Assembly (NCBI GenBank): GCA_903918045.1
Contig: CAIXCY010000016.1
Span: 1-64,000, forward strand
Reading direction: 5' to 3'
DNA: 64,000 bases
Origin: an uncultured Bacteroidia bacterium
GTDB lineage: Bacteria; Bacteroidota; Bacteroidia; Bacteroidales; Prolixibacteraceae
Below the pieces are notes generated by a model. It was not told the DNA's origin and searched no databases. It worked only from the letters and a program-made list of their open reading frames with translations. Made by a program: the position numbers and the translations under genes. Of this stretch, positions 1 to 64,000 are shown piece after piece (positions within the stretch are counted from its first letter, which is position 1; every line of letters begins with the position of its first letter).

Positions 1-674
1 CGCATCCCTTCGAGGGCGATTCCATCACAAAGCGGGTGAAAATTTTTAGCCAGGAATGCCTCCATATTGTGAGTTAAGGCATCCATGCCCGTTGCAGCGG
101 TGATAAACGGAGGAAGATCCATCGTCAGCAATGGATCGGCGAAGACGATCTTAGCCAGCAATTTAGGAGAGAATAGGATCTTTTTCTGATGGGTTTCATC
201 ATCCGCAATAATGGCTGAACGGCCCACTTCACTGCCTGTTCCGGAGGTTGTGGGGATTGTAATAAACGGAGGGACATCATTGGTAACATAAACGTCTCCA
301 CCGATTAAATCATCATATTTGAAAAGGTCTTCACGGTGGTTGATGCGCAACAAGATAGCCCGTGCCACATCAATCGCAGCACCACCACCGATACCTACGA
401 TGCAATCACATTCTCCGTCATCATAGGCATCTGCCCCTTTGTAAATATCGCTTTTAACCGGATTCTTATGAATATCGTGAAAAACAGTAACAGCAAACCC
501 TTTTGCGTTCAGATCGGCAACGATTTGCTTAAAGAAGCCAAGCCCGGCAATCACCGGATCGGTAGAAATCAAAGGTCTCTTTAAGCTATTATTTCCCAAA
601 TATGAAGGCAATTCAGAGATAACACCCGCTCCAAAGCGGATCGTTGTTGGAAAATTAAATTGTGAAATTGACAT
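1..674 (-). CDS. Iron-containing alcohol dehydrogenase, 3' part truncated by window edge
   Basis: Reverse-strand translation from ATG at 672-674 gives MSISQFNFPTTIRFGAGVISELP...CDCIVGIGGGAAIDVARAI...PFITIPTTSGTGSEVGRSAII, typical Fe-ADH motifs (GGGAAIDVA, PTTSGTGSE). Runs off the left edge. Confidence 0.9.
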   Translation of the reverse strand, partial: MSISQFNFPTTIRFGAGVISELPSYLGNNSLKRPLISTDPVIAGLGFFKQIVADLNAKGFAVTVFHDIHKNPVKSDIYKGADAYDDGECDCIVGIGGGAAIDVARAILLRINHREDLFKYDDLIGGDVYVTNDVPPFITIPTTSGTGSEVGRSAIIADDETHQKKILFSPKLLAKIVFADPLLTMDLPPFITAATGMDALTHNMEAFLAKNFHPLCDGIALEGM

Positions 675-863
675 GATGACAGCAGTTATTTTGTAAATTT
701 TGTAATGTCCTTTTGACTTGAATTAAAGTGTGTAAATTTAATTCAAAAACGAAATTCAAGAATTATTCGGGCAATTATTTTGTGTATATAATTGCGGCTG
801 GCGAATGGCAACTGACTGCTGGCGGATGTTGTCTTTCCTGGAAGATTAGTATTGCACCTTGGG

Positions 864-942
864 AATAAGCCAGCTGCAAGTTGCCAGTTGCATTTCTATA
901 AGATAAATATTCCATCATGAAAATAAGCCAGCTGCAAGTTGC
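864..942. repeat. Pair of 21-bp intergenic direct repeats aataagccagctgcaagttgc (864-884 and 922-942)
   Basis: Identical 21-mers 58 bp apart in the spacer between two minus-strand genes; flanked by related ggctggcgaatggcaactg text at about 795-815. Confidence 0.8.
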
Positions 943-978
943 AAGCAGCATTTTTACCAACGAGTTACCCTCTATTCC

Positions 979-2328
979 TTAGATTATCTCAAAGTACCGT
1001 TTCGTCTCCCAGTCGGTTACCACTTTAGCAAACTGGCGCACTTCCCAGTCGCGGGTCTGACCAAAGTGGGTGACAAAGGTTTCCCCGAACAGCTCCTTAG
1101 CAACCGTCGAATTTTTCATCGCATGATTGGCATCATCCAGACTTTTAGGGAAACGCCCGTTTCGTTCATCGCGGTAACCGTTTCCAACGGTGGCATCCTG
1201 CAGTGTTAACTTGTTTTTTATTCCATAAAGTCCGGCTGCAAGACAGGCACTCAGCGCGAGGTAAGGATTGGTATCGCTTCCGACTACGCGTGTTTCAAGC
1301 CGGCATGACTTACTCCCGCCGGTTATGGCACGCAAAGCCACGGTGCGGTTATCGGTTCCCCAGGTAACCGTCGTGGGTGCCCAGGCCCCTTCGACGAGCC
1401 GTTTATAAGAATTTATTGTTGGGGCGACCATCGGAAGGATATGAGGCAGACAGTAAAGCTGTCCCGCAAGGTAATGATTCATCGTTTCACTCATCTGATG
1501 CGGTTTGGTTGCATCATGGAAAACATTGGTATTTCCCTGCCATAGTGACTGATGTACATGACCACTGCAACCCGGCAGATTTTCATTTATCTTAGCCATA
1601 AAACTCGCAAGAATGCCATGTTTGTAGGCGATCTCCTTAACAGATGTCTTAAACAGGATTGCATTATCGGCGGCAGTCAGGGCATCGCTATAGGTAATTG
1701 CAGCTTCATAGACTCCGGGGCCGGTTTCGGTATGCAAACCTTCGAGTGGAATATCAAATTTTTTAAGTTCATCGAAAAGGGAGGCAAAGAAATCATTGCG
1801 GACACTGCTTCGAAGGATTGAATAGCCAAACATTCCCGGGGTTAACGGAGTAAGGTGTTGTCCCCCTTTTTCGGCAAAGCTCTGTGGTGTTTCGGCAAAA
1901 TTAAACCATTCAAACTCCTGGGAACACTTTGCTTCATAACCTGCATCGGCAGCCTGGGCGATCACTTTATGCATCAGCTGACGCGGACAGATTGCCAGAG
2001 GCTCTCCTGCTCCATCGATGAATTCACCCAGGAAAAAAGGGGTTCCATTTTCCCAGGGGATTTTACGAAAGCTATTCATATCCAACCGGACCTTAGCATC
2101 CGGATATCCACTGTGCCAACCGGTATATGTTGCATTGTCATAAGCTACATCAGTCATGTCCCAGCCAAAAATCACATCACAGAAACCCATATCACCACGG
2201 GCAGTGGAGAGGAATTTTTCGGTTGAGATATATTTCCCCCTTAGTACTCCATCAATATCAGCCACAGCTACTTTAACCCTGCCGGCCGGGTGGTTACTTA
2301 CGTATGCAAAGATCTCTTCGTTACTCAT
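979..2328 (-). CDS. Glutamine synthetase family protein (GlnA/PuuA-like)
   Basis: 449 aa; CSGHVHQSLW, RLVEGAWAPTTVTWGTDNRTVALRAI, RLETRVVGSDTNPYLALSACLAAGLYGI are GS catalytic-domain motifs. Confidence 0.92.
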   Translation of the reverse strand: MSNEEIFAYVSNHPAGRVKVAVADIDGVLRGKYISTEKFLSTARGDMGFCDVIFGWDMTDVAYDNATYTGWHSGYPDAKVRLDMNSFRKIPWENGTPFFLGEFIDGAGEPLAICPRQLMHKVIAQAADAGYEAKCSQEFEWFNFAETPQSFAEKGGQHLTPLTPGMFGYSILRSSVRNDFFASLFDELKKFDIPLEGLHTETGPGVYEAAITYSDALTAADNAILFKTSVKEIAYKHGILASFMAKINENLPGCSGHVHQSLWQGNTNVFHDATKPHQMSETMNHYLAGQLYCLPHILPMVAPTINSYKRLVEGAWAPTTVTWGTDNRTVALRAITGGSKSCRLETRVVGSDTNPYLALSACLAAGLYGIKNKLTLQDATVGNGYRDERNGRFPKSLDDANHAMKNSTVAKELFGETFVTHFGQTRDWEVRQFAKVVTDWETKRYFEII

Positions 2329-2728
2329 TTTTTTAAATTTTTAAACAGCAAATAAAAGAATAGCAATATACCAAAATATTAATTAGCTAACAGCCAATTT
2401 TCATTGGAAAGGTTCAAATAATCAATAATATTTACCTGTGACCCCCTCAATTATATCGATAAAGGCCAAAGATAAGATAGTTTTACAGATTCAACTTTAA
2501 TCCGGGTTAACATTTTGAGTTCACAAGATCATGGGATTATCCGCGGATAGAATGGTTTTTCAAATGCGTTTTGCCTTACGGATATTGATTGTGTTCTTTG
2601 AGTAATAACTACAGCGAAATTATTGAAAACAATAAGCTAAAACTACGAATTAGGAAGTATTGCTTATAAATATTATCCAGAGATTTTCTATAAAAAATTG
2701 GCATTTAGCTAAACGGCTGACTGTTTAC

Positions 2729-5700
2729 TTAACTGTTTAAAATCTTCCGAATCCAATCGAAATACAAGGCTACATATAGGAATATAGTCATAAGCCAGAT
2801 CACCAGAACATTAAAAGCCAATGTCGGGACGGAAACTGAGAATACCCTCTTTTCGGAAGCAAGGAAATGGGCCCTTCCGAAGTTAAAATCGGGTATCTTG
2901 TAAACCGGCGCCACTTTCTGCATAAGCCCTGAGGAAGTTTCCCTGTAATACTCATTGGATCCGCCATTCATTACCAGGTTTTCAATAGCCAGATTGTGAT
3001 TGTGTTGTTTCAGATTGAACAGATAATTTCTGCCAAATTGGTGGTTTAGATTAAATACTTTATCGTCCATCTGTTTGCGCAATGAATTCTTCCGTGTGAG
3101 GTAAAAACGTTGCAAATCCTTTAGGTGAAGTGTGGTAAACCCTGCAATACGGGGTGAGAATTTTTCGGGTGTTATCGAATCTGCTACTGCTAAAGAAGGT
3201 AAGACCTCATCGCGATCGAGCTCCATAACTTCATTCCGGATGATGGTGAGCTTTGAAGCAAAATCCTTTGCCGGCTTCCCTGCTTGAATCTGTCCGGCAA
3301 TAAATTCAACCCTTCCAAGGAGTTCGGTAAGGAGTAAATCTGAAAGGTACCGAACCCGGGAGAGCTCCTTCTCTTCTTCAAAAAAATCGGCCATATAGCC
3401 ATTACCCCTGAACTGTTCCACTGCCAATGCCTCGAAAGCCCAGCGTGAGACCATGAGTTCCCCCACAATCGGCACAGCATCTTTATCCGCGGATTTGTCC
3501 TGAAGGTCATCAAATTTCACGATAACTCCGCATAAAAGGATCTGCGGAATCAGCATCAAAGGGATCAGAATGTAGATTGTGACTACAGAATCGAATGCCG
3601 ATGAGATATTTAGCCCTAACAGATTAGAAAATACTGAAACAGAAAAAAGGACCAGCCAGTAGGTCATGTTTAAGCCATGAATACCAATCACGAAATTTCC
3701 AACCAAAACAAATGCCAAGGTTTGAAAGGCGGATAATAGGAGTAAAAATGCAATTTTTGAATTGATGTAGCTGAATCTGCTCAAATTAAGAAACGATTCG
3801 CGCTGCAGAATCTTACGATCCTTAATAATCTCTTCGGCGCTAACACTCATTCCCATAAAGAGCACGACCACAATGGCCATGAAAACATAGGAGATCAGGT
3901 TTTTGTTCCGGGCAAAAATATACTCAGCTCCTTCAGAATATTTTGTGAAGTAGCCCACAATCAGGGCGAGCAGTGGAGCTTCAATGAGATTAATCAGCAA
4001 GTATTGCTTGTCTGACAACTTAATTCTCAAATTCCGTGAAAAGAAAATCTGAAGTTGTTTCCAGATTCCAGGTTTTCTGAAGTGTGTTTTGGGAATTTCA
4101 TCATTTGACGGAAGATCAGCGGGCGATTGCCATTCTATGTTTTGTTTAAAGAGACGGTACCACTCTTCAGGTGGGAAACGTCGTTCAGGAGTAAAATTAC
4201 CCGATTCATCAATTTTCTTGGTCTCTACAATTTCGAGAACCTGTTCCGGGTTGACATTTCCACATTGGAGACATTCGCATTCGAGTGCATTCACGTGATT
4301 GGTGAGCTCCTTAAAGTAGATAATCGCATCGAGCGGATTTCCCGTATAGATCATCCGCCCCCCCTTGTCCATGATCCACAGTTTATCAAACAGCTTAAAG
4401 ATATCGGATGAAGGCTGATGGATATTGACAATCACTAATCTCCCTTGTCTGGCCTGCTGTTTTAAGAGTAACATCACCTTCTCTGAGTCCATGGAAGAGA
4501 GTCCGGATGTAGGTTCATCCACATATAAAATCGAAGGTTCCCGGATTAGCTCGAGTGCGACATTGAGCCGTTTGCGCTGTCCTCCACTGATGGTTTTCTT
4601 TAACGGATTGCCCACCTTCAAATCCCGGAAATCATACAATTCGAGCTCCTGAAGTACCTTTGTTACGGCCTTACTGATCTCTTCCTCACTAAAACCGGCT
4701 AAGCAGAGCCTTGCATTGTAATCCAGGTTTTCCCAGACAGTGAGCTCTTCGAATAGCAGGTCGTCCTGAGGCACGAACCCGATCAATCCTTCAGTTTCCT
4801 TTTTATAAACCTGAATATCGAAATTATTGATTAGAATCCGACCATTATCTAACCGGATATTCCCATTCAGGATATTTAGCAGGGTTGATTTTCCAACCCC
4901 GCTCCCACCCATGATTGCTACCAACTGTCCCGAGCGTTCCGAGAAGTTGAACTCATACAGGCCATTTTTGCTGTTTTTAAATTTAAACTCGGCATTTTGG
5001 CCATTCAGCGTAAAGAGGGGTGACTCTGCCTGATTAAAAAATGCCGTGTTTACATCCGAAAAATAAACCGGTGAGATTCTGGCTCCCCGAATAATCCCCC
5101 CCTCCTTAAAGGCATAAAACCGCCCTGGCAAAATAGGGTTTCCTTCGAGATACAAATTTGCATTACCGTGGAAAATAAAGATATAATTACCGATATCCTG
5201 GAGAAAGAGAAACACCAGTTCACCATCGAGGTTTTCCCGTATCAGGTGTTTTAATGTCTCGTGGTGATCCACTGAACCCTGATTAATGATAAGAAAATCA
5301 GGATAATTCTCCTCGTAATCCGAAAGACCGTAAATAAACGAACAGTATTTGCTATAATCGTCAGAGGTGATGGCGAAAGCACGCGCCACCGCCTGAAATA
5401 ATTCACCGGCCTTCTTTTTATCTTCATCCTTTCTGACCAGTTCGAGGAACCTCAGAAATAACATGATCTGTTCAGTCCGGTGTAGTCTTCCCCTGATATT
5501 GACACAGATTGATTCAGCTTGTTGAATCATGTCGAACATGGGCTCTTCGGCTTCGTCGATGCCATAGAACCCTATCAATTCATCAAATAATTTCCGATAT
5601 TCTTCTGAAGATGAGATCCCCAGATGCAGTTCAAGGTAGGAAGAGAAGGATTTTATGGCATGTTCCCGTTCTGACCGGATAATTGCCGAAAAGATGGCAA

Positions 5701-5737
5701 ACAGGTTGATTAGTGCATTGAGTGTAATTTCATTCAT
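2729..5737 (-). CDS. ABCG-like ABC transporter (ATPase fused to permease) with N-terminal helical TerB-like domain
   Basis: 1002 aa; Walker A GGSGVGKST, signature ISGGQRKRLNVALEL, Walker B ILYVDEPTSGLSSMDSE, C-terminal TM segments; about 140 aa helical N-terminus. Confidence 0.9.
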   Translation of the reverse strand: MNEITLNALINLFAIFSAIIRSEREHAIKSFSSYLELHLGISSSEEYRKLFDELIGFYGIDEAEEPMFDMIQQAESICVNIRGRLHRTEQIMLFLRFLELVRKDEDKKKAGELFQAVARAFAITSDDYSKYCSFIYGLSDYEENYPDFLIINQGSVDHHETLKHLIRENLDGELVFLFLQDIGNYIFIFHGNANLYLEGNPILPGRFYAFKEGGIIRGARISPVYFSDVNTAFFNQAESPLFTLNGQNAEFKFKNSKNGLYEFNFSERSGQLVAIMGGSGVGKSTLLNILNGNIRLDNGRILINNFDIQVYKKETEGLIGFVPQDDLLFEELTVWENLDYNARLCLAGFSEEEISKAVTKVLQELELYDFRDLKVGNPLKKTISGGQRKRLNVALELIREPSILYVDEPTSGLSSMDSEKVMLLLKQQARQGRLVIVNIHQPSSDIFKLFDKLWIMDKGGRMIYTGNPLDAIIYFKELTNHVNALECECLQCGNVNPEQVLEIVETKKIDESGNFTPERRFPPEEWYRLFKQNIEWQSPADLPSNDEIPKTHFRKPGIWKQLQIFFSRNLRIKLSDKQYLLINLIEAPLLALIVGYFTKYSEGAEYIFARNKNLISYVFMAIVVVLFMGMSVSAEEIIKDRKILQRESFLNLSRFSYINSKIAFLLLLSAFQTLAFVLVGNFVIGIHGLNMTYWLVLFSVSVFSNLLGLNISSAFDSVVTIYILIPLMLIPQILLCGVIVKFDDLQDKSADKDAVPIVGELMVSRWAFEALAVEQFRGNGYMADFFEEEKELSRVRYLSDLLLTELLGRVEFIAGQIQAGKPAKDFASKLTIIRNEVMELDRDEVLPSLAVADSITPEKFSPRIAGFTTLHLKDLQRFYLTRKNSLRKQMDDKVFNLNHQFGRNYLFNLKQHNHNLAIENLVMNGGSNEYYRETSSGLMQKVAPVYKIPDFNFGRAHFLASEKRVFSVSVPTLAFNVLVIWLMTIFLYVALYFDWIRKILNS

Positions 5738-5773
5738 ATGCTAATTCCCGGAATAAAATCTGAACTGACAATT

Positions 5774-5813
5774 AAAAAAGTTGCCTGTATCTTGCAATCA
5801 AAATACAGGCAAC
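5774..5813 (-). terminator. Intrinsic terminator downstream of the 5835-6686 gene
   Basis: Perfect 11-bp inverted repeat gttgcctgtat (5780-5790) / atacaggcaac (5803-5813); a run of A on + (5774-5779) gives a U-tract on the minus transcript, about 20 nt after the stop. Confidence 0.88.
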
Positions 5814-5834
5814 AACTCTTATATTTTCGAAATA

Positions 5835-6686
5835 CTATTTCCCAATTTCATTACGCAAACCAGCAATCAACGGGGTCACTTCGGCAAATTGTTTGGCAGT
5901 AAATTCCGGACCACTGAAACTGTTCAGGATTGGCTTCATCTTTTCAAAGATAGGAGCTACTGCAGGATCGGCAGCCATAATTTCCAAAAGTTGATAATTT
6001 GTTTTAACCCGATCCTTCTGGAGGCCAATCAACTTAATAAGCTCAGTATTGTCTTTGGCCATAGAGGCAATCTGAGTAAGAATATACAACCCTTCGATGT
6101 TTGCGCTCACATACGACAGCGCATACACACCTGAATGTTCACCTGATAAATAACTTTGACCAAGCTCATTCATAACCGCAGAGATAATCACATTCAGAGA
6201 GTCTGTATTCTCCTTATTTTGCTTAATCCGATCATTATATTTTTTCATTGCAGTAATATCACCCTGCAATCCGATTTTGCCGACCAGTTTTTGTTCCACA
6301 TCAAAAATCTGATCTACAAGGTCATAACGATTGTAGACTTTTGCGTAGTAAAGATCGAACTTATAAACACCTGCGGCAAGACTCTGCTCAGTTAACGTTA
6401 AGTATTTCTCAGCATTGTCTGTAGAAAGTGTAAGATCGGCCATATAGGAATAACCACCTTTATTGATGAAATCAACCAGGTCCGCCGGTTTGGGAGCCGT
6501 TTTTATAATGTCTACCAATTGATCTTTCAGCTTAACTGCATCAAAAATTTCAACTTCAACGGTTCCGGTCTGGCCTTTGGAGTTTTTCACCTGATTTTCC
6601 TTTACCTTTGGTCTTTGATTACAACTGGAACATATCAGGAGTGCTACTAAAAGAAAAACGCCTGCTGTATAAAATTGTCTTTTCAT
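5835..6686 (-). CDS. Putative lipoprotein, hypothetical
   Basis: 283 aa; N-terminal MKRQFYTAGVFLLVALLICSSCNQ resembles a signal peptide with lipobox. Confidence 0.75.
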   Translation of the reverse strand: MKRQFYTAGVFLLVALLICSSCNQRPKVKENQVKNSKGQTGTVEVEIFDAVKLKDQLVDIIKTAPKPADLVDFINKGGYSYMADLTLSTDNAEKYLTLTEQSLAAGVYKFDLYYAKVYNRYDLVDQIFDVEQKLVGKIGLQGDITAMKKYNDRIKQNKENTDSLNVIISAVMNELGQSYLSGEHSGVYALSYVSANIEGLYILTQIASMAKDNTELIKLIGLQKDRVKTNYQLLEIMAADPAVAPIFEKMKPILNSFSGPEFTAKQFAEVTPLIAGLRNEIGK

Positions 6687-6914
6687 AATAATAAATCTTT
6701 GATCAGTTTTTATTTACAATATGTGGGTACAAGATAAGAAAGTTATAATAAATAAATTAATCATTTGACAAAAAATTTCAGTCTTTAAATAATTCAAATA
6801 TATGGCTTAATATCAATTAATTAAATTGGATAATGGAGTCCTGTTTCCAGTCATCCCTTCCCCCTGGAATGGCATTCAGATACAAGTTTGGATAAATGCT
6901 CAGAGAGATATTCA

Positions 6915-8099
6915 TCAGGATTTTCCATAATAATTTACCGTAAGAATAGTGATATCATCGAACTGATCAGCAGTACCGATATAGTCATTAACCTCTTTCA
7001 TAAGCAAGGTGTTAATTTGAACGGGTGACTGATTTGGTTCAAGGGACTCCAGAATATCTATACTTGGCTGAATCGTTCTTCTTTGGTTATCAGGGTTATG
7101 AGCATCTTCCAATCCATCAGTATACAATACAATGGAGTCACCGGGTTGCAAGGTAAACTGATATTGTTTATATTGGAAATCGGGTTCGATACAAATCGGA
7201 AAGCCGGTAACCTTCTTAAAGACTTCAACCTTTTTCCCTGCACGAAGAATCAGCGGGCATTCATGACCCCCGTCAACATAATTGACCTCTCCTGTTTTAA
7301 GGTTGAGAATGCAGACAAAAACAGTCACAAACATCATGTTATTGTTATTTACCGACAAGGCTCTGTTAATCCTGGAAATCTCTTCCACCATATCAGGGTT
7401 CGAAGAGTTTGAAAAATTGGTATTAAAGAGTGATTTGGTGATTGCCATAAAGAGGGCGGCAGAGATTCCTTTGTCTGAAACATCACCCACCATAAAAAAG
7501 AGATGATCTTCATCAATCAGGAAATAGTCGAACAGGTCGCCTCCGACAGTTTTGGCAGGTTGCAATACGCCGTGCAGGTCGAAGTCGGTACGATCAGGAA
7601 ATGCAGGAAATTTCTTAGGTAGCATCGACTGCTGGATATCGTATGCAATGCTCAGATCTTTCTGGATGGAGACCAGGTTATCCCGATCTTTTTGAAACTT
7701 CTTATATTGATTGATCTCATCAACCGTTTTACTTATTGTGATCTCCATATCTTCGAAATTGATCGGCTTTGTAATAAAATCAAAAGCCCCTCGATTCATT
7801 GCTGTACGGATATTTTCCATGTCGCCATAAGCAGAAACCATCACTGTTTTTAGTTCCGAATTTTTGCGCTCCTTGAGTCTTGAAAGAAAGGTTAATCCAT
7901 CCATTTCAGGCATATTGATATCTGAAAGGACCAGGCAGATATCGGGATTATCATCCAGCTGTTCGAGTGCCTGTACTCCATTTTGCGCAAAAATAAAGCT
8001 ATACTCCTTATTTCGAATGCTTTTCCTGAATTTCTGTGTGATAAGCATTTCCATATCCTGCTCATCATCGACGCATAAAATTGATACCGTAGTTCCCAT
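6915..8099 (-). CDS. Response regulator receiver fused to SpoIIE/PP2C-type phosphatase
   Basis: 394 aa; receiver VDDEQ...LVLSDINMPEMDG...MVSAYGD...KPI; PP2C motifs VGGDLFDYF, GDVSDKGISAALFM, YTDGLEDA, DQFDDITIL. Confidence 0.93.
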   Translation of the reverse strand: MGTTVSILCVDDEQDMEMLITQKFRKSIRNKEYSFIFAQNGVQALEQLDDNPDICLVLSDINMPEMDGLTFLSRLKERKNSELKTVMVSAYGDMENIRTAMNRGAFDFITKPINFEDMEITISKTVDEINQYKKFQKDRDNLVSIQKDLSIAYDIQQSMLPKKFPAFPDRTDFDLHGVLQPAKTVGGDLFDYFLIDEDHLFFMVGDVSDKGISAALFMAITKSLFNTNFSNSSNPDMVEEISRINRALSVNNNNMMFVTVFVCILNLKTGEVNYVDGGHECPLILRAGKKVEVFKKVTGFPICIEPDFQYKQYQFTLQPGDSIVLYTDGLEDAHNPDNQRRTIQPSIDILESLEPNQSPVQINTLLMKEVNDYIGTADQFDDITILTVNYYGKS

Positions 8100-8169
8100 A
8101 TTTGTGTTTTTAACAATTTTAAAAATGAATGTGCTGCAACTAATTCAAGTTTGCAGTCCTGCTCTCTTT

Positions 8170-8748
8170 TTACATTTTGAAATATATTCCAAACATTGAT
8201 CCGTATTCCGCAGTGTCCCAGTTATAAATCCAGGATGACCAAATGGAAAAAGGCCCTTTCCCAAAATGATACTGGACTAACGGACCCACACCATAATATT
8301 GGCTGGCCATCGCCCCAATGGCAACCTGTTTTAGCAGGTAGAGTGAACGAAGGTCAAACCAGGGGATACTTCCCTGCTCAAAGGTGCCCAAAAATAAAAA
8401 TTTATTAGTCGAAACGGTTACGATCTGGGCTGTCCGTATCAGGTTCCGCTTATAACCATACGATTCTACATTTGTTTCTATACCCACTTCGCCCTCTGCT
8501 GAAAGCCATTTTAAAGGTCTGTATTCAAAGCCAATAAGGCTCTCTCCCCATTTTTTATTGACCAGACTGAACGAGGTGAAACTAAACGATGGTCCCAGAT
8601 TCTTCCTGGCATAGACACTCACTGTGGAGCGTGTATTTTTGAAATTTGCCGTCATGTTAAAATAATCATAATGATGAATTGAAACAGAAACCTGTGCAAA
8701 TAAGTGTTTAGACAACAAGATTAAGACTATAAAAAGCAATTTCTTCAT
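8170..8748 (-). CDS. Hypothetical exported/outer-membrane protein
   Basis: 192 aa; signal peptide MKKLLFIVLILLSKHLFAQ, aromatic-rich beta-like sequence; start codon overlaps upstream stop (TAATG). Confidence 0.7.
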   Translation of the reverse strand: MKKLLFIVLILLSKHLFAQVSVSIHHYDYFNMTANFKNTRSTVSVYARKNLGPSFSFTSFSLVNKKWGESLIGFEYRPLKWLSAEGEVGIETNVESYGYKRNLIRTAQIVTVSTNKFLFLGTFEQGSIPWFDLRSLYLLKQVAIGAMASQYYGVGPLVQYHFGKGPFSIWSSWIYNWDTAEYGSMFGIYFKM

Positions 8749-9626
8749 TAAACTAAATTTGTGGGTATGAGAATCCTGAATTCTGTAAATTCATCTTCTT
8801 TTGATTGAATGTCAATCTTCCCATTATGAATATTTGTAATAATATCGAAACTCAACGAGAGTCCCAGTCCCGTTCCCTGTCCCTTTGGTTTTGTCGTGAA
8901 AAATGGTTGAAAAAGCTTTTCAAGAACATCCTGAGGCATACCGCATCCATTATCTCTAATTCTGATTTCAATAAAATCATCAAGTTTTTTTGTTGCCAGT
9001 AGAATTTCAGGTGAAAAACCCACTTCCATTCGTTTTCTTTTTTCATTCAAAGTATAGCAGGAATTATCCACCAGATTAATAATGACTCTGCTCATCTCCT
9101 GAAATTCCAGATTAACCGGTGAGATCGAAGGATCATAATCAGTTTTAAAGGTCAGATTAAATTCGGAGTCATTTCCCCTCATTCCTTGATAGGCAAGTTT
9201 TGCGAATTCATCAATCAGTTTATTAATGTCAACTGGTGTAAAAACAACCTCCTGTTTATTGTGCATCTGGGCGAGCATTGAGTAAATGATTCGTTGGGCA
9301 CGTTCTCCATTCTCCAGAATCTTGGCTAGATTAGCTTCGAGCATCGAACGCACTTCATCGATGTCAGCCTGAGTATCTGCATCCAGCTTATCACCTATCC
9401 CGTCAATAATTTCGTTTAATTCTCCTAAAAGCTCCTGACTCAGCTTTGTGAAATTATTGATAAAATTAAGTGGATTCTTAATCTCATGCATAATTCCGGT
9501 AGTCAGTTTACCGATAAAAGCAAGCTTGTCGTTTTGCACAAACTTATCTTTAATCTGCTGCAGTTCTGCTGAAACAAGCAAAAGTTGATCCTCTGATGCC
9601 GGTAAAATATTATCGGATGTATCCAT
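8748..9626 (-). CDS. Histidine kinase without N-terminal sensor domain
   Basis: 292 aa; H-box GKLTTGIMHEIKNPLNFINNF, N-box INLVDNSCYTL, G-boxes DNGCGMP, GTGLGLSLS. Confidence 0.92.
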   Translation of the reverse strand: MDTSDNILPASEDQLLLVSAELQQIKDKFVQNDKLAFIGKLTTGIMHEIKNPLNFINNFTKLSQELLGELNEIIDGIGDKLDADTQADIDEVRSMLEANLAKILENGERAQRIIYSMLAQMHNKQEVVFTPVDINKLIDEFAKLAYQGMRGNDSEFNLTFKTDYDPSISPVNLEFQEMSRVIINLVDNSCYTLNEKRKRMEVGFSPEILLATKKLDDFIEIRIRDNGCGMPQDVLEKLFQPFFTTKPKGQGTGLGLSLSFDIITNIHNGKIDIQSKEDEFTEFRILIPTNLV

Positions 9627-9696
9627 AGACTCTTGAAATTATATTTGATACCTGACAATTTGAAGGTTGCATGATATTTTAAATTAGCGGTTAACT

Positions 9697-12600
9697 TTAA
9701 TCAGTTGGAAGTTCTTCATTTTTAGGTATCCGAATGATAAATACAGTATATTCCCCCTCCTTTGAATCAACCTCTATAGTCCCTTTATGAGATTTTATTA
9801 TACCCATACTCATATATAAACCCAATCCGGTCCCCTTCGAAGTTGGTTTGGTTGTAAAAAAGGGAGAGAACAATTTCTTTTGCTCCAGTTCAGGAATCCC
9901 ATTTCCATTGTCCCGGATAATTATTTTAACCTCATCTTCTGAAAAATCGGTAGAAACGGTGACCTTCGGCTCAAAATCTTTTACGCGCTTCATTTTCTCA
10001 TCAACTGCATAAAATGAATTTAAAACCGTATTCACTATAACCGATCCCAGTTCTGCCGGCAGAACATTTACCTTTGTCGGTTTTGCATCCAGGGTTTGTT
10101 CAATATTCACTTTAAAATACTTGTTATCTGCCATATATTCCTGTAATGCAATCTCAATATGACTCTCCACCAGGGTATTTAAATCTGTCGGTTTAAATAC
10201 TCTACCCTGCTCTTTTAATAATTTCTCCATCCCTTTCACAATTCGGGAGGCAGAAGCGCCGTGCTCATTAACCTTTAGAACATTTGATTTCACCATTTCG
10301 AGTATTTCTGAAAGTTCATTAAAGGTATCGGGCTCAAGTAACCCCTTAACACCTTTAAGAATCTCCTCAATTTCCATTGAAAGGTCACGCGTTAACAATG
10401 AAAAATTGTTGATGTAGTTTAATGGATTTAATATCCTGTCAACAATACCCTTGGTAAGTTGTCCGATGGAAGCCATTTTTTCCTGCTGAATAAGCTGTTC
10501 CTGAGTCTCTTTAAGGTTGACCAGTGTAGTTTGCAAATCCTCCAGAATGATGGTTTTGATAAATGCCGAAATGATATGTTCCTTTAGATTGTGGAGCAAA
10601 CTAAAATCCAGAGCATTGAATGCATTCTTTTTATGCATGTTCTCCAGAATCAGAAATCCCTCGACCATATCGTTCACCCTGACAACCATAATGACGGTCG
10701 ATTTTGCATTTTCAACCGTCAAATGATTTTTCTGAAATGCATCCGATTTGATTTTACGGACCTCAAAAATATCTTCAAAGACCTCATTTGCATGAGCCAA
10801 ATAGTAATCCTCCACCTCAATAAGAGACATCCGGAAATCTGTAAAGGGGGAGATATCCCACCCAAAACCTGCCTTAAAACTAAATAAGCCGGTGATCTTA
10901 TCATGAACCAGCATGGTCGCTTTTTCGACGCCGCCAATCACTCTTGTCTTTTCAAGAAGCGATTGAAGCAGGCTTGAAAAGTGGATCTCCGAATTTATGG
11001 ACTTAACAATCAAATTAATCTTCTCAAGTTCTGCATTTTTATTGCTTAGCTCTTCCGATTGTTTTTCAATTTCCTCTTTCTGACTGACAACCTCGGCGGT
11101 ACGTTCAATAATCAGATTTTCTAGGTTTTTCTTCTCCTTAATTAGTTTTTGAGAACGAACCCGAACTACAACATAGATCAATACGACTAAAAAAAGAAGG
11201 TAAAGAAGGTAGGCAAAATAGGTTTGATAAAAAGGTTTTTTAATTGAAAACTTAAAAATTGCAGGGGCAGTAATTTGTCCGTAAATATTCCTGGCAACAA
11301 CTGTAAAAGTATAATTTCCAGCTGGTAAGTTAGTATATTCCTTATACGTATCGGTCACCCATGCTGAGGGTTCCGATTCAAAACCTTTCAGAAAATATTG
11401 AAAAGTAACTGCCTCGTACATACTAAAAGATGGGCTGGAAAAATTAAATGTGACAGTATTTAAACTGTAATCTAAAATTGGAACTGACGGATCGGATTGT
11501 GCTGTTGAGATGCGATGATCCGCAGACACGAAGGTTCCCCCAAATAAAACTGAATCTCCGGCAACTGTAAAACTGCGAATCAGCACGCTGGGGGTTTCTG
11601 TTAAATTTTTATGAATACCCGGATCATAACAAAACCCGCCATCACTCCCTCCAAACCAAATTTTTCCGTCTGATTCCGGATAAATTGTCCAGATGGTTTT
11701 ATCCTGGATCGGGTTTATTAAGATCTGAGATTTTGATAACTTTCCATTTAATTCACGTATTTTAATATTCGTTTGATCTCCTCCTGTACTCCAAATATTT
11801 CCGTTGGGATCCTCCACAATGGATGAGAGCCACTCTTTTGACATGACTGTATCATTGCGAATTTTCCGAACCGGAGCGAATGCGTTTGTAATCGGATCGT
11901 AGGAGAAAATCCCATTTTGAGTGGTAACCCATAACGAATTCCCAACCTTGTTAAGGTGATTGCCAAATCGTGAGGGTAATCCGTTCATTTCATCATAAAT
12001 CACCGGATTCTCGTTCCCTTCGGGTTTTACCCTGACCAATCCCTGGGTTGCAATCACTGCCCACAATGTCCCGCTTTGATCTTCCTGAATTTCCGAGACA
12101 TCACCGGTTATACCGGCAATCTTACCCCTGGAAACCCATTTCCCATTAACATTTTGAAAATGAGCGATCCCATCGATTTGCCCAACGTATAATTCTGAAT
12201 TATTTACAACCGAACGAAATAATTTAAAAGAAAATCCCGGTGACAGCAAATTGGTTGAATTTCCGGATACTGAAAAGACACCTTTGCTTGTTGCCGCAAT
12301 TATTGCATTATTATCGGGCAGCAGCGACCAGCATGCAGAATTAATTCCTGGAATTGCAACATATTTTTTTTCGGCATCCTCATAGTGAAATAATCCTTTA
12401 TCAGTCGCAAAAAAGAGGTTCCCGTTATGGCGGAGAATCTGATTAACAGCTCCATCAATTCCCCGCTTCTTATCGAAAAAGGAGAGACACGAAGGTATTT
12501 CCACACGGGAAATTCCATTGTCAAGCGCCACCCATAAAACATCATGATTATCAACAAATAGCGCTCTGATATAATCGTTCTGAATGCCCTGATCAATTTT

Positions 12601-13482
12601 TTGTTTTAAAGTTCCATCGGAATAATAGATTACGATCCCACCCCGCTCAGTGCCAAGACAAATTGTACCGTCTTTAAGGATCGTGGCGCAGGAGATGCTG
12701 TTTTGCTGAAGGTATTTGTCATCGGAGGTATGAAAAGTTGCCAGCCCTTTTTCATCCAAGAGCAATAGGCCATTTATGCCGGTTGCGATAACTTCCTTGT
12801 TGGTCCCGTAAGGCAACATCCCTTTAATAACCACCGCCTCTGAAAATTGGTTTCCGGTTAAAACCTTAATCTTCAAACCGTTTTTGAGATATTGTAACCC
12901 ATTTTGCTTATCGAAAAAGAAAAGTTTATCATTCACATAATAAGCTGCATTGATAGTCCCCTGAGTCTTAATTGTTGTGAATGACCGATTCTTCCATAAC
13001 AGGATAGCTTTATCAGTAACAAAGCATACTCCCTCCTTTGTTGCAAGAATAGCAATTATAGCTTTAAATTTCCGATCCTCCGGGTGCAACGAATCCACCA
13101 AACTAGAGAAGAGCAGCTCCCCCTTTGCATCAGGTTGAAGAAAACCTATTTCACCGGCCGCTCCCACAAAGATGGTTCCTGTTGAATCGATCGCAAGCGA
13201 GGTAACCTGCGATATTTTTGATGTCTGGATCGTTTTCCATGTTTGCCCGTCAAATTCCAGGATCCCACGGAAATTAGCAAAATACATGATTCCCCTTTTA
13301 TCCTGCACTACATCAAAATTCTGAACATGTGCCTTATATTCAGAGGGATAATAATTTTTAATGTACGGAAATCCAACATTCTGATTTTGGGCAAATAAAC
13401 AGATTGGTGTCAACATCCAAAACAGAATTACAATGAGTTTAACACATCTATTCTTATTTACTGCTTTGCTGTCCATCATCAT
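9697..13482 (-). CDS. Two-component-propeller sensor histidine kinase homologue (propeller, Y_Y_Y-like, TM, coiled coil, GAF-like, DHp lacking His, HATPase_c)
   Basis: 1261 aa; signal peptide, repeated propeller blades, TM YFAYLLYLLFLVVLIYVVV, GAF-like segment, HATPase boxes DNGNGIP and GTGLGLYMS; the expected H-box His is Asp (GIVDRILNPLN). Confidence 0.9.
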   Translation of the reverse strand: MMMDSKAVNKNRCVKLIVILFWMLTPICLFAQNQNVGFPYIKNYYPSEYKAHVQNFDVVQDKRGIMYFANFRGILEFDGQTWKTIQTSKISQVTSLAIDSTGTIFVGAAGEIGFLQPDAKGELLFSSLVDSLHPEDRKFKAIIAILATKEGVCFVTDKAILLWKNRSFTTIKTQGTINAAYYVNDKLFFFDKQNGLQYLKNGLKIKVLTGNQFSEAVVIKGMLPYGTNKEVIATGINGLLLLDEKGLATFHTSDDKYLQQNSISCATILKDGTICLGTERGGIVIYYSDGTLKQKIDQGIQNDYIRALFVDNHDVLWVALDNGISRVEIPSCLSFFDKKRGIDGAVNQILRHNGNLFFATDKGLFHYEDAEKKYVAIPGINSACWSLLPDNNAIIAATSKGVFSVSGNSTNLLSPGFSFKLFRSVVNNSELYVGQIDGIAHFQNVNGKWVSRGKIAGITGDVSEIQEDQSGTLWAVIATQGLVRVKPEGNENPVIYDEMNGLPSRFGNHLNKVGNSLWVTTQNGIFSYDPITNAFAPVRKIRNDTVMSKEWLSSIVEDPNGNIWSTGGDQTNIKIRELNGKLSKSQILINPIQDKTIWTIYPESDGKIWFGGSDGGFCYDPGIHKNLTETPSVLIRSFTVAGDSVLFGGTFVSADHRISTAQSDPSVPILDYSLNTVTFNFSSPSFSMYEAVTFQYFLKGFESEPSAWVTDTYKEYTNLPAGNYTFTVVARNIYGQITAPAIFKFSIKKPFYQTYFAYLLYLLFLVVLIYVVVRVRSQKLIKEKKNLENLIIERTAEVVSQKEEIEKQSEELSNKNAELEKINLIVKSINSEIHFSSLLQSLLEKTRVIGGVEKATMLVHDKITGLFSFKAGFGWDISPFTDFRMSLIEVEDYYLAHANEVFEDIFEVRKIKSDAFQKNHLTVENAKSTVIMVVRVNDMVEGFLILENMHKKNAFNALDFSLLHNLKEHIISAFIKTIILEDLQTTLVNLKETQEQLIQQEKMASIGQLTKGIVDRILNPLNYINNFSLLTRDLSMEIEEILKGVKGLLEPDTFNELSEILEMVKSNVLKVNEHGASASRIVKGMEKLLKEQGRVFKPTDLNTLVESHIEIALQEYMADNKYFKVNIEQTLDAKPTKVNVLPAELGSVIVNTVLNSFYAVDEKMKRVKDFEPKVTVSTDFSEDEVKIIIRDNGNGIPELEQKKLFSPFFTTKPTSKGTGLGLYMSMGIIKSHKGTIEVDSKEGEYTVFIIRIPKNEELPTD

Positions 13483-13490
13483 TTGTATTA

Positions 13491-16400
13491 TTATGCTGTT
13501 TTACTTAAGATTCCAATTACTTCAAGAGTGAACTCACTATTCTCTGCCATTGCATTAAAAATCAATTCAGGACTAAGCACCAGTAAGGTAGTGCTCGTTT
13601 CCGCTTTAAGTCTCACTTCATCAAAACCATCATGCACGATACCCCAATAAGATTCACCCTCAATTAATTCTTTTCCCTTTTGACCTTTTGTAAATTGAGA
13701 TAATTTTCCAGTCAAAACAAGCAATATTGAATCCTGTGCCTTTTCTTCGGGACTAAGTTCCTCACCGGCCTGCAAACGGATATCCGTTGCATTTTCAATT
13801 ATTCTTGCAATATCCGGATTAGGAAATGCACTGAAAAGCGGGTTTTGTTTCAGCCGGTTTACCTTATCGAAGAGTGAAAACTGCGGAAAATCCTCAGGTG
13901 GTTCAACGATGTATTTATTTATAAAACTCACTTTTACTTTATCCAGTTTACTAAAAACAGTGTTAAAGCGTTCTGAATTTTGTTTTTTTAGAATCTTCAC
14001 TGAATTTTCCATAATAAAGGGATCGGGGTTCAGGAAGTTGGAAAGGAAAACGGATTCATTATCCGGAAACTCCTGCAGGTAAATAATTGCACAAGCTTTT
14101 GTCCACCTGTTGATTTTCAGGTAATCTTTATTGATGATATCTTTAAGCCGTTCAATCACAGTCATTTTTTGCTGCGGGTATTTATCCTTGAAAAGGTGTA
14201 AGCTTTCCTCAACCGTTAGTTCTTCGAGGAGTGGGAGGAAAATCTCCTTAATCTCAGGCGATACCGTTAAATCGAGCATCTCAGTTGCAAAAACTCTCGA
14301 TTCATGCGCGCCGTTATGAAAACTCTGCTGAATGAATTTCATTGTTTTGGAATCATAGAGCATCGAGAGCAACAGAAAAACGTTCTCCTTTTTCTGATTC
14401 AATTCTTCGTGCAATGCCTCTACCAACAGGGGCATCTGATTACCCTTCTCAATATCCAGCGTGGCAGCCATTATCCAAACTGTAACCGCAATTTCCTCGT
14501 CTATGGTTTCCCTGATCCGGCTAACTTCCATTATTCTGGCATGATACTCCAGTTTGCTTAATGCCTTAAAAACCTGATTTCGTATCGCTTCATCAGGATA
14601 TTGAATACGTGAGCGGAGAGAATTCAAGGACTTTTCGCAACTTATACTTGAAAAAATGGCAATAATTTTAAGCCTCACATCTTTTGTCGTAGTATTCTTG
14701 TCAAACCAGAGGTCGAGTTCGGATAAGATCGGTTCACCGATCATTTTTATAGCTGTAATTGCCTGAGTCGAATAAATCGGTATAAACAGATTATAAATAA
14801 TAAAATGCCACAATTCCCTCTTCCCGATCTGACCGGCGCTATAAAGAGCCGCATTACGGGTTTCCGGATTCTCGTCCTGCAATAGTGCCTGCATTATCTT
14901 GTAGATCTTATAACTGCTGAAATAGGCTAGAATGTGAGCGGCAAGAGTTCTTTGCTTTGCCTCTGTCGATTGAGATAAAAACAACAATGTCTCAAAATCG
15001 TTACTCCTGACCTGATGCAAAACAGACAACGTATGTTCGAACAGCTCTTTATTGATTGCCTCAGGATTAGCAAGCAATTGATTTTCAACAATCTGTTCCG
15101 CCGATAGTAACCGTCTGCGCTTTATTTGTTCAAGTATTTTTTCCTGATTTATCAATGTTGGAAAGGCAAGTACCTGCTGCAGAAACCGGCTCATTTTCCG
15201 GGGCTCTATATTGATCATAACATTCATGATCAAGGTAAAATTTACATCCTTATCTTCTTCTGTTAATTTACTGAGTACGGCAAGATTTGACATGAACTCA
15301 TTCGATTTAGAATTATCTTTATCATTTGATGTGAGGATCCGACCAAGCGAGCGTCGGTATTGATTGTACATTTCAAAGCTGAATTTGACCCATACTGCTA
15401 GTATAAGGATGAAAAGAATATTGAAGTAGACCAGATTAACGATTTTAATCTGAGTAAAAATCAGAACTACCGCACCGGCCAGGGCAAAACCCAGCCCCTT
15501 GCCCATTCCTTCAACCATTCCCTGAGCTTTAGAACGGTCCTCTGCCGGCAGTGGCTGGTATAATATCTGATACGAAGGGTCGTAGATAGCGCTGCGTAAC
15601 ACGCGGTCGAGCATCTTGGTGAAGGCAATAAATGAGAAGAATAGACCGGTAGGTCCATATAAGATACCTGAGGCTATGGCCAGAAAAACACACCCTGCAA
15701 GGACCACCGGTAATATAGGAAGCGCCAGTTTTAGTCCGTATTTATTGAGTAATCTTCCGGAAAAGAACGATTTGAGCACGAATTCTGCCACAGCAGTTGC
15801 TCCGAAGAAGATACTCAGGAAGCTGGCAAGAACCTCCTGATTTTTATATTCCTGCTTAATCTGGTGCAGAAATGAGAAGTCGGCAAAGCACATCCCAAAC
15901 ATAGGGAGTAAAGCCATGATAATGAGTACGACAAGATATTTGTCTTTAAAATCGATCTTAAAGGAGGTGTTCTTTTCAGGCACCTGCAATGGCTCCGGAA
16001 TACTTAAAGGCTTTTGAAGCTTCCCGAAGATGTAGACCATCAGAATCAGGCAGATTCCCAATCCAAAAAGGGAGATGTAGAGCAGATCGGCAGTATTTAT
16101 AAAATGCAGGACAAAAGGGATTGAGAAGAAGCCAACGATATCGGAAATAACCTCACCCGAGCTAATAAGTCCAAAAATTCGTTTCCCCTGACGAAGGTCA
16201 AACAATTTGGTTGCAAGCCCCCAGAATCCAACCACCGATATAAAGATAAACACGCGAATCCAGGCAAACATCAGAAATGTAAGCCATTTGCTATTGAAAT
16301 AATGGATCCCGGTTACAAAGGCAATAACGGCCATCAGGAGGAGAAATATGCCCATAATTGTTAGCTTTTGAAAGCTTACTCCCCGTTCAATACGCGCATA

Positions 16401-16610
16401 GACAAGCCATGCAATATAACTCAGAATACCGCCACAGATATAGGCATAAGGCAACATCGAACTCTCAAAATTTACAACAAACATTGAGGTTGCCGAAGTA
16501 TAAAAAAATGCAATCACTGTGCCCATAACGAAGGAATAGAGTAAAAGCAGTCCAGTGGCTGTCTCTTCTCCTTTTCGGACATTCAGGGCATTTAAAATTG
16601 CGTTCTTCAT
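13491..16610 (-). CDS. NTT/MFS-like membrane carrier fused to HEAT-like repeats and a C-terminal cyclic-nucleotide-binding-like domain
   Basis: 1039 aa; about 12 TM segments in the N-terminal 430 aa, helical repeats (TRNAALYSAGQIGKRELW...), C-terminal segment LFSAFPNPDIARIIENATDIRLQAGE...VLTGKLSQF. Confidence 0.78.
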   Translation of the reverse strand: MKNAILNALNVRKGEETATGLLLLYSFVMGTVIAFFYTSATSMFVVNFESSMLPYAYICGGILSYIAWLVYARIERGVSFQKLTIMGIFLLLMAVIAFVTGIHYFNSKWLTFLMFAWIRVFIFISVVGFWGLATKLFDLRQGKRIFGLISSGEVISDIVGFFSIPFVLHFINTADLLYISLFGLGICLILMVYIFGKLQKPLSIPEPLQVPEKNTSFKIDFKDKYLVVLIIMALLPMFGMCFADFSFLHQIKQEYKNQEVLASFLSIFFGATAVAEFVLKSFFSGRLLNKYGLKLALPILPVVLAGCVFLAIASGILYGPTGLFFSFIAFTKMLDRVLRSAIYDPSYQILYQPLPAEDRSKAQGMVEGMGKGLGFALAGAVVLIFTQIKIVNLVYFNILFILILAVWVKFSFEMYNQYRRSLGRILTSNDKDNSKSNEFMSNLAVLSKLTEEDKDVNFTLIMNVMINIEPRKMSRFLQQVLAFPTLINQEKILEQIKRRRLLSAEQIVENQLLANPEAINKELFEHTLSVLHQVRSNDFETLLFLSQSTEAKQRTLAAHILAYFSSYKIYKIMQALLQDENPETRNAALYSAGQIGKRELWHFIIYNLFIPIYSTQAITAIKMIGEPILSELDLWFDKNTTTKDVRLKIIAIFSSISCEKSLNSLRSRIQYPDEAIRNQVFKALSKLEYHARIMEVSRIRETIDEEIAVTVWIMAATLDIEKGNQMPLLVEALHEELNQKKENVFLLLSMLYDSKTMKFIQQSFHNGAHESRVFATEMLDLTVSPEIKEIFLPLLEELTVEESLHLFKDKYPQQKMTVIERLKDIINKDYLKINRWTKACAIIYLQEFPDNESVFLSNFLNPDPFIMENSVKILKKQNSERFNTVFSKLDKVKVSFINKYIVEPPEDFPQFSLFDKVNRLKQNPLFSAFPNPDIARIIENATDIRLQAGEELSPEEKAQDSILLVLTGKLSQFTKGQKGKELIEGESYWGIVHDGFDEVRLKAETSTTLLVLSPELIFNAMAENSEFTLEVIGILSKTA

Positions 16611-16622
16611 TAATGGGATTTT

Positions 16623-17474
16623 CTAATCAGCATATAACATTTCAACAGGAAGGGCCAGAAACTGAGGCTTATCCCCTTTGTAATCTTTAGTGATAATTGC
16701 GGCAATCTTGAATTTTCCATTATTGTAAACAGCCTTAATTTTCCCGACATCATCATAATCGATGAGTAAATAATCAACCCCTTCGATATTTTCCTCCAGA
16801 TAGCCTTGTACTTTGTCAGGATCGATTCGGTTTCTGATTAATCCTTCCGGAGTTAGGGGGAGGCTGAATTCGAAACTTAGTCCCAGAGAATCCAGATCAT
16901 GGTAAAATTTGTCAACTAGCCAACCCACCTGATTCACATGAATATGGAGACTGGCCAGGTTATGGATACTAATCAGCCCTATCTTGAGATGCGATCCGCG
17001 TTCCATAGCCAGCAGGCAGGAATAGACCGTAAGCAGTTTTCCCAATCCTTTTCCCATTAGGGTTTCATCAATTCCAAGTCGGAGCGAGTAGGATATTTTC
17101 CATATTTTTTCATACCCAACTTCAAAAAGGCAACCCAATATTTTCATTCGGGAATCTTCAACAATTAAGCCATGGCCATATTCGATAAAGCGGAAAAGGT
17201 CATATTTGCTCACATCATCAATGTATTCCTTATTAAATCGTGTCATAATAAAGTCGTACACCGGTTCGATATCGGATAATTTTGCCAGCCGAAGGTTCAA
17301 TCCATGGCTCTTAATCTGGTCCTGGATTTTTTCCTTGTAGGCTTTTATAAACTCATTTTGATCAAGCCGGAGGATACTTTTCTCCCATTCATCCGGCTTG
17401 ATACAAATACTTTTAGGTTTAACGTATAAATATCCTGGTCGGGTCTCTTTCATTATCAATGCACTAGAACTCAT
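16623..17474 (-). CDS. GNAT-like acyltransferase-fold protein
   Basis: 283 aa; LRLGIDETLMGKGLGKLLTVYSCLLAMERGSHLKIGLISIHNLASLHIHVNQVGW resembles GNAT motif A/B. Confidence 0.65.
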   Translation of the reverse strand: MSSSALIMKETRPGYLYVKPKSICIKPDEWEKSILRLDQNEFIKAYKEKIQDQIKSHGLNLRLAKLSDIEPVYDFIMTRFNKEYIDDVSKYDLFRFIEYGHGLIVEDSRMKILGCLFEVGYEKIWKISYSLRLGIDETLMGKGLGKLLTVYSCLLAMERGSHLKIGLISIHNLASLHIHVNQVGWLVDKFYHDLDSLGLSFEFSLPLTPEGLIRNRIDPDKVQGYLEENIEGVDYLLIDYDDVGKIKAVYNNGKFKIAAIITKDYKGDKPQFLALPVEMLYAD

Positions 17475-20133
17475 AAATAAATCGAATTAAGAAATTTCGG
17501 CCGCGCTGAGGTGTACGATAGGAATAGAAGCCTCCGTCAGCGGATCTGATTCCAGGATCGGCATATTGCTTGTCTAATAAATTGTTACAAATCAATTGTG
17601 CATTAAATCCGGGTAAGATATCCTTATACATCATTGAGCCATTGAATAATACAAATGCCGGAAAGTTGCCGGGATTGGCACTGACTGAAGTTCCGGCTCC
17701 GACAGGCCGGTTACTTACATAATTCATTCTCAGGTTCAGATTTAGATGGTTAAAGTAGATTGCATTAACCCCTGTATTAAAGTGAAACGCTGAAATGTCT
17801 CCAATCCGCTGATAGCTATTTGTCAGAACCCCGTTTTTTAGAATATTGTTTTTGGGATCGGTATAGGTGAAATTGGCATAAATTGCATATTGATTTAATT
17901 TGATAGTCATACTGGACTGTAGCCCCTGAATTTTCAGGGCGCCGATAGCCTGATTCTGACCCGTTGTAGTCCCGTCGGCCAATTTCACAATGCCTGTGCC
18001 TACAACACCATTAAACTGAGAATTATAATAAACAAGATCGACAAAGATGTTTTTAGTAAAACGGTAGGCAATGCTTAAATCAAGATTAGATACCTTTTCG
18101 GGGTTAAGATTTGGATTATTGACTTTACGCGAGGTGTTGGTTGAAAATTTGGTCCAGTTTGAGGCATTCTGAAATGCACTCGCATAAACACCCTTAAAGA
18201 TAAATTTACCCGGGGTCACCACCAGGGCTATTCGCGGATTAAACTGAGAGCCAAATCCTCCGGTAACACGTATTTTATTATAATCGTAACGTCCGCCAAC
18301 CGTAAACTTGTAAATCTCCTTAAACTTCAGGGTTCCTTGTGCATAGGCTCCCAGATCATAAATAGTGAAATCATTCCCTCCCACTATGGCATCACCGGAA
18401 CTTCTTCCAATTTCAATAACACTGGATGGATTTAGGAGTGCATTTGGAATTTTATTGGGTGCAACAAGGTCGTTACCAATATAAGTGGCCGTACGGTAAT
18501 CTCCCTGAATGGAACTGTTTCGTACTTCCATACCACTTACCACGTTGATCAGCGAATTGGGATTATAGGTTATCTTAAATTCGTTTCGAAACTGCCTTGA
18601 AATCTGATAATAAAATTCGGTTACCCAAAAAGGGTTGACATTGGCTGCCAGATCTGCACTCCCAAGTGACCCGTTTGAATAATTGAGCAGGTAAACAGCT
18701 TTTGAATTATCCGATACTTCAGTGATCCGGTACTCGGAGAAGTTCATCAGGTTAATTTTTTCAGAAATATTGTTATCGTATTTCATATAGAAAAAAGATT
18801 GTTTGGGTGCCCACCTGCTACCATTATTTGAACCTGCTTCATTGTTGTCGTTGTAGTAGTTGGTTCCACCCGACTGAGTTTTCCAAAATTCATATCCTAA
18901 CTGGAGATTTTTCATCTTTAATTTTCCATTAAAATACCAATGGTCGGAGATGTTGGAATACCCGATTGAATTTCCATTTAATTTTTGATTCAGGGCTGCC
19001 TTATCGTAATTTCTGGCAGCATTTGCACCAGCTTCCGTCAACCCAACTGAAACAGTATCGCCCTGCTGATCCCTGTTTATTGTAAAATAGGGGTTGTCAG
19101 ATCCAATATGGTTAGTTTTCACGAAACCGGCGGCATTGGAATTCACGCCTAAAAAAGAGCCGTAATCGATTGCATTATAGTTGGAGGGATCGTAGTTAAA
19201 CTCCGAATATCCTGAAAGGTTCTCTTCTGATGAGTTAAATCGTTTTATCGTTGTAGAAAAAGAGACATTATTTTTTCTGGCCGCTATAGTCATGTCCAGG
19301 TATTTGGTATTGTAGCTACCCCATCCGGAATTGAGTTTGACACCCAGATTCTTTTTCCCGGCAAGCTGATCCGGGTCGCGCGTGATTACATTGACCACTC
19401 CCACCAGGGCATTAGCCCCGTACATTGTTGATGCAGGACCATAGAGTACCTCAACCCTTTCTACATTGGAAACAGGAAACTGGCGCGACCAATAGGAGAT
19501 ATTCGACCATAAATCATTCTCTTCAACCCCGTCGACCAGAAAGAGTGTCCGGTCTGTATTATTGGAGCGATAACCTCTTTGATAAATATTTGAATAGGTA
19601 GGACCAAAGGTTCTGGAGACATCAAATCCGGGTAAATCGCTAAAGACCTGTTCCAAATCAATATATCCGCGATTTATAATATCTTCTCTGGAGATCACCA
19701 TCACGGTTGCAGGAGCTTCATGCAGATTTTCCGCACGTTTGGATACCGATATAATTTGAATACTTGATCCTGCCTGCTTAATCTCATTGATGATCTGTTC
19801 AAACTTCGGCGGACCAAAAAGTTCTGCATCAAAATCGGGTTTTATCTTTATCAGTTTATTGGCGAAGGAAATAGCCAGACTGGTGGAGTCAATGGCCAAA
19901 CTTGAAACCGACATTAACCTGTAAGCCTGGATCAGTTGTTTTTGTGAAAACCCATTTTCCATGCAAGGCTGAAGCATCCGTTGTACGTCGTTAAATAATC
20001 CGATATCATATTTTTTTTGAGCCTCATTTATTACATTATCGTCGCATTCCTGACTCCACGACTGGAGTGAATAGAACATAACCACAATCAGAAATAAAAT
20101 ACGGTAATGGCTGCTGGCTTTAGTCTTGGACAT
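17464..20133 (-). CDS. TonB-dependent receptor with N-terminal helical/TPR-like periplasmic extension
   Basis: 889 aa; plug ATVMVISREDIINRGYIDLEQVFSDLPGFDV, NVERVEVLYGPASTMYGANALVGVVNVITRDP; C-terminal RGRNFLIRFIYEF barrel end. Confidence 0.92.
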   Translation of the reverse strand: MSKTKASSHYRILFLIVVMFYSLQSWSQECDDNVINEAQKKYDIGLFNDVQRMLQPCMENGFSQKQLIQAYRLMSVSSLAIDSTSLAISFANKLIKIKPDFDAELFGPPKFEQIINEIKQAGSSIQIISVSKRAENLHEAPATVMVISREDIINRGYIDLEQVFSDLPGFDVSRTFGPTYSNIYQRGYRSNNTDRTLFLVDGVEENDLWSNISYWSRQFPVSNVERVEVLYGPASTMYGANALVGVVNVITRDPDQLAGKKNLGVKLNSGWGSYNTKYLDMTIAARKNNVSFSTTIKRFNSSEENLSGYSEFNYDPSNYNAIDYGSFLGVNSNAAGFVKTNHIGSDNPYFTINRDQQGDTVSVGLTEAGANAARNYDKAALNQKLNGNSIGYSNISDHWYFNGKLKMKNLQLGYEFWKTQSGGTNYYNDNNEAGSNNGSRWAPKQSFFYMKYDNNISEKINLMNFSEYRITEVSDNSKAVYLLNYSNGSLGSADLAANVNPFWVTEFYYQISRQFRNEFKITYNPNSLINVVSGMEVRNSSIQGDYRTATYIGNDLVAPNKIPNALLNPSSVIEIGRSSGDAIVGGNDFTIYDLGAYAQGTLKFKEIYKFTVGGRYDYNKIRVTGGFGSQFNPRIALVVTPGKFIFKGVYASAFQNASNWTKFSTNTSRKVNNPNLNPEKVSNLDLSIAYRFTKNIFVDLVYYNSQFNGVVGTGIVKLADGTTTGQNQAIGALKIQGLQSSMTIKLNQYAIYANFTYTDPKNNILKNGVLTNSYQRIGDISAFHFNTGVNAIYFNHLNLNLRMNYVSNRPVGAGTSVSANPGNFPAFVLFNGSMMYKDILPGFNAQLICNNLLDKQYADPGIRSADGGFYSYRTPQRGRNFLIRFIYEF

Positions 20134-23100
20134 TACTTATCGGTTTTAAATTGGGGACACAGCTCCTGGTATAAAATATCCTTACCTACGAAGGTTGTCC
20201 ACTCATTTTTTGTTAAATTACGGTTTACCTTTAGGCAGATCCTTGATGCCAGCAGATCGCTGTTTATCTCGGAAACCCGGATTGTCTTATCGTTACTGGC
20301 CGATATCAGACTATTTCCATCCGGAGTAAAGAGTGCCTCCATTACCCATGAATCGTGACCGGCAATTATAATCGGGTTTTGTTTTGGTTCATCCGGGTTC
20401 CATATCCGGATAGTATTGTCGTAACTTGTGCTTACAAATGTTTTGTTGTCGGGACTAAACCGGAGGGAAGTTATACCTGAACGATGATCCAGATATTCCA
20501 ATGGGTTTTTTGTTGGTTCGGAGAGGTTCCATAAATTGATCATCCCTGAATTGTATCCGGCAAGTAACAATCCGCCATCGGAATTAAGCGATATGGAGAG
20601 GATTTGTTTTTTCGTATTGAGCAAAACCGGTGTTTCGTTGAAATTTGAAACCTGAAACAGTTTGACAACACCCTTCTGATCAGCAAATGCGATTTTTTTT
20701 CCGTCACCCGAAATTGCCAGATCCTTTACCGGTGCCTCCATTTGAATTGAAAACAGGGGTAGGTTCAGCGCATTAAGATCCCACACTTTACAGAAACCGT
20801 CAGCTCCGATAGTGACTATTCTGTTTTGCGAGATAAAACCGATTTTGTTGATTATTCCTATGTGGGCAACCACGCTTCCGGGTAAACTCCCCACCTCTCC
20901 ATTATTCCAGAAGAGAATCGTCCCATCTGCAGTCCCCGCAACTACCCCCTTTTGATCGGCAGCAACAGCCCGTATACCGCTCCCCGCAAGACCGTTTGTG
21001 CTGAGTGAACCGGGTTTCTCATGGGGGGTATTTAATGACCACACGAATAAGTGACCGTCGTCACTCGCTGAGAAAAGTCGTTTCCCATCTTTGGATAATG
21101 CAACTCCCCTGACAGCATCTTTATGTCCGCGAAAAACCAATTTATCAACACCCGCATTTGAGAGGGCATTATAAATATCAGGATCATCCTTTCGTCCTCC
21201 ATTATCATGATTAAAATTAAAGGCATGGCCGGCCAGAAGAGCCGATAATACCGGATTTGTCCCGGCTACGCGTTGAGATTGAATGGCCATAGAACGTGCG
21301 ATAGCCAAAAGTCTTAACCGTTGTGTCTTAATTTCGGACCGAACGGCCTGATCTGCCGATTTTTCTGCCCTTCTGGCTGAGGTATCAGCCAATATTTTTG
21401 CTGCACGGGCAACAATTTCGCTTCGCTTTGCCCGCATTGCTGCCGAGTCGGCCAATACTTTGGCTGACTTAGCCGCCAGTTCACTTTTTTGGGCTGAATC
21501 CTGCTGTGCAACGGCAAATAGTCTCTGCTCCTCCGTGATTAGCTTTTGTTGTTCTGCAATTTTCTGTTGCTGTTCTGCAATCCGTTTCTGTGCAACGGCC
21601 TCTTTACGTTGTATCTCAGCCCTTTTATTTTCATTTTCCAGTTCAATCCCCTTTTCAATAATTATTTTACTGCTGGCATCAGCCTTTAATTTTGAGTCAA
21701 CAGATATTATCAAAAACAGAATTGAGATAATCGATGCTATACTTAGAAAAATAACGATTTTTCGGGAACGGCTTAACTCTCTTTTTTGGGCGTTCTCTTT
21801 TTTCCTGATTTCGAAATCAGACTCCTTCTTGCTGTAATCCAGAAAATCGATAGCCCGCTCAAAACCTGGATCATAACGTTCACCCCAGTACGGAGTCGGC
21901 TTATTCTTTTGCTTCCATTTAACCCCGATTTCCAACTCAGGATTGGTCCACAACCCCGATTTCCCCTGTTGGTATAATTCTGCAGACCTGGATAAACGAA
22001 GGTATAATTCTGCCGATTTAGTCTCTTCATCGACCCAATCCCGAAGTCTCTCCCACACCCGCATAATACTCTCATGAGAGATGTCTATTACAGTGTCAGA
22101 TTGGATCGGAACATCATGTGGCGGCATTAAAAATGTTCTTCCAGGCGCCCTGAACTGATCTATTATTTCAATCAGATCGCTCTCAGATGCATTGATCGTT
22201 TTAACGATATCCGAAAAAATGGTCGGTCTTCGGGTGCCTCTTTTCTCTGCACTAAGATCGGTAAGCGATTTAAATAAACGCTCCGTATTGACCTTTTGTT
22301 CCTCCCTATTGAGTTGACCAAAAATCTCCTCCGCATGGAGTGACAACGCTGAATTAATTGTTCCAACTGCCTCGTAATGAAGAATATCCAAAGGCTGATC
22401 TCCGATCCTGTTTATATTCCAGTAATCCCAGGCACGCATTAATGCATGCTGCATCACGGGTAGCTGATCTGTCTTATTTCCTAAATCAGCGATCAGACGT
22501 TCGACCAGTTTAATCGAAATATCATCTCCATTTACTTGAACCGGTTTTATAATTGCATCCTTGAGAGATTGAAGTGTCATCCGGGGAACCAGGAAATGAC
22601 CTTTGTTAATAGCCTCTGTTAATCCGGGTATTTCGGTACACGGGTCCAAAAAATCTGACCTCATTGTCAGAATAATAAAAATAGGGGCATTAAAATCCTT
22701 CTTACGGACTAAATCAAGGAACAGATTGATAAAAATAAATGTTTCCTCTTTATCGACTTCCGAATTGACCTTCTTCTGATATCTGAAGGTCTCCTCAAAC
22801 TGGTCAATAACAATAAGCCAGGGATCGCACCCCAGATCGTTATGTACTTTTAATAATGGATTATTATCAATGCGTAAGGACTTTTCAATATCTTTTGGTT
22901 GGATTAAAGCTGTCCCTTTAGTTTTCGCCTTTCGGTTAAAAGTCTGAGCGTATTCTGTTGCAAAGGAGAGGACCGGATTATCTCCGGGCTTAAAAACTGT
23001 AATATCCCAGTGGTTCTGATCGTGAATCTCACTCTTTCGGATAGCCGGGATAACCCCTGCCCTCATTAGCGAAGATTTACCGCTTCCGGAAGAGCCTATA

Positions 23101-23240
23101 ATAGCAAGGAAATGGGTGTCGCGAAGAACCGAAACAATATTTTCGATCTGACTCTCCCGTCCAAAAAACAGGTGACTCTCCTCCGTTTCAAAACTTCGGA
23201 TGCCGGGAAAAGGATTAAGGTGAGGTTTTAGTTGAGCCAT
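20133..23240 (-). CDS. nSTAND1-type NTPase, TM, coiled coil and C-terminal WD40 propeller
   Basis: 1035 aa; NPFPGIRSFETEESHLFFGRESQIENIVSVL, Walker A IGSSGSGKSSLMRAGVIPAI, Walker B WLIVIDQFEE; TM IVIFLSIASIISILFLIIS; Ala/Gln-rich coil; WD40 blades (FRGHKDAVRGVALSKDGKRLFSASDDGHLFVWSL and others). Confidence 0.92.
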   Translation of the reverse strand: MAQLKPHLNPFPGIRSFETEESHLFFGRESQIENIVSVLRDTHFLAIIGSSGSGKSSLMRAGVIPAIRKSEIHDQNHWDITVFKPGDNPVLSFATEYAQTFNRKAKTKGTALIQPKDIEKSLRIDNNPLLKVHNDLGCDPWLIVIDQFEETFRYQKKVNSEVDKEETFIFINLFLDLVRKKDFNAPIFIILTMRSDFLDPCTEIPGLTEAINKGHFLVPRMTLQSLKDAIIKPVQVNGDDISIKLVERLIADLGNKTDQLPVMQHALMRAWDYWNINRIGDQPLDILHYEAVGTINSALSLHAEEIFGQLNREEQKVNTERLFKSLTDLSAEKRGTRRPTIFSDIVKTINASESDLIEIIDQFRAPGRTFLMPPHDVPIQSDTVIDISHESIMRVWERLRDWVDEETKSAELYLRLSRSAELYQQGKSGLWTNPELEIGVKWKQKNKPTPYWGERYDPGFERAIDFLDYSKKESDFEIRKKENAQKRELSRSRKIVIFLSIASIISILFLIISVDSKLKADASSKIIIEKGIELENENKRAEIQRKEAVAQKRIAEQQQKIAEQQKLITEEQRLFAVAQQDSAQKSELAAKSAKVLADSAAMRAKRSEIVARAAKILADTSARRAEKSADQAVRSEIKTQRLRLLAIARSMAIQSQRVAGTNPVLSALLAGHAFNFNHDNGGRKDDPDIYNALSNAGVDKLVFRGHKDAVRGVALSKDGKRLFSASDDGHLFVWSLNTPHEKPGSLSTNGLAGSGIRAVAADQKGVVAGTADGTILFWNNGEVGSLPGSVVAHIGIINKIGFISQNRIVTIGADGFCKVWDLNALNLPLFSIQMEAPVKDLAISGDGKKIAFADQKGVVKLFQVSNFNETPVLLNTKKQILSISLNSDGGLLLAGYNSGMINLWNLSEPTKNPLEYLDHRSGITSLRFSPDNKTFVSTSYDNTIRIWNPDEPKQNPIIIAGHDSWVMEALFTPDGNSLISASNDKTIRVSEINSDLLASRICLKVNRNLTKNEWTTFVGKDILYQELCPQFKTDK

Positions 23241-23507
23241 TTTAATTTACTTATTCAAAAAAATTTCTTCCTGCCATGACATATAACAACTAAGTGGTTA
23301 TTTAGTTACGAAAAAAAAAATGTTTTTAACGAAACAATACACTTAGTCCACAAATTATCGGTTGCAAGGACTTAAATAACTGAATAAGAGGGTGAATACT
23401 AGTAAGGCAGCAAAGTGGTTCTGAGTTCGTCTTACTTTCAGATGCAATGGGATCGAATTATGGCTGAATAAACGGTAAATTAAAACCCTATTTATTCCTG
23501 GGGGAAT

Positions 23508-24686
23508 TCAGTTGCGGCCGTTAAACCGAATTGCCATTAAAGTTATATCATCGGATTGGGGCACTCCTGCCGAGAATTCGGAAACTGAAGCAAATGATTT
23601 TCGGACAACCTCTTCGATTGGACCTCCCATCTGCTCATGCAAATAGGTGACCAGCCGAACATCCCCATAAGGCTCCTCCTGATTATTAAAGGCTTCAGTC
23701 ACCCCATCTGTAAAAAGGAATAACAAATCCCCGGGATTTAATTTTACATTTTTTGATTGATATTCAACATCTTCAATACACCCCAAAATAGGACCTCCGG
23801 TCATTTCAACTAATTTCACATTATTTTCTGAAACGATGTACGGTGGATTATGGCCTGCATTAACGTATTCAATCTCGCCACTGGCTATATTTAGGATTCC
23901 GTAGAAAACGGTAACGAACATCAATGAATCATTGTCATTGCAAAGCAACCTGTTCACATAGTTCATGCATTCGTGCGTTGTTACACCCTTAATTCCGGTT
24001 GCCCTGATCAGTGTTCGACTAACAGCCATAAATATTGCAGCAGTTACCCCTTTGCCTGAAACGTCTCCGATCACAAAGCCGAGTCGTTGGTTATCGATCA
24101 TAAAGAAATCGAAGAAGTCACCTCCAACCTCCTTGGCCGCTATCATAGAGGCAAAAATGGAGAATTCAGGGAAGTCAGGGAATGGAGGAAATATTTTAGG
24201 AAGAATGGCCTGCTGAATCCCGCGCGCAGTTCGCAGATCCTGCTGTATTGCAATTAACTGATCGTGCTCCTGCGCACTATTCCACGCTAAGGCAATCTCA
24301 TCAACCGACTTATTGATTGTGATCTCAAGGTCATCAAAACTGATTGGCTTTGTGAGAAAATCAAAAGCACCCCGGTTCATCGCAGTCCGGATATTTTCCA
24401 TATCCCCATATGCCGAAACAACCACTGTCTTTAATAATGGATTTTTTAGCTCCTTCAACTTCAGCAGTAACGTCAACCCATCCATTTCAGGCATATTTAT
24501 GTCGGAAAGGATAAGTCTTATTTCAGGCTGTTCGATCAGCATTGAAAGCGCTTCCAAACCGTTGTGTGCAAATACAAAATTGTACAAACCATCTTTGATT
24601 TGCGTGCGAAACTTTTGCCTGATAAGTGACTCAAGGTCAACCTCATCATCCACAACCATAATCTTCATTTCCAACTTATCACCCAT
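23508..24686 (-). CDS. Response regulator receiver fused to SpoIIE/PP2C-type phosphatase (paralogue of 6915-8099)
   Basis: 392 aa; VVDDEVDLESLI, LILSDINMPEMDGL, VGGDFFDFF, GDVSGKGVTAAIFM, FTDGVTEAFN, QSDDITLMAI. Confidence 0.94.
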   Translation of the reverse strand: MGDKLEMKIMVVDDEVDLESLIRQKFRTQIKDGLYNFVFAHNGLEALSMLIEQPEIRLILSDINMPEMDGLTLLLKLKELKNPLLKTVVVSAYGDMENIRTAMNRGAFDFLTKPISFDDLEITINKSVDEIALAWNSAQEHDQLIAIQQDLRTARGIQQAILPKIFPPFPDFPEFSIFASMIAAKEVGGDFFDFFMIDNQRLGFVIGDVSGKGVTAAIFMAVSRTLIRATGIKGVTTHECMNYVNRLLCNDNDSLMFVTVFYGILNIASGEIEYVNAGHNPPYIVSENNVKLVEMTGGPILGCIEDVEYQSKNVKLNPGDLLFLFTDGVTEAFNNQEEPYGDVRLVTYLHEQMGGPIEEVVRKSFASVSEFSAGVPQSDDITLMAIRFNGRN

Positions 24687-24749
24687 AAATTCGGCAACTT
24701 AATTTTTATGATTTTCAATAATTGCCCCTTAATTTCATAATGGAGCGTA

Positions 24750-25079
24750 TTATCCCTTAATCGCTGCTTCCTTATGAGGGAATATCGTAAAAATGGAAGA
24801 AAATCCTGAAATATCGAAGATCTCTTTAATCCCCGGCTGAAGGCTGCACAGACTGAAATGTCCTTTGGAGGCCATCATTTTTTTCTGAACAACCAGGAAA
24901 ACCCTTAAACCTGAACTGCTGATATAATTAAGTGCTGTACAGTCAAGAACAATTCGTAAGGCTCCTTCTTCCAGGATACCCATCATTGTTTTTTCGAATT
25001 CACCCGCATTGGTCGTATCGACACGTCCCTCAACGCTCACTAATACATATTCTTCTGTTTTAAAAACTTCTACATTCAT
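24750..25079 (-). CDS. STAS-domain anti-sigma factor antagonist (RsbV/SpoIIAA-like)
   Basis: 109 aa; VEGRVDTTNAGEFE...IVLDCTALNYISSSGLRVFLVVQK. Confidence 0.92.
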   Translation of the reverse strand: MNVEVFKTEEYVLVSVEGRVDTTNAGEFEKTMMGILEEGALRIVLDCTALNYISSSGLRVFLVVQKKMMASKGHFSLCSLQPGIKEIFDISGFSSIFTIFPHKEAAIKG

Positions 25080-25492
25080 ACAATAATATTTTTTGTAAGT
25101 ATTAAAAAATTCTTGTTCTCCTTACGTTTATATTCAACCTTATCCATAATCTTCTTGATCAGGAAAATCCCCAATCCTCCGATCTGCCTGTCTTCAGTGG
25201 AAAGAGAGATATCCGGATCCTCTTTCAGGGTTGGGTCGTAAGCTATTCCATCATCAATAAATGTGATATACAGTTGGTCCAGATCATTTTTAAAATCAAT
25301 TTCAATGGTGTGCTCCAGTTGGTCGTCAAATCCATATAAAATGATGTTGGTCAGAGCCTCCTCAACAACAAGATTTAAAGAAAATACAAGTGGAACAGAG
25401 AGTTCCCACTCTTCGCCTAATTCGTCCAGGTAAGCCACTACCCGGTTCAGTTCTAACATCTGATTCTTAACCAATAGTGTTTTGCAATTCAT
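25076..25492 (-). CDS. RsbW/SpoIIAB-like HATPase (anti-sigma factor type serine kinase)
   Basis: 138 aa; N-box VVEEALTNIILYGF, G1 IDDGIAYDP, G2 GGLGIFLIKKIMD; overlaps the STAS gene by 4 nt. Confidence 0.9.
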   Translation of the reverse strand: MNCKTLLVKNQMLELNRVVAYLDELGEEWELSVPLVFSLNLVVEEALTNIILYGFDDQLEHTIEIDFKNDLDQLYITFIDDGIAYDPTLKEDPDISLSTEDRQIGGLGIFLIKKIMDKVEYKRKENKNFLILTKNIIV

Positions 25493-25762
25493 CCTTCAGG
25501 TTTTCAATGGCATATAAGATAAGTAACGACATCTAAAGTTGCAGTATCCGAGTATGATTGAAGTAACATTTATAATAGGCTGCAACCTTCTGACAAAATA
25601 GTTGATGAGATTAGTCATCAAAACACAATGCCGCAAGGTAGTTAAATTTAATTACGTCCAATAGTTATCATACAAAAATCCGCAACAAGGTACTTAAGAT
25701 CCTGTTTTTTATCACTTTACTCATCCTTCAGTAAAATTTTCACAGGCCAGATTAGGACCTGG

Positions 25763-26056
25763 TCATAACAGCAGATCACCCAGGCTAGTCATTTCAAAAA
25801 CATATTTAACATTTGGATCAGCATTTTCAATTTTAAGCGTAAATCCCTGTCTTTTGACCTCTTTCAATGCCATAAGTATCATCCTGATTCCGAGTGATCC
25901 CAGGAAACTAACTTCAGAAAAATCGAGTACGACAGGAGCCTCGAGGCCATTCAGACAGGCAAAAAATTTAACCTCATTATTGGAAACATAGTTACTGTCA
26001 AGTCGCCCGGAAAAGGCAATTTTAACTATGGATGTATCCGATTGAATAACTTTCAT
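25763..26056 (-). CDS. STAS-domain protein
   Basis: 97 aa; FSGRLDSNYVSNNE...VVLDFSEVSFLGSLGIRMILMALKEV. Confidence 0.85.
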   Translation of the reverse strand: MKVIQSDTSIVKIAFSGRLDSNYVSNNEVKFFACLNGLEAPVVLDFSEVSFLGSLGIRMILMALKEVKRQGFTLKIENADPNVKYVFEMTSLGDLLL

Positions 26057-26243
26057 ACGATTAAATATTTAATTAGAAACTTCAGTGATCTATATATCAA
26101 TATGAATATCAAGATATTACTACTACCCGAACCCTGGCGGCTGATTAATGTATAGCACTTTTCAAGGAATAAAGATAGGATTTTAAATTTAAGACAAGAT
26201 AATTAAGTAATTCGAATTATTTAGTAAATGCCGGGAAATAAAT

Positions 26244-26251
26244 TATATTTG
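26244..26251 (+). promoter_or_regulatory. Candidate Bacteroidota -7 element TATATTTG upstream of the ABC importer operon
   Basis: Matches TAnnTTTG 26 nt before ATG 26278; no clear -33 TTTG seen. Confidence 0.5.
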
Positions 26252-26277
26252 CCCGGACTCCCAATACTACACAACTT

Positions 26278-28590
26278 ATGAAGAAAAATTACCTCTCCTT
26301 TTTTTTCCTTTTCGCTATTTTGGCTTTCGCAGGATGTATTCGCGGCAAATCGGATAAACTAACGAAGGGGGCCTCAGGGAGCGATTCAAAAGCTGTTGAT
26401 ACTGATTCCAGACTCAAATTAAGCAAACTTGATGATCTTAATGATAAACGGATCGGTGTTTTGCTAGGTTCCATCCACGACACTTATGCAACAAAGAAGT
26501 TTCCCAATGCTAAAATCCTTCAATATCAGAATTTCTCAGATCTGGTCATTGCAGTGAATACTGAAAAGGTTGATGCCGCATTTTTCAGCATGAACTATCT
26601 TCCTGAAGTGATGGCAGCCAATCCACAAGTGGGTGTTTTAGTGGATAGTTTATGGTCTGTTGGAATTGGGGCAGGTTTCAACAAGGAGAATGGCAAACTC
26701 AGGGAGCAATTCAACACTTTTCTCAGCGGGATTAAATCAAACGGTATTTATTCAGATATGGTGACCCGATGGATGAAAAACCGGTCAACAGAAATGCCAG
26801 CGATCAAAACCCCTAAGACCAATGGGGAAATCAGAGTAGGTACAGTGAGCGATATGGGAGTGCCGTTTGCATTTATAAAGGATGGCAAATTAATGGGGTT
26901 CGATGTCGAGCTATCCACCCGTTTTGCAGCCTATCTGGGGAAGGAGATCGTATCGGTAGATATGCATTTTGGAAGCTTGCTTGCCGCGGTTTCAACAAAT
27001 AAAATCGATTATATTAACAGCTCGCTTGCGATAACTGAAGAACGAAAAAAACAGATAGACTTTTCCGATCCCTATTACCATTCGAATGTTTGCATTATCG
27101 CGAATAAAAAAAATCTGGCTTCCGAATCTTCGGGTAAAATGAAGACAGAAGCCGACCTGGCAGAGAAGCGGATCGGCATATTCGCCGGGACGGTGCATGA
27201 CGCATTTGTCTCACAAAAATATCCTAAGGCCAGGGTTTTCCAGTACAACAGCTCATCGGATATGATCTTATCACTCAAAACAGATAAAATTGATGCGGCA
27301 ATGTTCGATGTTATAACCGCCCGGATTTTAATGAAAGGGAATCCGGATCTTGGAGTGTTAACCGATAAAATCTTTGATATGCCATTGGGCATTGGTTTTA
27401 ACAAAAACAATCCTAAACTGCGAAATGAATTCAATATTTTCCTCAAAAAGATCCGGTCAAATGGGGTCTATGATGAAATTTTCAAGCGTTGGTTTGTTGG
27501 TGATGTCGAAAAGGCGGTTATGCCCACTTTTAATAATGTCGATTCACCAAAAAAACTTGCTGTTGCAGTGGCCGTTGAAGACCTTCCTTATGTCACGGTT
27601 ATAAATGGCGACTTTGTAGGATTCGACATTGAAATGATCAAACGATTTGCGGAGAGTCAAAAATACCATCTTGAAATTACGACCCTCGCCTTTCCATCCC
27701 TGGTGGCAGCGCTTGCATCTGGCAAAGCCGATATGATTGCTGACGGAATTGCCATCAGTGCAGAGCGTTCCAAACAAATTGATTTCTCTGACAGTTATGC
27801 AGAATTTAAAACTGCGGTGATTGCATCAAAGAAGAATTTAATTGGGAATGACGAGGAACCTGTTCACCCGGTCAAAATCTCACTCTTCAAGTCACTATCA
27901 AACAGCTTTTACAATAATATAATCCTGGAGAACAGGTATCTGATGATTCTTGATGGATTGAAAGTTACGATTCTCATCTCAATTCTCTCCGCACTCTTCG
28001 GAACACTTATTGGAGCCCTGATCTGTTTCATGCGCATGTCTAAAAGGAAATTTCTTTCGGTCGCCGCCCGTCTTTACATCTCCCTGATCCGGGGAACACC
28101 GGTGTTGGTACTTTTAATGATTATTTTTTATATTATTTTCGCTTCGGTTAATATCAATCCAATCCTTGTCGCAGTTATCGCTTTTGGCTTAAATTTCGGC
28201 GCCTATGTTTCCGAGATGTTCCGGTCATCGATTCAAAGTGTCGACAAAGGGCAATATGAAGCTGGTATTGCCTCCGGTTTTTCCGAAATTCAAACATTTA
28301 TCTATATCATTATGCCTCAGGCTATTCGCCAGGTTCTTCCTGTTTACAAAGGCGAATTTATTTCATTGCTGAAAATGACTTCGGTCGTCGGCTATATTGC
28401 TGTTCAGGATTTAACAAAGGCCAGCGACATTATCCGAAGCCGCACTTTTGATGCTTTTTTCCCGCTGATCATGGCAGCGGTACTTTATATAATCATTGCC
28501 GGATTGCTGACCTGGGGACTTAGTTATATTGAAACCACGGTCGATCCGAAAAGAAAACGGACAATTAAAAAATCGGAGATAAAGTTATGA
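26278..28590 (+). CDS. Polar-amino-acid-type ABC importer: four substrate-binding half-domains (lobe 2-1-2-1) fused to permease
   Basis: 770 aa lipoprotein-like start; SBP lobes ([20 protein letters not shown]...[27 protein letters not shown]) followed by permease with EAA-like loop [30 protein letters not shown]. Confidence 0.9.
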
Positions 28591-29666
28591 TCAGGGTAGA
28601 AGGTCTTTCGAAGCATTATGGCGAACTTGTTGTTCTGAAGGAGATAAATACAGTTATTCACAAAGGGGAAATTATTTCAATTATTGGTCCTTCTGGGACG
28701 GGTAAAAGCACTTTTCTCCGTTGTTTGAATCTTCTGGAGACTCCAACCGGGGGTGATATTTTTATCGACGATGTCCCGCTTTTCGATAAAAACACCAGTG
28801 TTCCAAAGGTTCGGCAGAAGATGGGAATGGTTTTTCAATCGTTCAACCTCTATGCCCACCTTTCGGTATTGGAAAATTTAACCATCGGTCCTATAAAACT
28901 GCTTGGAAAGAAAAAAGAGGAAGCAAATAAAAGAGCTGTTGAACTGCTGAATCTTGTGGGGCTTGCCGAAAAGGTTAACAGTTTTCCGGATGAGCTCTCC
29001 GGAGGCCAGAAACAACGCGTTGCAATTGCACGGTGTATGGCCATGGAACCTGAAATTTTACTCTTTGATGAGCCAACCTCCGCCCTTGATCCCACGATGG
29101 TAAGCGAAGTGCTCGCCGTCATCCGCCGTCTGGCACGCGAAGGGATAACGATGGTAATTGTCACTCATGAAATGGAATTTGCTGCCAATATCTCAAGCCG
29201 TGTTTTTTACATGGACGAAGGGCTGATCTATGAGGAGGGGTCACCTGAACAGATATTTGAAAATCCACAGCGGGAAAAGACCAAAACGTTCATCCACCGC
29301 ATCCGAAGTCTGGTCCGGCATATTTCGAGTAAGGCATACGATTTATATGCCATTCAGGGGGAGATGGAGATCTTTTGCGAAAAGCATATGCTGCCCAAAA
29401 AAGTGAGTGATGACATTATGCTGATCGTCGAAGAGGTCTTAACGCTGCAATCCGATTTTTCAGATATTGATCTTAGCCTCTCGTATCACGAAAAAGATGG
29501 AAGCATCGAATTCTTATGTGAAAGTACCGGTAACCTCACAAATTTGCTGGATGAGACTTCAATGGAGGATAATATCGGTATCCTGATTCTTAAAAGCCGT
29601 TGCAAGCATATTGATTACCGCTATGTGAATGGTCGGAATATCATTAACCTGACGGTAAAGCTATAG
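28587..29666 (+). CDS. Amino-acid ABC transporter ATPase with C-terminal degenerate RsbW/HATPase-like extension
   Basis: 359 aa; Walker [10 protein letters not shown], signature [14 protein letters not shown], Walker [15 protein letters not shown]-terminal about 115 aa [19 protein letters not shown]...[31 protein letters not shown] resembles the adjacent RsbW-like protein. Confidence 0.9.
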
Positions 29667-29861
29667 TATTTGCCTCTATTTCGGGTTTAATCCTCTTAGA
29701 ACAAGGTTCAGAGATTGACAGCTATGACCGACGCCATAAAGTGTCATACCCCGACAGCACGAAAAATGTTGTTCTGATACCTTTCAATGGGTTAGAAACC
29801 TAGCGCATACAATTTACAAAATAAACCTGGCTTGTAAAAAAAACTCCCATCCAATTGAATT

Positions 29862-31469
29862 TTATTTATCAAATTCAGGCCTGATCGACTTTGTCCAGCT
29901 ATTTAATAACCAGACAGTGCGCTGATAATGGTCTGTCATATCCAGCAAAAATGATTTGTCGACAGAATTAAGGAATTGACTGTCAGAAAGATGAAAGCTT
30001 CTAACACGTTCCATGAGTGGCCCCTTATCCTCCGTTATTTTTAAAAGAATTTCAATATCAAACCGCTCCTTCGATTTTGTTGCTTCCACTGCCGTGATGA
30101 AATTCACATGAAGTGATTCGATTGAATTCTGAACCAGTTCTTTCAGACCTTCAGTAATTTGAAAATCATCAATCATACTTACAAAACTAAATACAGTTTG
30201 ATCGATTGCCTTTAGAAGTGTTTGCCTGTTTTGAAGTACTACATAAATTTCGGAATTCGAACGCGATAAATTAAAGTGTATTATTCGCTTTAAGTACAAA
30301 TCAATTTCGTTAATCAGGAAGATATTTGATTTATGAATTACGATGAAGTCATGGATAATCTCAAGTCCTTTCTCGCTACGAATATTATCAATGGATTCGG
30401 AAAATCGTTCAAAGATCCTTACCTGCTCATTCTCAGCAAGGATTAAAGCTGTGGTAATGTCGGACAGCGACTGTTCTGTTATGAAACTTGTTTTTGACAA
30501 ATCTTCCTCTGATGTCGGAGGGCTTATCCGGACCAAAAGGGTGTAGATCGGATTATATAAAAAAGATAACAGGAGGACAGGTGCAGTTCTGAAAATTAAA
30601 AACGCCATTGCTGTTTGTTGCTCAATATTCGAGCTCGTGGAATTTATTAGTCGTCTGATTATTTGGATATTCCAGTTGAATTCAACGGATAATATAATTA
30701 ACAGTATCAAGGATGTAAATACAGACTCAATCACTTTAAAAATGACAATTTGTTTCGAGACCCCCTTCAGGCTGGAAGAGATTAACACAAGGGAGATTGC
30801 TTCACCAAAACTCATGCTCACTATGATCAGGATTACCTGATCGAGCCCGATTAGTCCTGCATGGCTTAAGGTCATCACCAGGACAGCTATGGTGGCAGAG
30901 GAGTGAATTATTAGCCGCAGGAAGATTCCGATTAAGACTGAAATAATAAAGGAATCTTTTGAATAATAGAACATTTCACGTACGAACTCCATTTGAGCAA
31001 ATGGCTGTGATCCGGATTTGAGCAATTGAAATCCAAAAAGAAGGATGCTAATACCAAAAAGTGCATTATACAGGATTTCCCTTTTGCTTCCTTTGTCAAA
31101 CCCATAAAAGATACCCCCAAAACCAACTAAAAAAAGGATGGCCAGCTTAATGTTAAATGCAACTAGGAATATAAGCAATGTAGTTCCCACATTGGACCAG
31201 ATAATAACCGGCAGGGAATTTCGAACACTGATTAATCGGCCATGGACTAATCCAACCAGAATAAAAATCGTATTACTGCTGCTTTGGGTAATTCCGCCAG
31301 AGGCAAAACCCCAAAAAGCCGCCAAAAAAGGGTTGCGGGTCCATTTGGCAATCAGCAGCCTAAGCTTGTGACTTGCCATGTTTTTCAGTGAATTACTTAA
31401 TATCTTGATTCCACTGAAAAAAAGCCCGATCCCGGCTATCATCGTGGCAAAAGTTTCAATTGTACTCAT
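29862..31469 (-). CDS. Na/Pi cotransporter family protein with PhoU-like C-terminus
   Basis: 535 aa; GFASGGITQSSSNTIFILVGLVHG and duplicated LIIHSSATIAVLVMTLSHAGLI motifs; helical C-terminal domain. Confidence 0.88.
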   Translation of the reverse strand: MSTIETFATMIAGIGLFFSGIKILSNSLKNMASHKLRLLIAKWTRNPFLAAFWGFASGGITQSSSNTIFILVGLVHGRLISVRNSLPVIIWSNVGTTLLIFLVAFNIKLAILFLVGFGGIFYGFDKGSKREILYNALFGISILLFGFQLLKSGSQPFAQMEFVREMFYYSKDSFIISVLIGIFLRLIIHSSATIAVLVMTLSHAGLIGLDQVILIIVSMSFGEAISLVLISSSLKGVSKQIVIFKVIESVFTSLILLIILSVEFNWNIQIIRRLINSTSSNIEQQTAMAFLIFRTAPVLLLSFLYNPIYTLLVRISPPTSEEDLSKTSFITEQSLSDITTALILAENEQVRIFERFSESIDNIRSEKGLEIIHDFIVIHKSNIFLINEIDLYLKRIIHFNLSRSNSEIYVVLQNRQTLLKAIDQTVFSFVSMIDDFQITEGLKELVQNSIESLHVNFITAVEATKSKERFDIEILLKITEDKGPLMERVRSFHLSDSQFLNSVDKSFLLDMTDHYQRTVWLLNSWTKSIRPEFDK

Positions 31470-31575
31470 TAAAACAGCGTGATTTTTTTTTGTTGAAATA
31501 TAAATTTAATAAATGGAATTAAATGTTACATTTTGATGACAAAACACTGAAATTTAAATACAATCAATTGAAAAT

Positions 31576-33837
31576 TCAACCCTTTTGCGGGAGAATTAAA
31601 TCACTGCCAATAAGAGTTTTACATATTAGTCCCGAGACAATCATCGACAGGCGTTTATGTTCGAATGTAGCGGAGGAATAACACACAATCGGCATGATCC
31701 ACTCGAGTAATGCCATGCAATAGGGGACCGGATCGGTGTTTTGACCCACTGATTTGAAGGCATATTCCCTCATTTTCATTGTGAGGGCGACATTTTTGCT
31801 GACCTGTTCAGAATGATCTCCCACATAAATGGCATCCGGTTTCTGATCAAGCCGAACAGTATCGTAAAAACTGCAAATAAATTTCAGATATACCTCAGTC
31901 TCCTTTTCGTCATGCAGTGGAGCGTTATCCACCATAAATATGGCCTCGAGCCTTGCAAAGTCGGATATCACCGAGCGAGGTTTAGTTTCTGAGAAATCGA
32001 TCAGGTACACATTCATATCTTCGTCCAGCAGGATATTCTGCATATTCAGATCACCGTGACAAATGGAGGTATAATAGTTGATTTCGGTTTCACGTCGACT
32101 GGCAAACTCATGATTCAGAAACCAATAAGGATTAACAAGCTGCTGAGTGACCTCTTTAACATTAAAAAACTTTTCATCAGGAGAAATGGAGAGCTGATCC
32201 GAAGCGGTTTCGCAAAGTTGCGGAAAGAAGGTTGATCTGGGGTCGTGATCCTGAAAAGGATGAATTACCTCCTGAATTGGTTGTCCATACCAGGGATGGA
32301 GGATTTGGAGAAATATCTTGTCAAACAACGGTTCCAGTTGTTCTGTAGTCCAGTTATGAAAATAGTGTGTCAACCATCTCAGCCGTGTTTGTTCCCCTCC
32401 AATTCCTACGAAGTTATACCTTAGCGCCCCTGCGTTTCCAAAGAATTCGGTCCCCAGCACCATCGCACTGTTATTTAATATATATGGATTTGCATACCGT
32501 TTACAGCGGTCCGATTCCCGGGAGATCATTGCCCGGTCTGCAATTTTCATGACTGTAGGCCTTAGTTTTCGCCCCTCGTGATCATACGAAGTTACCTGGA
32601 AAGTTTGGGCTGAATAACCACCATGAATACGGCTGATTTTAACCCTTCCTGAATCGGTGTATAACCTGCGGGTCAGGAATGCTATATGAGGTTCAAGTAT
32701 AAAATCATCAGTTTCTATTTTAAGACGTTTAGCCGATGGATCGGAAACCCCGTTTGAAACGAACATCCAGCATACGGGATTAATCAAATGATCGTCATGG
32801 GAGAGGGGTGCAACCTCAATAATATTCTCAAAAGTCAAAACTTTCTTCAGAAAATCAGGCAAAGTGACCTCAACGGGGGCAGGTGGAATATCGCTCAGGA
32901 GAAATCTGGCTCCCCAAAGACGGAGACCATTTGTCCCAATCGCAATCAGACCTTCTGTAACGGTAAATTCAGATAACTTTAGCAATTCGTTTAATTCCTG
33001 GTCGACCAACGCACACAGTGAAACAGAATGATTTCCAGGTTCAAAATTTACAATAACCAGCGCCATTAAATCCGGTTCACCCGATTTAAACCGCTGTTTT
33101 ATTGGATATATTGCTTCGACGAGGTGCTCCAGAGAGATCGAAGCCGGGTCAGACAACCTCACCTGGCCTGATGGCTGGCCACCGAATGAGAGCGCCCGAT
33201 TGACAAAAATACCGGCCCCTGCCGGTTGCTCAGGAATTCTGAAGTCGGATGGAATTCGGGGGTCATCAGGAAAAAACCCGGAACAATGGCCAATCGAGAT
33301 AAAAACTCCCCTTATCAGCGGATCTTCCTCCGGTGTTTCGGCGGGGGATCCGATTCCAACTGAAAATCCCAGTTCATTGTACCCGGCAATCCCCGGACTT
33401 TTCCAGATAAAGGCAGCATCTTTTTTATTTTCAATCGGATAAAAATTAAAAGAATAGGCCCCATCTAACCATTTGCCTGATCCTTTTGAAATTAATTCGA
33501 GTCGTTCGATCTCACTTCTTGCCGCTTCGATATTCTGAAACAGATGAAATACTTTATTTAATCCGGACATTTCGAGGACCTGAAAGACCTCAGGCAATAA
33601 TCCTGAAAGAAACAAGCCACCTCCCCTTGCCAATAACTTCTTTTCATAAAGTAAGATGATCCGGATGCCTGCGCTGGAAAGGTATTCGCATTGGGACATA
33701 TCAATAATCAGAAAATTTCCCTGCTCAATCACGCTTTGGAGGGCCTGCCCGAATTCACTGCTGCTAATGGAGTCTATCCGCCCTGCCGGAATCACAAGCG
33801 GGATGGATAGGTCAGCTTTAATTGTGACGGTGATCAT
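31576..33837 (-). CDS. STAS domain, unassigned middle domain and C-terminal aminoglycoside-phosphotransferase-like kinase domain
   Basis: 753 aa; STAS LIIDMSQCEYLSSAGIRIILLYEKK; kinase motifs GGYSAQTFQV, TVMKI, SICHGDLNMQNILLDEDMNVYLIDFSE. Confidence 0.85.
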   Translation of the reverse strand: MITVTIKADLSIPLVIPAGRIDSISSSEFGQALQSVIEQGNFLIIDMSQCEYLSSAGIRIILLYEKKLLARGGGLFLSGLLPEVFQVLEMSGLNKVFHLFQNIEAARSEIERLELISKGSGKWLDGAYSFNFYPIENKKDAAFIWKSPGIAGYNELGFSVGIGSPAETPEEDPLIRGVFISIGHCSGFFPDDPRIPSDFRIPEQPAGAGIFVNRALSFGGQPSGQVRLSDPASISLEHLVEAIYPIKQRFKSGEPDLMALVIVNFEPGNHSVSLCALVDQELNELLKLSEFTVTEGLIAIGTNGLRLWGARFLLSDIPPAPVEVTLPDFLKKVLTFENIIEVAPLSHDDHLINPVCWMFVSNGVSDPSAKRLKIETDDFILEPHIAFLTRRLYTDSGRVKISRIHGGYSAQTFQVTSYDHEGRKLRPTVMKIADRAMISRESDRCKRYANPYILNNSAMVLGTEFFGNAGALRYNFVGIGGEQTRLRWLTHYFHNWTTEQLEPLFDKIFLQILHPWYGQPIQEVIHPFQDHDPRSTFFPQLCETASDQLSISPDEKFFNVKEVTQQLVNPYWFLNHEFASRRETEINYYTSICHGDLNMQNILLDEDMNVYLIDFSETKPRSVISDFARLEAIFMVDNAPLHDEKETEVYLKFICSFYDTVRLDQKPDAIYVGDHSEQVSKNVALTMKMREYAFKSVGQNTDPVPYCMALLEWIMPIVCYSSATFEHKRLSMIVSGLICKTLIGSDLILPQKG

Positions 33838-33880
33838 AAACGAATTAGCATAAAATCAACAATTAAGGTTGTGGCCATAA

Positions 33881-34138
33881 CTAATTCAGATCTGGTTTTT
33901 TACCGGGCCATTGGCCTGACTTCAGTTTAGTTTTAAGGTTCAGGTAGACATCCTTCCCGATAAGTACAATTCCGAGCCAGAACAACACTTCTCCAACAGC
34001 AAGAAGAACCGGGGTAAGAGCTAATTTAGTTTTGAGATTCACTGAAAGAAAAGGAACGGAAAACAAAATAAAAAATATAATGATGGAGGTCAAAATGACT
34101 ACTAACCCGAATCTGTATTTTATTTTTTTGTAATTCAT
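33881..34138 (-). CDS. Small membrane protein, transporter-suffix-like
   Basis: KYRFGLVVILTSIIIFFILFSVPFLSVNLKTKLALTPVLLAVGEVLFWLGIVLIGKDVY; internal ATG at 34136-34138 is the likelier start than the 119-aa ORF start. Confidence 0.65.
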   Translation of the reverse strand: MNYKKIKYRFGLVVILTSIIIFFILFSVPFLSVNLKTKLALTPVLLAVGEVLFWLGIVLIGKDVYLNLKTKLKSGQWPGKKPDLN

Positions 34139-34264
34139 CCAATATGTTGCTATTTGTCCAATTAAACATGCGTATATCGTCGCGTGCCGATAGTAACGAT
34201 GCCAGCCTGTATTCAACATAAACGGCAGAAGTACAATCATCCTCCACCGTTTATGGTCCTGGCC

Positions 34265-34627
34265 CTATTCCACTTTTTTTGCCCGCGCTTTTCGTACCGC
34301 AATAAAGCTAAGAATGAAATAGATCATATTTACTGCAGATGAAACCATCATAATGGAGACCCGGACAATCGCACCGGTATCTGACCGGCCAATCGCACCG
34401 GAAAGCGGCTTAACGAATGCAATCAACAGAACAAGGGTAAGGGTTACTGCCAGGTGGGCAATTAATCCATTTTCAGCCTTAACTCCTTTAACAAAATAGA
34501 GGAGAAAAATACCGGCGACCACTGGAATGAGGGCCGTTAGTGAAGGAGTTTGAGATCCCAAATAACCTATTAACCCCAATAAAATCAAAACAAAACCATT
34601 CACCATGGTTACGAAATATACCTTCAT
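34265..34627 (-). CDS. Small integral membrane protein
   Basis: 120 aa, four predicted hydrophobic segments (MVNGFVLILLGLIGYLGS..., LIPVVAGIFLLYFV..., TLTLVLLIAFV..., NMIYFILSFIAV). Confidence 0.7.
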   Translation of the reverse strand: MKVYFVTMVNGFVLILLGLIGYLGSQTPSLTALIPVVAGIFLLYFVKGVKAENGLIAHLAVTLTLVLLIAFVKPLSGAIGRSDTGAIVRVSIMMVSSAVNMIYFILSFIAVRKARAKKVE

Positions 34628-34929
34628 AATTAAGAATTAAATAAAAATTAAAATAATGAAAAATCTTATCCCACATCAGTATCCAACAAATACAAACGAT
34701 GCAAAACAGAAGTTCTTTCCCCGATGTAGTTCCAAACTAAAAAAGATAACAATTATAATGTGATGAATGTTGCGGAGGTGATCATCCGCTTGTATCTGAC
34801 CTGTACTACCCGGGTTACGGCTTTTTTTACATGAATTAGCTCTGCTGAAGCGAGGACTAAATGTCACAAGATTTTGAATCAATGGAGAATCTTCACCATT
34901 AACATTGGAAAAATATCCCATTTACAGAA

Positions 34930-34970
34930 TGACCGGGTGACTTGCTCAATCCTGAACAGTCACCCGGTCA
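34930..34970. terminator. Strong stem-loop, candidate terminator downstream of 35044-37728
   Basis: Perfect 12-bp inverted repeat tgaccgggtgac (34930-34941) / gtcacccggtca (34959-34970), 17-nt loop, about 75 nt past the stop; no obvious adjacent U-tract. Confidence 0.6.
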
Positions 34971-35043
34971 CTAATTTCCGTGGAATTATATCAACTTTTA
35001 ATACCGCCGGTTTATTCAATCATAAGTAAGCAACACAACGAGA

Positions 35044-37728
35044 TTAATTCTTATCATCCTCATCCTTTAGAATGTATTTCTTAGGGTATTTCTCTTTCCC
35101 TTTCATCGCGAACCAGATGATCCGGTTAAACAGGTCGTCATCGCCCTGATCGATAAAATCAAACTGCGGCTCCATGCTTTTGCGGGCAAAATGAAGTGCT
35201 GCACCCTTCAGTTCTGCTAAACTCTTATTTATCTCGTTCAATGGAATCTGGTTTGGCAAAGCCACATAGGGCGAGAAATCGGGGGCAGCCGAAAAACATT
35301 CAAACATTGGCATTGCAACAGCATCACTGACATTCATTGGTGGGAGTCCCAGGATCTGTTCGATAGTTCGTAACATCGAAACCTGGTTATAATTAGTCTT
35401 AACTGTTTTCTTAAGTTTGGAATAGGGACTTACGATTGTGCCCACGGTGCGGTAGGCCGAAACATGGTCCCATCCATCCTGTGAATCATCCTCGGTTATA
35501 AAGATCGCAGTATTTTTCCAGAAGCGGCTTTTGGATATCGCCTCAATGATCTGTCCCAGCGCAACATCGTTATCTGCAACCAGGGCGCGTGGCGTTGGAA
35601 GGCCCGGACGTGTGCCTGCGGTATGGTCATTAGAAAGGGCAATCACCATTAATTCAGGCCATTGATCACCCTCTTTCCTGTCATATTCATTCATCTCGTC
35701 GAGAAATGCCTTTGCTCTTTGGACATCCGAGATCTTATGATTATCGGAGGCAGGGAAGTTCTGGCTAAGGATCGCCTCAACGGGTTTGATTGTAGTCTTA
35801 TTCTTGAAATTGAATTTTTCACCCTTCTGAAAACCTTCATAAATGGAGGTCCAGGTCAGATCCTTGTCAAATTCGACGTCACAAGCTTCGCCATAAATAC
35901 GGGCAGTTTTCCCAGATTTCAGAGCGTTATCCCAGATAAAACCTGTAGGGGCATACACCAGTGCATCATATTGTACGTGGGGATAACTCCTGATCCATGC
36001 GCGGACATTTTTCTCCACATAATCGGTAACCATCCCGGCATCGGTCCACTGATGACCTTCGGCAGAACATTTTCCGGAAGCATGGTAGTTATCCAATAAC
36101 TGGAACTCGCCCACAAGTTTATGCATATTCGGGGTCACCTTCTTCCCAAAAACGCAGAGGCTAGAGTCGCCGTCTCCGCTTTTAACATCGCCAAGCACCT
36201 GATCATATGTGCGGTTCTCCTTGATTATATAAACCACATGTTTAAATACCGAGGGTTCCCCAATGCGGAGTGGGAGTGGTACCGGAGCGATATCTTTCCG
36301 GGGAAGTTTATCGGTAAGGGCCAATCTGAAAAGCTGGTTGGACTGCTCCACTTTCTCTGTATACTTTTGTAATTGCGATTTTTGTGGGATAGGAATAACT
36401 GATACCGATGCCTTCATCCGGTGAGCATTATAGGTTACCTGACCCGCAGTCTCAGAAATAATCGGGATTCGCGCCCCCTCAGCCTCAATATTTGCAACAA
36501 ATAATAAACTGTCGCGATAAACAGCAATACCGCCAGGGTAGGCACCTGTTGGGATAAATCCCGTTGTTTTACTTCCCTTTTCGGCTGATCCCGAGGATGA
36601 TTGTTGTCCCAGCATGACAACGGCCAGCGCATTATCCATACCGTTTGCAACATAAAGTGTTTTCCCGTCGCCTGTAATTGCCAGTCCATTAGGGGAATCT
36701 CCAAAATAGTTGTTTTTCCCGGGAGATAATCGCACAGAGATCTGTTCAGTTACTTCATCTGTGGCGGTGTTGATTACAGAGATCAGGTCGCTGTTTGCAT
36801 TGGAGACATAGACAAAATTCTGATCCTTACTGCTGATTATATCGTTTGGGTGTAATCCAACGGTAATTTGTTTCAGTTGTTTCCCTGTTTGAGGATCAAA
36901 TATGGAAACCGTCCCTTCACGCGTGGCTCCGGTACGCGGATCGACCTTGGCGCTTCCCCATGGGACCCCTGCCACATTGGGATCCTCCTTATCGGGAAAA
37001 GATCCGGCCCAGTTGGAGATATACAATTTTCCGTTTGCCCGGGTGATTCCGAATGGCGCAACACCAGCCGGAACAGACCAGATTGTTTTGCCGGTGTTCA
37101 GGTCTAATTTTTCAACCGTATTATTCCCGTTTAAAACGACATAAAGCAGAGCGACTCCCTCCTCCTCTGCAACAAGTAATTCGTTAGGCAGAGCAGTGTC
37201 TGCAGGCTTAACGGCTTCGAAAAGGAATGATTTAACGAATGTGAATTTTTTCCCATCCCAGGCAGCCTGAACGACATACGATTTATTTGCCTTTCCGACA
37301 CTGCTCCAGAATAACTCATAAGTATTTCCGGTTTTGCGCCATGAAATTCCGGAGTAAGTATTCATCAGACTCTCCTTCACAAAAGGGCTTCTCAAAAGTG
37401 TACGGTTTACAATCGTCCTGGTAACCGGATCAATAATCACAACCGAATAACGCCCTTCGACGGCAATCCACTTTCCATCGGGTGAGAGGGAGCAGTCGAG
37501 TGCATGATTTTCGTCGCCGTTATCTCCAAAATAGAGCTGTTCGCCTGCCGGATCAACCCATTTATTGTAGGGCATTAACGCAGGCATTATATTTCCCGAC
37601 ATTGTACTCTTCTCATACGAGGTAACATATTGTTGCTGTTCCCGCAGCTCTTTTTTCGACTGAGAAAATGCCGGAACAGCAGAAAAAAGAGTTGCTGTTA
37701 AAATCAAAATGGACAATTGATTCTTCAT
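35044..37728 (-). CDS. YncE-like beta-propeller fused to phosphoesterase/alkaline-phosphatase-family domain
   Basis: 894 aa; NFVYVSNANSDLISVINTATDEV propeller blades; HVVYIIKENRTYDQVLGD, ITEDDSQDGWDHVSAYRTVGTIVSPYSK phosphoesterase motifs. Confidence 0.9.
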   Translation of the reverse strand: MKNQLSILILTATLFSAVPAFSQSKKELREQQQYVTSYEKSTMSGNIMPALMPYNKWVDPAGEQLYFGDNGDENHALDCSLSPDGKWIAVEGRYSVVIIDPVTRTIVNRTLLRSPFVKESLMNTYSGISWRKTGNTYELFWSSVGKANKSYVVQAAWDGKKFTFVKSFLFEAVKPADTALPNELLVAEEEGVALLYVVLNGNNTVEKLDLNTGKTIWSVPAGVAPFGITRANGKLYISNWAGSFPDKEDPNVAGVPWGSAKVDPRTGATREGTVSIFDPQTGKQLKQITVGLHPNDIISSKDQNFVYVSNANSDLISVINTATDEVTEQISVRLSPGKNNYFGDSPNGLAITGDGKTLYVANGMDNALAVVMLGQQSSSGSAEKGSKTTGFIPTGAYPGGIAVYRDSLLFVANIEAEGARIPIISETAGQVTYNAHRMKASVSVIPIPQKSQLQKYTEKVEQSNQLFRLALTDKLPRKDIAPVPLPLRIGEPSVFKHVVYIIKENRTYDQVLGDVKSGDGDSSLCVFGKKVTPNMHKLVGEFQLLDNYHASGKCSAEGHQWTDAGMVTDYVEKNVRAWIRSYPHVQYDALVYAPTGFIWDNALKSGKTARIYGEACDVEFDKDLTWTSIYEGFQKGEKFNFKNKTTIKPVEAILSQNFPASDNHKISDVQRAKAFLDEMNEYDRKEGDQWPELMVIALSNDHTAGTRPGLPTPRALVADNDVALGQIIEAISKSRFWKNTAIFITEDDSQDGWDHVSAYRTVGTIVSPYSKLKKTVKTNYNQVSMLRTIEQILGLPPMNVSDAVAMPMFECFSAAPDFSPYVALPNQIPLNEINKSLAELKGAALHFARKSMEPQFDFIDQGDDDLFNRIIWFAMKGKEKYPKKYILKDEDDKN

Positions 37729-37817
37729 AAATAGAGATTAATATTTAATTTGTCTTTTAGCCTTAGTGCTTCATAATCGATCCAGGTTTCTCCTTCAAAT
37801 AAAATTGATCTTTTCAA
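37725..37817 (-). pseudogene. Truncated YoeB/Txe-like toxin remnant
   Basis: Frame overlapping the antitoxin 3' end reads LKRSILFEGETWIDYEALRLKDKLNINLYL*; E-x-W-x-D-Y-x-x-L-R-x-K-D-K matches the N-terminus of YoeB/Txe-type toxins and then stops at the start codon of the next gene. Confidence 0.65.
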
Positions 37818-38067
37818 GTTGTTCCCTGGTTGGTTTATAACCACTATTTTTCTCGCAGGTTTTTGATGATTCAGCAACCTGGCGTATTAATGATTTATTT
37901 CGGAGAACATAAAATGTTTCCTGTTCCCGTTCCCAGTCTTCAGCACTTATAATGATAAAATCCTTCCCTTCACGGCGATTTACCCTGATTGGCTGATGCT
38001 CATCAATTGCTTTGTCTACAAACTCCTTAAGATTAGCTCTGAATTTATTTACGGAAAGTTCAATCAT
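37795..38067 (-). CDS. Phd/YefM-family antitoxin
   Basis: 90 aa; MIELSVNKFRANLKEFVDKAIDEHQPIRVNRREGKDFIIISAEDWEREQETFYVL, canonical YefM/Phd pattern. Confidence 0.9.
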   Translation of the reverse strand: MIELSVNKFRANLKEFVDKAIDEHQPIRVNRREGKDFIIISAEDWEREQETFYVLRNKSLIRQVAESSKTCEKNSGYKPTREQLEKINFI

Positions 38068-38172
38068 AGTTCGATAATTTATAATTACAAAAGTACTGCG
38101 AATTAGTACATAACAAAAGAAAATCCCGGAAAGAGGTTCTATCTTTTCATCAAAATATTTCCAACTTATAAG

Positions 38173-39693
38173 CTATTTCTTCGACGCTTTTTCTGCCACC
38201 ATTTTAAGTACGGCGGTATCGCTCCACTCTGCACAATGCCCGGCCATTGAGGTAAAGGAGATCTTTGCATCCGATTTCGGGTTCTCTGTTTTGTCGAGAT
38301 ACATCTTCAGAAACCGTGTGGCGACATTCGAGTAAAGCATATCCATGTCACCTGTCCAGATCCAGATCTTCCCCTGCAGTTTAGGCCCAAGGGTTGTCCA
38401 GTTTTTCTGAAGGACTTTCTTGAGATCATACTTTTCCCATTGTGTCGCAATTTGATGGTCGATTTTACCCGTCTTTGGATCAATCAACATTGAAGGGAGG
38501 CCATCTTTCCCTTTGGGTCCGAATACCGCATTATAGGCTCCGAATTGCTCGCCCGATATCACATAGGTATTGGTTCGGCTGATTACGTTTTCATCGAGGA
38601 TTGCCGCCTGCATCGATCCTTTTGGTTCTCCGTAGATCGTGCGTGATTCGGGTTGCAAATATCCAAATCGATTGATAAAAGCGCTCTCGTCGCTATAGAT
38701 GTTTATTAGTCCATAATGTTCAAAATCAACCGGATCAGGACTATATGCCCAGGCACCATCGAAGAAATCGGGATAAAAAATCTGCAGTCCCAGTACTACC
38801 CATCCACCCGTAGAGGCCCCTGCCAGGTATCGGTTGTGAGAATCCTTCTTGTAATGAACCTGCTTCTCAATTTCGGGAATAAGCTCCTCTGTCAGTGCCT
38901 TTCCACAAGGTCCGTTATTCTCTGAATCAACCTGATAGGAATCGCCGTAAGGTCCCTGGGAGTCAAGAAAAACATAAATAACCTGAGGGGCATTTCCGGA
39001 AAACCACCACTTGGAGAATTCCTTATTAGCCATCATCTCATTTACACCCGTATAGCGACCATTCAGACCAGGGGCATGATAGCAAATCGGGTACGATCTG
39101 CCAGAGTTTTCGAAGTAGCCTGCAGGGAGTAAAACAGAGGCTTTTAGGTCACGAGCCCTTCCCCAAAAATCGGAAAGGAACTTACTCTTTATAACGACCG
39201 GCATTACAAATTTATTTTCTGCAATTTTATACGGAGGAATCAATTGGTTGAGTTGCAGATTTAGTGTCACAGGCCCGGATGTAATGACAGAATCCACTTT
39301 GCTAAACATATTCCCGGGAATATTGATCTGCCCATCGTCCGGATTCTGTTTATAGACTGCCTGATAATAATACTTGTGCGGTACCGGCATGAACCCTTCA
39401 GCAAGATCGGTGTGAAGAATATTCTTATCCCCTGAATCAAAGGTATAAGTTTTAGAGGAATCCCAACCGGATGGTGTTATGCCGATAGTCACTTCAGAAC
39501 TGAATCGTGGTTCTTTACCACCTTTTGTGGTTAAATAGAGCAGTAATCTTCCCTCTTTTAGAAACGAGGGGCGCAATTCAGGCAAAACAGAGATTTTAAC
39601 CTGCCGAAATGGAAGCTCCTGTGCAATTACCAAACCAGAAATCATAAACAATGAAATAAACAGAAATGTCTTAGTTATAATTTTCATCCTCAA
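38173..39693 (-). CDS. Esterase (alpha/beta hydrolase fold, putative-esterase family), exported
   Basis: 506 aa; signal peptide, KASVLLPAGYFENSGRSYPICYHAPGLNG, nucleophile elbow GASTGGW. Confidence 0.8.
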   Translation of the reverse strand: MRMKIITKTFLFISLFMISGLVIAQELPFRQVKISVLPELRPSFLKEGRLLLYLTTKGGKEPRFSSEVTIGITPSGWDSSKTYTFDSGDKNILHTDLAEGFMPVPHKYYYQAVYKQNPDDGQINIPGNMFSKVDSVITSGPVTLNLQLNQLIPPYKIAENKFVMPVVIKSKFLSDFWGRARDLKASVLLPAGYFENSGRSYPICYHAPGLNGRYTGVNEMMANKEFSKWWFSGNAPQVIYVFLDSQGPYGDSYQVDSENNGPCGKALTEELIPEIEKQVHYKKDSHNRYLAGASTGGWVVLGLQIFYPDFFDGAWAYSPDPVDFEHYGLINIYSDESAFINRFGYLQPESRTIYGEPKGSMQAAILDENVISRTNTYVISGEQFGAYNAVFGPKGKDGLPSMLIDPKTGKIDHQIATQWEKYDLKKVLQKNWTTLGPKLQGKIWIWTGDMDMLYSNVATRFLKMYLDKTENPKSDAKISFTSMAGHCAEWSDTAVLKMVAEKASKK

Positions 39694-39958
39694 TATTTTA
39701 TATTTTCATACTCAAAGTGACTATAATTAAATTATCTCCACGTATGAGATTGTGTTTGTATACAGCCCAAAACTACTTAAAATTATATTTCCGGAAAGTG
39801 AATCGGGATTTTGGTGGTCGTATTTACTTTTTATATTTTATTGGTGTATTCTACTGAATCTCTAAAAAATATTTTATATTTATTTTTATTCTGAATTCGG
39901 CAATTTTAAACTTTATTCCACCTGTTATTGTTTAATCTGAAAAGACTAAAATCTCTAT

Positions 39959-40816
39959 ATGCGTCAACTCTTAGTTATTTTCTCACTTGTTCTTTTATTT
40001 GCCTCGTGCAAAAAAGACACGCTTATCCCAACTCCTGTTGCAGATTCGGCAAAGCCTGTTTCCTATACCGATTCCAGCTACGGATCTGAAGGGCTTCAGA
40101 AAATGGATATTTACCTCCCAGGAGGAAGAACGGTGACAACCACAAAAACGATTGTGGTAATTCATGGCGGTTCATGGATGACCGGTGACAAAGCCGATAT
40201 GACTTTTGTTGTTGATTCGATGAAAAAGCGGGGTCCCAATTTTGCGTTTATCAACTTAAATTATCGTCTTGCAATTAATGCTTCCTCCAACCTTTTCCCT
40301 ACCCAAGAGCAGGATGTAAAGGCAGCTATTGAATTATATCTCTCCAAATCGGCTCAATATGCTGTATCAAAAGACCTTATAGTATTAGGAGCCAGTGCCG
40401 GCGCTCATCTTGCTCTGCTTCACAGCTACAAGAATGATCCCGACAAACATGTAAAGGCGGTGGTCGACTTCTTTGGACCGACCGATCTCGTAGCAATCTG
40501 GAATCAGGGGTTTCTCCAGGAACTTACTTTAACTGCCGTCACAGGCAAATCCTATACAGATAACCCGGCCATTTATACTCAGTCGAGTCCAATCAATTTT
40601 GTCTCTGCTGCAACTCCACCAACGATTGTCTTGCAAGGTGGAATCGACGATGTGGTATTACCTGAACAATCCACAATGCTTATCGACAAGCTAAATGCAA
40701 TGGGCGTTTCCAATCAATTGGTTATTTATCCTACTGAAGGTCATGGATTTTCGGATGTTGACAATACTGATGCTTTAAACAAAATCATGCCCTTCCTTTC
40801 CACCTATGTGAAATAA
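39959..40816 (+). CDS. Alpha/beta hydrolase lipoprotein (BD-FAE/esterase-like)
   Basis: 285 aa; LFASCKK lipobox, IVVIHGGSWMTGDKAD, GASAGAHLALL elbow, GHGFSD catalytic His region. Confidence 0.88.
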   Translation: MRQLLVIFSLVLLFASCKKDTLIPTPVADSAKPVSYTDSSYGSEGLQKMDIYLPGGRTVTTTKTIVVIHGGSWMTGDKADMTFVVDSMKKRGPNFAFINLNYRLAINASSNLFPTQEQDVKAAIELYLSKSAQYAVSKDLIVLGASAGAHLALLHSYKNDPDKHVKAVVDFFGPTDLVAIWNQGFLQELTLTAVTGKSYTDNPAIYTQSSPINFVSAATPPTIVLQGGIDDVVLPEQSTMLIDKLNAMGVSNQLVIYPTEGHGFSDVDNTDALNKIMPFLSTYVK

Positions 40817-40847
40817 TGCAAACTCCCGGCAGCCAATTGCCAGCCGC

Positions 40848-43800
40848 CTAATATTCAGCCTTTATCTCCTTAACTGCAATAATCTGTACGGGTCCAATAA
40901 GCCCTGATGCAGGTAATGCCTTAAATCCAAATTCGCGTGGAGTCTCCATGAGTACTGCGCCTGAACCGAACCGGGAGACAAGCTCATCCGGAACAGCGGG
41001 CGGCATTGTCATCGCGGAAATCCTGTTTATAAGGGTATTGGTCACCAGTATGACCAGCTTGTTTGTCCCTGGTTTAGCAAACCCCGTGGCATCGAGCTTC
41101 TGACCTCGCATCCACATGGTTCCCAAGAGTTTATCATTTAATTCCACCTCGGCGATATTTCCGACTTTTCCTAAATCAAGGAATAGTTTAATCTCCTTCT
41201 GAAGGTATTCGGCCGGGAGGTTAAAACTGATCTGGTAACGACCAGTGCCGCTGAAATTCTTAGTCAGGGGATTATCGATCCATGAGGAAAGCAGTGAAGA
41301 TTGCGTAGTAAAAAGTGGGAAATCATCCCCCTTAAGCTTCATATTCCATTCACCCGAAACCAGAAGTGGGGCGGGAATACCTGAAACTTCAGTCGTGATC
41401 TTCCTCTCTTCCTTATCTGATTTTAAGATGCTGAAATAGGTTCCGTTTCGTTTAGCCAGAGCTTTAAAATGGTGTTTCCCGGCTTCTGTAATTTCGGAAA
41501 AATCAGATTTTGGCACGTACGCCCCGGGTTCACCTGGAGAAAATTCAAGGAACAGGGATTCGTAAGGTTCAAGATTTAGCGGAATTTTTATTCCGTTTCT
41601 CTCAACGCTAAACATGACAACAGGGGTTATTTCGCCTGTAAAGGGATTCCATTTGCGGATAATTCGATTCTTAACCCTGAAAGTTACCGGAATGGCACTC
41701 GGTTTATCCTGAATATTTGAGACGAAATAGAGATCTTTTTCGCCCAATTTGCGGTGAATAAATGTGAGCCCTTCATTCTTACGCAACCCTTCAGCAGTAA
41801 AATCGATACCGAAATCGGGGGCAATATGTCTGCGGATTGTCTCCAGAAACGGGTCGAGTGCACTGCTCCGTTTATCCCACCAGATCTGACGGTCAATCAC
41901 GTTCTTAAGCAGGTAGGTTCCACCCTTTCCATAAGGATTCATCGTCACACCCTCTACTATTCCCGGACCGCTTAGACCATAAGGATTTTCGGCCCTACCT
42001 CCAACCGTCTTAGGTTTATTAAACAGGTTATTGGTGATCTCCCTGACCCTTTGGTCCCCCTGTTTGTAGTCCGCTAAACCGGTTGAATTTTCGGGTAACC
42101 GTTCGAGTGCGATAACAACACCGCCATTATCAACGTATTTCTCAATTAATTCAATTGTTTTCAATGGAATTGTCTCGACATTAGGTAAAATAAGCATTTT
42201 GTATTCGAGGTTTCGGACTTTAATTTTGCCATCCGTAACGGTTGACAGATTCTGCAGTGCGTCATCGTTTATCAGGTCATAATTATACCCGTTTGAAATC
42301 AGGAGCACACCCAGGTCACCCCAGTCGAATTCCCTGGTCCATTTACGGATATTCAGGGCACTCTTTGCCCACTGGTTTGCAAGTGGAGAATAGAGTGCAA
42401 TATCAGCCGAAAAATCCCCCTCTCTAAGCAAATAGGAACAACGTGCAATGTACGCTGCAAGCTTTGGATAATAATTCCACCATACATTCTGGGGCTGGAT
42501 ATAGGCCGCAAAGGGGAGTGACCGCGTCGGACTTACAATCTTTTCGGGGGAGAAGTTAAATCCGTGATTGTAGAATTTTGTAGCTCCGGCCAAAAGATAA
42601 CCATCGCTTGCAATCTTTAACTCCTCGAGAGTTTCGCGGTATCTTTCCCAGTGAATAAAGGTATAAACCTCGGCAGAGACAACCTTCCTTCCGTAAAGGT
42701 GTGCACCCGATGAAACATATTGTTTTGGACCTATCCGTGTATCAAACCAGTCGGCTGCATCTTTTTCTCCAGCCGTAATCTCCATCTCCGGGATATGAGC
42801 CATTCCGGATGCCTCAATATTATCGGTATTGAAACCATAAGCCTGGATCCGTCCCCGAATATGGTGAGCCTCACACCATCCCAGAAATGTCTTAAAGAAA
42901 ACATTTAAACCTGTTTTATGAAGGAAGTCATTCACGTCATACCGTATCCTGGGTGATATTTCGCCCACATTCCACCAGATTGCCGGAAGATAAGGGACAA
43001 GGTCATAACCTTTCTCATCTTTAAATGCTTCGAGCAGTCCGCCTGACCAGTTAATTCCACTTGAAAGGTTCGGCAATTCAAAGCTGTCAACAAATAAAGA
43101 CTCGACAGTTTTTCCGAATTCATTGCCAAAAGCGTTATAAAATTTATTTCCCAGAAAATCACAGTAACTTTCCATCGCGTTCTTACTGAAATGATCGACG
43201 GCATTACTGATTCCGTTTTTCTTTAGCCAAAAGGCCATTAGCCGCCACTCCCCTTCCGGGACTTTCCAGGTTAAGATTTTACCCTTAAGTGAGGAAGTAA
43301 GATTTATCAGGGAGTGTTCATCAATGGTTCCGTCACGGCCAAGTTTACCAGCTACGACAGCCAGCAAAGTCTCCGTCCCATCCAGTCTAGGAGTATAGTG
43401 TTCCCATGATCTTTTAGTTTTTGTCAATCCATCGGGCAAATTGCCCTTGAAAAACTGATTACCGCTGAGGTCTGAAAAAGTTGGAACCAGGTCTTTACTC
43501 TTATCCTCCTCCTTCACCCAGGAGCCGCCGATGATCCAGCCCGGCCCGCCAAAATTGAGTGAAACCTCCATCTCCAACCGCTTTGCCTCACTCACTGTAT
43601 GCTTAAGCATCTCCATAAACTCATCAGAGAGGTAAGCGATATTCCCTTTTTGGTATACTTCGCCCATCGAGATCTGCTCGAAACCCCGGATACCATGGCT
43701 TCGCATCTGCTCAAGTTCATAGGTGATTTCCGATTTTGAGACTGGATTTCCGGGCCACCACCAACGTGTATGAGGCCAGCAATCGAGAGGGGGATTTTTG

Positions 43801-43904
43801 AAATTCGACGCTACCGGATCACTTACAATTTCTGCAGAATTTTGAGCGATTGAAACACTTCCCATTAAAAGGAGGAATATCGAAATCAGGCAGATTTTTT
43901 TCAT
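40848..43904 (-). CDS. GH106-like alpha-L-rhamnosidase family glycoside hydrolase
   Basis: 1018 aa; CWPHTRWWWPGNPVSKSEITYELEQMRSHGIRGFEQI, long TIM-barrel and C-terminal beta-sandwich. Confidence 0.85.
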   Translation of the reverse strand: MKKICLISIFLLLMGSVSIAQNSAEIVSDPVASNFKNPPLDCWPHTRWWWPGNPVSKSEITYELEQMRSHGIRGFEQISMGEVYQKGNIAYLSDEFMEMLKHTVSEAKRLEMEVSLNFGGPGWIIGGSWVKEEDKSKDLVPTFSDLSGNQFFKGNLPDGLTKTKRSWEHYTPRLDGTETLLAVVAGKLGRDGTIDEHSLINLTSSLKGKILTWKVPEGEWRLMAFWLKKNGISNAVDHFSKNAMESYCDFLGNKFYNAFGNEFGKTVESLFVDSFELPNLSSGINWSGGLLEAFKDEKGYDLVPYLPAIWWNVGEISPRIRYDVNDFLHKTGLNVFFKTFLGWCEAHHIRGRIQAYGFNTDNIEASGMAHIPEMEITAGEKDAADWFDTRIGPKQYVSSGAHLYGRKVVSAEVYTFIHWERYRETLEELKIASDGYLLAGATKFYNHGFNFSPEKIVSPTRSLPFAAYIQPQNVWWNYYPKLAAYIARCSYLLREGDFSADIALYSPLANQWAKSALNIRKWTREFDWGDLGVLLISNGYNYDLINDDALQNLSTVTDGKIKVRNLEYKMLILPNVETIPLKTIELIEKYVDNGGVVIALERLPENSTGLADYKQGDQRVREITNNLFNKPKTVGGRAENPYGLSGPGIVEGVTMNPYGKGGTYLLKNVIDRQIWWDKRSSALDPFLETIRRHIAPDFGIDFTAEGLRKNEGLTFIHRKLGEKDLYFVSNIQDKPSAIPVTFRVKNRIIRKWNPFTGEITPVVMFSVERNGIKIPLNLEPYESLFLEFSPGEPGAYVPKSDFSEITEAGKHHFKALAKRNGTYFSILKSDKEERKITTEVSGIPAPLLVSGEWNMKLKGDDFPLFTTQSSLLSSWIDNPLTKNFSGTGRYQISFNLPAEYLQKEIKLFLDLGKVGNIAEVELNDKLLGTMWMRGQKLDATGFAKPGTNKLVILVTNTLINRISAMTMPPAVPDELVSRFGSGAVLMETPREFGFKALPASGLIGPVQIIAVKEIKAEY

Positions 43905-44102
43905 GGGGCGAAAATTTATGGAAGAGTATGACTAGTCTATTACAAAGTAATCTGAATTCAGGATTGAACACTTCACCTTTTTTAACGAAATTCAATGGAT
44001 AATTAGCCCATTTTGATGTTATATTCGTAAAATTCCGCTTAATCAGTTAAAAAACTATAGACAAAAGACAAAAACCCATTGAATCAATTCGGCAAAATTA
44101 AA

Positions 44103-44110
44103 TATGTTTG
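44103..44110 (+). promoter_or_regulatory. Candidate Bacteroidota -7 element TATGTTTG upstream of the 44161-62728 operon
   Basis: Matches TAnnTTTG 50 nt before the ATG; imperfect -33 (ATTG) around 20 nt upstream. Confidence 0.45.
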
Positions 44111-44160
44111 AATTCTGAAACAACCAAATAACAAACAGAATCCCACTTTCAACAAATAAT

Positions 44161-46398
44161 ATGAAGGTTCTATCCCGGCGGCAAGCATCAAATCTTTTGA
44201 TTAACGGATCAGCCATTTCTTTACTGGTTCTTTACAGTATTCTGACTGGTTTTTGTGTCTATTCACAAACGCCCAATCAGCAGCGCGACGGGAAGCTCCT
44301 ACAGGGGGATAAATGGGTACCTTTTAGTTCTCCGGCCAAAGCTGACTTTTATGTTTCTGTCAAGGGGGATGACCACTGGTCGGGTACGCTTCCTGAGCCT
44401 AACAGTACCGGAACCGATGGTCCTTTTTTAACAATCAGGCAGGCTCAAAAGGGGGTTCGCGATTTAAAATCTAAGGTATTCTTCCCCAAGGATCCACCGG
44501 TTGAAAAACGGTGGATCGGTTCGCCACATCCCCTTGGAAGGGGTAAAGATATTGTGGTTTATATCCGCGCCGGGCACTACCAGTTAAAACATCGGTTGAT
44601 TTTCGAACCTGCCGATGGCGGTGAACGGGTGGAAACCAACCTTCCGACAGGTGCCTTTGAATATCACAAACTAAAAGATCACTATGTAACCTACGCAGCC
44701 TATCCCGGGGAGAAACCGGTAATCTCCGGAGAGGTTCCGCTATCAGGATGGAAAAAGAGAGGCAAAATATGGGTCGCCAGATTTGACGCCGACACTGCTG
44801 CAATGCTCATCGTTGCTGGTAAAAAACAGGTGCTGGCCCGCACACCGAATGATGGATATTTCACCCCTCCTGTAATTTCAAATACCACAGATAACCTCTG
44901 TTTTAAAAAAGGCGAATTAAAATCGTGGAAAGAAATGGAGACGAACCGGGTGATCATGCTGCTCCGCTGGCACACCGGGATAAATAAGTTTACAAAAATT
45001 GACGAAACGCGTGGAATCGCAACGTTCAAATCACCACAGGAAGGGGTTGTAATCGTTCCGCCAAGGTATTACGTAGAGAATATTAAAGCATTACTTGATG
45101 CTCCGGGGGAATGGTTTTTCGACAATAAACTCAAAGAACTCAGCTATATTCCGACAGGGGAGATTACGGACCCAAATCTGGTGCCGACCGGAGTTCCTCT
45201 AATTAATCAACTGATTGAAGTTCGCGGAACATTGGGAAAACCGGTCAGGAACCTGCGGATCTACGGACTAACCTTTGAGGGTACAATCACCGGTAATAAT
45301 TCCGGTAAAGTAAATACCGATGGCGTAGATGGCGAGACCGGAATTGCAGAGGCTTCAGTAGCATCCAATAGTATAATAAGTTATGAGTTTGCACATGCCT
45401 GCGAATTTGTTGATGGGGAAGTGCGCTCAGGTCTTGGTACAGGAATCACAATTAAAAAAGGGTGTTATCAAACACGTATTCTGAACAGTAAGTTTGAAAC
45501 ATTGGATGACGGAGGGATCTATGTGAATGGTTTCGCAAAACCCGCTGACGGCAGGGAGATCATTCGGGAGACATTGATCTCATTCAATAAACTCTACGAT
45601 TGCGGGGGTGTCAATATCCTTGCAAATAATACGCTGATGACAGAGATCTCCCACAACTACCTTACAAAAACAAGGGGCCGCTATGGTATTGATGTCGGAG
45701 GTTGGTCCAACCAGGAGGAGGCGATCGATGGCGGATATGTCGTAGAATACAACCATCTCGATGATGTTCAGCGCGATGCCGATGATTCAGGGGCCATCAA
45801 AACCGCCGGACTCACCTTCAATTCAGTAATCCGCCGAAACCTGATTCATGGTGTACATACCGGATTTTTTAACGATAATGTGGCATTCTGGTTTGACAAT
45901 ATGTCATCAGGCTGGACCTCCGAGGAGAATATCTATTATAACCTTGAACAGGGTGAATGGAAGCTTTGCGCAGCATTGGCTGAAGACAATATTTACAGGA
46001 ATAATTTCAAAATAGAACCACCCACAAATGCACCCGAAACACTAATCGAAGGCGATCCTTTGTTTGAAGAGAATAATCTGATAATCGAATCTGCGTCGAA
46101 ATCGACAACCGGTGCAATTGCAGCAGGGAGCGTTATCCACCTTTTGGCTGATGTTTCTAACTCCGGCTCGACAGGATCTGCCCCGGTTGAAATTTATCTT
46201 GACGGAAAGATTTACGACAAAAAACTTTTCCCTGTGATCAAAAAAATAATCGGAAAATCGATTTTGAGATCCGCATCTATGAAAAAGGGGAACATCACCT
46301 TGCAATCGGTTCGACCCCTTATCAAACGGTTAAAATTGAAGGGGAGAAACCTTTGGTTGTATTTGAAGATTTCAAATTATCGGGAGACAGGATTTTGA
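44161..46398 (+). CDS. Right-handed beta-helix protein, 5' part of a gene interrupted by a frameshift
   Basis: 745 aa ORF; parallel beta-helix repeats (FETLDDGGIYVNGFAKP..., NTLMTEISHNYLTKTRGRYGIDVGGW...). Last 50 or so residues after 46246 are out of the natural frame (see finding). Confidence 0.85.
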   Translation: MKVLSRRQASNLLINGSAISLLVLYSILTGFCVYSQTPNQQRDGKLLQGDKWVPFSSPAKADFYVSVKGDDHWSGTLPEPNSTGTDGPFLTIRQAQKGVRDLKSKVFFPKDPPVEKRWIGSPHPLGRGKDIVVYIRAGHYQLKHRLIFEPADGGERVETNLPTGAFEYHKLKDHYVTYAAYPGEKPVISGEVPLSGWKKRGKIWVARFDADTAAMLIVAGKKQVLARTPNDGYFTPPVISNTTDNLCFKKGELKSWKEMETNRVIMLLRWHTGINKFTKIDETRGIATFKSPQEGVVIVPPRYYVENIKALLDAPGEWFFDNKLKELSYIPTGEITDPNLVPTGVPLINQLIEVRGTLGKPVRNLRIYGLTFEGTITGNNSGKVNTDGVDGETGIAEASVASNSIISYEFAHACEFVDGEVRSGLGTGITIKKGCYQTRILNSKFETLDDGGIYVNGFAKPADGREIIRETLISFNKLYDCGGVNILANNTLMTEISHNYLTKTRGRYGIDVGGWSNQEEAIDGGYVVEYNHLDDVQRDADDSGAIKTAGLTFNSVIRRNLIHGVHTGFFNDNVAFWFDNMSSGWTSEENIYYNLEQGEWKLCAALAEDNIYRNNFKIEPPTNAPETLIEGDPLFEENNLIIESASKSTTGAIAAGSVIHLLADVSNSGSTGSAPVEIYLDGKIYDKKLFPVIKKIIGKSILRSASMKKGNITLQSVRPLIKRLKLKGRNLWLYLKISNYRETGF

Positions 46399-47234
46399 AA
46401 GGAGAAAAAATAAAGGCAACTGCAGTCGCTAAAAACCTGACCTCTTCATCTCAAACGATAAAGGCAAATCTATTTTTGGATCTGTCAGCGGTTGAAAATC
46501 AATCACTGGAACTTAAAGAGAATGAGGCGAGATTGATCAGTTTTGAAATTGCACCCGCAGTGGGAATGCATAAGTTGCACATTGAAAACAGCGCTGAGAA
46601 AAGTCTCACCGTTTCTGAATCAACCGCATTTGATCTTTCCAAAACAGCTGTACTTCAATACTGTTCCGCAAAGGCAAAACCATTTAACATAGAAGCCGAT
46701 GTAAAGACAAATAAATTTAAGATTACAGCCAGCGGATCTGACTTTTACCATGCGGAAGACTCTTATGCTGCTATTTATTTGAAGGGGATCAAGGGTGATT
46801 TTGTTGCAACTGTAAAGATCACAGGTTTCGGGGAGCGAACACATGAGTGGTTCCGTTCTGGACTGTTTGTACGGAATGATATTTCACAAAGTTTTGATGT
46901 ACAACCCGGAAGTAAGGGATCGTTTCTTGTTTTCGGTACTCCGGGGCGTGCGGGAGTTGAATACGACGAATTTGCCAATGGCTGCATGCATAAGGCAAGC
47001 AGTCAGAATCTTCCCGAAAATTCCAGACCCCCCATCTATTTGAAAATGGTCAGGCACGGAAACAGTTTCAGCGGTTATATCAGCCTTGACGGGGTAAACT
47101 GGACAATCGAAAGGCATACTGCCGATATTCCCGGAATTGCTGATTCAGTGGATCTGGGGTTGGCCGCAGGAGGGCCGGATAAACGGCAGTATACTGTTGA
47201 ATTCTCTGATTGGAAAATTGAAGTTGCTAAATAG
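46353..47234 (+). CDS. 3' part of the same gene: C-terminal beta-sandwich, DUF1349-like
   Basis: 293 aa ORF; FRSGLFVRNDISQSFD...GNSFSGYISLDGVNWTIERH. The open frame extends upstream to the A7 tract at 46240-46246. Confidence 0.8.
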   Translation: MVVFEDFKLSGDRILKGEKIKATAVAKNLTSSSQTIKANLFLDLSAVENQSLELKENEARLISFEIAPAVGMHKLHIENSAEKSLTVSESTAFDLSKTAVLQYCSAKAKPFNIEADVKTNKFKITASGSDFYHAEDSYAAIYLKGIKGDFVATVKITGFGERTHEWFRSGLFVRNDISQSFDVQPGSKGSFLVFGTPGRAGVEYDEFANGCMHKASSQNLPENSRPPIYLKMVRHGNSFSGYISLDGVNWTIERHTADIPGIADSVDLGLAAGGPDKRQYTVEFSDWKIEVAK

Positions 47235-47273
47235 GATTTGTTTTATCACAACACAGAAAACAACCATTAAAGA

Positions 47274-49109
47274 ATGAGAACAGCGAATCTTCTTATATTC
47301 CTTATTGTACTTCTTCTAAATGGAGGATGTTCCTCAACCAATCAACAATCTGGGGATGATATGTGGAGCCTGGCCTCAGCACGAAAATCAGATCTTCGTT
47401 TGGGGGTTTATGTTACTGCGCAAACTGTCGAACAACTCTTTACAACTGAAGGTGGTCGTCGGGAAGCCATTTCTGTTCTAAAATGTAACGGAATCACTAA
47501 AGTCTACCTGGAAGTTTACCGTTGCGGACTTGTAATATCACCCGAAGTACTGAAAACCAGTGTTGCACTGTTAAAGAGGAACGGATTTGAAGTCGTTGGA
47601 GGCATTGCTACGCTACCCGGTGGTGAAATTGGCATTCCGCAACAAGGCCCTTTAACGTGGTTGAACTGGCAAAATCCCAGGTCACAAAATGATATGCGAA
47701 AGATTATGGAAGATACTGCCCCAATCTTCGACACCTTTATCGTTGACGACTTCTTCTGTACCAGTGATACAAGTATGGAATCAAAAGCCGCTAAGGGAGA
47801 GCGTAGCTGGTCGGAATACCGTCGGGCACTTCTAACAGAGGTGGCTCAAAAAGTAATCATCAATCCTGCAAAAGCGAAAAACCCAGCCATTAAAATTATC
47901 ATCAAATATCCGCAGTGGTACGACCGGTTTCATCTCTTTGGTTATGACGTTTCGACAGAGCCAAAGCTCTTCGACGGAGTTTGGGTGGGGACTGAAACGC
48001 GTGGCCAGTATACCCAGCGCTACGGATTCGTCCAGCCCTACGAAGGGTTCATTAATTACCGGTGGATTTCGACCCTTGCCGCTGAGAAGATCGGTGGGGC
48101 CTGGTTCGACCATGGCGACTGTACCGATATTGATTTTATTGAACAAGCGTGGCAGTCGGTGCTTGCCGGGGCAAAGGAGCTTGTGATTTTTAACTTCGAC
48201 AGCTTTATCTCCGGTCATCCGGGGCACCATCTTTTACGACAGAATTTTAATAAACTGGCTGATCTGGCTAACACAATTGCATCAAATCCGGTTAAAGGAG
48301 TCACGGGATATAAACCTGCAAACAGCGACGCCGGAGGAGATTTATACCTGATGGATTATATCGGAATGTTCGGAATTTCACTGGTCCCGGAATCGAAATA
48401 CCCCGATAATAGTGAGGTGATTTTCCTGCCGACACAGGCGGCTACCGACAGGGATATATTACCAAAAATTATAAAATCATTGGATAAAGGGGCCAAAATA
48501 ATCATGACTACCGGCTTTCTCGTTAACGCAAACGGAGGAGTTCAGCTTGCCAGGCTTGCAGGGGTTCACTATTGTACTACCACATCATATAAAAGTATTG
48601 AATCTGTTATTTCAGAAGGATATAATAAATCTTTAAAGTTTCCTATGAGTATGGATTATGAGGTGATACCGGATGGGGCTAAAGTGCTCCTTGAGACATC
48701 CGGGAAACACCCTTTCCTGGTTCAAAATAAAAACCTCTTTGTGGTTAATACGCACACTTTTTCGCAACAGGATTTTGACGCCGTTGGTGAGGTTTTACTT
48801 TGTCCGCGTCAGATTGGTTTACTGGAACTTCCAAGGTCGTGGATGAATACAATCAGGGAAGCTTTTTCCACAAAAGATGAACCTGTTTTGGATGCCATAT
48901 CGCGTGTCTCGATGCAGCAACTGGGTGATCACAGTTTTGTACTTCACAACTATAATCAGGAGGCAACAGTGATCAATCTGAAGCTTCCAAAGGATGGTTC
49001 TTATGTTGATGGGTTTTCAGGAAAACCGCTTCCTTCAACGGGTAAAAATATGCACCTTGACCTGGCGCCCCGATCACGCATCTGGGTTAAACGGAATGGA
49101 GAAAACTGA
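47274..49109 (+). CDS. Lipoprotein, putative TIM-barrel glycoside-hydrolase-like protein
   Basis: 611 aa; LLLNGGCSS lipobox; barrel-like segments VYLEVYRCGLVISPEVL..., TFIVDDFFCTSDT..., GGAWFDHGDCTDIDFIEQAWQSVLAGAKELVIFNFDSF. Confidence 0.7.
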   Translation: MRTANLLIFLIVLLLNGGCSSTNQQSGDDMWSLASARKSDLRLGVYVTAQTVEQLFTTEGGRREAISVLKCNGITKVYLEVYRCGLVISPEVLKTSVALLKRNGFEVVGGIATLPGGEIGIPQQGPLTWLNWQNPRSQNDMRKIMEDTAPIFDTFIVDDFFCTSDTSMESKAAKGERSWSEYRRALLTEVAQKVIINPAKAKNPAIKIIIKYPQWYDRFHLFGYDVSTEPKLFDGVWVGTETRGQYTQRYGFVQPYEGFINYRWISTLAAEKIGGAWFDHGDCTDIDFIEQAWQSVLAGAKELVIFNFDSFISGHPGHHLLRQNFNKLADLANTIASNPVKGVTGYKPANSDAGGDLYLMDYIGMFGISLVPESKYPDNSEVIFLPTQAATDRDILPKIIKSLDKGAKIIMTTGFLVNANGGVQLARLAGVHYCTTTSYKSIESVISEGYNKSLKFPMSMDYEVIPDGAKVLLETSGKHPFLVQNKNLFVVNTHTFSQQDFDAVGEVLLCPRQIGLLELPRSWMNTIREAFSTKDEPVLDAISRVSMQQLGDHSFVLHNYNQEATVINLKLPKDGSYVDGFSGKPLPSTGKNMHLDLAPRSRIWVKRNGEN

Positions 49110-49212
49110 AAATTGCAGGATTGCAGAGACACTTGGCCGTGCGTTTGCCGGTCGTGTAGTTAAAAGTCTATAAATAAGAAAATTCAAATATATCACTAAC
49201 AATTCGAAGAGT

Positions 49213-50565
49213 ATGACAAATTTATCGCGCAGATCCTTTATCGCCAAATCGGCAGCAGTTGCAGCAGGGGCGGCATTCCTTCCCGGACTGGCTTCATGTA
49301 AACCGGGAAAAGTAAATATTGCATTCATAGGTGTGGGTGGACGTGCCCAGGATCATTTTATTGATTGTGCAACAGAAAATGTAGTTGCTTTATGTGATGT
49401 TAGTGATTCAGCTGCTGCAGAAGGATTTAAAACCTTTCCCAAGGCAAAAAGATTTAAGGATTTCAGAGTCATGTTCGACAAGATGGCCGGTGAAATTGAT
49501 GCGGTAATCGTAGCGACTCCTGATCACGTACACTTTGCCGCAGCAATGGCGGCAATGCAGTTGGGGAAACATGTCTATGTTGAAAAACCACTGGCACACA
49601 ACATCTGGCAGATTCGCACCTTACGTAAGGCAGCAAAACACTATAACGTGATCAACACAATGGGAATACAGGGTCATGCCACGATGGGAATACGCTATGT
49701 CAAAGAGTGGTATGAAGCGGGTATTTTAGGTGAAGTCAAAGAGGTGTTCGCATGGCTTGAAGGGCCACAATTTGATCCCAAGGGTTACTTTATCAAACCC
49801 GACAGCTACCCTCCGGTTGGAGAACCTGTACCGGCAGATTTAGACTGGAATTTATGGCAGGGACCAGCCAAGGAAAGGGCCTACAGCGCTAAATACCTTC
49901 CAAGATTCTGGAGAGGGTGGTACGAACTGGGAAATGGAGTTCTTGGCGATTGGGGTTGCCACACTCTGGATGCCCCAAATTGGTCTCTTGAACTTGGATT
50001 GCCTATATCTGTAACTCCAATACTCCGACCTTCCTCACCCGACGGATTTATTCCGGATAAATCATCCCTGAAATTTGAATTTGCTGCACGTGGCAGCAAG
50101 CCTCCGGTAACACTAACCTGGCTTGACGGTGGAGAGAAACCTCAAAATCGGCCTGAATGGGGACTTAAAGAGATGCCGGGAAGGGGAATGATCATGGTTG
50201 GATCTAAAAATTCGCTGTTAACCGGCGGTAGACCTGCAAATCCAAAACTGCTTATTCCCGATGCAGAATGGGATCATTTTACCAAAAACCTTCCTAAGGA
50301 GACGATTCCACGTGTCGAGGGTGGTCCGGTTCTGGAATGGATCAGGGCTATAAAAGGTACGGGGCCAATTCCAGGTGCGAACTTTGAATATTCCGCTCCA
50401 TTAAGCGAGTTAAATGCGGTCGGTATACTGGCGCAACGCTTTAATACAAAGATTGAATATGACGCCGTAAATATGAAGGCGAAGGGGCATCCAGAGCTGG
50501 ATCAGTTCATCAAGGAACCAGTCCGCGAAGGGTGGTCTTATGGAGAAGATCTTTGGAAAAGCTAG
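49213..50565 (+). CDS. Gfo/Idh/MocA-family oxidoreductase with Tat-like signal
   Basis: 450 aa; MTNLSRRSFIAKSAAVAAGAAFL, NIAFIGVGGRAQDH, HVYVEKPLAHN. Confidence 0.93.
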   Translation: MTNLSRRSFIAKSAAVAAGAAFLPGLASCKPGKVNIAFIGVGGRAQDHFIDCATENVVALCDVSDSAAAEGFKTFPKAKRFKDFRVMFDKMAGEIDAVIVATPDHVHFAAAMAAMQLGKHVYVEKPLAHNIWQIRTLRKAAKHYNVINTMGIQGHATMGIRYVKEWYEAGILGEVKEVFAWLEGPQFDPKGYFIKPDSYPPVGEPVPADLDWNLWQGPAKERAYSAKYLPRFWRGWYELGNGVLGDWGCHTLDAPNWSLELGLPISVTPILRPSSPDGFIPDKSSLKFEFAARGSKPPVTLTWLDGGEKPQNRPEWGLKEMPGRGMIMVGSKNSLLTGGRPANPKLLIPDAEWDHFTKNLPKETIPRVEGGPVLEWIRAIKGTGPIPGANFEYSAPLSELNAVGILAQRFNTKIEYDAVNMKAKGHPELDQFIKEPVREGWSYGEDLWKS

Positions 50566-50622
50566 CCAAAAGAGAAACTTAAGAAATTAGAAATATATTG
50601 AAATATTATTATCTCAAGGATT

Positions 50623-52038
50623 ATGACAAATTTATCACGCAGAACATTCCTGAAAGCAGCTTCAGTCGCCGCTTCAGGAACACTCTTGATTCCAAACCTG
50701 TTTAGTTGCTCACCAAATAACAAATTAAACATTGCCCTTATCGGAGTCGGCGGCCGGGGTGAGGATAATTGGAAAACATTATTTTCAGATGAAATGGGAG
50801 GCTCAGATAAAAAACCCTCCGGACAAATTCAGAAGATTTTAAGAGAAAATGTTGTTGCGCTGTGTGATGTCGATGATAATCGTGCTGCCTATGCATTTCA
50901 AACATTCCCAAAAGCCAAAAAATACAGGGATTACCGGGTAATGTTCGATGAGATGGCAAATCAGATAGATGCTGTTATCGTTTCGACTCCGGATCATTCG
51001 CATTTTGCCGCAACAATGATTGCGATGCAGCTTGGAAAGCATGTCTATGTTGAGAAACCAATGGCGCATAACATCTGGCAGTTACGTACGATGAAAAAGG
51101 CAGCCAGGCATTACCGGATTGTTTCTCAGATGGGAAACCAGGGGCATACAACAAATGGAATCAGGCAGATCAGAGAGTGGTATGATGCCGGTGTGCTCGG
51201 ACAGGTCAGGGAGGTACATGCCTGGTTTGGACCTTATGACTTCTCACCTGGCGGTTATTGGACCAAGCCCGATAGCTTCCCACCATCGGGGCAACCAGTG
51301 CCTGCAGGTCTCGACTGGGATCTATGGCTGGGTCTGGCTGCTGAGCGTCCTTACAATAGTGCTTATTGTCCCAAATCATGGAGAGGTTTTTACGATTTTG
51401 GAAATGGTCTGCTTGGCGACTGGTCTTGTCATACTCTGGATGCTCCTTTCTGGGCGTTGGATCTTGGAAAGCCGCAAACAGTCGAGGCCACGGTACCCAA
51501 TCCTGTGCCGGATCATAGTTTTATTCCCGATGAATCGGTAATTTCCTACCAATTTGGCGCACGCGGCAATAAGGCACCTGTGAAACTGGTTTGGCACGAA
51601 GGTGGTTCGAAACCGGAAATCCGTCCGGAATGGGGTGTTAAAGCGTTACCGGGATCAGGTATGGTGATGATTGGAGATAAGAAAACCTTAATCACGGGTG
51701 GGAGACCTAACCAACCCCGTCTGATGGTCTCTGAGGAAGAATGGCAGGAATTTCTGAAAAATCCTCCCGCTCAAACCTTTAAACGTATTGGCGAAGAACA
51801 ACCACAGCAGGAGTGGATTGATTGCATTAAAAACAATACCCTTCCGGGTTCTAATTTCGAATATGCTGCCGATTTATCTGAAATGGCGCTGATTGGTGTT
51901 CTGGCACAGAAATTTGCTGCCAGAATTGATTATGACGCTGCCAACATGAAAATTACAAACCGACCCGATATTGATGCTTTCATCGATGTACCCGCCCGCA
52001 AAGGATGGGAATACGGCCGGGAACTTTGGAAAAGCTAA
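50623..52038 (+). CDS. Gfo/Idh/MocA-family oxidoreductase with Tat-like signal (paralogue of previous)
   Basis: 471 aa; MTNLSRRTFLKAASVAASG, NIALIGVGGRGEDN, HVYVEKPMAHN. Confidence 0.93.
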   Translation: MTNLSRRTFLKAASVAASGTLLIPNLFSCSPNNKLNIALIGVGGRGEDNWKTLFSDEMGGSDKKPSGQIQKILRENVVALCDVDDNRAAYAFQTFPKAKKYRDYRVMFDEMANQIDAVIVSTPDHSHFAATMIAMQLGKHVYVEKPMAHNIWQLRTMKKAARHYRIVSQMGNQGHTTNGIRQIREWYDAGVLGQVREVHAWFGPYDFSPGGYWTKPDSFPPSGQPVPAGLDWDLWLGLAAERPYNSAYCPKSWRGFYDFGNGLLGDWSCHTLDAPFWALDLGKPQTVEATVPNPVPDHSFIPDESVISYQFGARGNKAPVKLVWHEGGSKPEIRPEWGVKALPGSGMVMIGDKKTLITGGRPNQPRLMVSEEEWQEFLKNPPAQTFKRIGEEQPQQEWIDCIKNNTLPGSNFEYAADLSEMALIGVLAQKFAARIDYDAANMKITNRPDIDAFIDVPARKGWEYGRELWKS

Positions 52039-52086
52039 AAGAACAGAAATAAGTAGAAATACTTGGTAACAAAAAATCTAATCGTC

Positions 52087-52119
52087 ATGTCTGAACTATC
52101 CCAAAGATCATTTATTTAA
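52087..52119 (+). pseudogene. 10-codon remnant of a third Tat-signal start
   Basis: ATG TCT GAA CTA TCC CAA AGA TCA TTT ATT TAA = MSELSQRSFI*, aligning with MTNLSRRSFI / MTNLSRRTFL of the two upstream genes. Confidence 0.5.
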
Positions 52120-52139
52120 TCGCTAAATAGTAATATAAA

Positions 52140-53444
52140 ATGAACTACAGAGAACTTGTTGTTACAGTATTTTGCATCCTTACCTTAAGTATTACATCAT
52201 ATGGGGCAAAGCTTAGTGCCAGTGTTTCATCAATCGACATTACCCCGCCGCTGGAGATGAAATACACTCTGGGCGGTTATGGTGAACGGATGAACAAACC
52301 CGCAGAGGGTATCCATGATCCAATTTGGGCAAAAGCTATTGCGTTGCAAAAAGGAGATAAAAAGTATCTGATTATCACCCTCGATCTTTTGGGAATTCCC
52401 TCCAATATAAAGAGTGATTTGATTAAAAGGATTCCTGGAATGGGGTGGAGCATGGAAAACATGATGCTCCTTCCGAGTCATTCCCATGGAAGTCTTGAGA
52501 TGGCCGCCTTGAACAGTAAAAACCTCCTGAACAATCCAAACCTGGGGATTTTCCAACCGGAGCTACTCGAATTTATCCTTCAAAAACTGGAGGTACTGGT
52601 CAGGAAGGTCGACAAAAACTACCGATCGGTAAAAATTGCAACTGGAAGCAAAATGCTCGAGGGTTTAAACCGTAACCGCCGTAAGGACCCTGATATCGAC
52701 AAGGAACTTATCGTTACCCGGATCGATTTAAAAAACGGAAATCCACTGGCCGTTCTGGTTAACTGGACTGCCCACCCCACATTTCTGGGTGGAGAGGATA
52801 TGCTAGTGTCGGCAGAATGGCCCGGATATCTTCAAACCAATCTTCAAAATCTAATCGGCAAGGGAGTGACGGCCATGTATTTTAACGGATCAGAGGGAGA
52901 CCAGTCAACCGTATTAAGCAGCGACAAAAAAGGGTACGAAAAAATTCAGATCTACGGAAAGATCATTGCAGATCAGTCTTTTGATTTATATAATGAGCTC
53001 AAAACACAGGAGGTGAGGGAGTTTGATTACAGTTACCAAATCGTCCCGCTTCCGGAACATGCTGCTCATCCATCCTTTATGAAAACGGGGGGCGAAGAGT
53101 ATGGTTTAAATGAAAAAACAGTAAAAATCGTAATGGATGTTTTAGGTCCGAACGAGGTTGGAATGGGAGCATTGAGAATCGGCGATTTATTAATCTCAGG
53201 TATTCCAGGGGAGATGACAGCTGTCTTGGGTCAGAAGGTGAAAAACACGCTTAAGGCAAATGGGATAAAATATGTTGCAATAGGCGGCCTTGCAAATGAA
53301 TGGATCGGTTATATCCTAAGCAGTGACCAATATCTTCATGGCGAAGGATACGAATCCAGTATGAGCTTCTATGGCCCCGATTTTGGTGAGGTAATTTCGG
53401 CAGGAGCCATAAAAACAGCGACTACCCTGACTCATCTTAAATAA
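52140..53444 (+). CDS. Neutral/alkaline ceramidase N-terminal-like protein
   Basis: 434 aa; SASVSSIDITPPLEMKYTLGGYGERMNKPAEGIHDPIWAKAIAL, LPSHSHG, YFNGSEGDQS. Confidence 0.82.
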   Translation: MNYRELVVTVFCILTLSITSYGAKLSASVSSIDITPPLEMKYTLGGYGERMNKPAEGIHDPIWAKAIALQKGDKKYLIITLDLLGIPSNIKSDLIKRIPGMGWSMENMMLLPSHSHGSLEMAALNSKNLLNNPNLGIFQPELLEFILQKLEVLVRKVDKNYRSVKIATGSKMLEGLNRNRRKDPDIDKELIVTRIDLKNGNPLAVLVNWTAHPTFLGGEDMLVSAEWPGYLQTNLQNLIGKGVTAMYFNGSEGDQSTVLSSDKKGYEKIQIYGKIIADQSFDLYNELKTQEVREFDYSYQIVPLPEHAAHPSFMKTGGEEYGLNEKTVKIVMDVLGPNEVGMGALRIGDLLISGIPGEMTAVLGQKVKNTLKANGIKYVAIGGLANEWIGYILSSDQYLHGEGYESSMSFYGPDFGEVISAGAIKTATTLTHLK

Positions 53445-53484
53445 GCGATCTAAAACATAGACAATTATGGAGAGTAAAAATTAA

Positions 53485-54465
53485 ATGGTACAACAGGAAG
53501 AGAAGAAGTTGCCAATGAGCAGAATTGCCTCCCTCGATCAATTCAGGGGATTTGCAATCTTTGGAATGATCGCAGTCAATTACCTTGGCCACTTTGAGGC
53601 TATTCCCGGCACTTTTAAACATCCGGACTACGGAATGACATTTGCCAATACAATCGCGCCATTCTTCCTTTTTGTTGTAGGGATGGGTTTCAGGATCTCC
53701 TTGATAAACAATATCGGCAAATCCGGAAGGCCAAGAAGCTTCCGGAAGGCTATAATCCGCTACTTAACGCTGATTCTAATCGGAATAGTTATTTACGGGC
53801 CCGATCCTAAACTGGGTATGTGGGATGCCCTTGTTGACATCGGTTTTGCGGGTTTAATCACACTCCCTTTTATCCTTTCATGCAGATGGATCAGAATTAC
53901 AATGGCATTGATTCTGCCGCTTATATACCAATATCTGTTTACATTCACACGTTATGGAGAATGGACGATGAATCACAGCATTGACGGTGGGCCATTAGGC
54001 GTACTGAGCTGGGCTTCAATTCTCATATTTGGAACATTGCTAATGGACGATTTAATAAACTTAAACCATAGCAAATTTATCCGACGTTCCCTTACCTATG
54101 GTGTGATCCTTGTGGCTGCCGGACTGGGTTTATCTTATTTGGAACCCTCCCCGTTGTGGGAATTTTCGCAACGCAGTATGACGATGGCCTATCCCCTCTT
54201 TGCTACAGGCTTATGTTATTTCGTATACGTATTCTTCTTTTGGCTCTCAGACCTGAAAAAGATTGAGATTCCACATCTTTCTGTTTTAGGGATTAATTCC
54301 CTTGTCCTTTATTTAGTCCAAAATGTAATCATTGAGTTACGGGGTAACTTATTGGATCGTAAAGCTCCACTTTGGCAGGCCCTGGGCGGAGGATTAACAG
54401 TATACCTTATTTGTTATTTTGTTGCACGTTATCTGGCCCGCAAGAAAATAATCATAAAAATCTGA
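53485..54465 (+). CDS. HGSNAT-like/DUF5009 transmembrane acyltransferase-family protein
   Basis: 326 aa polytopic; RIASLDQFRGFAIFGMIAVNYLGHFEAIP...TIAPFFLFVVGMGFRISL. Confidence 0.8.
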   Translation: MVQQEEKKLPMSRIASLDQFRGFAIFGMIAVNYLGHFEAIPGTFKHPDYGMTFANTIAPFFLFVVGMGFRISLINNIGKSGRPRSFRKAIIRYLTLILIGIVIYGPDPKLGMWDALVDIGFAGLITLPFILSCRWIRITMALILPLIYQYLFTFTRYGEWTMNHSIDGGPLGVLSWASILIFGTLLMDDLINLNHSKFIRRSLTYGVILVAAGLGLSYLEPSPLWEFSQRSMTMAYPLFATGLCYFVYVFFFWLSDLKKIEIPHLSVLGINSLVLYLVQNVIIELRGNLLDRKAPLWQALGGGLTVYLICYFVARYLARKKIIIKI

Positions 54466-54523
54466 CAAGCAATTTAGATCAACCTTTCAAACTAAATAAC
54501 ACGGAGCTAATCTTTAAAACCAG

Positions 54524-56896
54524 ATGAAAACAAAATCTTTTAAAAAAATAAAGATGAAAAAACAATATTTTGCATTCCTCTCTCTCCTGACCATGCTTCT
54601 CCTGTTTCTCCCGGCTATAATATCCGCCCAGCGTTTGGATTTAGGCAAAGCATTTATTTTATCTGATGCGAATAGTGATAATACACGTAGATATACTGCT
54701 ATTCGCACATTGCAGGAAGAGGTTGCCAAACGTACCTCCATAAACCTGAATGCTTTTTCGCGTTGGAAAAATGGAACAGCTATTGTTTTAATTACCAATT
54801 CAGAAGCTGAGATTAACGGAGTATCAGTTCCAAAGCGGACAGGTTCGGATTTACCTGAATTAAAGAAAGAGGGGTATCGGATTGTTTGTGATAAGCACAA
54901 TGGCAAAGATGTAGTCTGGATTATTGGGGCAGATGAGCGTGGAATACTTTTTGGAATCGGAAAACTGCTTCGAACGGCCAATTTGACCAAAAATAAAATT
55001 TGCCTTGACGAGCATTTAGAGTTCGCCAGCGCACCTATGCAATCAATCCGTGGGCATCAGTTAGGGTATCGGAATCATGCCAATTCATACGATGCGTGGG
55101 ATGTGGGAAAATATGAGCAATATATCCGCGACCTGGTGATTTTCGGAACCAATGCGATTGAGACGATACCTCTTGGAGACCGGGATGACAGTGTGCTGTT
55201 TCCTATACCACCGGAAGAGATGAACATCCATATCAGTGAATTATGTGCATTGTATGGTATTGACTACTGGATCTGGACGCCTGTTTCCTGTGACTTGTCG
55301 GATTTGGTAAAAAGGGAAGCTGAATTGGAGCGGGCAGAGGCGTTTTATAAAAAATGTCCCAAACTTGACAATGTATTTTTTCCGGGAGGCGATCCAGGTG
55401 AAAACCATCCCAAAGATGTGCTTCCATTTCTCAGGGAGTTAAATGACCGGTTGCAGAAATATCATCCGGGTGCAGGAATATGGATTTCACTCCAGGGGTT
55501 CAACGCAGAAAAAATCGATTATTTCTATACCTACCTTGAAAAAAATAGCCCGGACTGGCTCCGTGGAGTTGTGACTGGACCTGGAAGTCCGCCAATGGCC
55601 GAAACGCGATTCAGGCTTCCGAAGAAATATATGCACCGCAATTATCCCGATATTACCCATAATGTAAGATGTGATTACCCGGTTCAGAACTGGGATCAGG
55701 CTTATTCACTAACGATTGGAAGAGAGGGGTGCAACCCCAGGCCAAACTTCTTTTCAAAGGTTCTGGGAGTCGCAGCTCCGCTCACCGATGGCTTTGTTTC
55801 TTATTCAGACGGATGCCACGATGATGTAAATAAAGTGATCTGGAGCATGAAAAGCTGGGATAACGAGTTGGAACCAAATGAGATTCTAAATGATTATTGC
55901 CGCTATTTTTTCGGTGCAAACCTGGCAAAAAAAGGTGCCGATGGAATTAATGCCCTCGAGAACGATTGGGTTGGCCCTATAAAATCAAACGGAGGGATAG
56001 AAACTACCTTTGAATTCTGGAAAAACCTAGAGAAAGAGAATCCTGCTCTTTTAGGAAACTGGCGCTGGAAATTGCTGGTGTTTCGCTCTTATTACGACAC
56101 CTATCAACACCGGAGAACGATTTATGAACAAAAATTTGAAAAAGAGGCGAATAAAATTCTGTCAACAGCCAAAGAGACAGGTTCAGAAAGAGCCATGAAC
56201 CAGGCATTGGAGATGGTTAACCGTGCAGACATAAAACCGGAGAACGAGGGAATGCACCAGGTAATTGTCAAATACTGCGATGACTTGTTTCATCTGATTG
56301 GGCTACAGACTGATGTCGAACACTATCACGCGGCCAACTCCCAGCGAGGTTGCATTTTACAGTTTGTTAATTATCCACTCAACAACCGCTGGTGGCTAAC
56401 AGATGAATTCAGGAAGATTTCAGCAATGGATAGTGAACAAAAAAAGCTAGACAGGCTTGAGGTGATACGCAAGTGGGAGAATCCAGGCGCTGGGAGCTAC
56501 TACGATAACATATCCAATATTGAAAAAAGTCCCCATGTTCTTACATCATCCTATGACGGAACTGATGTAGCCTGGTGGAACGGTGGAAACAGCCGTGAAC
56601 GGCTCTCTTCACAGCTGTTTCAGATTGACCCCGTTCTCGAATACAGCAATCTTGATTTTAACGGCAAATATCTCCTTCGCGTTTCTGGTTACGGGGATGC
56701 GTTAATCAGAGTTGATGGGGAACGGCTGGAACCAACGCTCTATAACAAAGGGATCGGGGAGTTCAAGGAGTTTGTGGTCCCAAAACCATTAACCCAGGAT
56801 GGTAAAATAAGGGTCACCTTTGACCGTCCCGAAGAATCACAGATACGCTGGACTAAATATTCCCATATTTCGGAAGTTTGGCTTATAAAACAATAA
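54524..56896 (+). CDS. Glycoside-hydrolase-like protein (GH20-N/alpha-glucuronidase-like arrangement)
   Basis: 790 aa, signal peptide; GILFGIGKLLRTANLTKN, SIRGHQLGYRNHANSYDAWDVGKYEQYIRDLVIFGTNAIETIP, FPGGDPGENHPKDVLPFL. Confidence 0.72.
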   Translation: MKTKSFKKIKMKKQYFAFLSLLTMLLLFLPAIISAQRLDLGKAFILSDANSDNTRRYTAIRTLQEEVAKRTSINLNAFSRWKNGTAIVLITNSEAEINGVSVPKRTGSDLPELKKEGYRIVCDKHNGKDVVWIIGADERGILFGIGKLLRTANLTKNKICLDEHLEFASAPMQSIRGHQLGYRNHANSYDAWDVGKYEQYIRDLVIFGTNAIETIPLGDRDDSVLFPIPPEEMNIHISELCALYGIDYWIWTPVSCDLSDLVKREAELERAEAFYKKCPKLDNVFFPGGDPGENHPKDVLPFLRELNDRLQKYHPGAGIWISLQGFNAEKIDYFYTYLEKNSPDWLRGVVTGPGSPPMAETRFRLPKKYMHRNYPDITHNVRCDYPVQNWDQAYSLTIGREGCNPRPNFFSKVLGVAAPLTDGFVSYSDGCHDDVNKVIWSMKSWDNELEPNEILNDYCRYFFGANLAKKGADGINALENDWVGPIKSNGGIETTFEFWKNLEKENPALLGNWRWKLLVFRSYYDTYQHRRTIYEQKFEKEANKILSTAKETGSERAMNQALEMVNRADIKPENEGMHQVIVKYCDDLFHLIGLQTDVEHYHAANSQRGCILQFVNYPLNNRWWLTDEFRKISAMDSEQKKLDRLEVIRKWENPGAGSYYDNISNIEKSPHVLTSSYDGTDVAWWNGGNSRERLSSQLFQIDPVLEYSNLDFNGKYLLRVSGYGDALIRVDGERLEPTLYNKGIGEFKEFVVPKPLTQDGKIRVTFDRPEESQIRWTKYSHISEVWLIKQ

Positions 56897-56922
56897 AACA
56901 ACCAATATAAAAAACAATAAAA

Positions 56923-59265
56923 ATGAAGATTCAACCGCATTTCATCCGAACAGGTTTCATCGCCTTCTTTCTGCTTTTCACAGGAGGTTTGTCAGCTCAG
57001 GAGGTTAACTTAAGCAAAGCTTCGATCATTGCCACCAAATCTATTCAATCTCCGTTAAGGGAAACGGTAATTCGTATCTTACAGGAGGAGGTCTTGAAGC
57101 GAACAACAATAAGCCTTACAGAGGTCTCAAAATCAGATAATTCATCTCTTATTGTGCTTGCTTCGTTAACGGACACGGTAATTGATGGCCTGAGAGTTCC
57201 AAAGCGGCAGGGTGACAATCTTCCTGAGGCAAAGGGTGAAGGGTTTCGGATAGTGGTTGAAAAAACAGGGAATCATGAGATCCTCTGGCTCATTGGGAAA
57301 GATGGACGGGGAGTGCTGTTTGCGACAGGGCAATTCCTGAGAACAGCAGAACTATCCAAAAATAAAATTCAATTCAATAAGTCCAATGAAATCGCCACCT
57401 CCCCCGCTTATCCGATACGGGGACATCAGATTGGTTACCGTAATACGGCAAATTCATGGGATGCCTGGAACCCGGCACAGTTTGAAACCTACTTCCGTGA
57501 ACTTGCCTTATTCGGAGCAAACAGTATCGAAAACATTCCGTTTCATGATGGTCCGTTGGGTCCAAACATGAAATTTCCGCGCGATTTTATGAATAAGAAA
57601 ATGTCGGAAATCTGTAATAATTATGGACTTGATTACTGGGTCTGGACACCCGCAGATGTAGACCTGGCTGATCCCGCAATATTCAAAGCTGAGGTTGAAA
57701 AACATGGCGAGTTTTATAAAAGTTGTCCGCGACTTGATGGCGTATTTTTCCCCGGTGGCGATCCCGGAAGCAATCACCCGAAATATGTTATGCCATTCTT
57801 AAAGGAGGTTGCCGACGCGCTTCACAAATATCACCCAAAAGCGGGGATGTGGATTTCACTTCAGGGATTCAGTGATGAGCAGGTAGACTATTTTTATGAT
57901 TACCTTGATAAGAACAACCCAGACTGGCTTGAAGGTGTAGCCACAGGCCCAAGCAGTCCCGACCTGGCAGCCACACGTTTCCGGTTACCAAAAAAATACA
58001 AGCACCGTCATTATCCGGATCTGACCCATACGATTCGTTGCCAATATCCAACCGAGAACTGGGATCAGGCGTTTGCTTTGACAGAAGGTCGGGAGATTTG
58101 CAATCCTCAACCCTTCTATTATGCCAAAATTCACAACCGTTATGCCCCCCTAACCGATGGGTTTCTCTCCTATTCAGACGGGGTTCATGATGATGTAAAT
58201 AAGGCAACATGGAGTCAGATGGCGTGGAATCCGGAGAAGGATGTTCGACAGGTAATGGTCGAGTATTCAAGGTTCTTTTTCGGATCATCCGTTGCGGAAT
58301 CAGGCGCAGACGGAATTCTTGCACTCGAACGCAACTGGGTAGGTCCCGTGGAAGAAAACGGCGGTATCGAGACAACCTTTGCCTTCTGGCAAAACCTGGA
58401 AGCCAAACATCCTGAATTAAAAGGAAACTGGCGCTGGCAGCAGCTTGTGATGCGCTCCTATTATGATACCTATGTTAAACGGAGAAAAGCTTATGAACAG
58501 AATCTTGAAAAAGAGGCCAACCAGATTCTGGGTCAGGCAGCTAAAACAGGTTCAGATAAAGCCATGAAAGATGCTCTAATTCTGGTTAATAAAGCAGACA
58601 ATGAACCAGTGTATCCCGAATTAAGAAACAAAATTGTCGGTTATTGCGAGGCACTGTTCCAATCGATCGGAATGCAAACGAGCGTAAAAAAATATAACGC
58701 CAGCGGCGAAGAGCGGGGTGCTATTCTCGACTTTCTGGATTATCCCCTGAATAACAGATGGTGGCTGACCGACGAATTCGCCAAAATCGGTAAAATGTCA
58801 ACAGAGAAAGAAAAACTTGAGAGGCTGGAAATTATCCGTACATGGGAAAATCCGGGTCCGGGAAGCTATTATGACAACATTTCAAATATTTCAAAAGGGC
58901 CTCACGTAAAGACCACCACTGAAGATGCCACCGATTTTGTCTGGTGGGATGATGGAATGAGCCGCAAACGGCTCTCGACCCAGCTCTATCAAAACTTTCC
59001 ACGACTCGTATATACAGACCTTGATCCTAACGGTCATTATACGATACGGATTGCAGGTTACGGCGATGCCTTGTTAAGAGCTGACGGAGAACGGATTGCA
59101 CCAACTGTTTATAACAAGGGATTAGAAGAGTTTAAGGAGTTTCAGCTCTCACCAAAATATGTAAGTGATGGAAAACTCGAAATCACGTTCGATGTACCTG
59201 AAGAATCTAAACTCAACTGGCGGTCACAATCGAAAGTCAGCGATATCTGGTTACTGAAAAGATAA
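56923..59265 (+). CDS. Glycoside-hydrolase-like protein, tandem paralogue of 54524-56896
   Basis: 780 aa; collinear with previous ORF (PIRGHQIGYRNTANSWDAWNPAQFETYFRELALFGANSIENIP, FPGGDPGSNHPKYVMPFL). Confidence 0.72.
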   Translation: MKIQPHFIRTGFIAFFLLFTGGLSAQEVNLSKASIIATKSIQSPLRETVIRILQEEVLKRTTISLTEVSKSDNSSLIVLASLTDTVIDGLRVPKRQGDNLPEAKGEGFRIVVEKTGNHEILWLIGKDGRGVLFATGQFLRTAELSKNKIQFNKSNEIATSPAYPIRGHQIGYRNTANSWDAWNPAQFETYFRELALFGANSIENIPFHDGPLGPNMKFPRDFMNKKMSEICNNYGLDYWVWTPADVDLADPAIFKAEVEKHGEFYKSCPRLDGVFFPGGDPGSNHPKYVMPFLKEVADALHKYHPKAGMWISLQGFSDEQVDYFYDYLDKNNPDWLEGVATGPSSPDLAATRFRLPKKYKHRHYPDLTHTIRCQYPTENWDQAFALTEGREICNPQPFYYAKIHNRYAPLTDGFLSYSDGVHDDVNKATWSQMAWNPEKDVRQVMVEYSRFFFGSSVAESGADGILALERNWVGPVEENGGIETTFAFWQNLEAKHPELKGNWRWQQLVMRSYYDTYVKRRKAYEQNLEKEANQILGQAAKTGSDKAMKDALILVNKADNEPVYPELRNKIVGYCEALFQSIGMQTSVKKYNASGEERGAILDFLDYPLNNRWWLTDEFAKIGKMSTEKEKLERLEIIRTWENPGPGSYYDNISNISKGPHVKTTTEDATDFVWWDDGMSRKRLSTQLYQNFPRLVYTDLDPNGHYTIRIAGYGDALLRADGERIAPTVYNKGLEEFKEFQLSPKYVSDGKLEITFDVPEESKLNWRSQSKVSDIWLLKR

Positions 59266-59278
59266 CACCGATCATCCC

Positions 59279-59311
59279 AACCCTGACAGCGATTTGATTC
59301 CTGTCAGGGTT
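59279..59311 (+). terminator. Stem-loop 14 nt after the glycosidase-like stop codon
   Basis: Perfect 11-bp inverted repeat aaccctgacag (59279-59289) / ctgtcagggtt (59301-59311), 11-nt loop; no long U-tract, so attenuation or processing are alternatives. Confidence 0.6.
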
Positions 59312-59434
59312 ATAAATCGTAAGATGAAAGATCTCTGCCCCTTATCTGGCATTGTCGCTGTTCCAAATAATCCGTTTAAAACAGATAAAACGATGAACGG
59401 TTAACTGGGATTGAAAACGAAATAAGGGCGCATA

Positions 59435-60544
59435 ATGATAAGCCCCATTGATTTAGGACCAAATATGAAACAATTAATCAGCTATATTGCCCCGGGAGCA
59501 CCTGCCACACGTCGTCCTGAAACGGCTGAATTGCCCTTTCTCAGACCCGAGATCGGGTTTACTCCCCGATGGTACGCAAAATCGCTGGGCATTGACTTTG
59601 GAGAAAAATGGCACATTGATCCTTCTTACCGACACCAGACGCGGATTGAAATGAGACTGGAACTTGACAAACGATTTCCAGGAACCCAGATCGGGAGAAA
59701 TAGAGAAAATACATCAGACACACTTACAGGCACTTATGGCGCTTCAGCTATAGCAGCAATTTATGGTGTTCCAATCAGATATGATCGTGAACAATGGCCC
59801 TCCTCTGAACATCACTATTTCTCAGAAGAGGAAATTGATAATCTAACACCACCGGATCTGGACCAGAATCCGTTTTTTCAAGCTTTGATGGACCAGGTTG
59901 ACTGGATTGGAGAAAATGAAGGAAAGATTAATGGATTTATGAACTGGCAGGGTGTTTTGAATAATGCACAACGACTTCGGGGACAGGATATCTTCATGGA
60001 TATGTTTTTGGCACCCGAAAGAACGATTCATCTTCTTGACTGTGTGTGCACAACGATGATTGATGCAGCAAAAAGACTCCATCAAAGACAGCAAAAATAT
60101 GGAGAGAATCCTTCGTTTTTTACAGTCAGCAACTGTCTTGTCAATATGATTGATCCTGATCTCTATGAGCAATTCATCTTACCCTTTGACCAGAGAATTG
60201 CAGAAGCTTTCGATATGATCGGGATTCACAACTGTGCATGGAGTGCAACCCCCTATCTTGACCAATATGCGAGGATTCCGGGGGTGGCTTACATCGATAT
60301 GGGTAAAGATTCAGACTTGCCAAGGGCAAGGGAGCTTTTCCCTGAAACCAGACGTGCAATAATGTATACTCCTATGGAGCTTGCAAATAAACCACTCAAT
60401 GAAATAAGAGGAGATCTGGAACGAATCGCTTTTGAATATGGCCCCTGCGACATTGTTGCGGCCGATATTGAAGAGGGAACACCGGATAGCAAAGTAAAGG
60501 ATTTCATTGAAATATGTAATTTCATATCCAAAGTACATCAATAA
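59435..60544 (+). CDS. Uroporphyrinogen decarboxylase family protein
   Basis: 369 aa; URO-D-like barrel (MNWQGVLNNAQRLRGQDIFMDMFLAPERTIHLLDCVCTTMIDAAK, FDMIGIHNCAWSATPYLDQYARIPGVAYIDMG). Internal ATG at 59465 is an alternative start. Confidence 0.8.
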   Translation: MISPIDLGPNMKQLISYIAPGAPATRRPETAELPFLRPEIGFTPRWYAKSLGIDFGEKWHIDPSYRHQTRIEMRLELDKRFPGTQIGRNRENTSDTLTGTYGASAIAAIYGVPIRYDREQWPSSEHHYFSEEEIDNLTPPDLDQNPFFQALMDQVDWIGENEGKINGFMNWQGVLNNAQRLRGQDIFMDMFLAPERTIHLLDCVCTTMIDAAKRLHQRQQKYGENPSFFTVSNCLVNMIDPDLYEQFILPFDQRIAEAFDMIGIHNCAWSATPYLDQYARIPGVAYIDMGKDSDLPRARELFPETRRAIMYTPMELANKPLNEIRGDLERIAFEYGPCDIVAADIEEGTPDSKVKDFIEICNFISKVHQ

Positions 60545-60577
60545 AACAGTTTTTTAAATACAAAATGAAAGTTAATT

Positions 60578-62728
60578 ATGGAACGAATAAAGTTAATTTT
60601 ACCCGTTTTGATCTTAATCACCTGGGTAATTCCCTCCTTTGGACAAACAATTTCCGGCATAAAATGCGGCAACTACCTTCAGGAGATAAAAACTGAAATC
60701 AAACTTCCAACGCAAGCACAGACACCTGTTGTGAAATTATTTGGTGGCAGGGATCAAATTATTGCAGTAACCTCCAATGGCGTTTTCCGGAACATCCATG
60801 GACAATGGAGCGGAGAAACCTTTGGCTCAGGATGGCGTGCTGCCACGATTGATCCTAAAAATAAAGTCTGGCTTGCCTCCGCAAATTCCATTCAACAGGA
60901 GGGGGAACTTAAAAAACTTGACTTGCCGGAATATGCAAAAAACGACACCATCCTCTGCCTGTTGTGGGAAAATGAAAAATTGCTTCAGGTGGGAACGACG
61001 AAAGGGTTGCTGACCTACGATGGAAACTGGACGACAAACCCGGTTTCAGCAGGCAAACGGGTAAATTCGTTGCTCAAAGATTCGAAAGAAGATCTTTGGG
61101 TGGCAACCAATGGCGGATTATTACGAAGGATGAACAGCAAATGGGTTAATCTCGACGATGAGATGATGGCCTACGGACTGAAACGCACCTATTTTGCACT
61201 CGAAAGCGGTAAAACAAAGGCCGATGTTTTATTTGGTGGTCTATTCTCTGTTGGATGTATTGCAGGAGATGGTAATCATTGGCTCTTAAGGGGATCGGAT
61301 GGGTTACCTTATAGTCCTGTAAAGATTATTAAGATGTCAAAAGGTGCGATGTGGCTGGGAACCGACCGGGGTGCAATAAAAAAAGATGGAGGTTGGCATT
61401 ATTACAACGGAAAACGGTGGTTGTCTGACAATAAGATCAACGACCTTTTGCCGGTTGATGATCATACAACCTGGTTCGCCACCCCAAAGGGGATAAGCCA
61501 GATCCAGCAGGTTAAGATGACCCTTGCCCAAAAAGCGGTAACTTTCGAGGAGCGGATTAAATTGCGGCACGACCGGTACGGCCTGGTGAGTGATGTCAGC
61601 CTGACTCGTCAGGGAGATCTCTCCACAAGCAAACAGAGCACAAATGATAATGACGGTCTTTGGACATCTATCTATCTCGCGGCCGAATGTTACCGGTATG
61701 CGGTAACCAAAGACCCTGAGGCGAAGAAAAATGCGTTAAAAGCCTATGAAGCAATGGAGCGGCTCGAAACGATTACCAGTATCCCAGGGTTTCCTGCCCG
61801 CTCACTTGTAGCTGCCGATGAAAGTACCGGACAGGGTGGGGAATGGCACCTGACAGCGGATAAGAAATGGAAATGGAAAGGAGATACCAGTTCGGATGAG
61901 ATTGTTGGTCATATGTTTGCCTTTCCCCTCTTTTACGACCTGGTAGCTGAGGGGGAGATGAAGGACCGTGTTAAAAACCTCGTTCACCGGATCATGACTC
62001 ATATTGTCGACCATAATTTCCAGCTTGTTGATCTTGATGGAATCGCAACCCGTTGGGCAGTTTGGACACCCGATTCAATCAACTTTTCAAATAACTGGTG
62101 GTATGAGCGCGGGATCAATTCGATGCAGATACTCGCTTTTCTGAAGGCTGGTTTTCATGTCACCGGTGATCAGAAATTTGAAAAAGCCTATCAAACCTTA
62201 ACCCAAAAACACCACTATGCCGAAAATATGGTTCAGCAGAAGATGTATGGACCATTCGATATCAACCACTCGGATGACGAGCTTGCCTTTCTCCCTAATT
62301 ACACCCTGATGCGGTATGCCAATGATCCTAAACTTCTTCCGATGTATATCAAAAGTACGCAGCGGAGCTGGAAGGTGGAACAACCCGACCGGATTCCGCT
62401 GTGGAATATTATTTCAAGCAATGCCCTGAAAAAAGATTGCGACCTGAAAATCGCACTGGAAGAGCTTCAGCAAATCCCAATGGATCTGATCACCTGGAAG
62501 ATGGAAAACAGTCACCGATGGGATTTACCCCAGGACCAAATGTCTGACCGTTTCGGAAAGGCACAGGCGATCCGCCCTATTCCAACGCCGGAAAGGGGAA
62601 TCTCGAAATGGAACAGCAATACCTATATCTATGACTCAGGCTCTGACGGGTACGGAGAGGATGACGGCGCATTCTTTTTACTCCCCTACTGGATGGGGAG
62701 ATATCATGGCTACTTTATTGAAAAATAA
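60578..62728 (+). CDS. Two-component-type propeller fused to C-terminal helical (alpha/alpha)-toroid-like domain; no kinase domain
   Basis: 716 aa; propeller blades (SLLKDSKEDLWVATNGGLLRRMNSKW..., GAMWLGTDRGAIKKDGGWHYY...), then helical NDNDGLWTSIYLAAECYRYAVTKDPEAKKNALKAYEAMERLETIT.... Confidence 0.75.
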   Translation: MERIKLILPVLILITWVIPSFGQTISGIKCGNYLQEIKTEIKLPTQAQTPVVKLFGGRDQIIAVTSNGVFRNIHGQWSGETFGSGWRAATIDPKNKVWLASANSIQQEGELKKLDLPEYAKNDTILCLLWENEKLLQVGTTKGLLTYDGNWTTNPVSAGKRVNSLLKDSKEDLWVATNGGLLRRMNSKWVNLDDEMMAYGLKRTYFALESGKTKADVLFGGLFSVGCIAGDGNHWLLRGSDGLPYSPVKIIKMSKGAMWLGTDRGAIKKDGGWHYYNGKRWLSDNKINDLLPVDDHTTWFATPKGISQIQQVKMTLAQKAVTFEERIKLRHDRYGLVSDVSLTRQGDLSTSKQSTNDNDGLWTSIYLAAECYRYAVTKDPEAKKNALKAYEAMERLETITSIPGFPARSLVAADESTGQGGEWHLTADKKWKWKGDTSSDEIVGHMFAFPLFYDLVAEGEMKDRVKNLVHRIMTHIVDHNFQLVDLDGIATRWAVWTPDSINFSNNWWYERGINSMQILAFLKAGFHVTGDQKFEKAYQTLTQKHHYAENMVQQKMYGPFDINHSDDELAFLPNYTLMRYANDPKLLPMYIKSTQRSWKVEQPDRIPLWNIISSNALKKDCDLKIALEELQQIPMDLITWKMENSHRWDLPQDQMSDRFGKAQAIRPIPTPERGISKWNSNTYIYDSGSDGYGEDDGAFFLLPYWMGRYHGYFIEK

Positions 62729-62731
62729 CGA

Positions 62732-64000
62732 TTACCAGTAAATAAACATCATAACAAAACAGAGTGCAAACAACGATATCGCCCAGAACCTAAAATCGTT
62801 ATAGAACTTTACATTCTTGTACGCCAGGGCCTCATCACTGAAAAACTGACGGGTAATAACATTCCCCTGAACTTTCTCTGGTGGCGGAGGAGCTGTCATC
62901 AGACTCACAACGACCATCACCAAAGATACAAAGGCGAAATTTATCGGGGCCAGATAAAGCCAATGCAAGGGGGCTCCGGGATTTTGAACAGACTGAATGA
63001 AATGCTCCTTGCCATAAAAAATCATAAAAAGGGCCATCACAAATGTCGAAAGAAGCCCTGCAAAAATCCCCGTTCCATTAGCCCGCTTCCAGAATAATCC
63101 GAGCATAAAAGCGGCAACGATTGGCGGGCCAACATACGAAAGCATCTCATTGTAATAATTTATTAAAGTCCCAAACTTTTGAATCTGCGGGGCCCAGAAA
63201 ATCCCGATAATCAGCACAACCGATGAACAGATCTGGCCTACCCGAACCAGTTTTTTTGAACTGGCATTTTTATCAATCTTCCGATAGAAATCCATGGTAA
63301 AGAGTGTAGAAACCGAATTAAGACAGGCGCTCAGACTTGCAGTCAAGGCTGAGATCATCACTGCCAGCATGATTCCAAGAAAAATCGTTGGCATCCATGT
63401 TGTTACCATTTTCGGATAAATGCCGTCCGGGGGATTTACATTTGGAAAGGCGGCAGCGGCCTGCATCGCCGGGATAAAAATAAAATAGAGGGTAAGCATA
63501 GTCAGGAGACCGGTCAGCAAGACCCCTTTTCGACCATGATCGACCGATTTTGCAGAAAGAACCCTTTGCACCAGCTGCTGATTATTTCCCCAGAAATAAA
63601 ATCCCAGGATTGGAAGCGAAAGGATGAGGGCAGGCCATGGAATGGCAATATCGTTGGCACTGCGAATCAGATGAAGATAGACCGTATCGTGAAACCGTTG
63701 CGACAATACGGACCAGCTGCCCACATTATGCTGAGCAATAACTGCCAGTAAAACAGACCCTGCTATAAGGATTACGGCCTGGATTACCTCTGTTTTGATT
63801 ACAGAGTTTAATCCTCCCGGAATGGTATATGATGCCACAATGAGGGCAGCAATAATTACAATAACCTGCAATTCCATCTCTGGAAAGATAATCTTGAAAA
63901 TCATTGCACTTCCATAGAGGGTGGCAGAAACATCCATGAAGATGCCGCCAAAAACCGAAATGCCTGAAAAATAGTATTTGGAACGGTGATCAAACCGTCG
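62732..64000 (-). CDS. Sodium:solute symporter (SSS family), N-terminus beyond window edge
   Basis: ORF open to the right edge; polytopic, IVASYTIPGGLNSVIKTEVIQAVILIAGSVLL, NNQQLVQRVLSAKSVDHGRKGVLLTG, SALTASLSACLNSVSTLFTMDFY. Confidence 0.93.
   Translation of the reverse strand, partial: RRFDHRSKYYFSGISVFGGIFMDVSATLYGSAMIFKIIFPEMELQVIVIIAALIVASYTIPGGLNSVIKTEVIQAVILIAGSVLLAVIAQHNVGSWSVLSQRFHDTVYLHLIRSANDIAIPWPALILSLPILGFYFWGNNQQLVQRVLSAKSVDHGRKGVLLTGLLTMLTLYFIFIPAMQAAAAFPNVNPPDGIYPKMVTTWMPTIFLGIMLAVMISALTASLSACLNSVSTLFTMDFYRKIDKNASSKKLVRVGQICSSVVLIIGIFWAPQIQKFGTLINYYNEMLSYVGPPIVAAFMLGLFWKRANGTGIFAGLLSTFVMALFMIFYGKEHFIQSVQNPGAPLHWLYLAPINFAFVSLVMVVVSLMTAPPPPEKVQGNVITRQFFSDEALAYKNVKFYNDFRFWAISLFALCFVMMFIYW

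Follow-up and report, generated by a model that had tools for sequence, protein, structure and literature searches.

A STAS–TCAD9 fusion kinase from an uncultured Bacteroidia bacterium as a candidate output of an Rsb-type partner-switching system

Partner switching has been described chiefly as a means of controlling sigma factors and, more recently, repressors and toxins. In a 64,000-nucleotide stretch of the genome of an uncultured Bacteroidia bacterium (contig CAIXCY010000016.1; hereafter the window), a single gene encodes a STAS domain, a middle domain and an APH-type kinase domain in one chain. What is a STAS domain doing in front of such a kinase, and on what does the kinase act? Here we propose, at roughly even odds (about 0.5), that the protein serves as the output, or effector, in partner switching of the Rsb type, with phosphorylation of the STAS domain gating its kinase. 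The observations behind this proposal are the domain order and its conservation, the intact active sites, the linkage to and co-occurrence with Rsb-type genes, and a middle domain of common descent with that of an importer-linked STAS protein.

A STAS domain and an APH-type kinase in one chain

The reading frame of the gene (Table 1) is exactly that given in an initial annotation made from the sequence without database searches, and the motifs quoted there are all present: GGYSAQTFQV (residues 406–415), TVMKI (with Lys431), HGDLNMQN (594–601) and LIDFSE (612–617). None of the NCBIfam models exceeded its cut-off for the 753-aa protein. The N-terminal STAS domain claimed there is recognized by Pfam at residues 14–106, and its model matches SpoIIAA closely (1th8_B; Foldseek TM, target, 0.88). 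A phmmer alignment to the same SpoIIAA chain places Ser55 opposite Ser58, the phospho-acceptor position (PMC8256260), and Ser55 is unchanged throughout our 22-sequence alignment of homologues. At the level of sequence, the protein has the pairing that marks an Rsb-type STAS switch, a STAS domain with a serine at the phospho-acceptor position.

Table 1. Features of the fusion gene and of its neighbourhood in the window.
Feature	Coordinates	Strand	Evidence or remarks
STAS-(middle domain)-TCAD9 kinase gene	31576..33837	-	753 aa, ATG start; ORF, Pfam, 22-genome alignment
STAS domain, residues 1–110	33508..33837	-	PF01740 E 2.2e-15; Foldseek to SpoIIAA 1th8_B
Ser55, predicted phospho-acceptor	33673..33675	-	Aligned with SpoIIAA Ser58; invariant 22/22
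Middle domain, residues 112–345, family-less	32803..33504	-	Pfam, AlphaFold, PDB, STAS-X homology
TCAD9/APH-type kinase domain, residues 398–745	31603..32646	-	PF19974; Foldseek APH folds
Gly-rich loop HGGYSAQTFQV, residues 405–415	32593..32625	-	G406, G407, A410, T412 invariant
Lys431 (TVMKI), candidate ATP-binding lysine	32545..32547	-	Invariant 22/22
Catalytic loop HGDLNMQN, residues 594–601	32035..32058	-	D596 and N601 invariant
Metal-binding IDFSE, residues 613–617	31987..32001	-	Invariant 22/22
Na/Pi cotransporter-like gene	29862..31469	-	PF02690 E 6.8e-37; 106 bp downstream of kinase gene, co-directional
GlnQ-like ABC ATPase with C-terminal degenerate RsbW-like extension	28587..29666	+	Pfam, NCBIfam, profile comparison
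Solute-binding domains and ABC permease, fusion	26278..28590	+	PF00497 three stretches, PF00528
Stand-alone STAS protein	25763..26056	-	PF01740 E 8e-12
RsbW-like serine kinase	25076..25492	-	PF13581 E 3e-22
Stand-alone STAS protein, RsbV-like	24750..25079	-	PF01740 E 4e-19; TIGR00377 over cut-off
RsbU-like phosphatase, receiver and SpoIIE	23508..24686	-	PF00072; PF07228 E 1.8e-51

The likening of the C-terminal domain to TCAD-type kinases is upheld by the curated TCAD9 threshold in Pfam (PF19974, E 5.4e-35, 121.8 bits against a gathering cut-off of 40; best stretch 565–703), and the domain also gives a weaker match to APH (PF01636, E 1.2e-6). The 429-position TCAD9 profile is covered in two stretches, 8–146 and 275–410, with its centre unmatched. 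The APH-type active-site set is complete, comprising the Gly loop, Lys, Glu, HxDxxxxN and the D of DF(G/S); K431, E441, D596, N601 and D614 are invariant in 22/22 homologues, so that the catalytic set is as intact as had been claimed, and G595 is replaced by Q or R in two homologues, L100 and L101, in which the catalytic HGD reads HQD or HRD. Mean column identity is 64% in the kinase domain and 35% in the middle domain, a difference that argues for selection on catalysis. Judged from these residues, the C-terminal domain is probably a complete and active APH-type kinase. Its closest solved folds (Foldseek) are APH(4), APH(3'), choline kinase, pneumococcal LicA and 25-hydroxysteroid kinase. In line with the initial annotation, it does not appear to be a drug-resistance enzyme: the specific APH models fall far under their cut-offs, and a search for copies on phages or plasmids found none. 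Our literature search found no paper on TCAD9 function, and the sole relevant mention was a figure legend on CRISPR-linked systems.

A middle domain shared with importer-linked STAS proteins

The segment between STAS and kinase had been described as about 200 residues of no recognized family; it indeed matches none, but it spans about 285 residues (112–397), of which ~121–314 form a folded domain and ~326–392 another alpha/beta segment, which runs on into the kinase. AlphaFold models the middle domain as largely beta strands with one long helix, with a mean pLDDT of 83 when modelled alone and good confidence within the full protein too. Across the 22 members Pfam gives just scattered chance matches, Foldseek finds no PDB or viral-model match with E <0.001, and neither PDB-sequence nor viral-structure searches returned anything convincing. 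A degenerate PP2C-like fold, the earlier suggestion, found no support: the profile comparison with the RsbU/SpoIIE phosphatases of the same loci gave E 0.06, with unrelated and shuffled controls at 0.03–0.75, and the best SpoIIE match by structure had E 0.77 and probability 0.04 (Foldseek).

The only relatives found for this domain are the post-STAS domains of STAS-X, a kinase-less protein of ~410 aa. The profile match (probability 96, E 4e-9; at least 0.12 in 20 column-shuffled controls) takes in about the N-terminal half of the domain, and BLASTP alignments with STAS-X continue from STAS into it. By these sequence comparisons the two domains share ancestry, and the middle domain is a candidate new family common to importer-linked STAS proteins.

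In relatives of the window's genome the STAS-X gene lies between genes for a solute-binding protein (ABC_sub_bind) and for a permease and ATPase. The kinase gene follows this importer operon as its co-directional last gene in L031, L032 and L035 (gap 38–77 bp); one gene intervenes in L033 (cytidylate-kinase-like) and in L039 (212 aa), and in L034 the kinase gene is divergent. No STAS-X protein was found in the window genome. In L035 the operon fills exactly the interval between the kinase gene and the homologue of the 33881–34240 gene, and it is this operon that the window lacks; the kinase is thus kept there without it. Many outgroups carry the kinase gene amid unrelated genes (tRNA synthetase, M1 peptidase, CstA), which weighs against the partner-switching proposal. 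Conversely, STAS-X/importer operons occur near RsbU, RsbW or STAS genes with no adjoining kinase gene in L042, L043, L045, L048, L050 and L106, which indicates that partner switching linked to importers extends beyond the kinase. Homologous proteins of ~500 aa are encoded at L102 (11219–12700), L042 (8891–10396) and L109 (237–1715); the one at L102 begins with an RsbW-like domain and has a C-terminus of no assigned family, and its gene precedes the kinase gene by 59 bp, co-directionally.

In the main rival explanation, TCAD9 phosphorylates a compound imported by the neighbouring ABC system, and STAS and middle domain merely localize the kinase to the transporter. LicA phosphorylates choline brought in by import, and both LicA and 25-hydroxysteroid kinase stand with the APH enzymes among the closest folds. 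The HGD loop is of APH type, the kinase gene ends the importer operon in the three loci named above, and action on small molecules has been proposed for an APH-like kinase of conflict systems (PMC7159879). Against this, most outgroups have no importer beside the kinase gene, and the kinase stays intact in the window genome, which lacks the STAS-X importer, from which we draw a mild lean away from such an activity. On balance we regard it as possible but rather unlikely.

Distribution and association with Rsb-type genes

The same architecture occurs at full length in 21 other genomes, at 29–69% identity. Within the window's family, 16 of 140 genomes, the window's included, carry a long homologue. 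An order-level TCAD9 search gave matches above the cut-off in 8 of 295 genomes (open frames of 746–933 aa), and the seven relatives aligned from it all have the order STAS, middle domain, TCAD9. Two further long homologues came from a phylum sample of 398 genomes, and the class sample held none besides the window's own. With few carriers per survey, all of the same domain order, the gene is rare and patchy in distribution and stable in architecture; since 21 other genomes keep both this order and the invariant catalytic residues, the fusion is not a chance event.

In the window, genes for RsbW, an RsbU-like phosphatase and two STAS proteins lie 6–10 kb from the kinase gene, providing both the kinase and the phosphatase that an Rsb switch requires. 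The kinase gene also has RsbW and STAS genes close by in L031, L032, L033 and L035 and, in other families, in L097 and L102; not all of these have RsbU. Between the Rsb genes and the kinase gene are transporter genes. The Na/Pi gene adjoins the kinase gene in L032 and L035 as well, with a distant Na/Pi homologue in L036. The ABC ATPase ends in ~115 residues that are RsbW-like (E 4e-5 and probability 70 by profile comparison, E 0.029 by Pfam) and have lost the N-box Asn; STAS proteins may dock on the transporter there. Farther off, positions 13491–16610 encode a predicted MFS-like membrane protein of 1039 aa with HEAT repeats.

The association extends to gene content. Of 18 kinase-bearing genomes, 17 have RsbW (E ≤1e-15), against 24 of 75 kinase-free genomes from a hand-picked comparison set (Fisher p 1e-6, kinship ignored); at E 1e-40 the counts are 17/18 and 12/75. 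The sole kinase-bearing genome tested without an RsbW match, G122, is 82% complete. Of the 16 kinase-bearing genomes of the family, 13 also have STAS-X, against 4 of the 124 others (p 2e-12, kinship ignored); several of the genomes behind these counts are incomplete, and shared ancestry is left in them. Neighbourhood and co-occurrence together bear out the earlier proposal that the kinase is tied to a STAS network. That its carriers nearly always have RsbW suggests a switch that acts on a second kinase instead of on transcription.

Proposed function and comparison with known systems

How might such a switch operate? By homology and linkage, the RsbW-like kinase would phosphorylate Ser55 and the nearby receiver-SpoIIE phosphatase would remove the phosphate. 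The phospho-state of Ser55, or docking of RsbW, may then rearrange the middle domain and so turn the TCAD9 kinase on or off; once active, the kinase would phosphorylate a target tied to the cluster's transporters. The likeliest target is a protein, either a regulator or part of a transporter, but a small molecule taken up by import is possible. A more specific version, which we advance tentatively, is that STAS directly gates the APH-fold kinase via an undescribed regulatory domain, forming a two-tier serine-kinase cascade from RsbW through STAS-X-TCAD9 to a target that serves nutrient importers and not a sigma factor. If the partner-switching reading is true, a conserved STAS-X-kinase adds enzymatic phosphotransfer to the outputs of partner switching, and the TCAD9 family gains a defined regulatory context with testable partners.

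The single chain of STAS and kinase, with stand-alone STAS genes nearby, could instead form a switch in cis, with TCAD9 phosphorylating its own STAS domain or the stand-alone proteins as an alternative to RsbW; this seems improbable, as the canonical STAS kinase RsbW is already there and a proven STAS substrate is not known to us for any APH-type kinase.

Similarly improbable is a role in conflict or defence, in which a TCAD-type immune system would have TCAD9 as its effector and STAS as its trigger. TCAD9 membership by Pfam would fit such a role, as would the report of TCAD9 with vWA-MoxR-VMAP (PMC10910872), the pairing of other TCAD9 proteins of the phylum with AAA_21/SMC ATPases, and an nSTAND1 NTPase–WD40 propeller fusion within the cluster (20133–23240, upstream of the RsbU/STAS/RsbW genes). 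The last gene is kept (68%) in L031 only, however, so that nSTAND1 lies near the kinase gene in these two loci alone; PADLOC gives just a marginal 24-residue match to mad6, there are the missing phage and plasmid copies noted above, and the neighbours are transporters and Rsb genes. No MoxR, vWA or VMAP/iSTAND gene was found among the neighbours scanned (2.7–39.7 kb of the window; relatives' neighbours), and the absence of these system-defining genes nearby makes a conflict role less likely. The link to STAND-linked conflict systems drawn in the initial annotation thus keeps one nSTAND1-WD40 gene in its favour and is otherwise weak. Neither of two eLife papers on conflict systems uses the abbreviation TCAD in its main text. 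Elsewhere in the phylum, TCAD9 proteins look different: two other genomes, at L119 (3423–7315) and L120 (6911–10773), pair a gene for an AAA_21/SMC-like ATPase with one for an APH/TCAD9 protein of ~655 aa, and this two-gene module looks like a separate TCAD9 system.

Returning to the partner-switching reading, the protein resembles several known systems, each in part. It scores three times the curated TCAD9 cut-off and matches both outer parts of that profile, but has only ~40 residues where the profile has ~128 positions (~147–274); no vWA-MoxR-VMAP genes were found among the neighbours scanned, and it is fused to STAS. With APH and the choline kinase LicA it has in common the fold and the HGD...DF catalytic motifs, but the kinase here sits inside a regulatory fusion. 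With RsbV/SpoIIAA, which work with RsbW/SpoIIAB and RsbU/SpoIIE, it shares the STAS fold and the phospho-acceptor serine, and RsbW- and RsbU-like genes are likewise present in the window's cluster; unlike in those systems, the STAS domain is fused through a new domain to a kinase, and no sigma-factor output is seen. MlaB, a STAS protein that acts on the ABC ATPase MlaF, is encoded with an ABC transporter, as here, but has neither kinase nor middle domain (PMC7367683). Precedents for STAS control of outputs other than sigma factors are CapK-CapS and VapK-VapS-VapC, in which a STAS domain attached or bound to the output is controlled by serine phosphorylation; what they regulate is a wHTH repressor or the VapC RNase (PMC13373217), whereas here the output would be an APH-type kinase.
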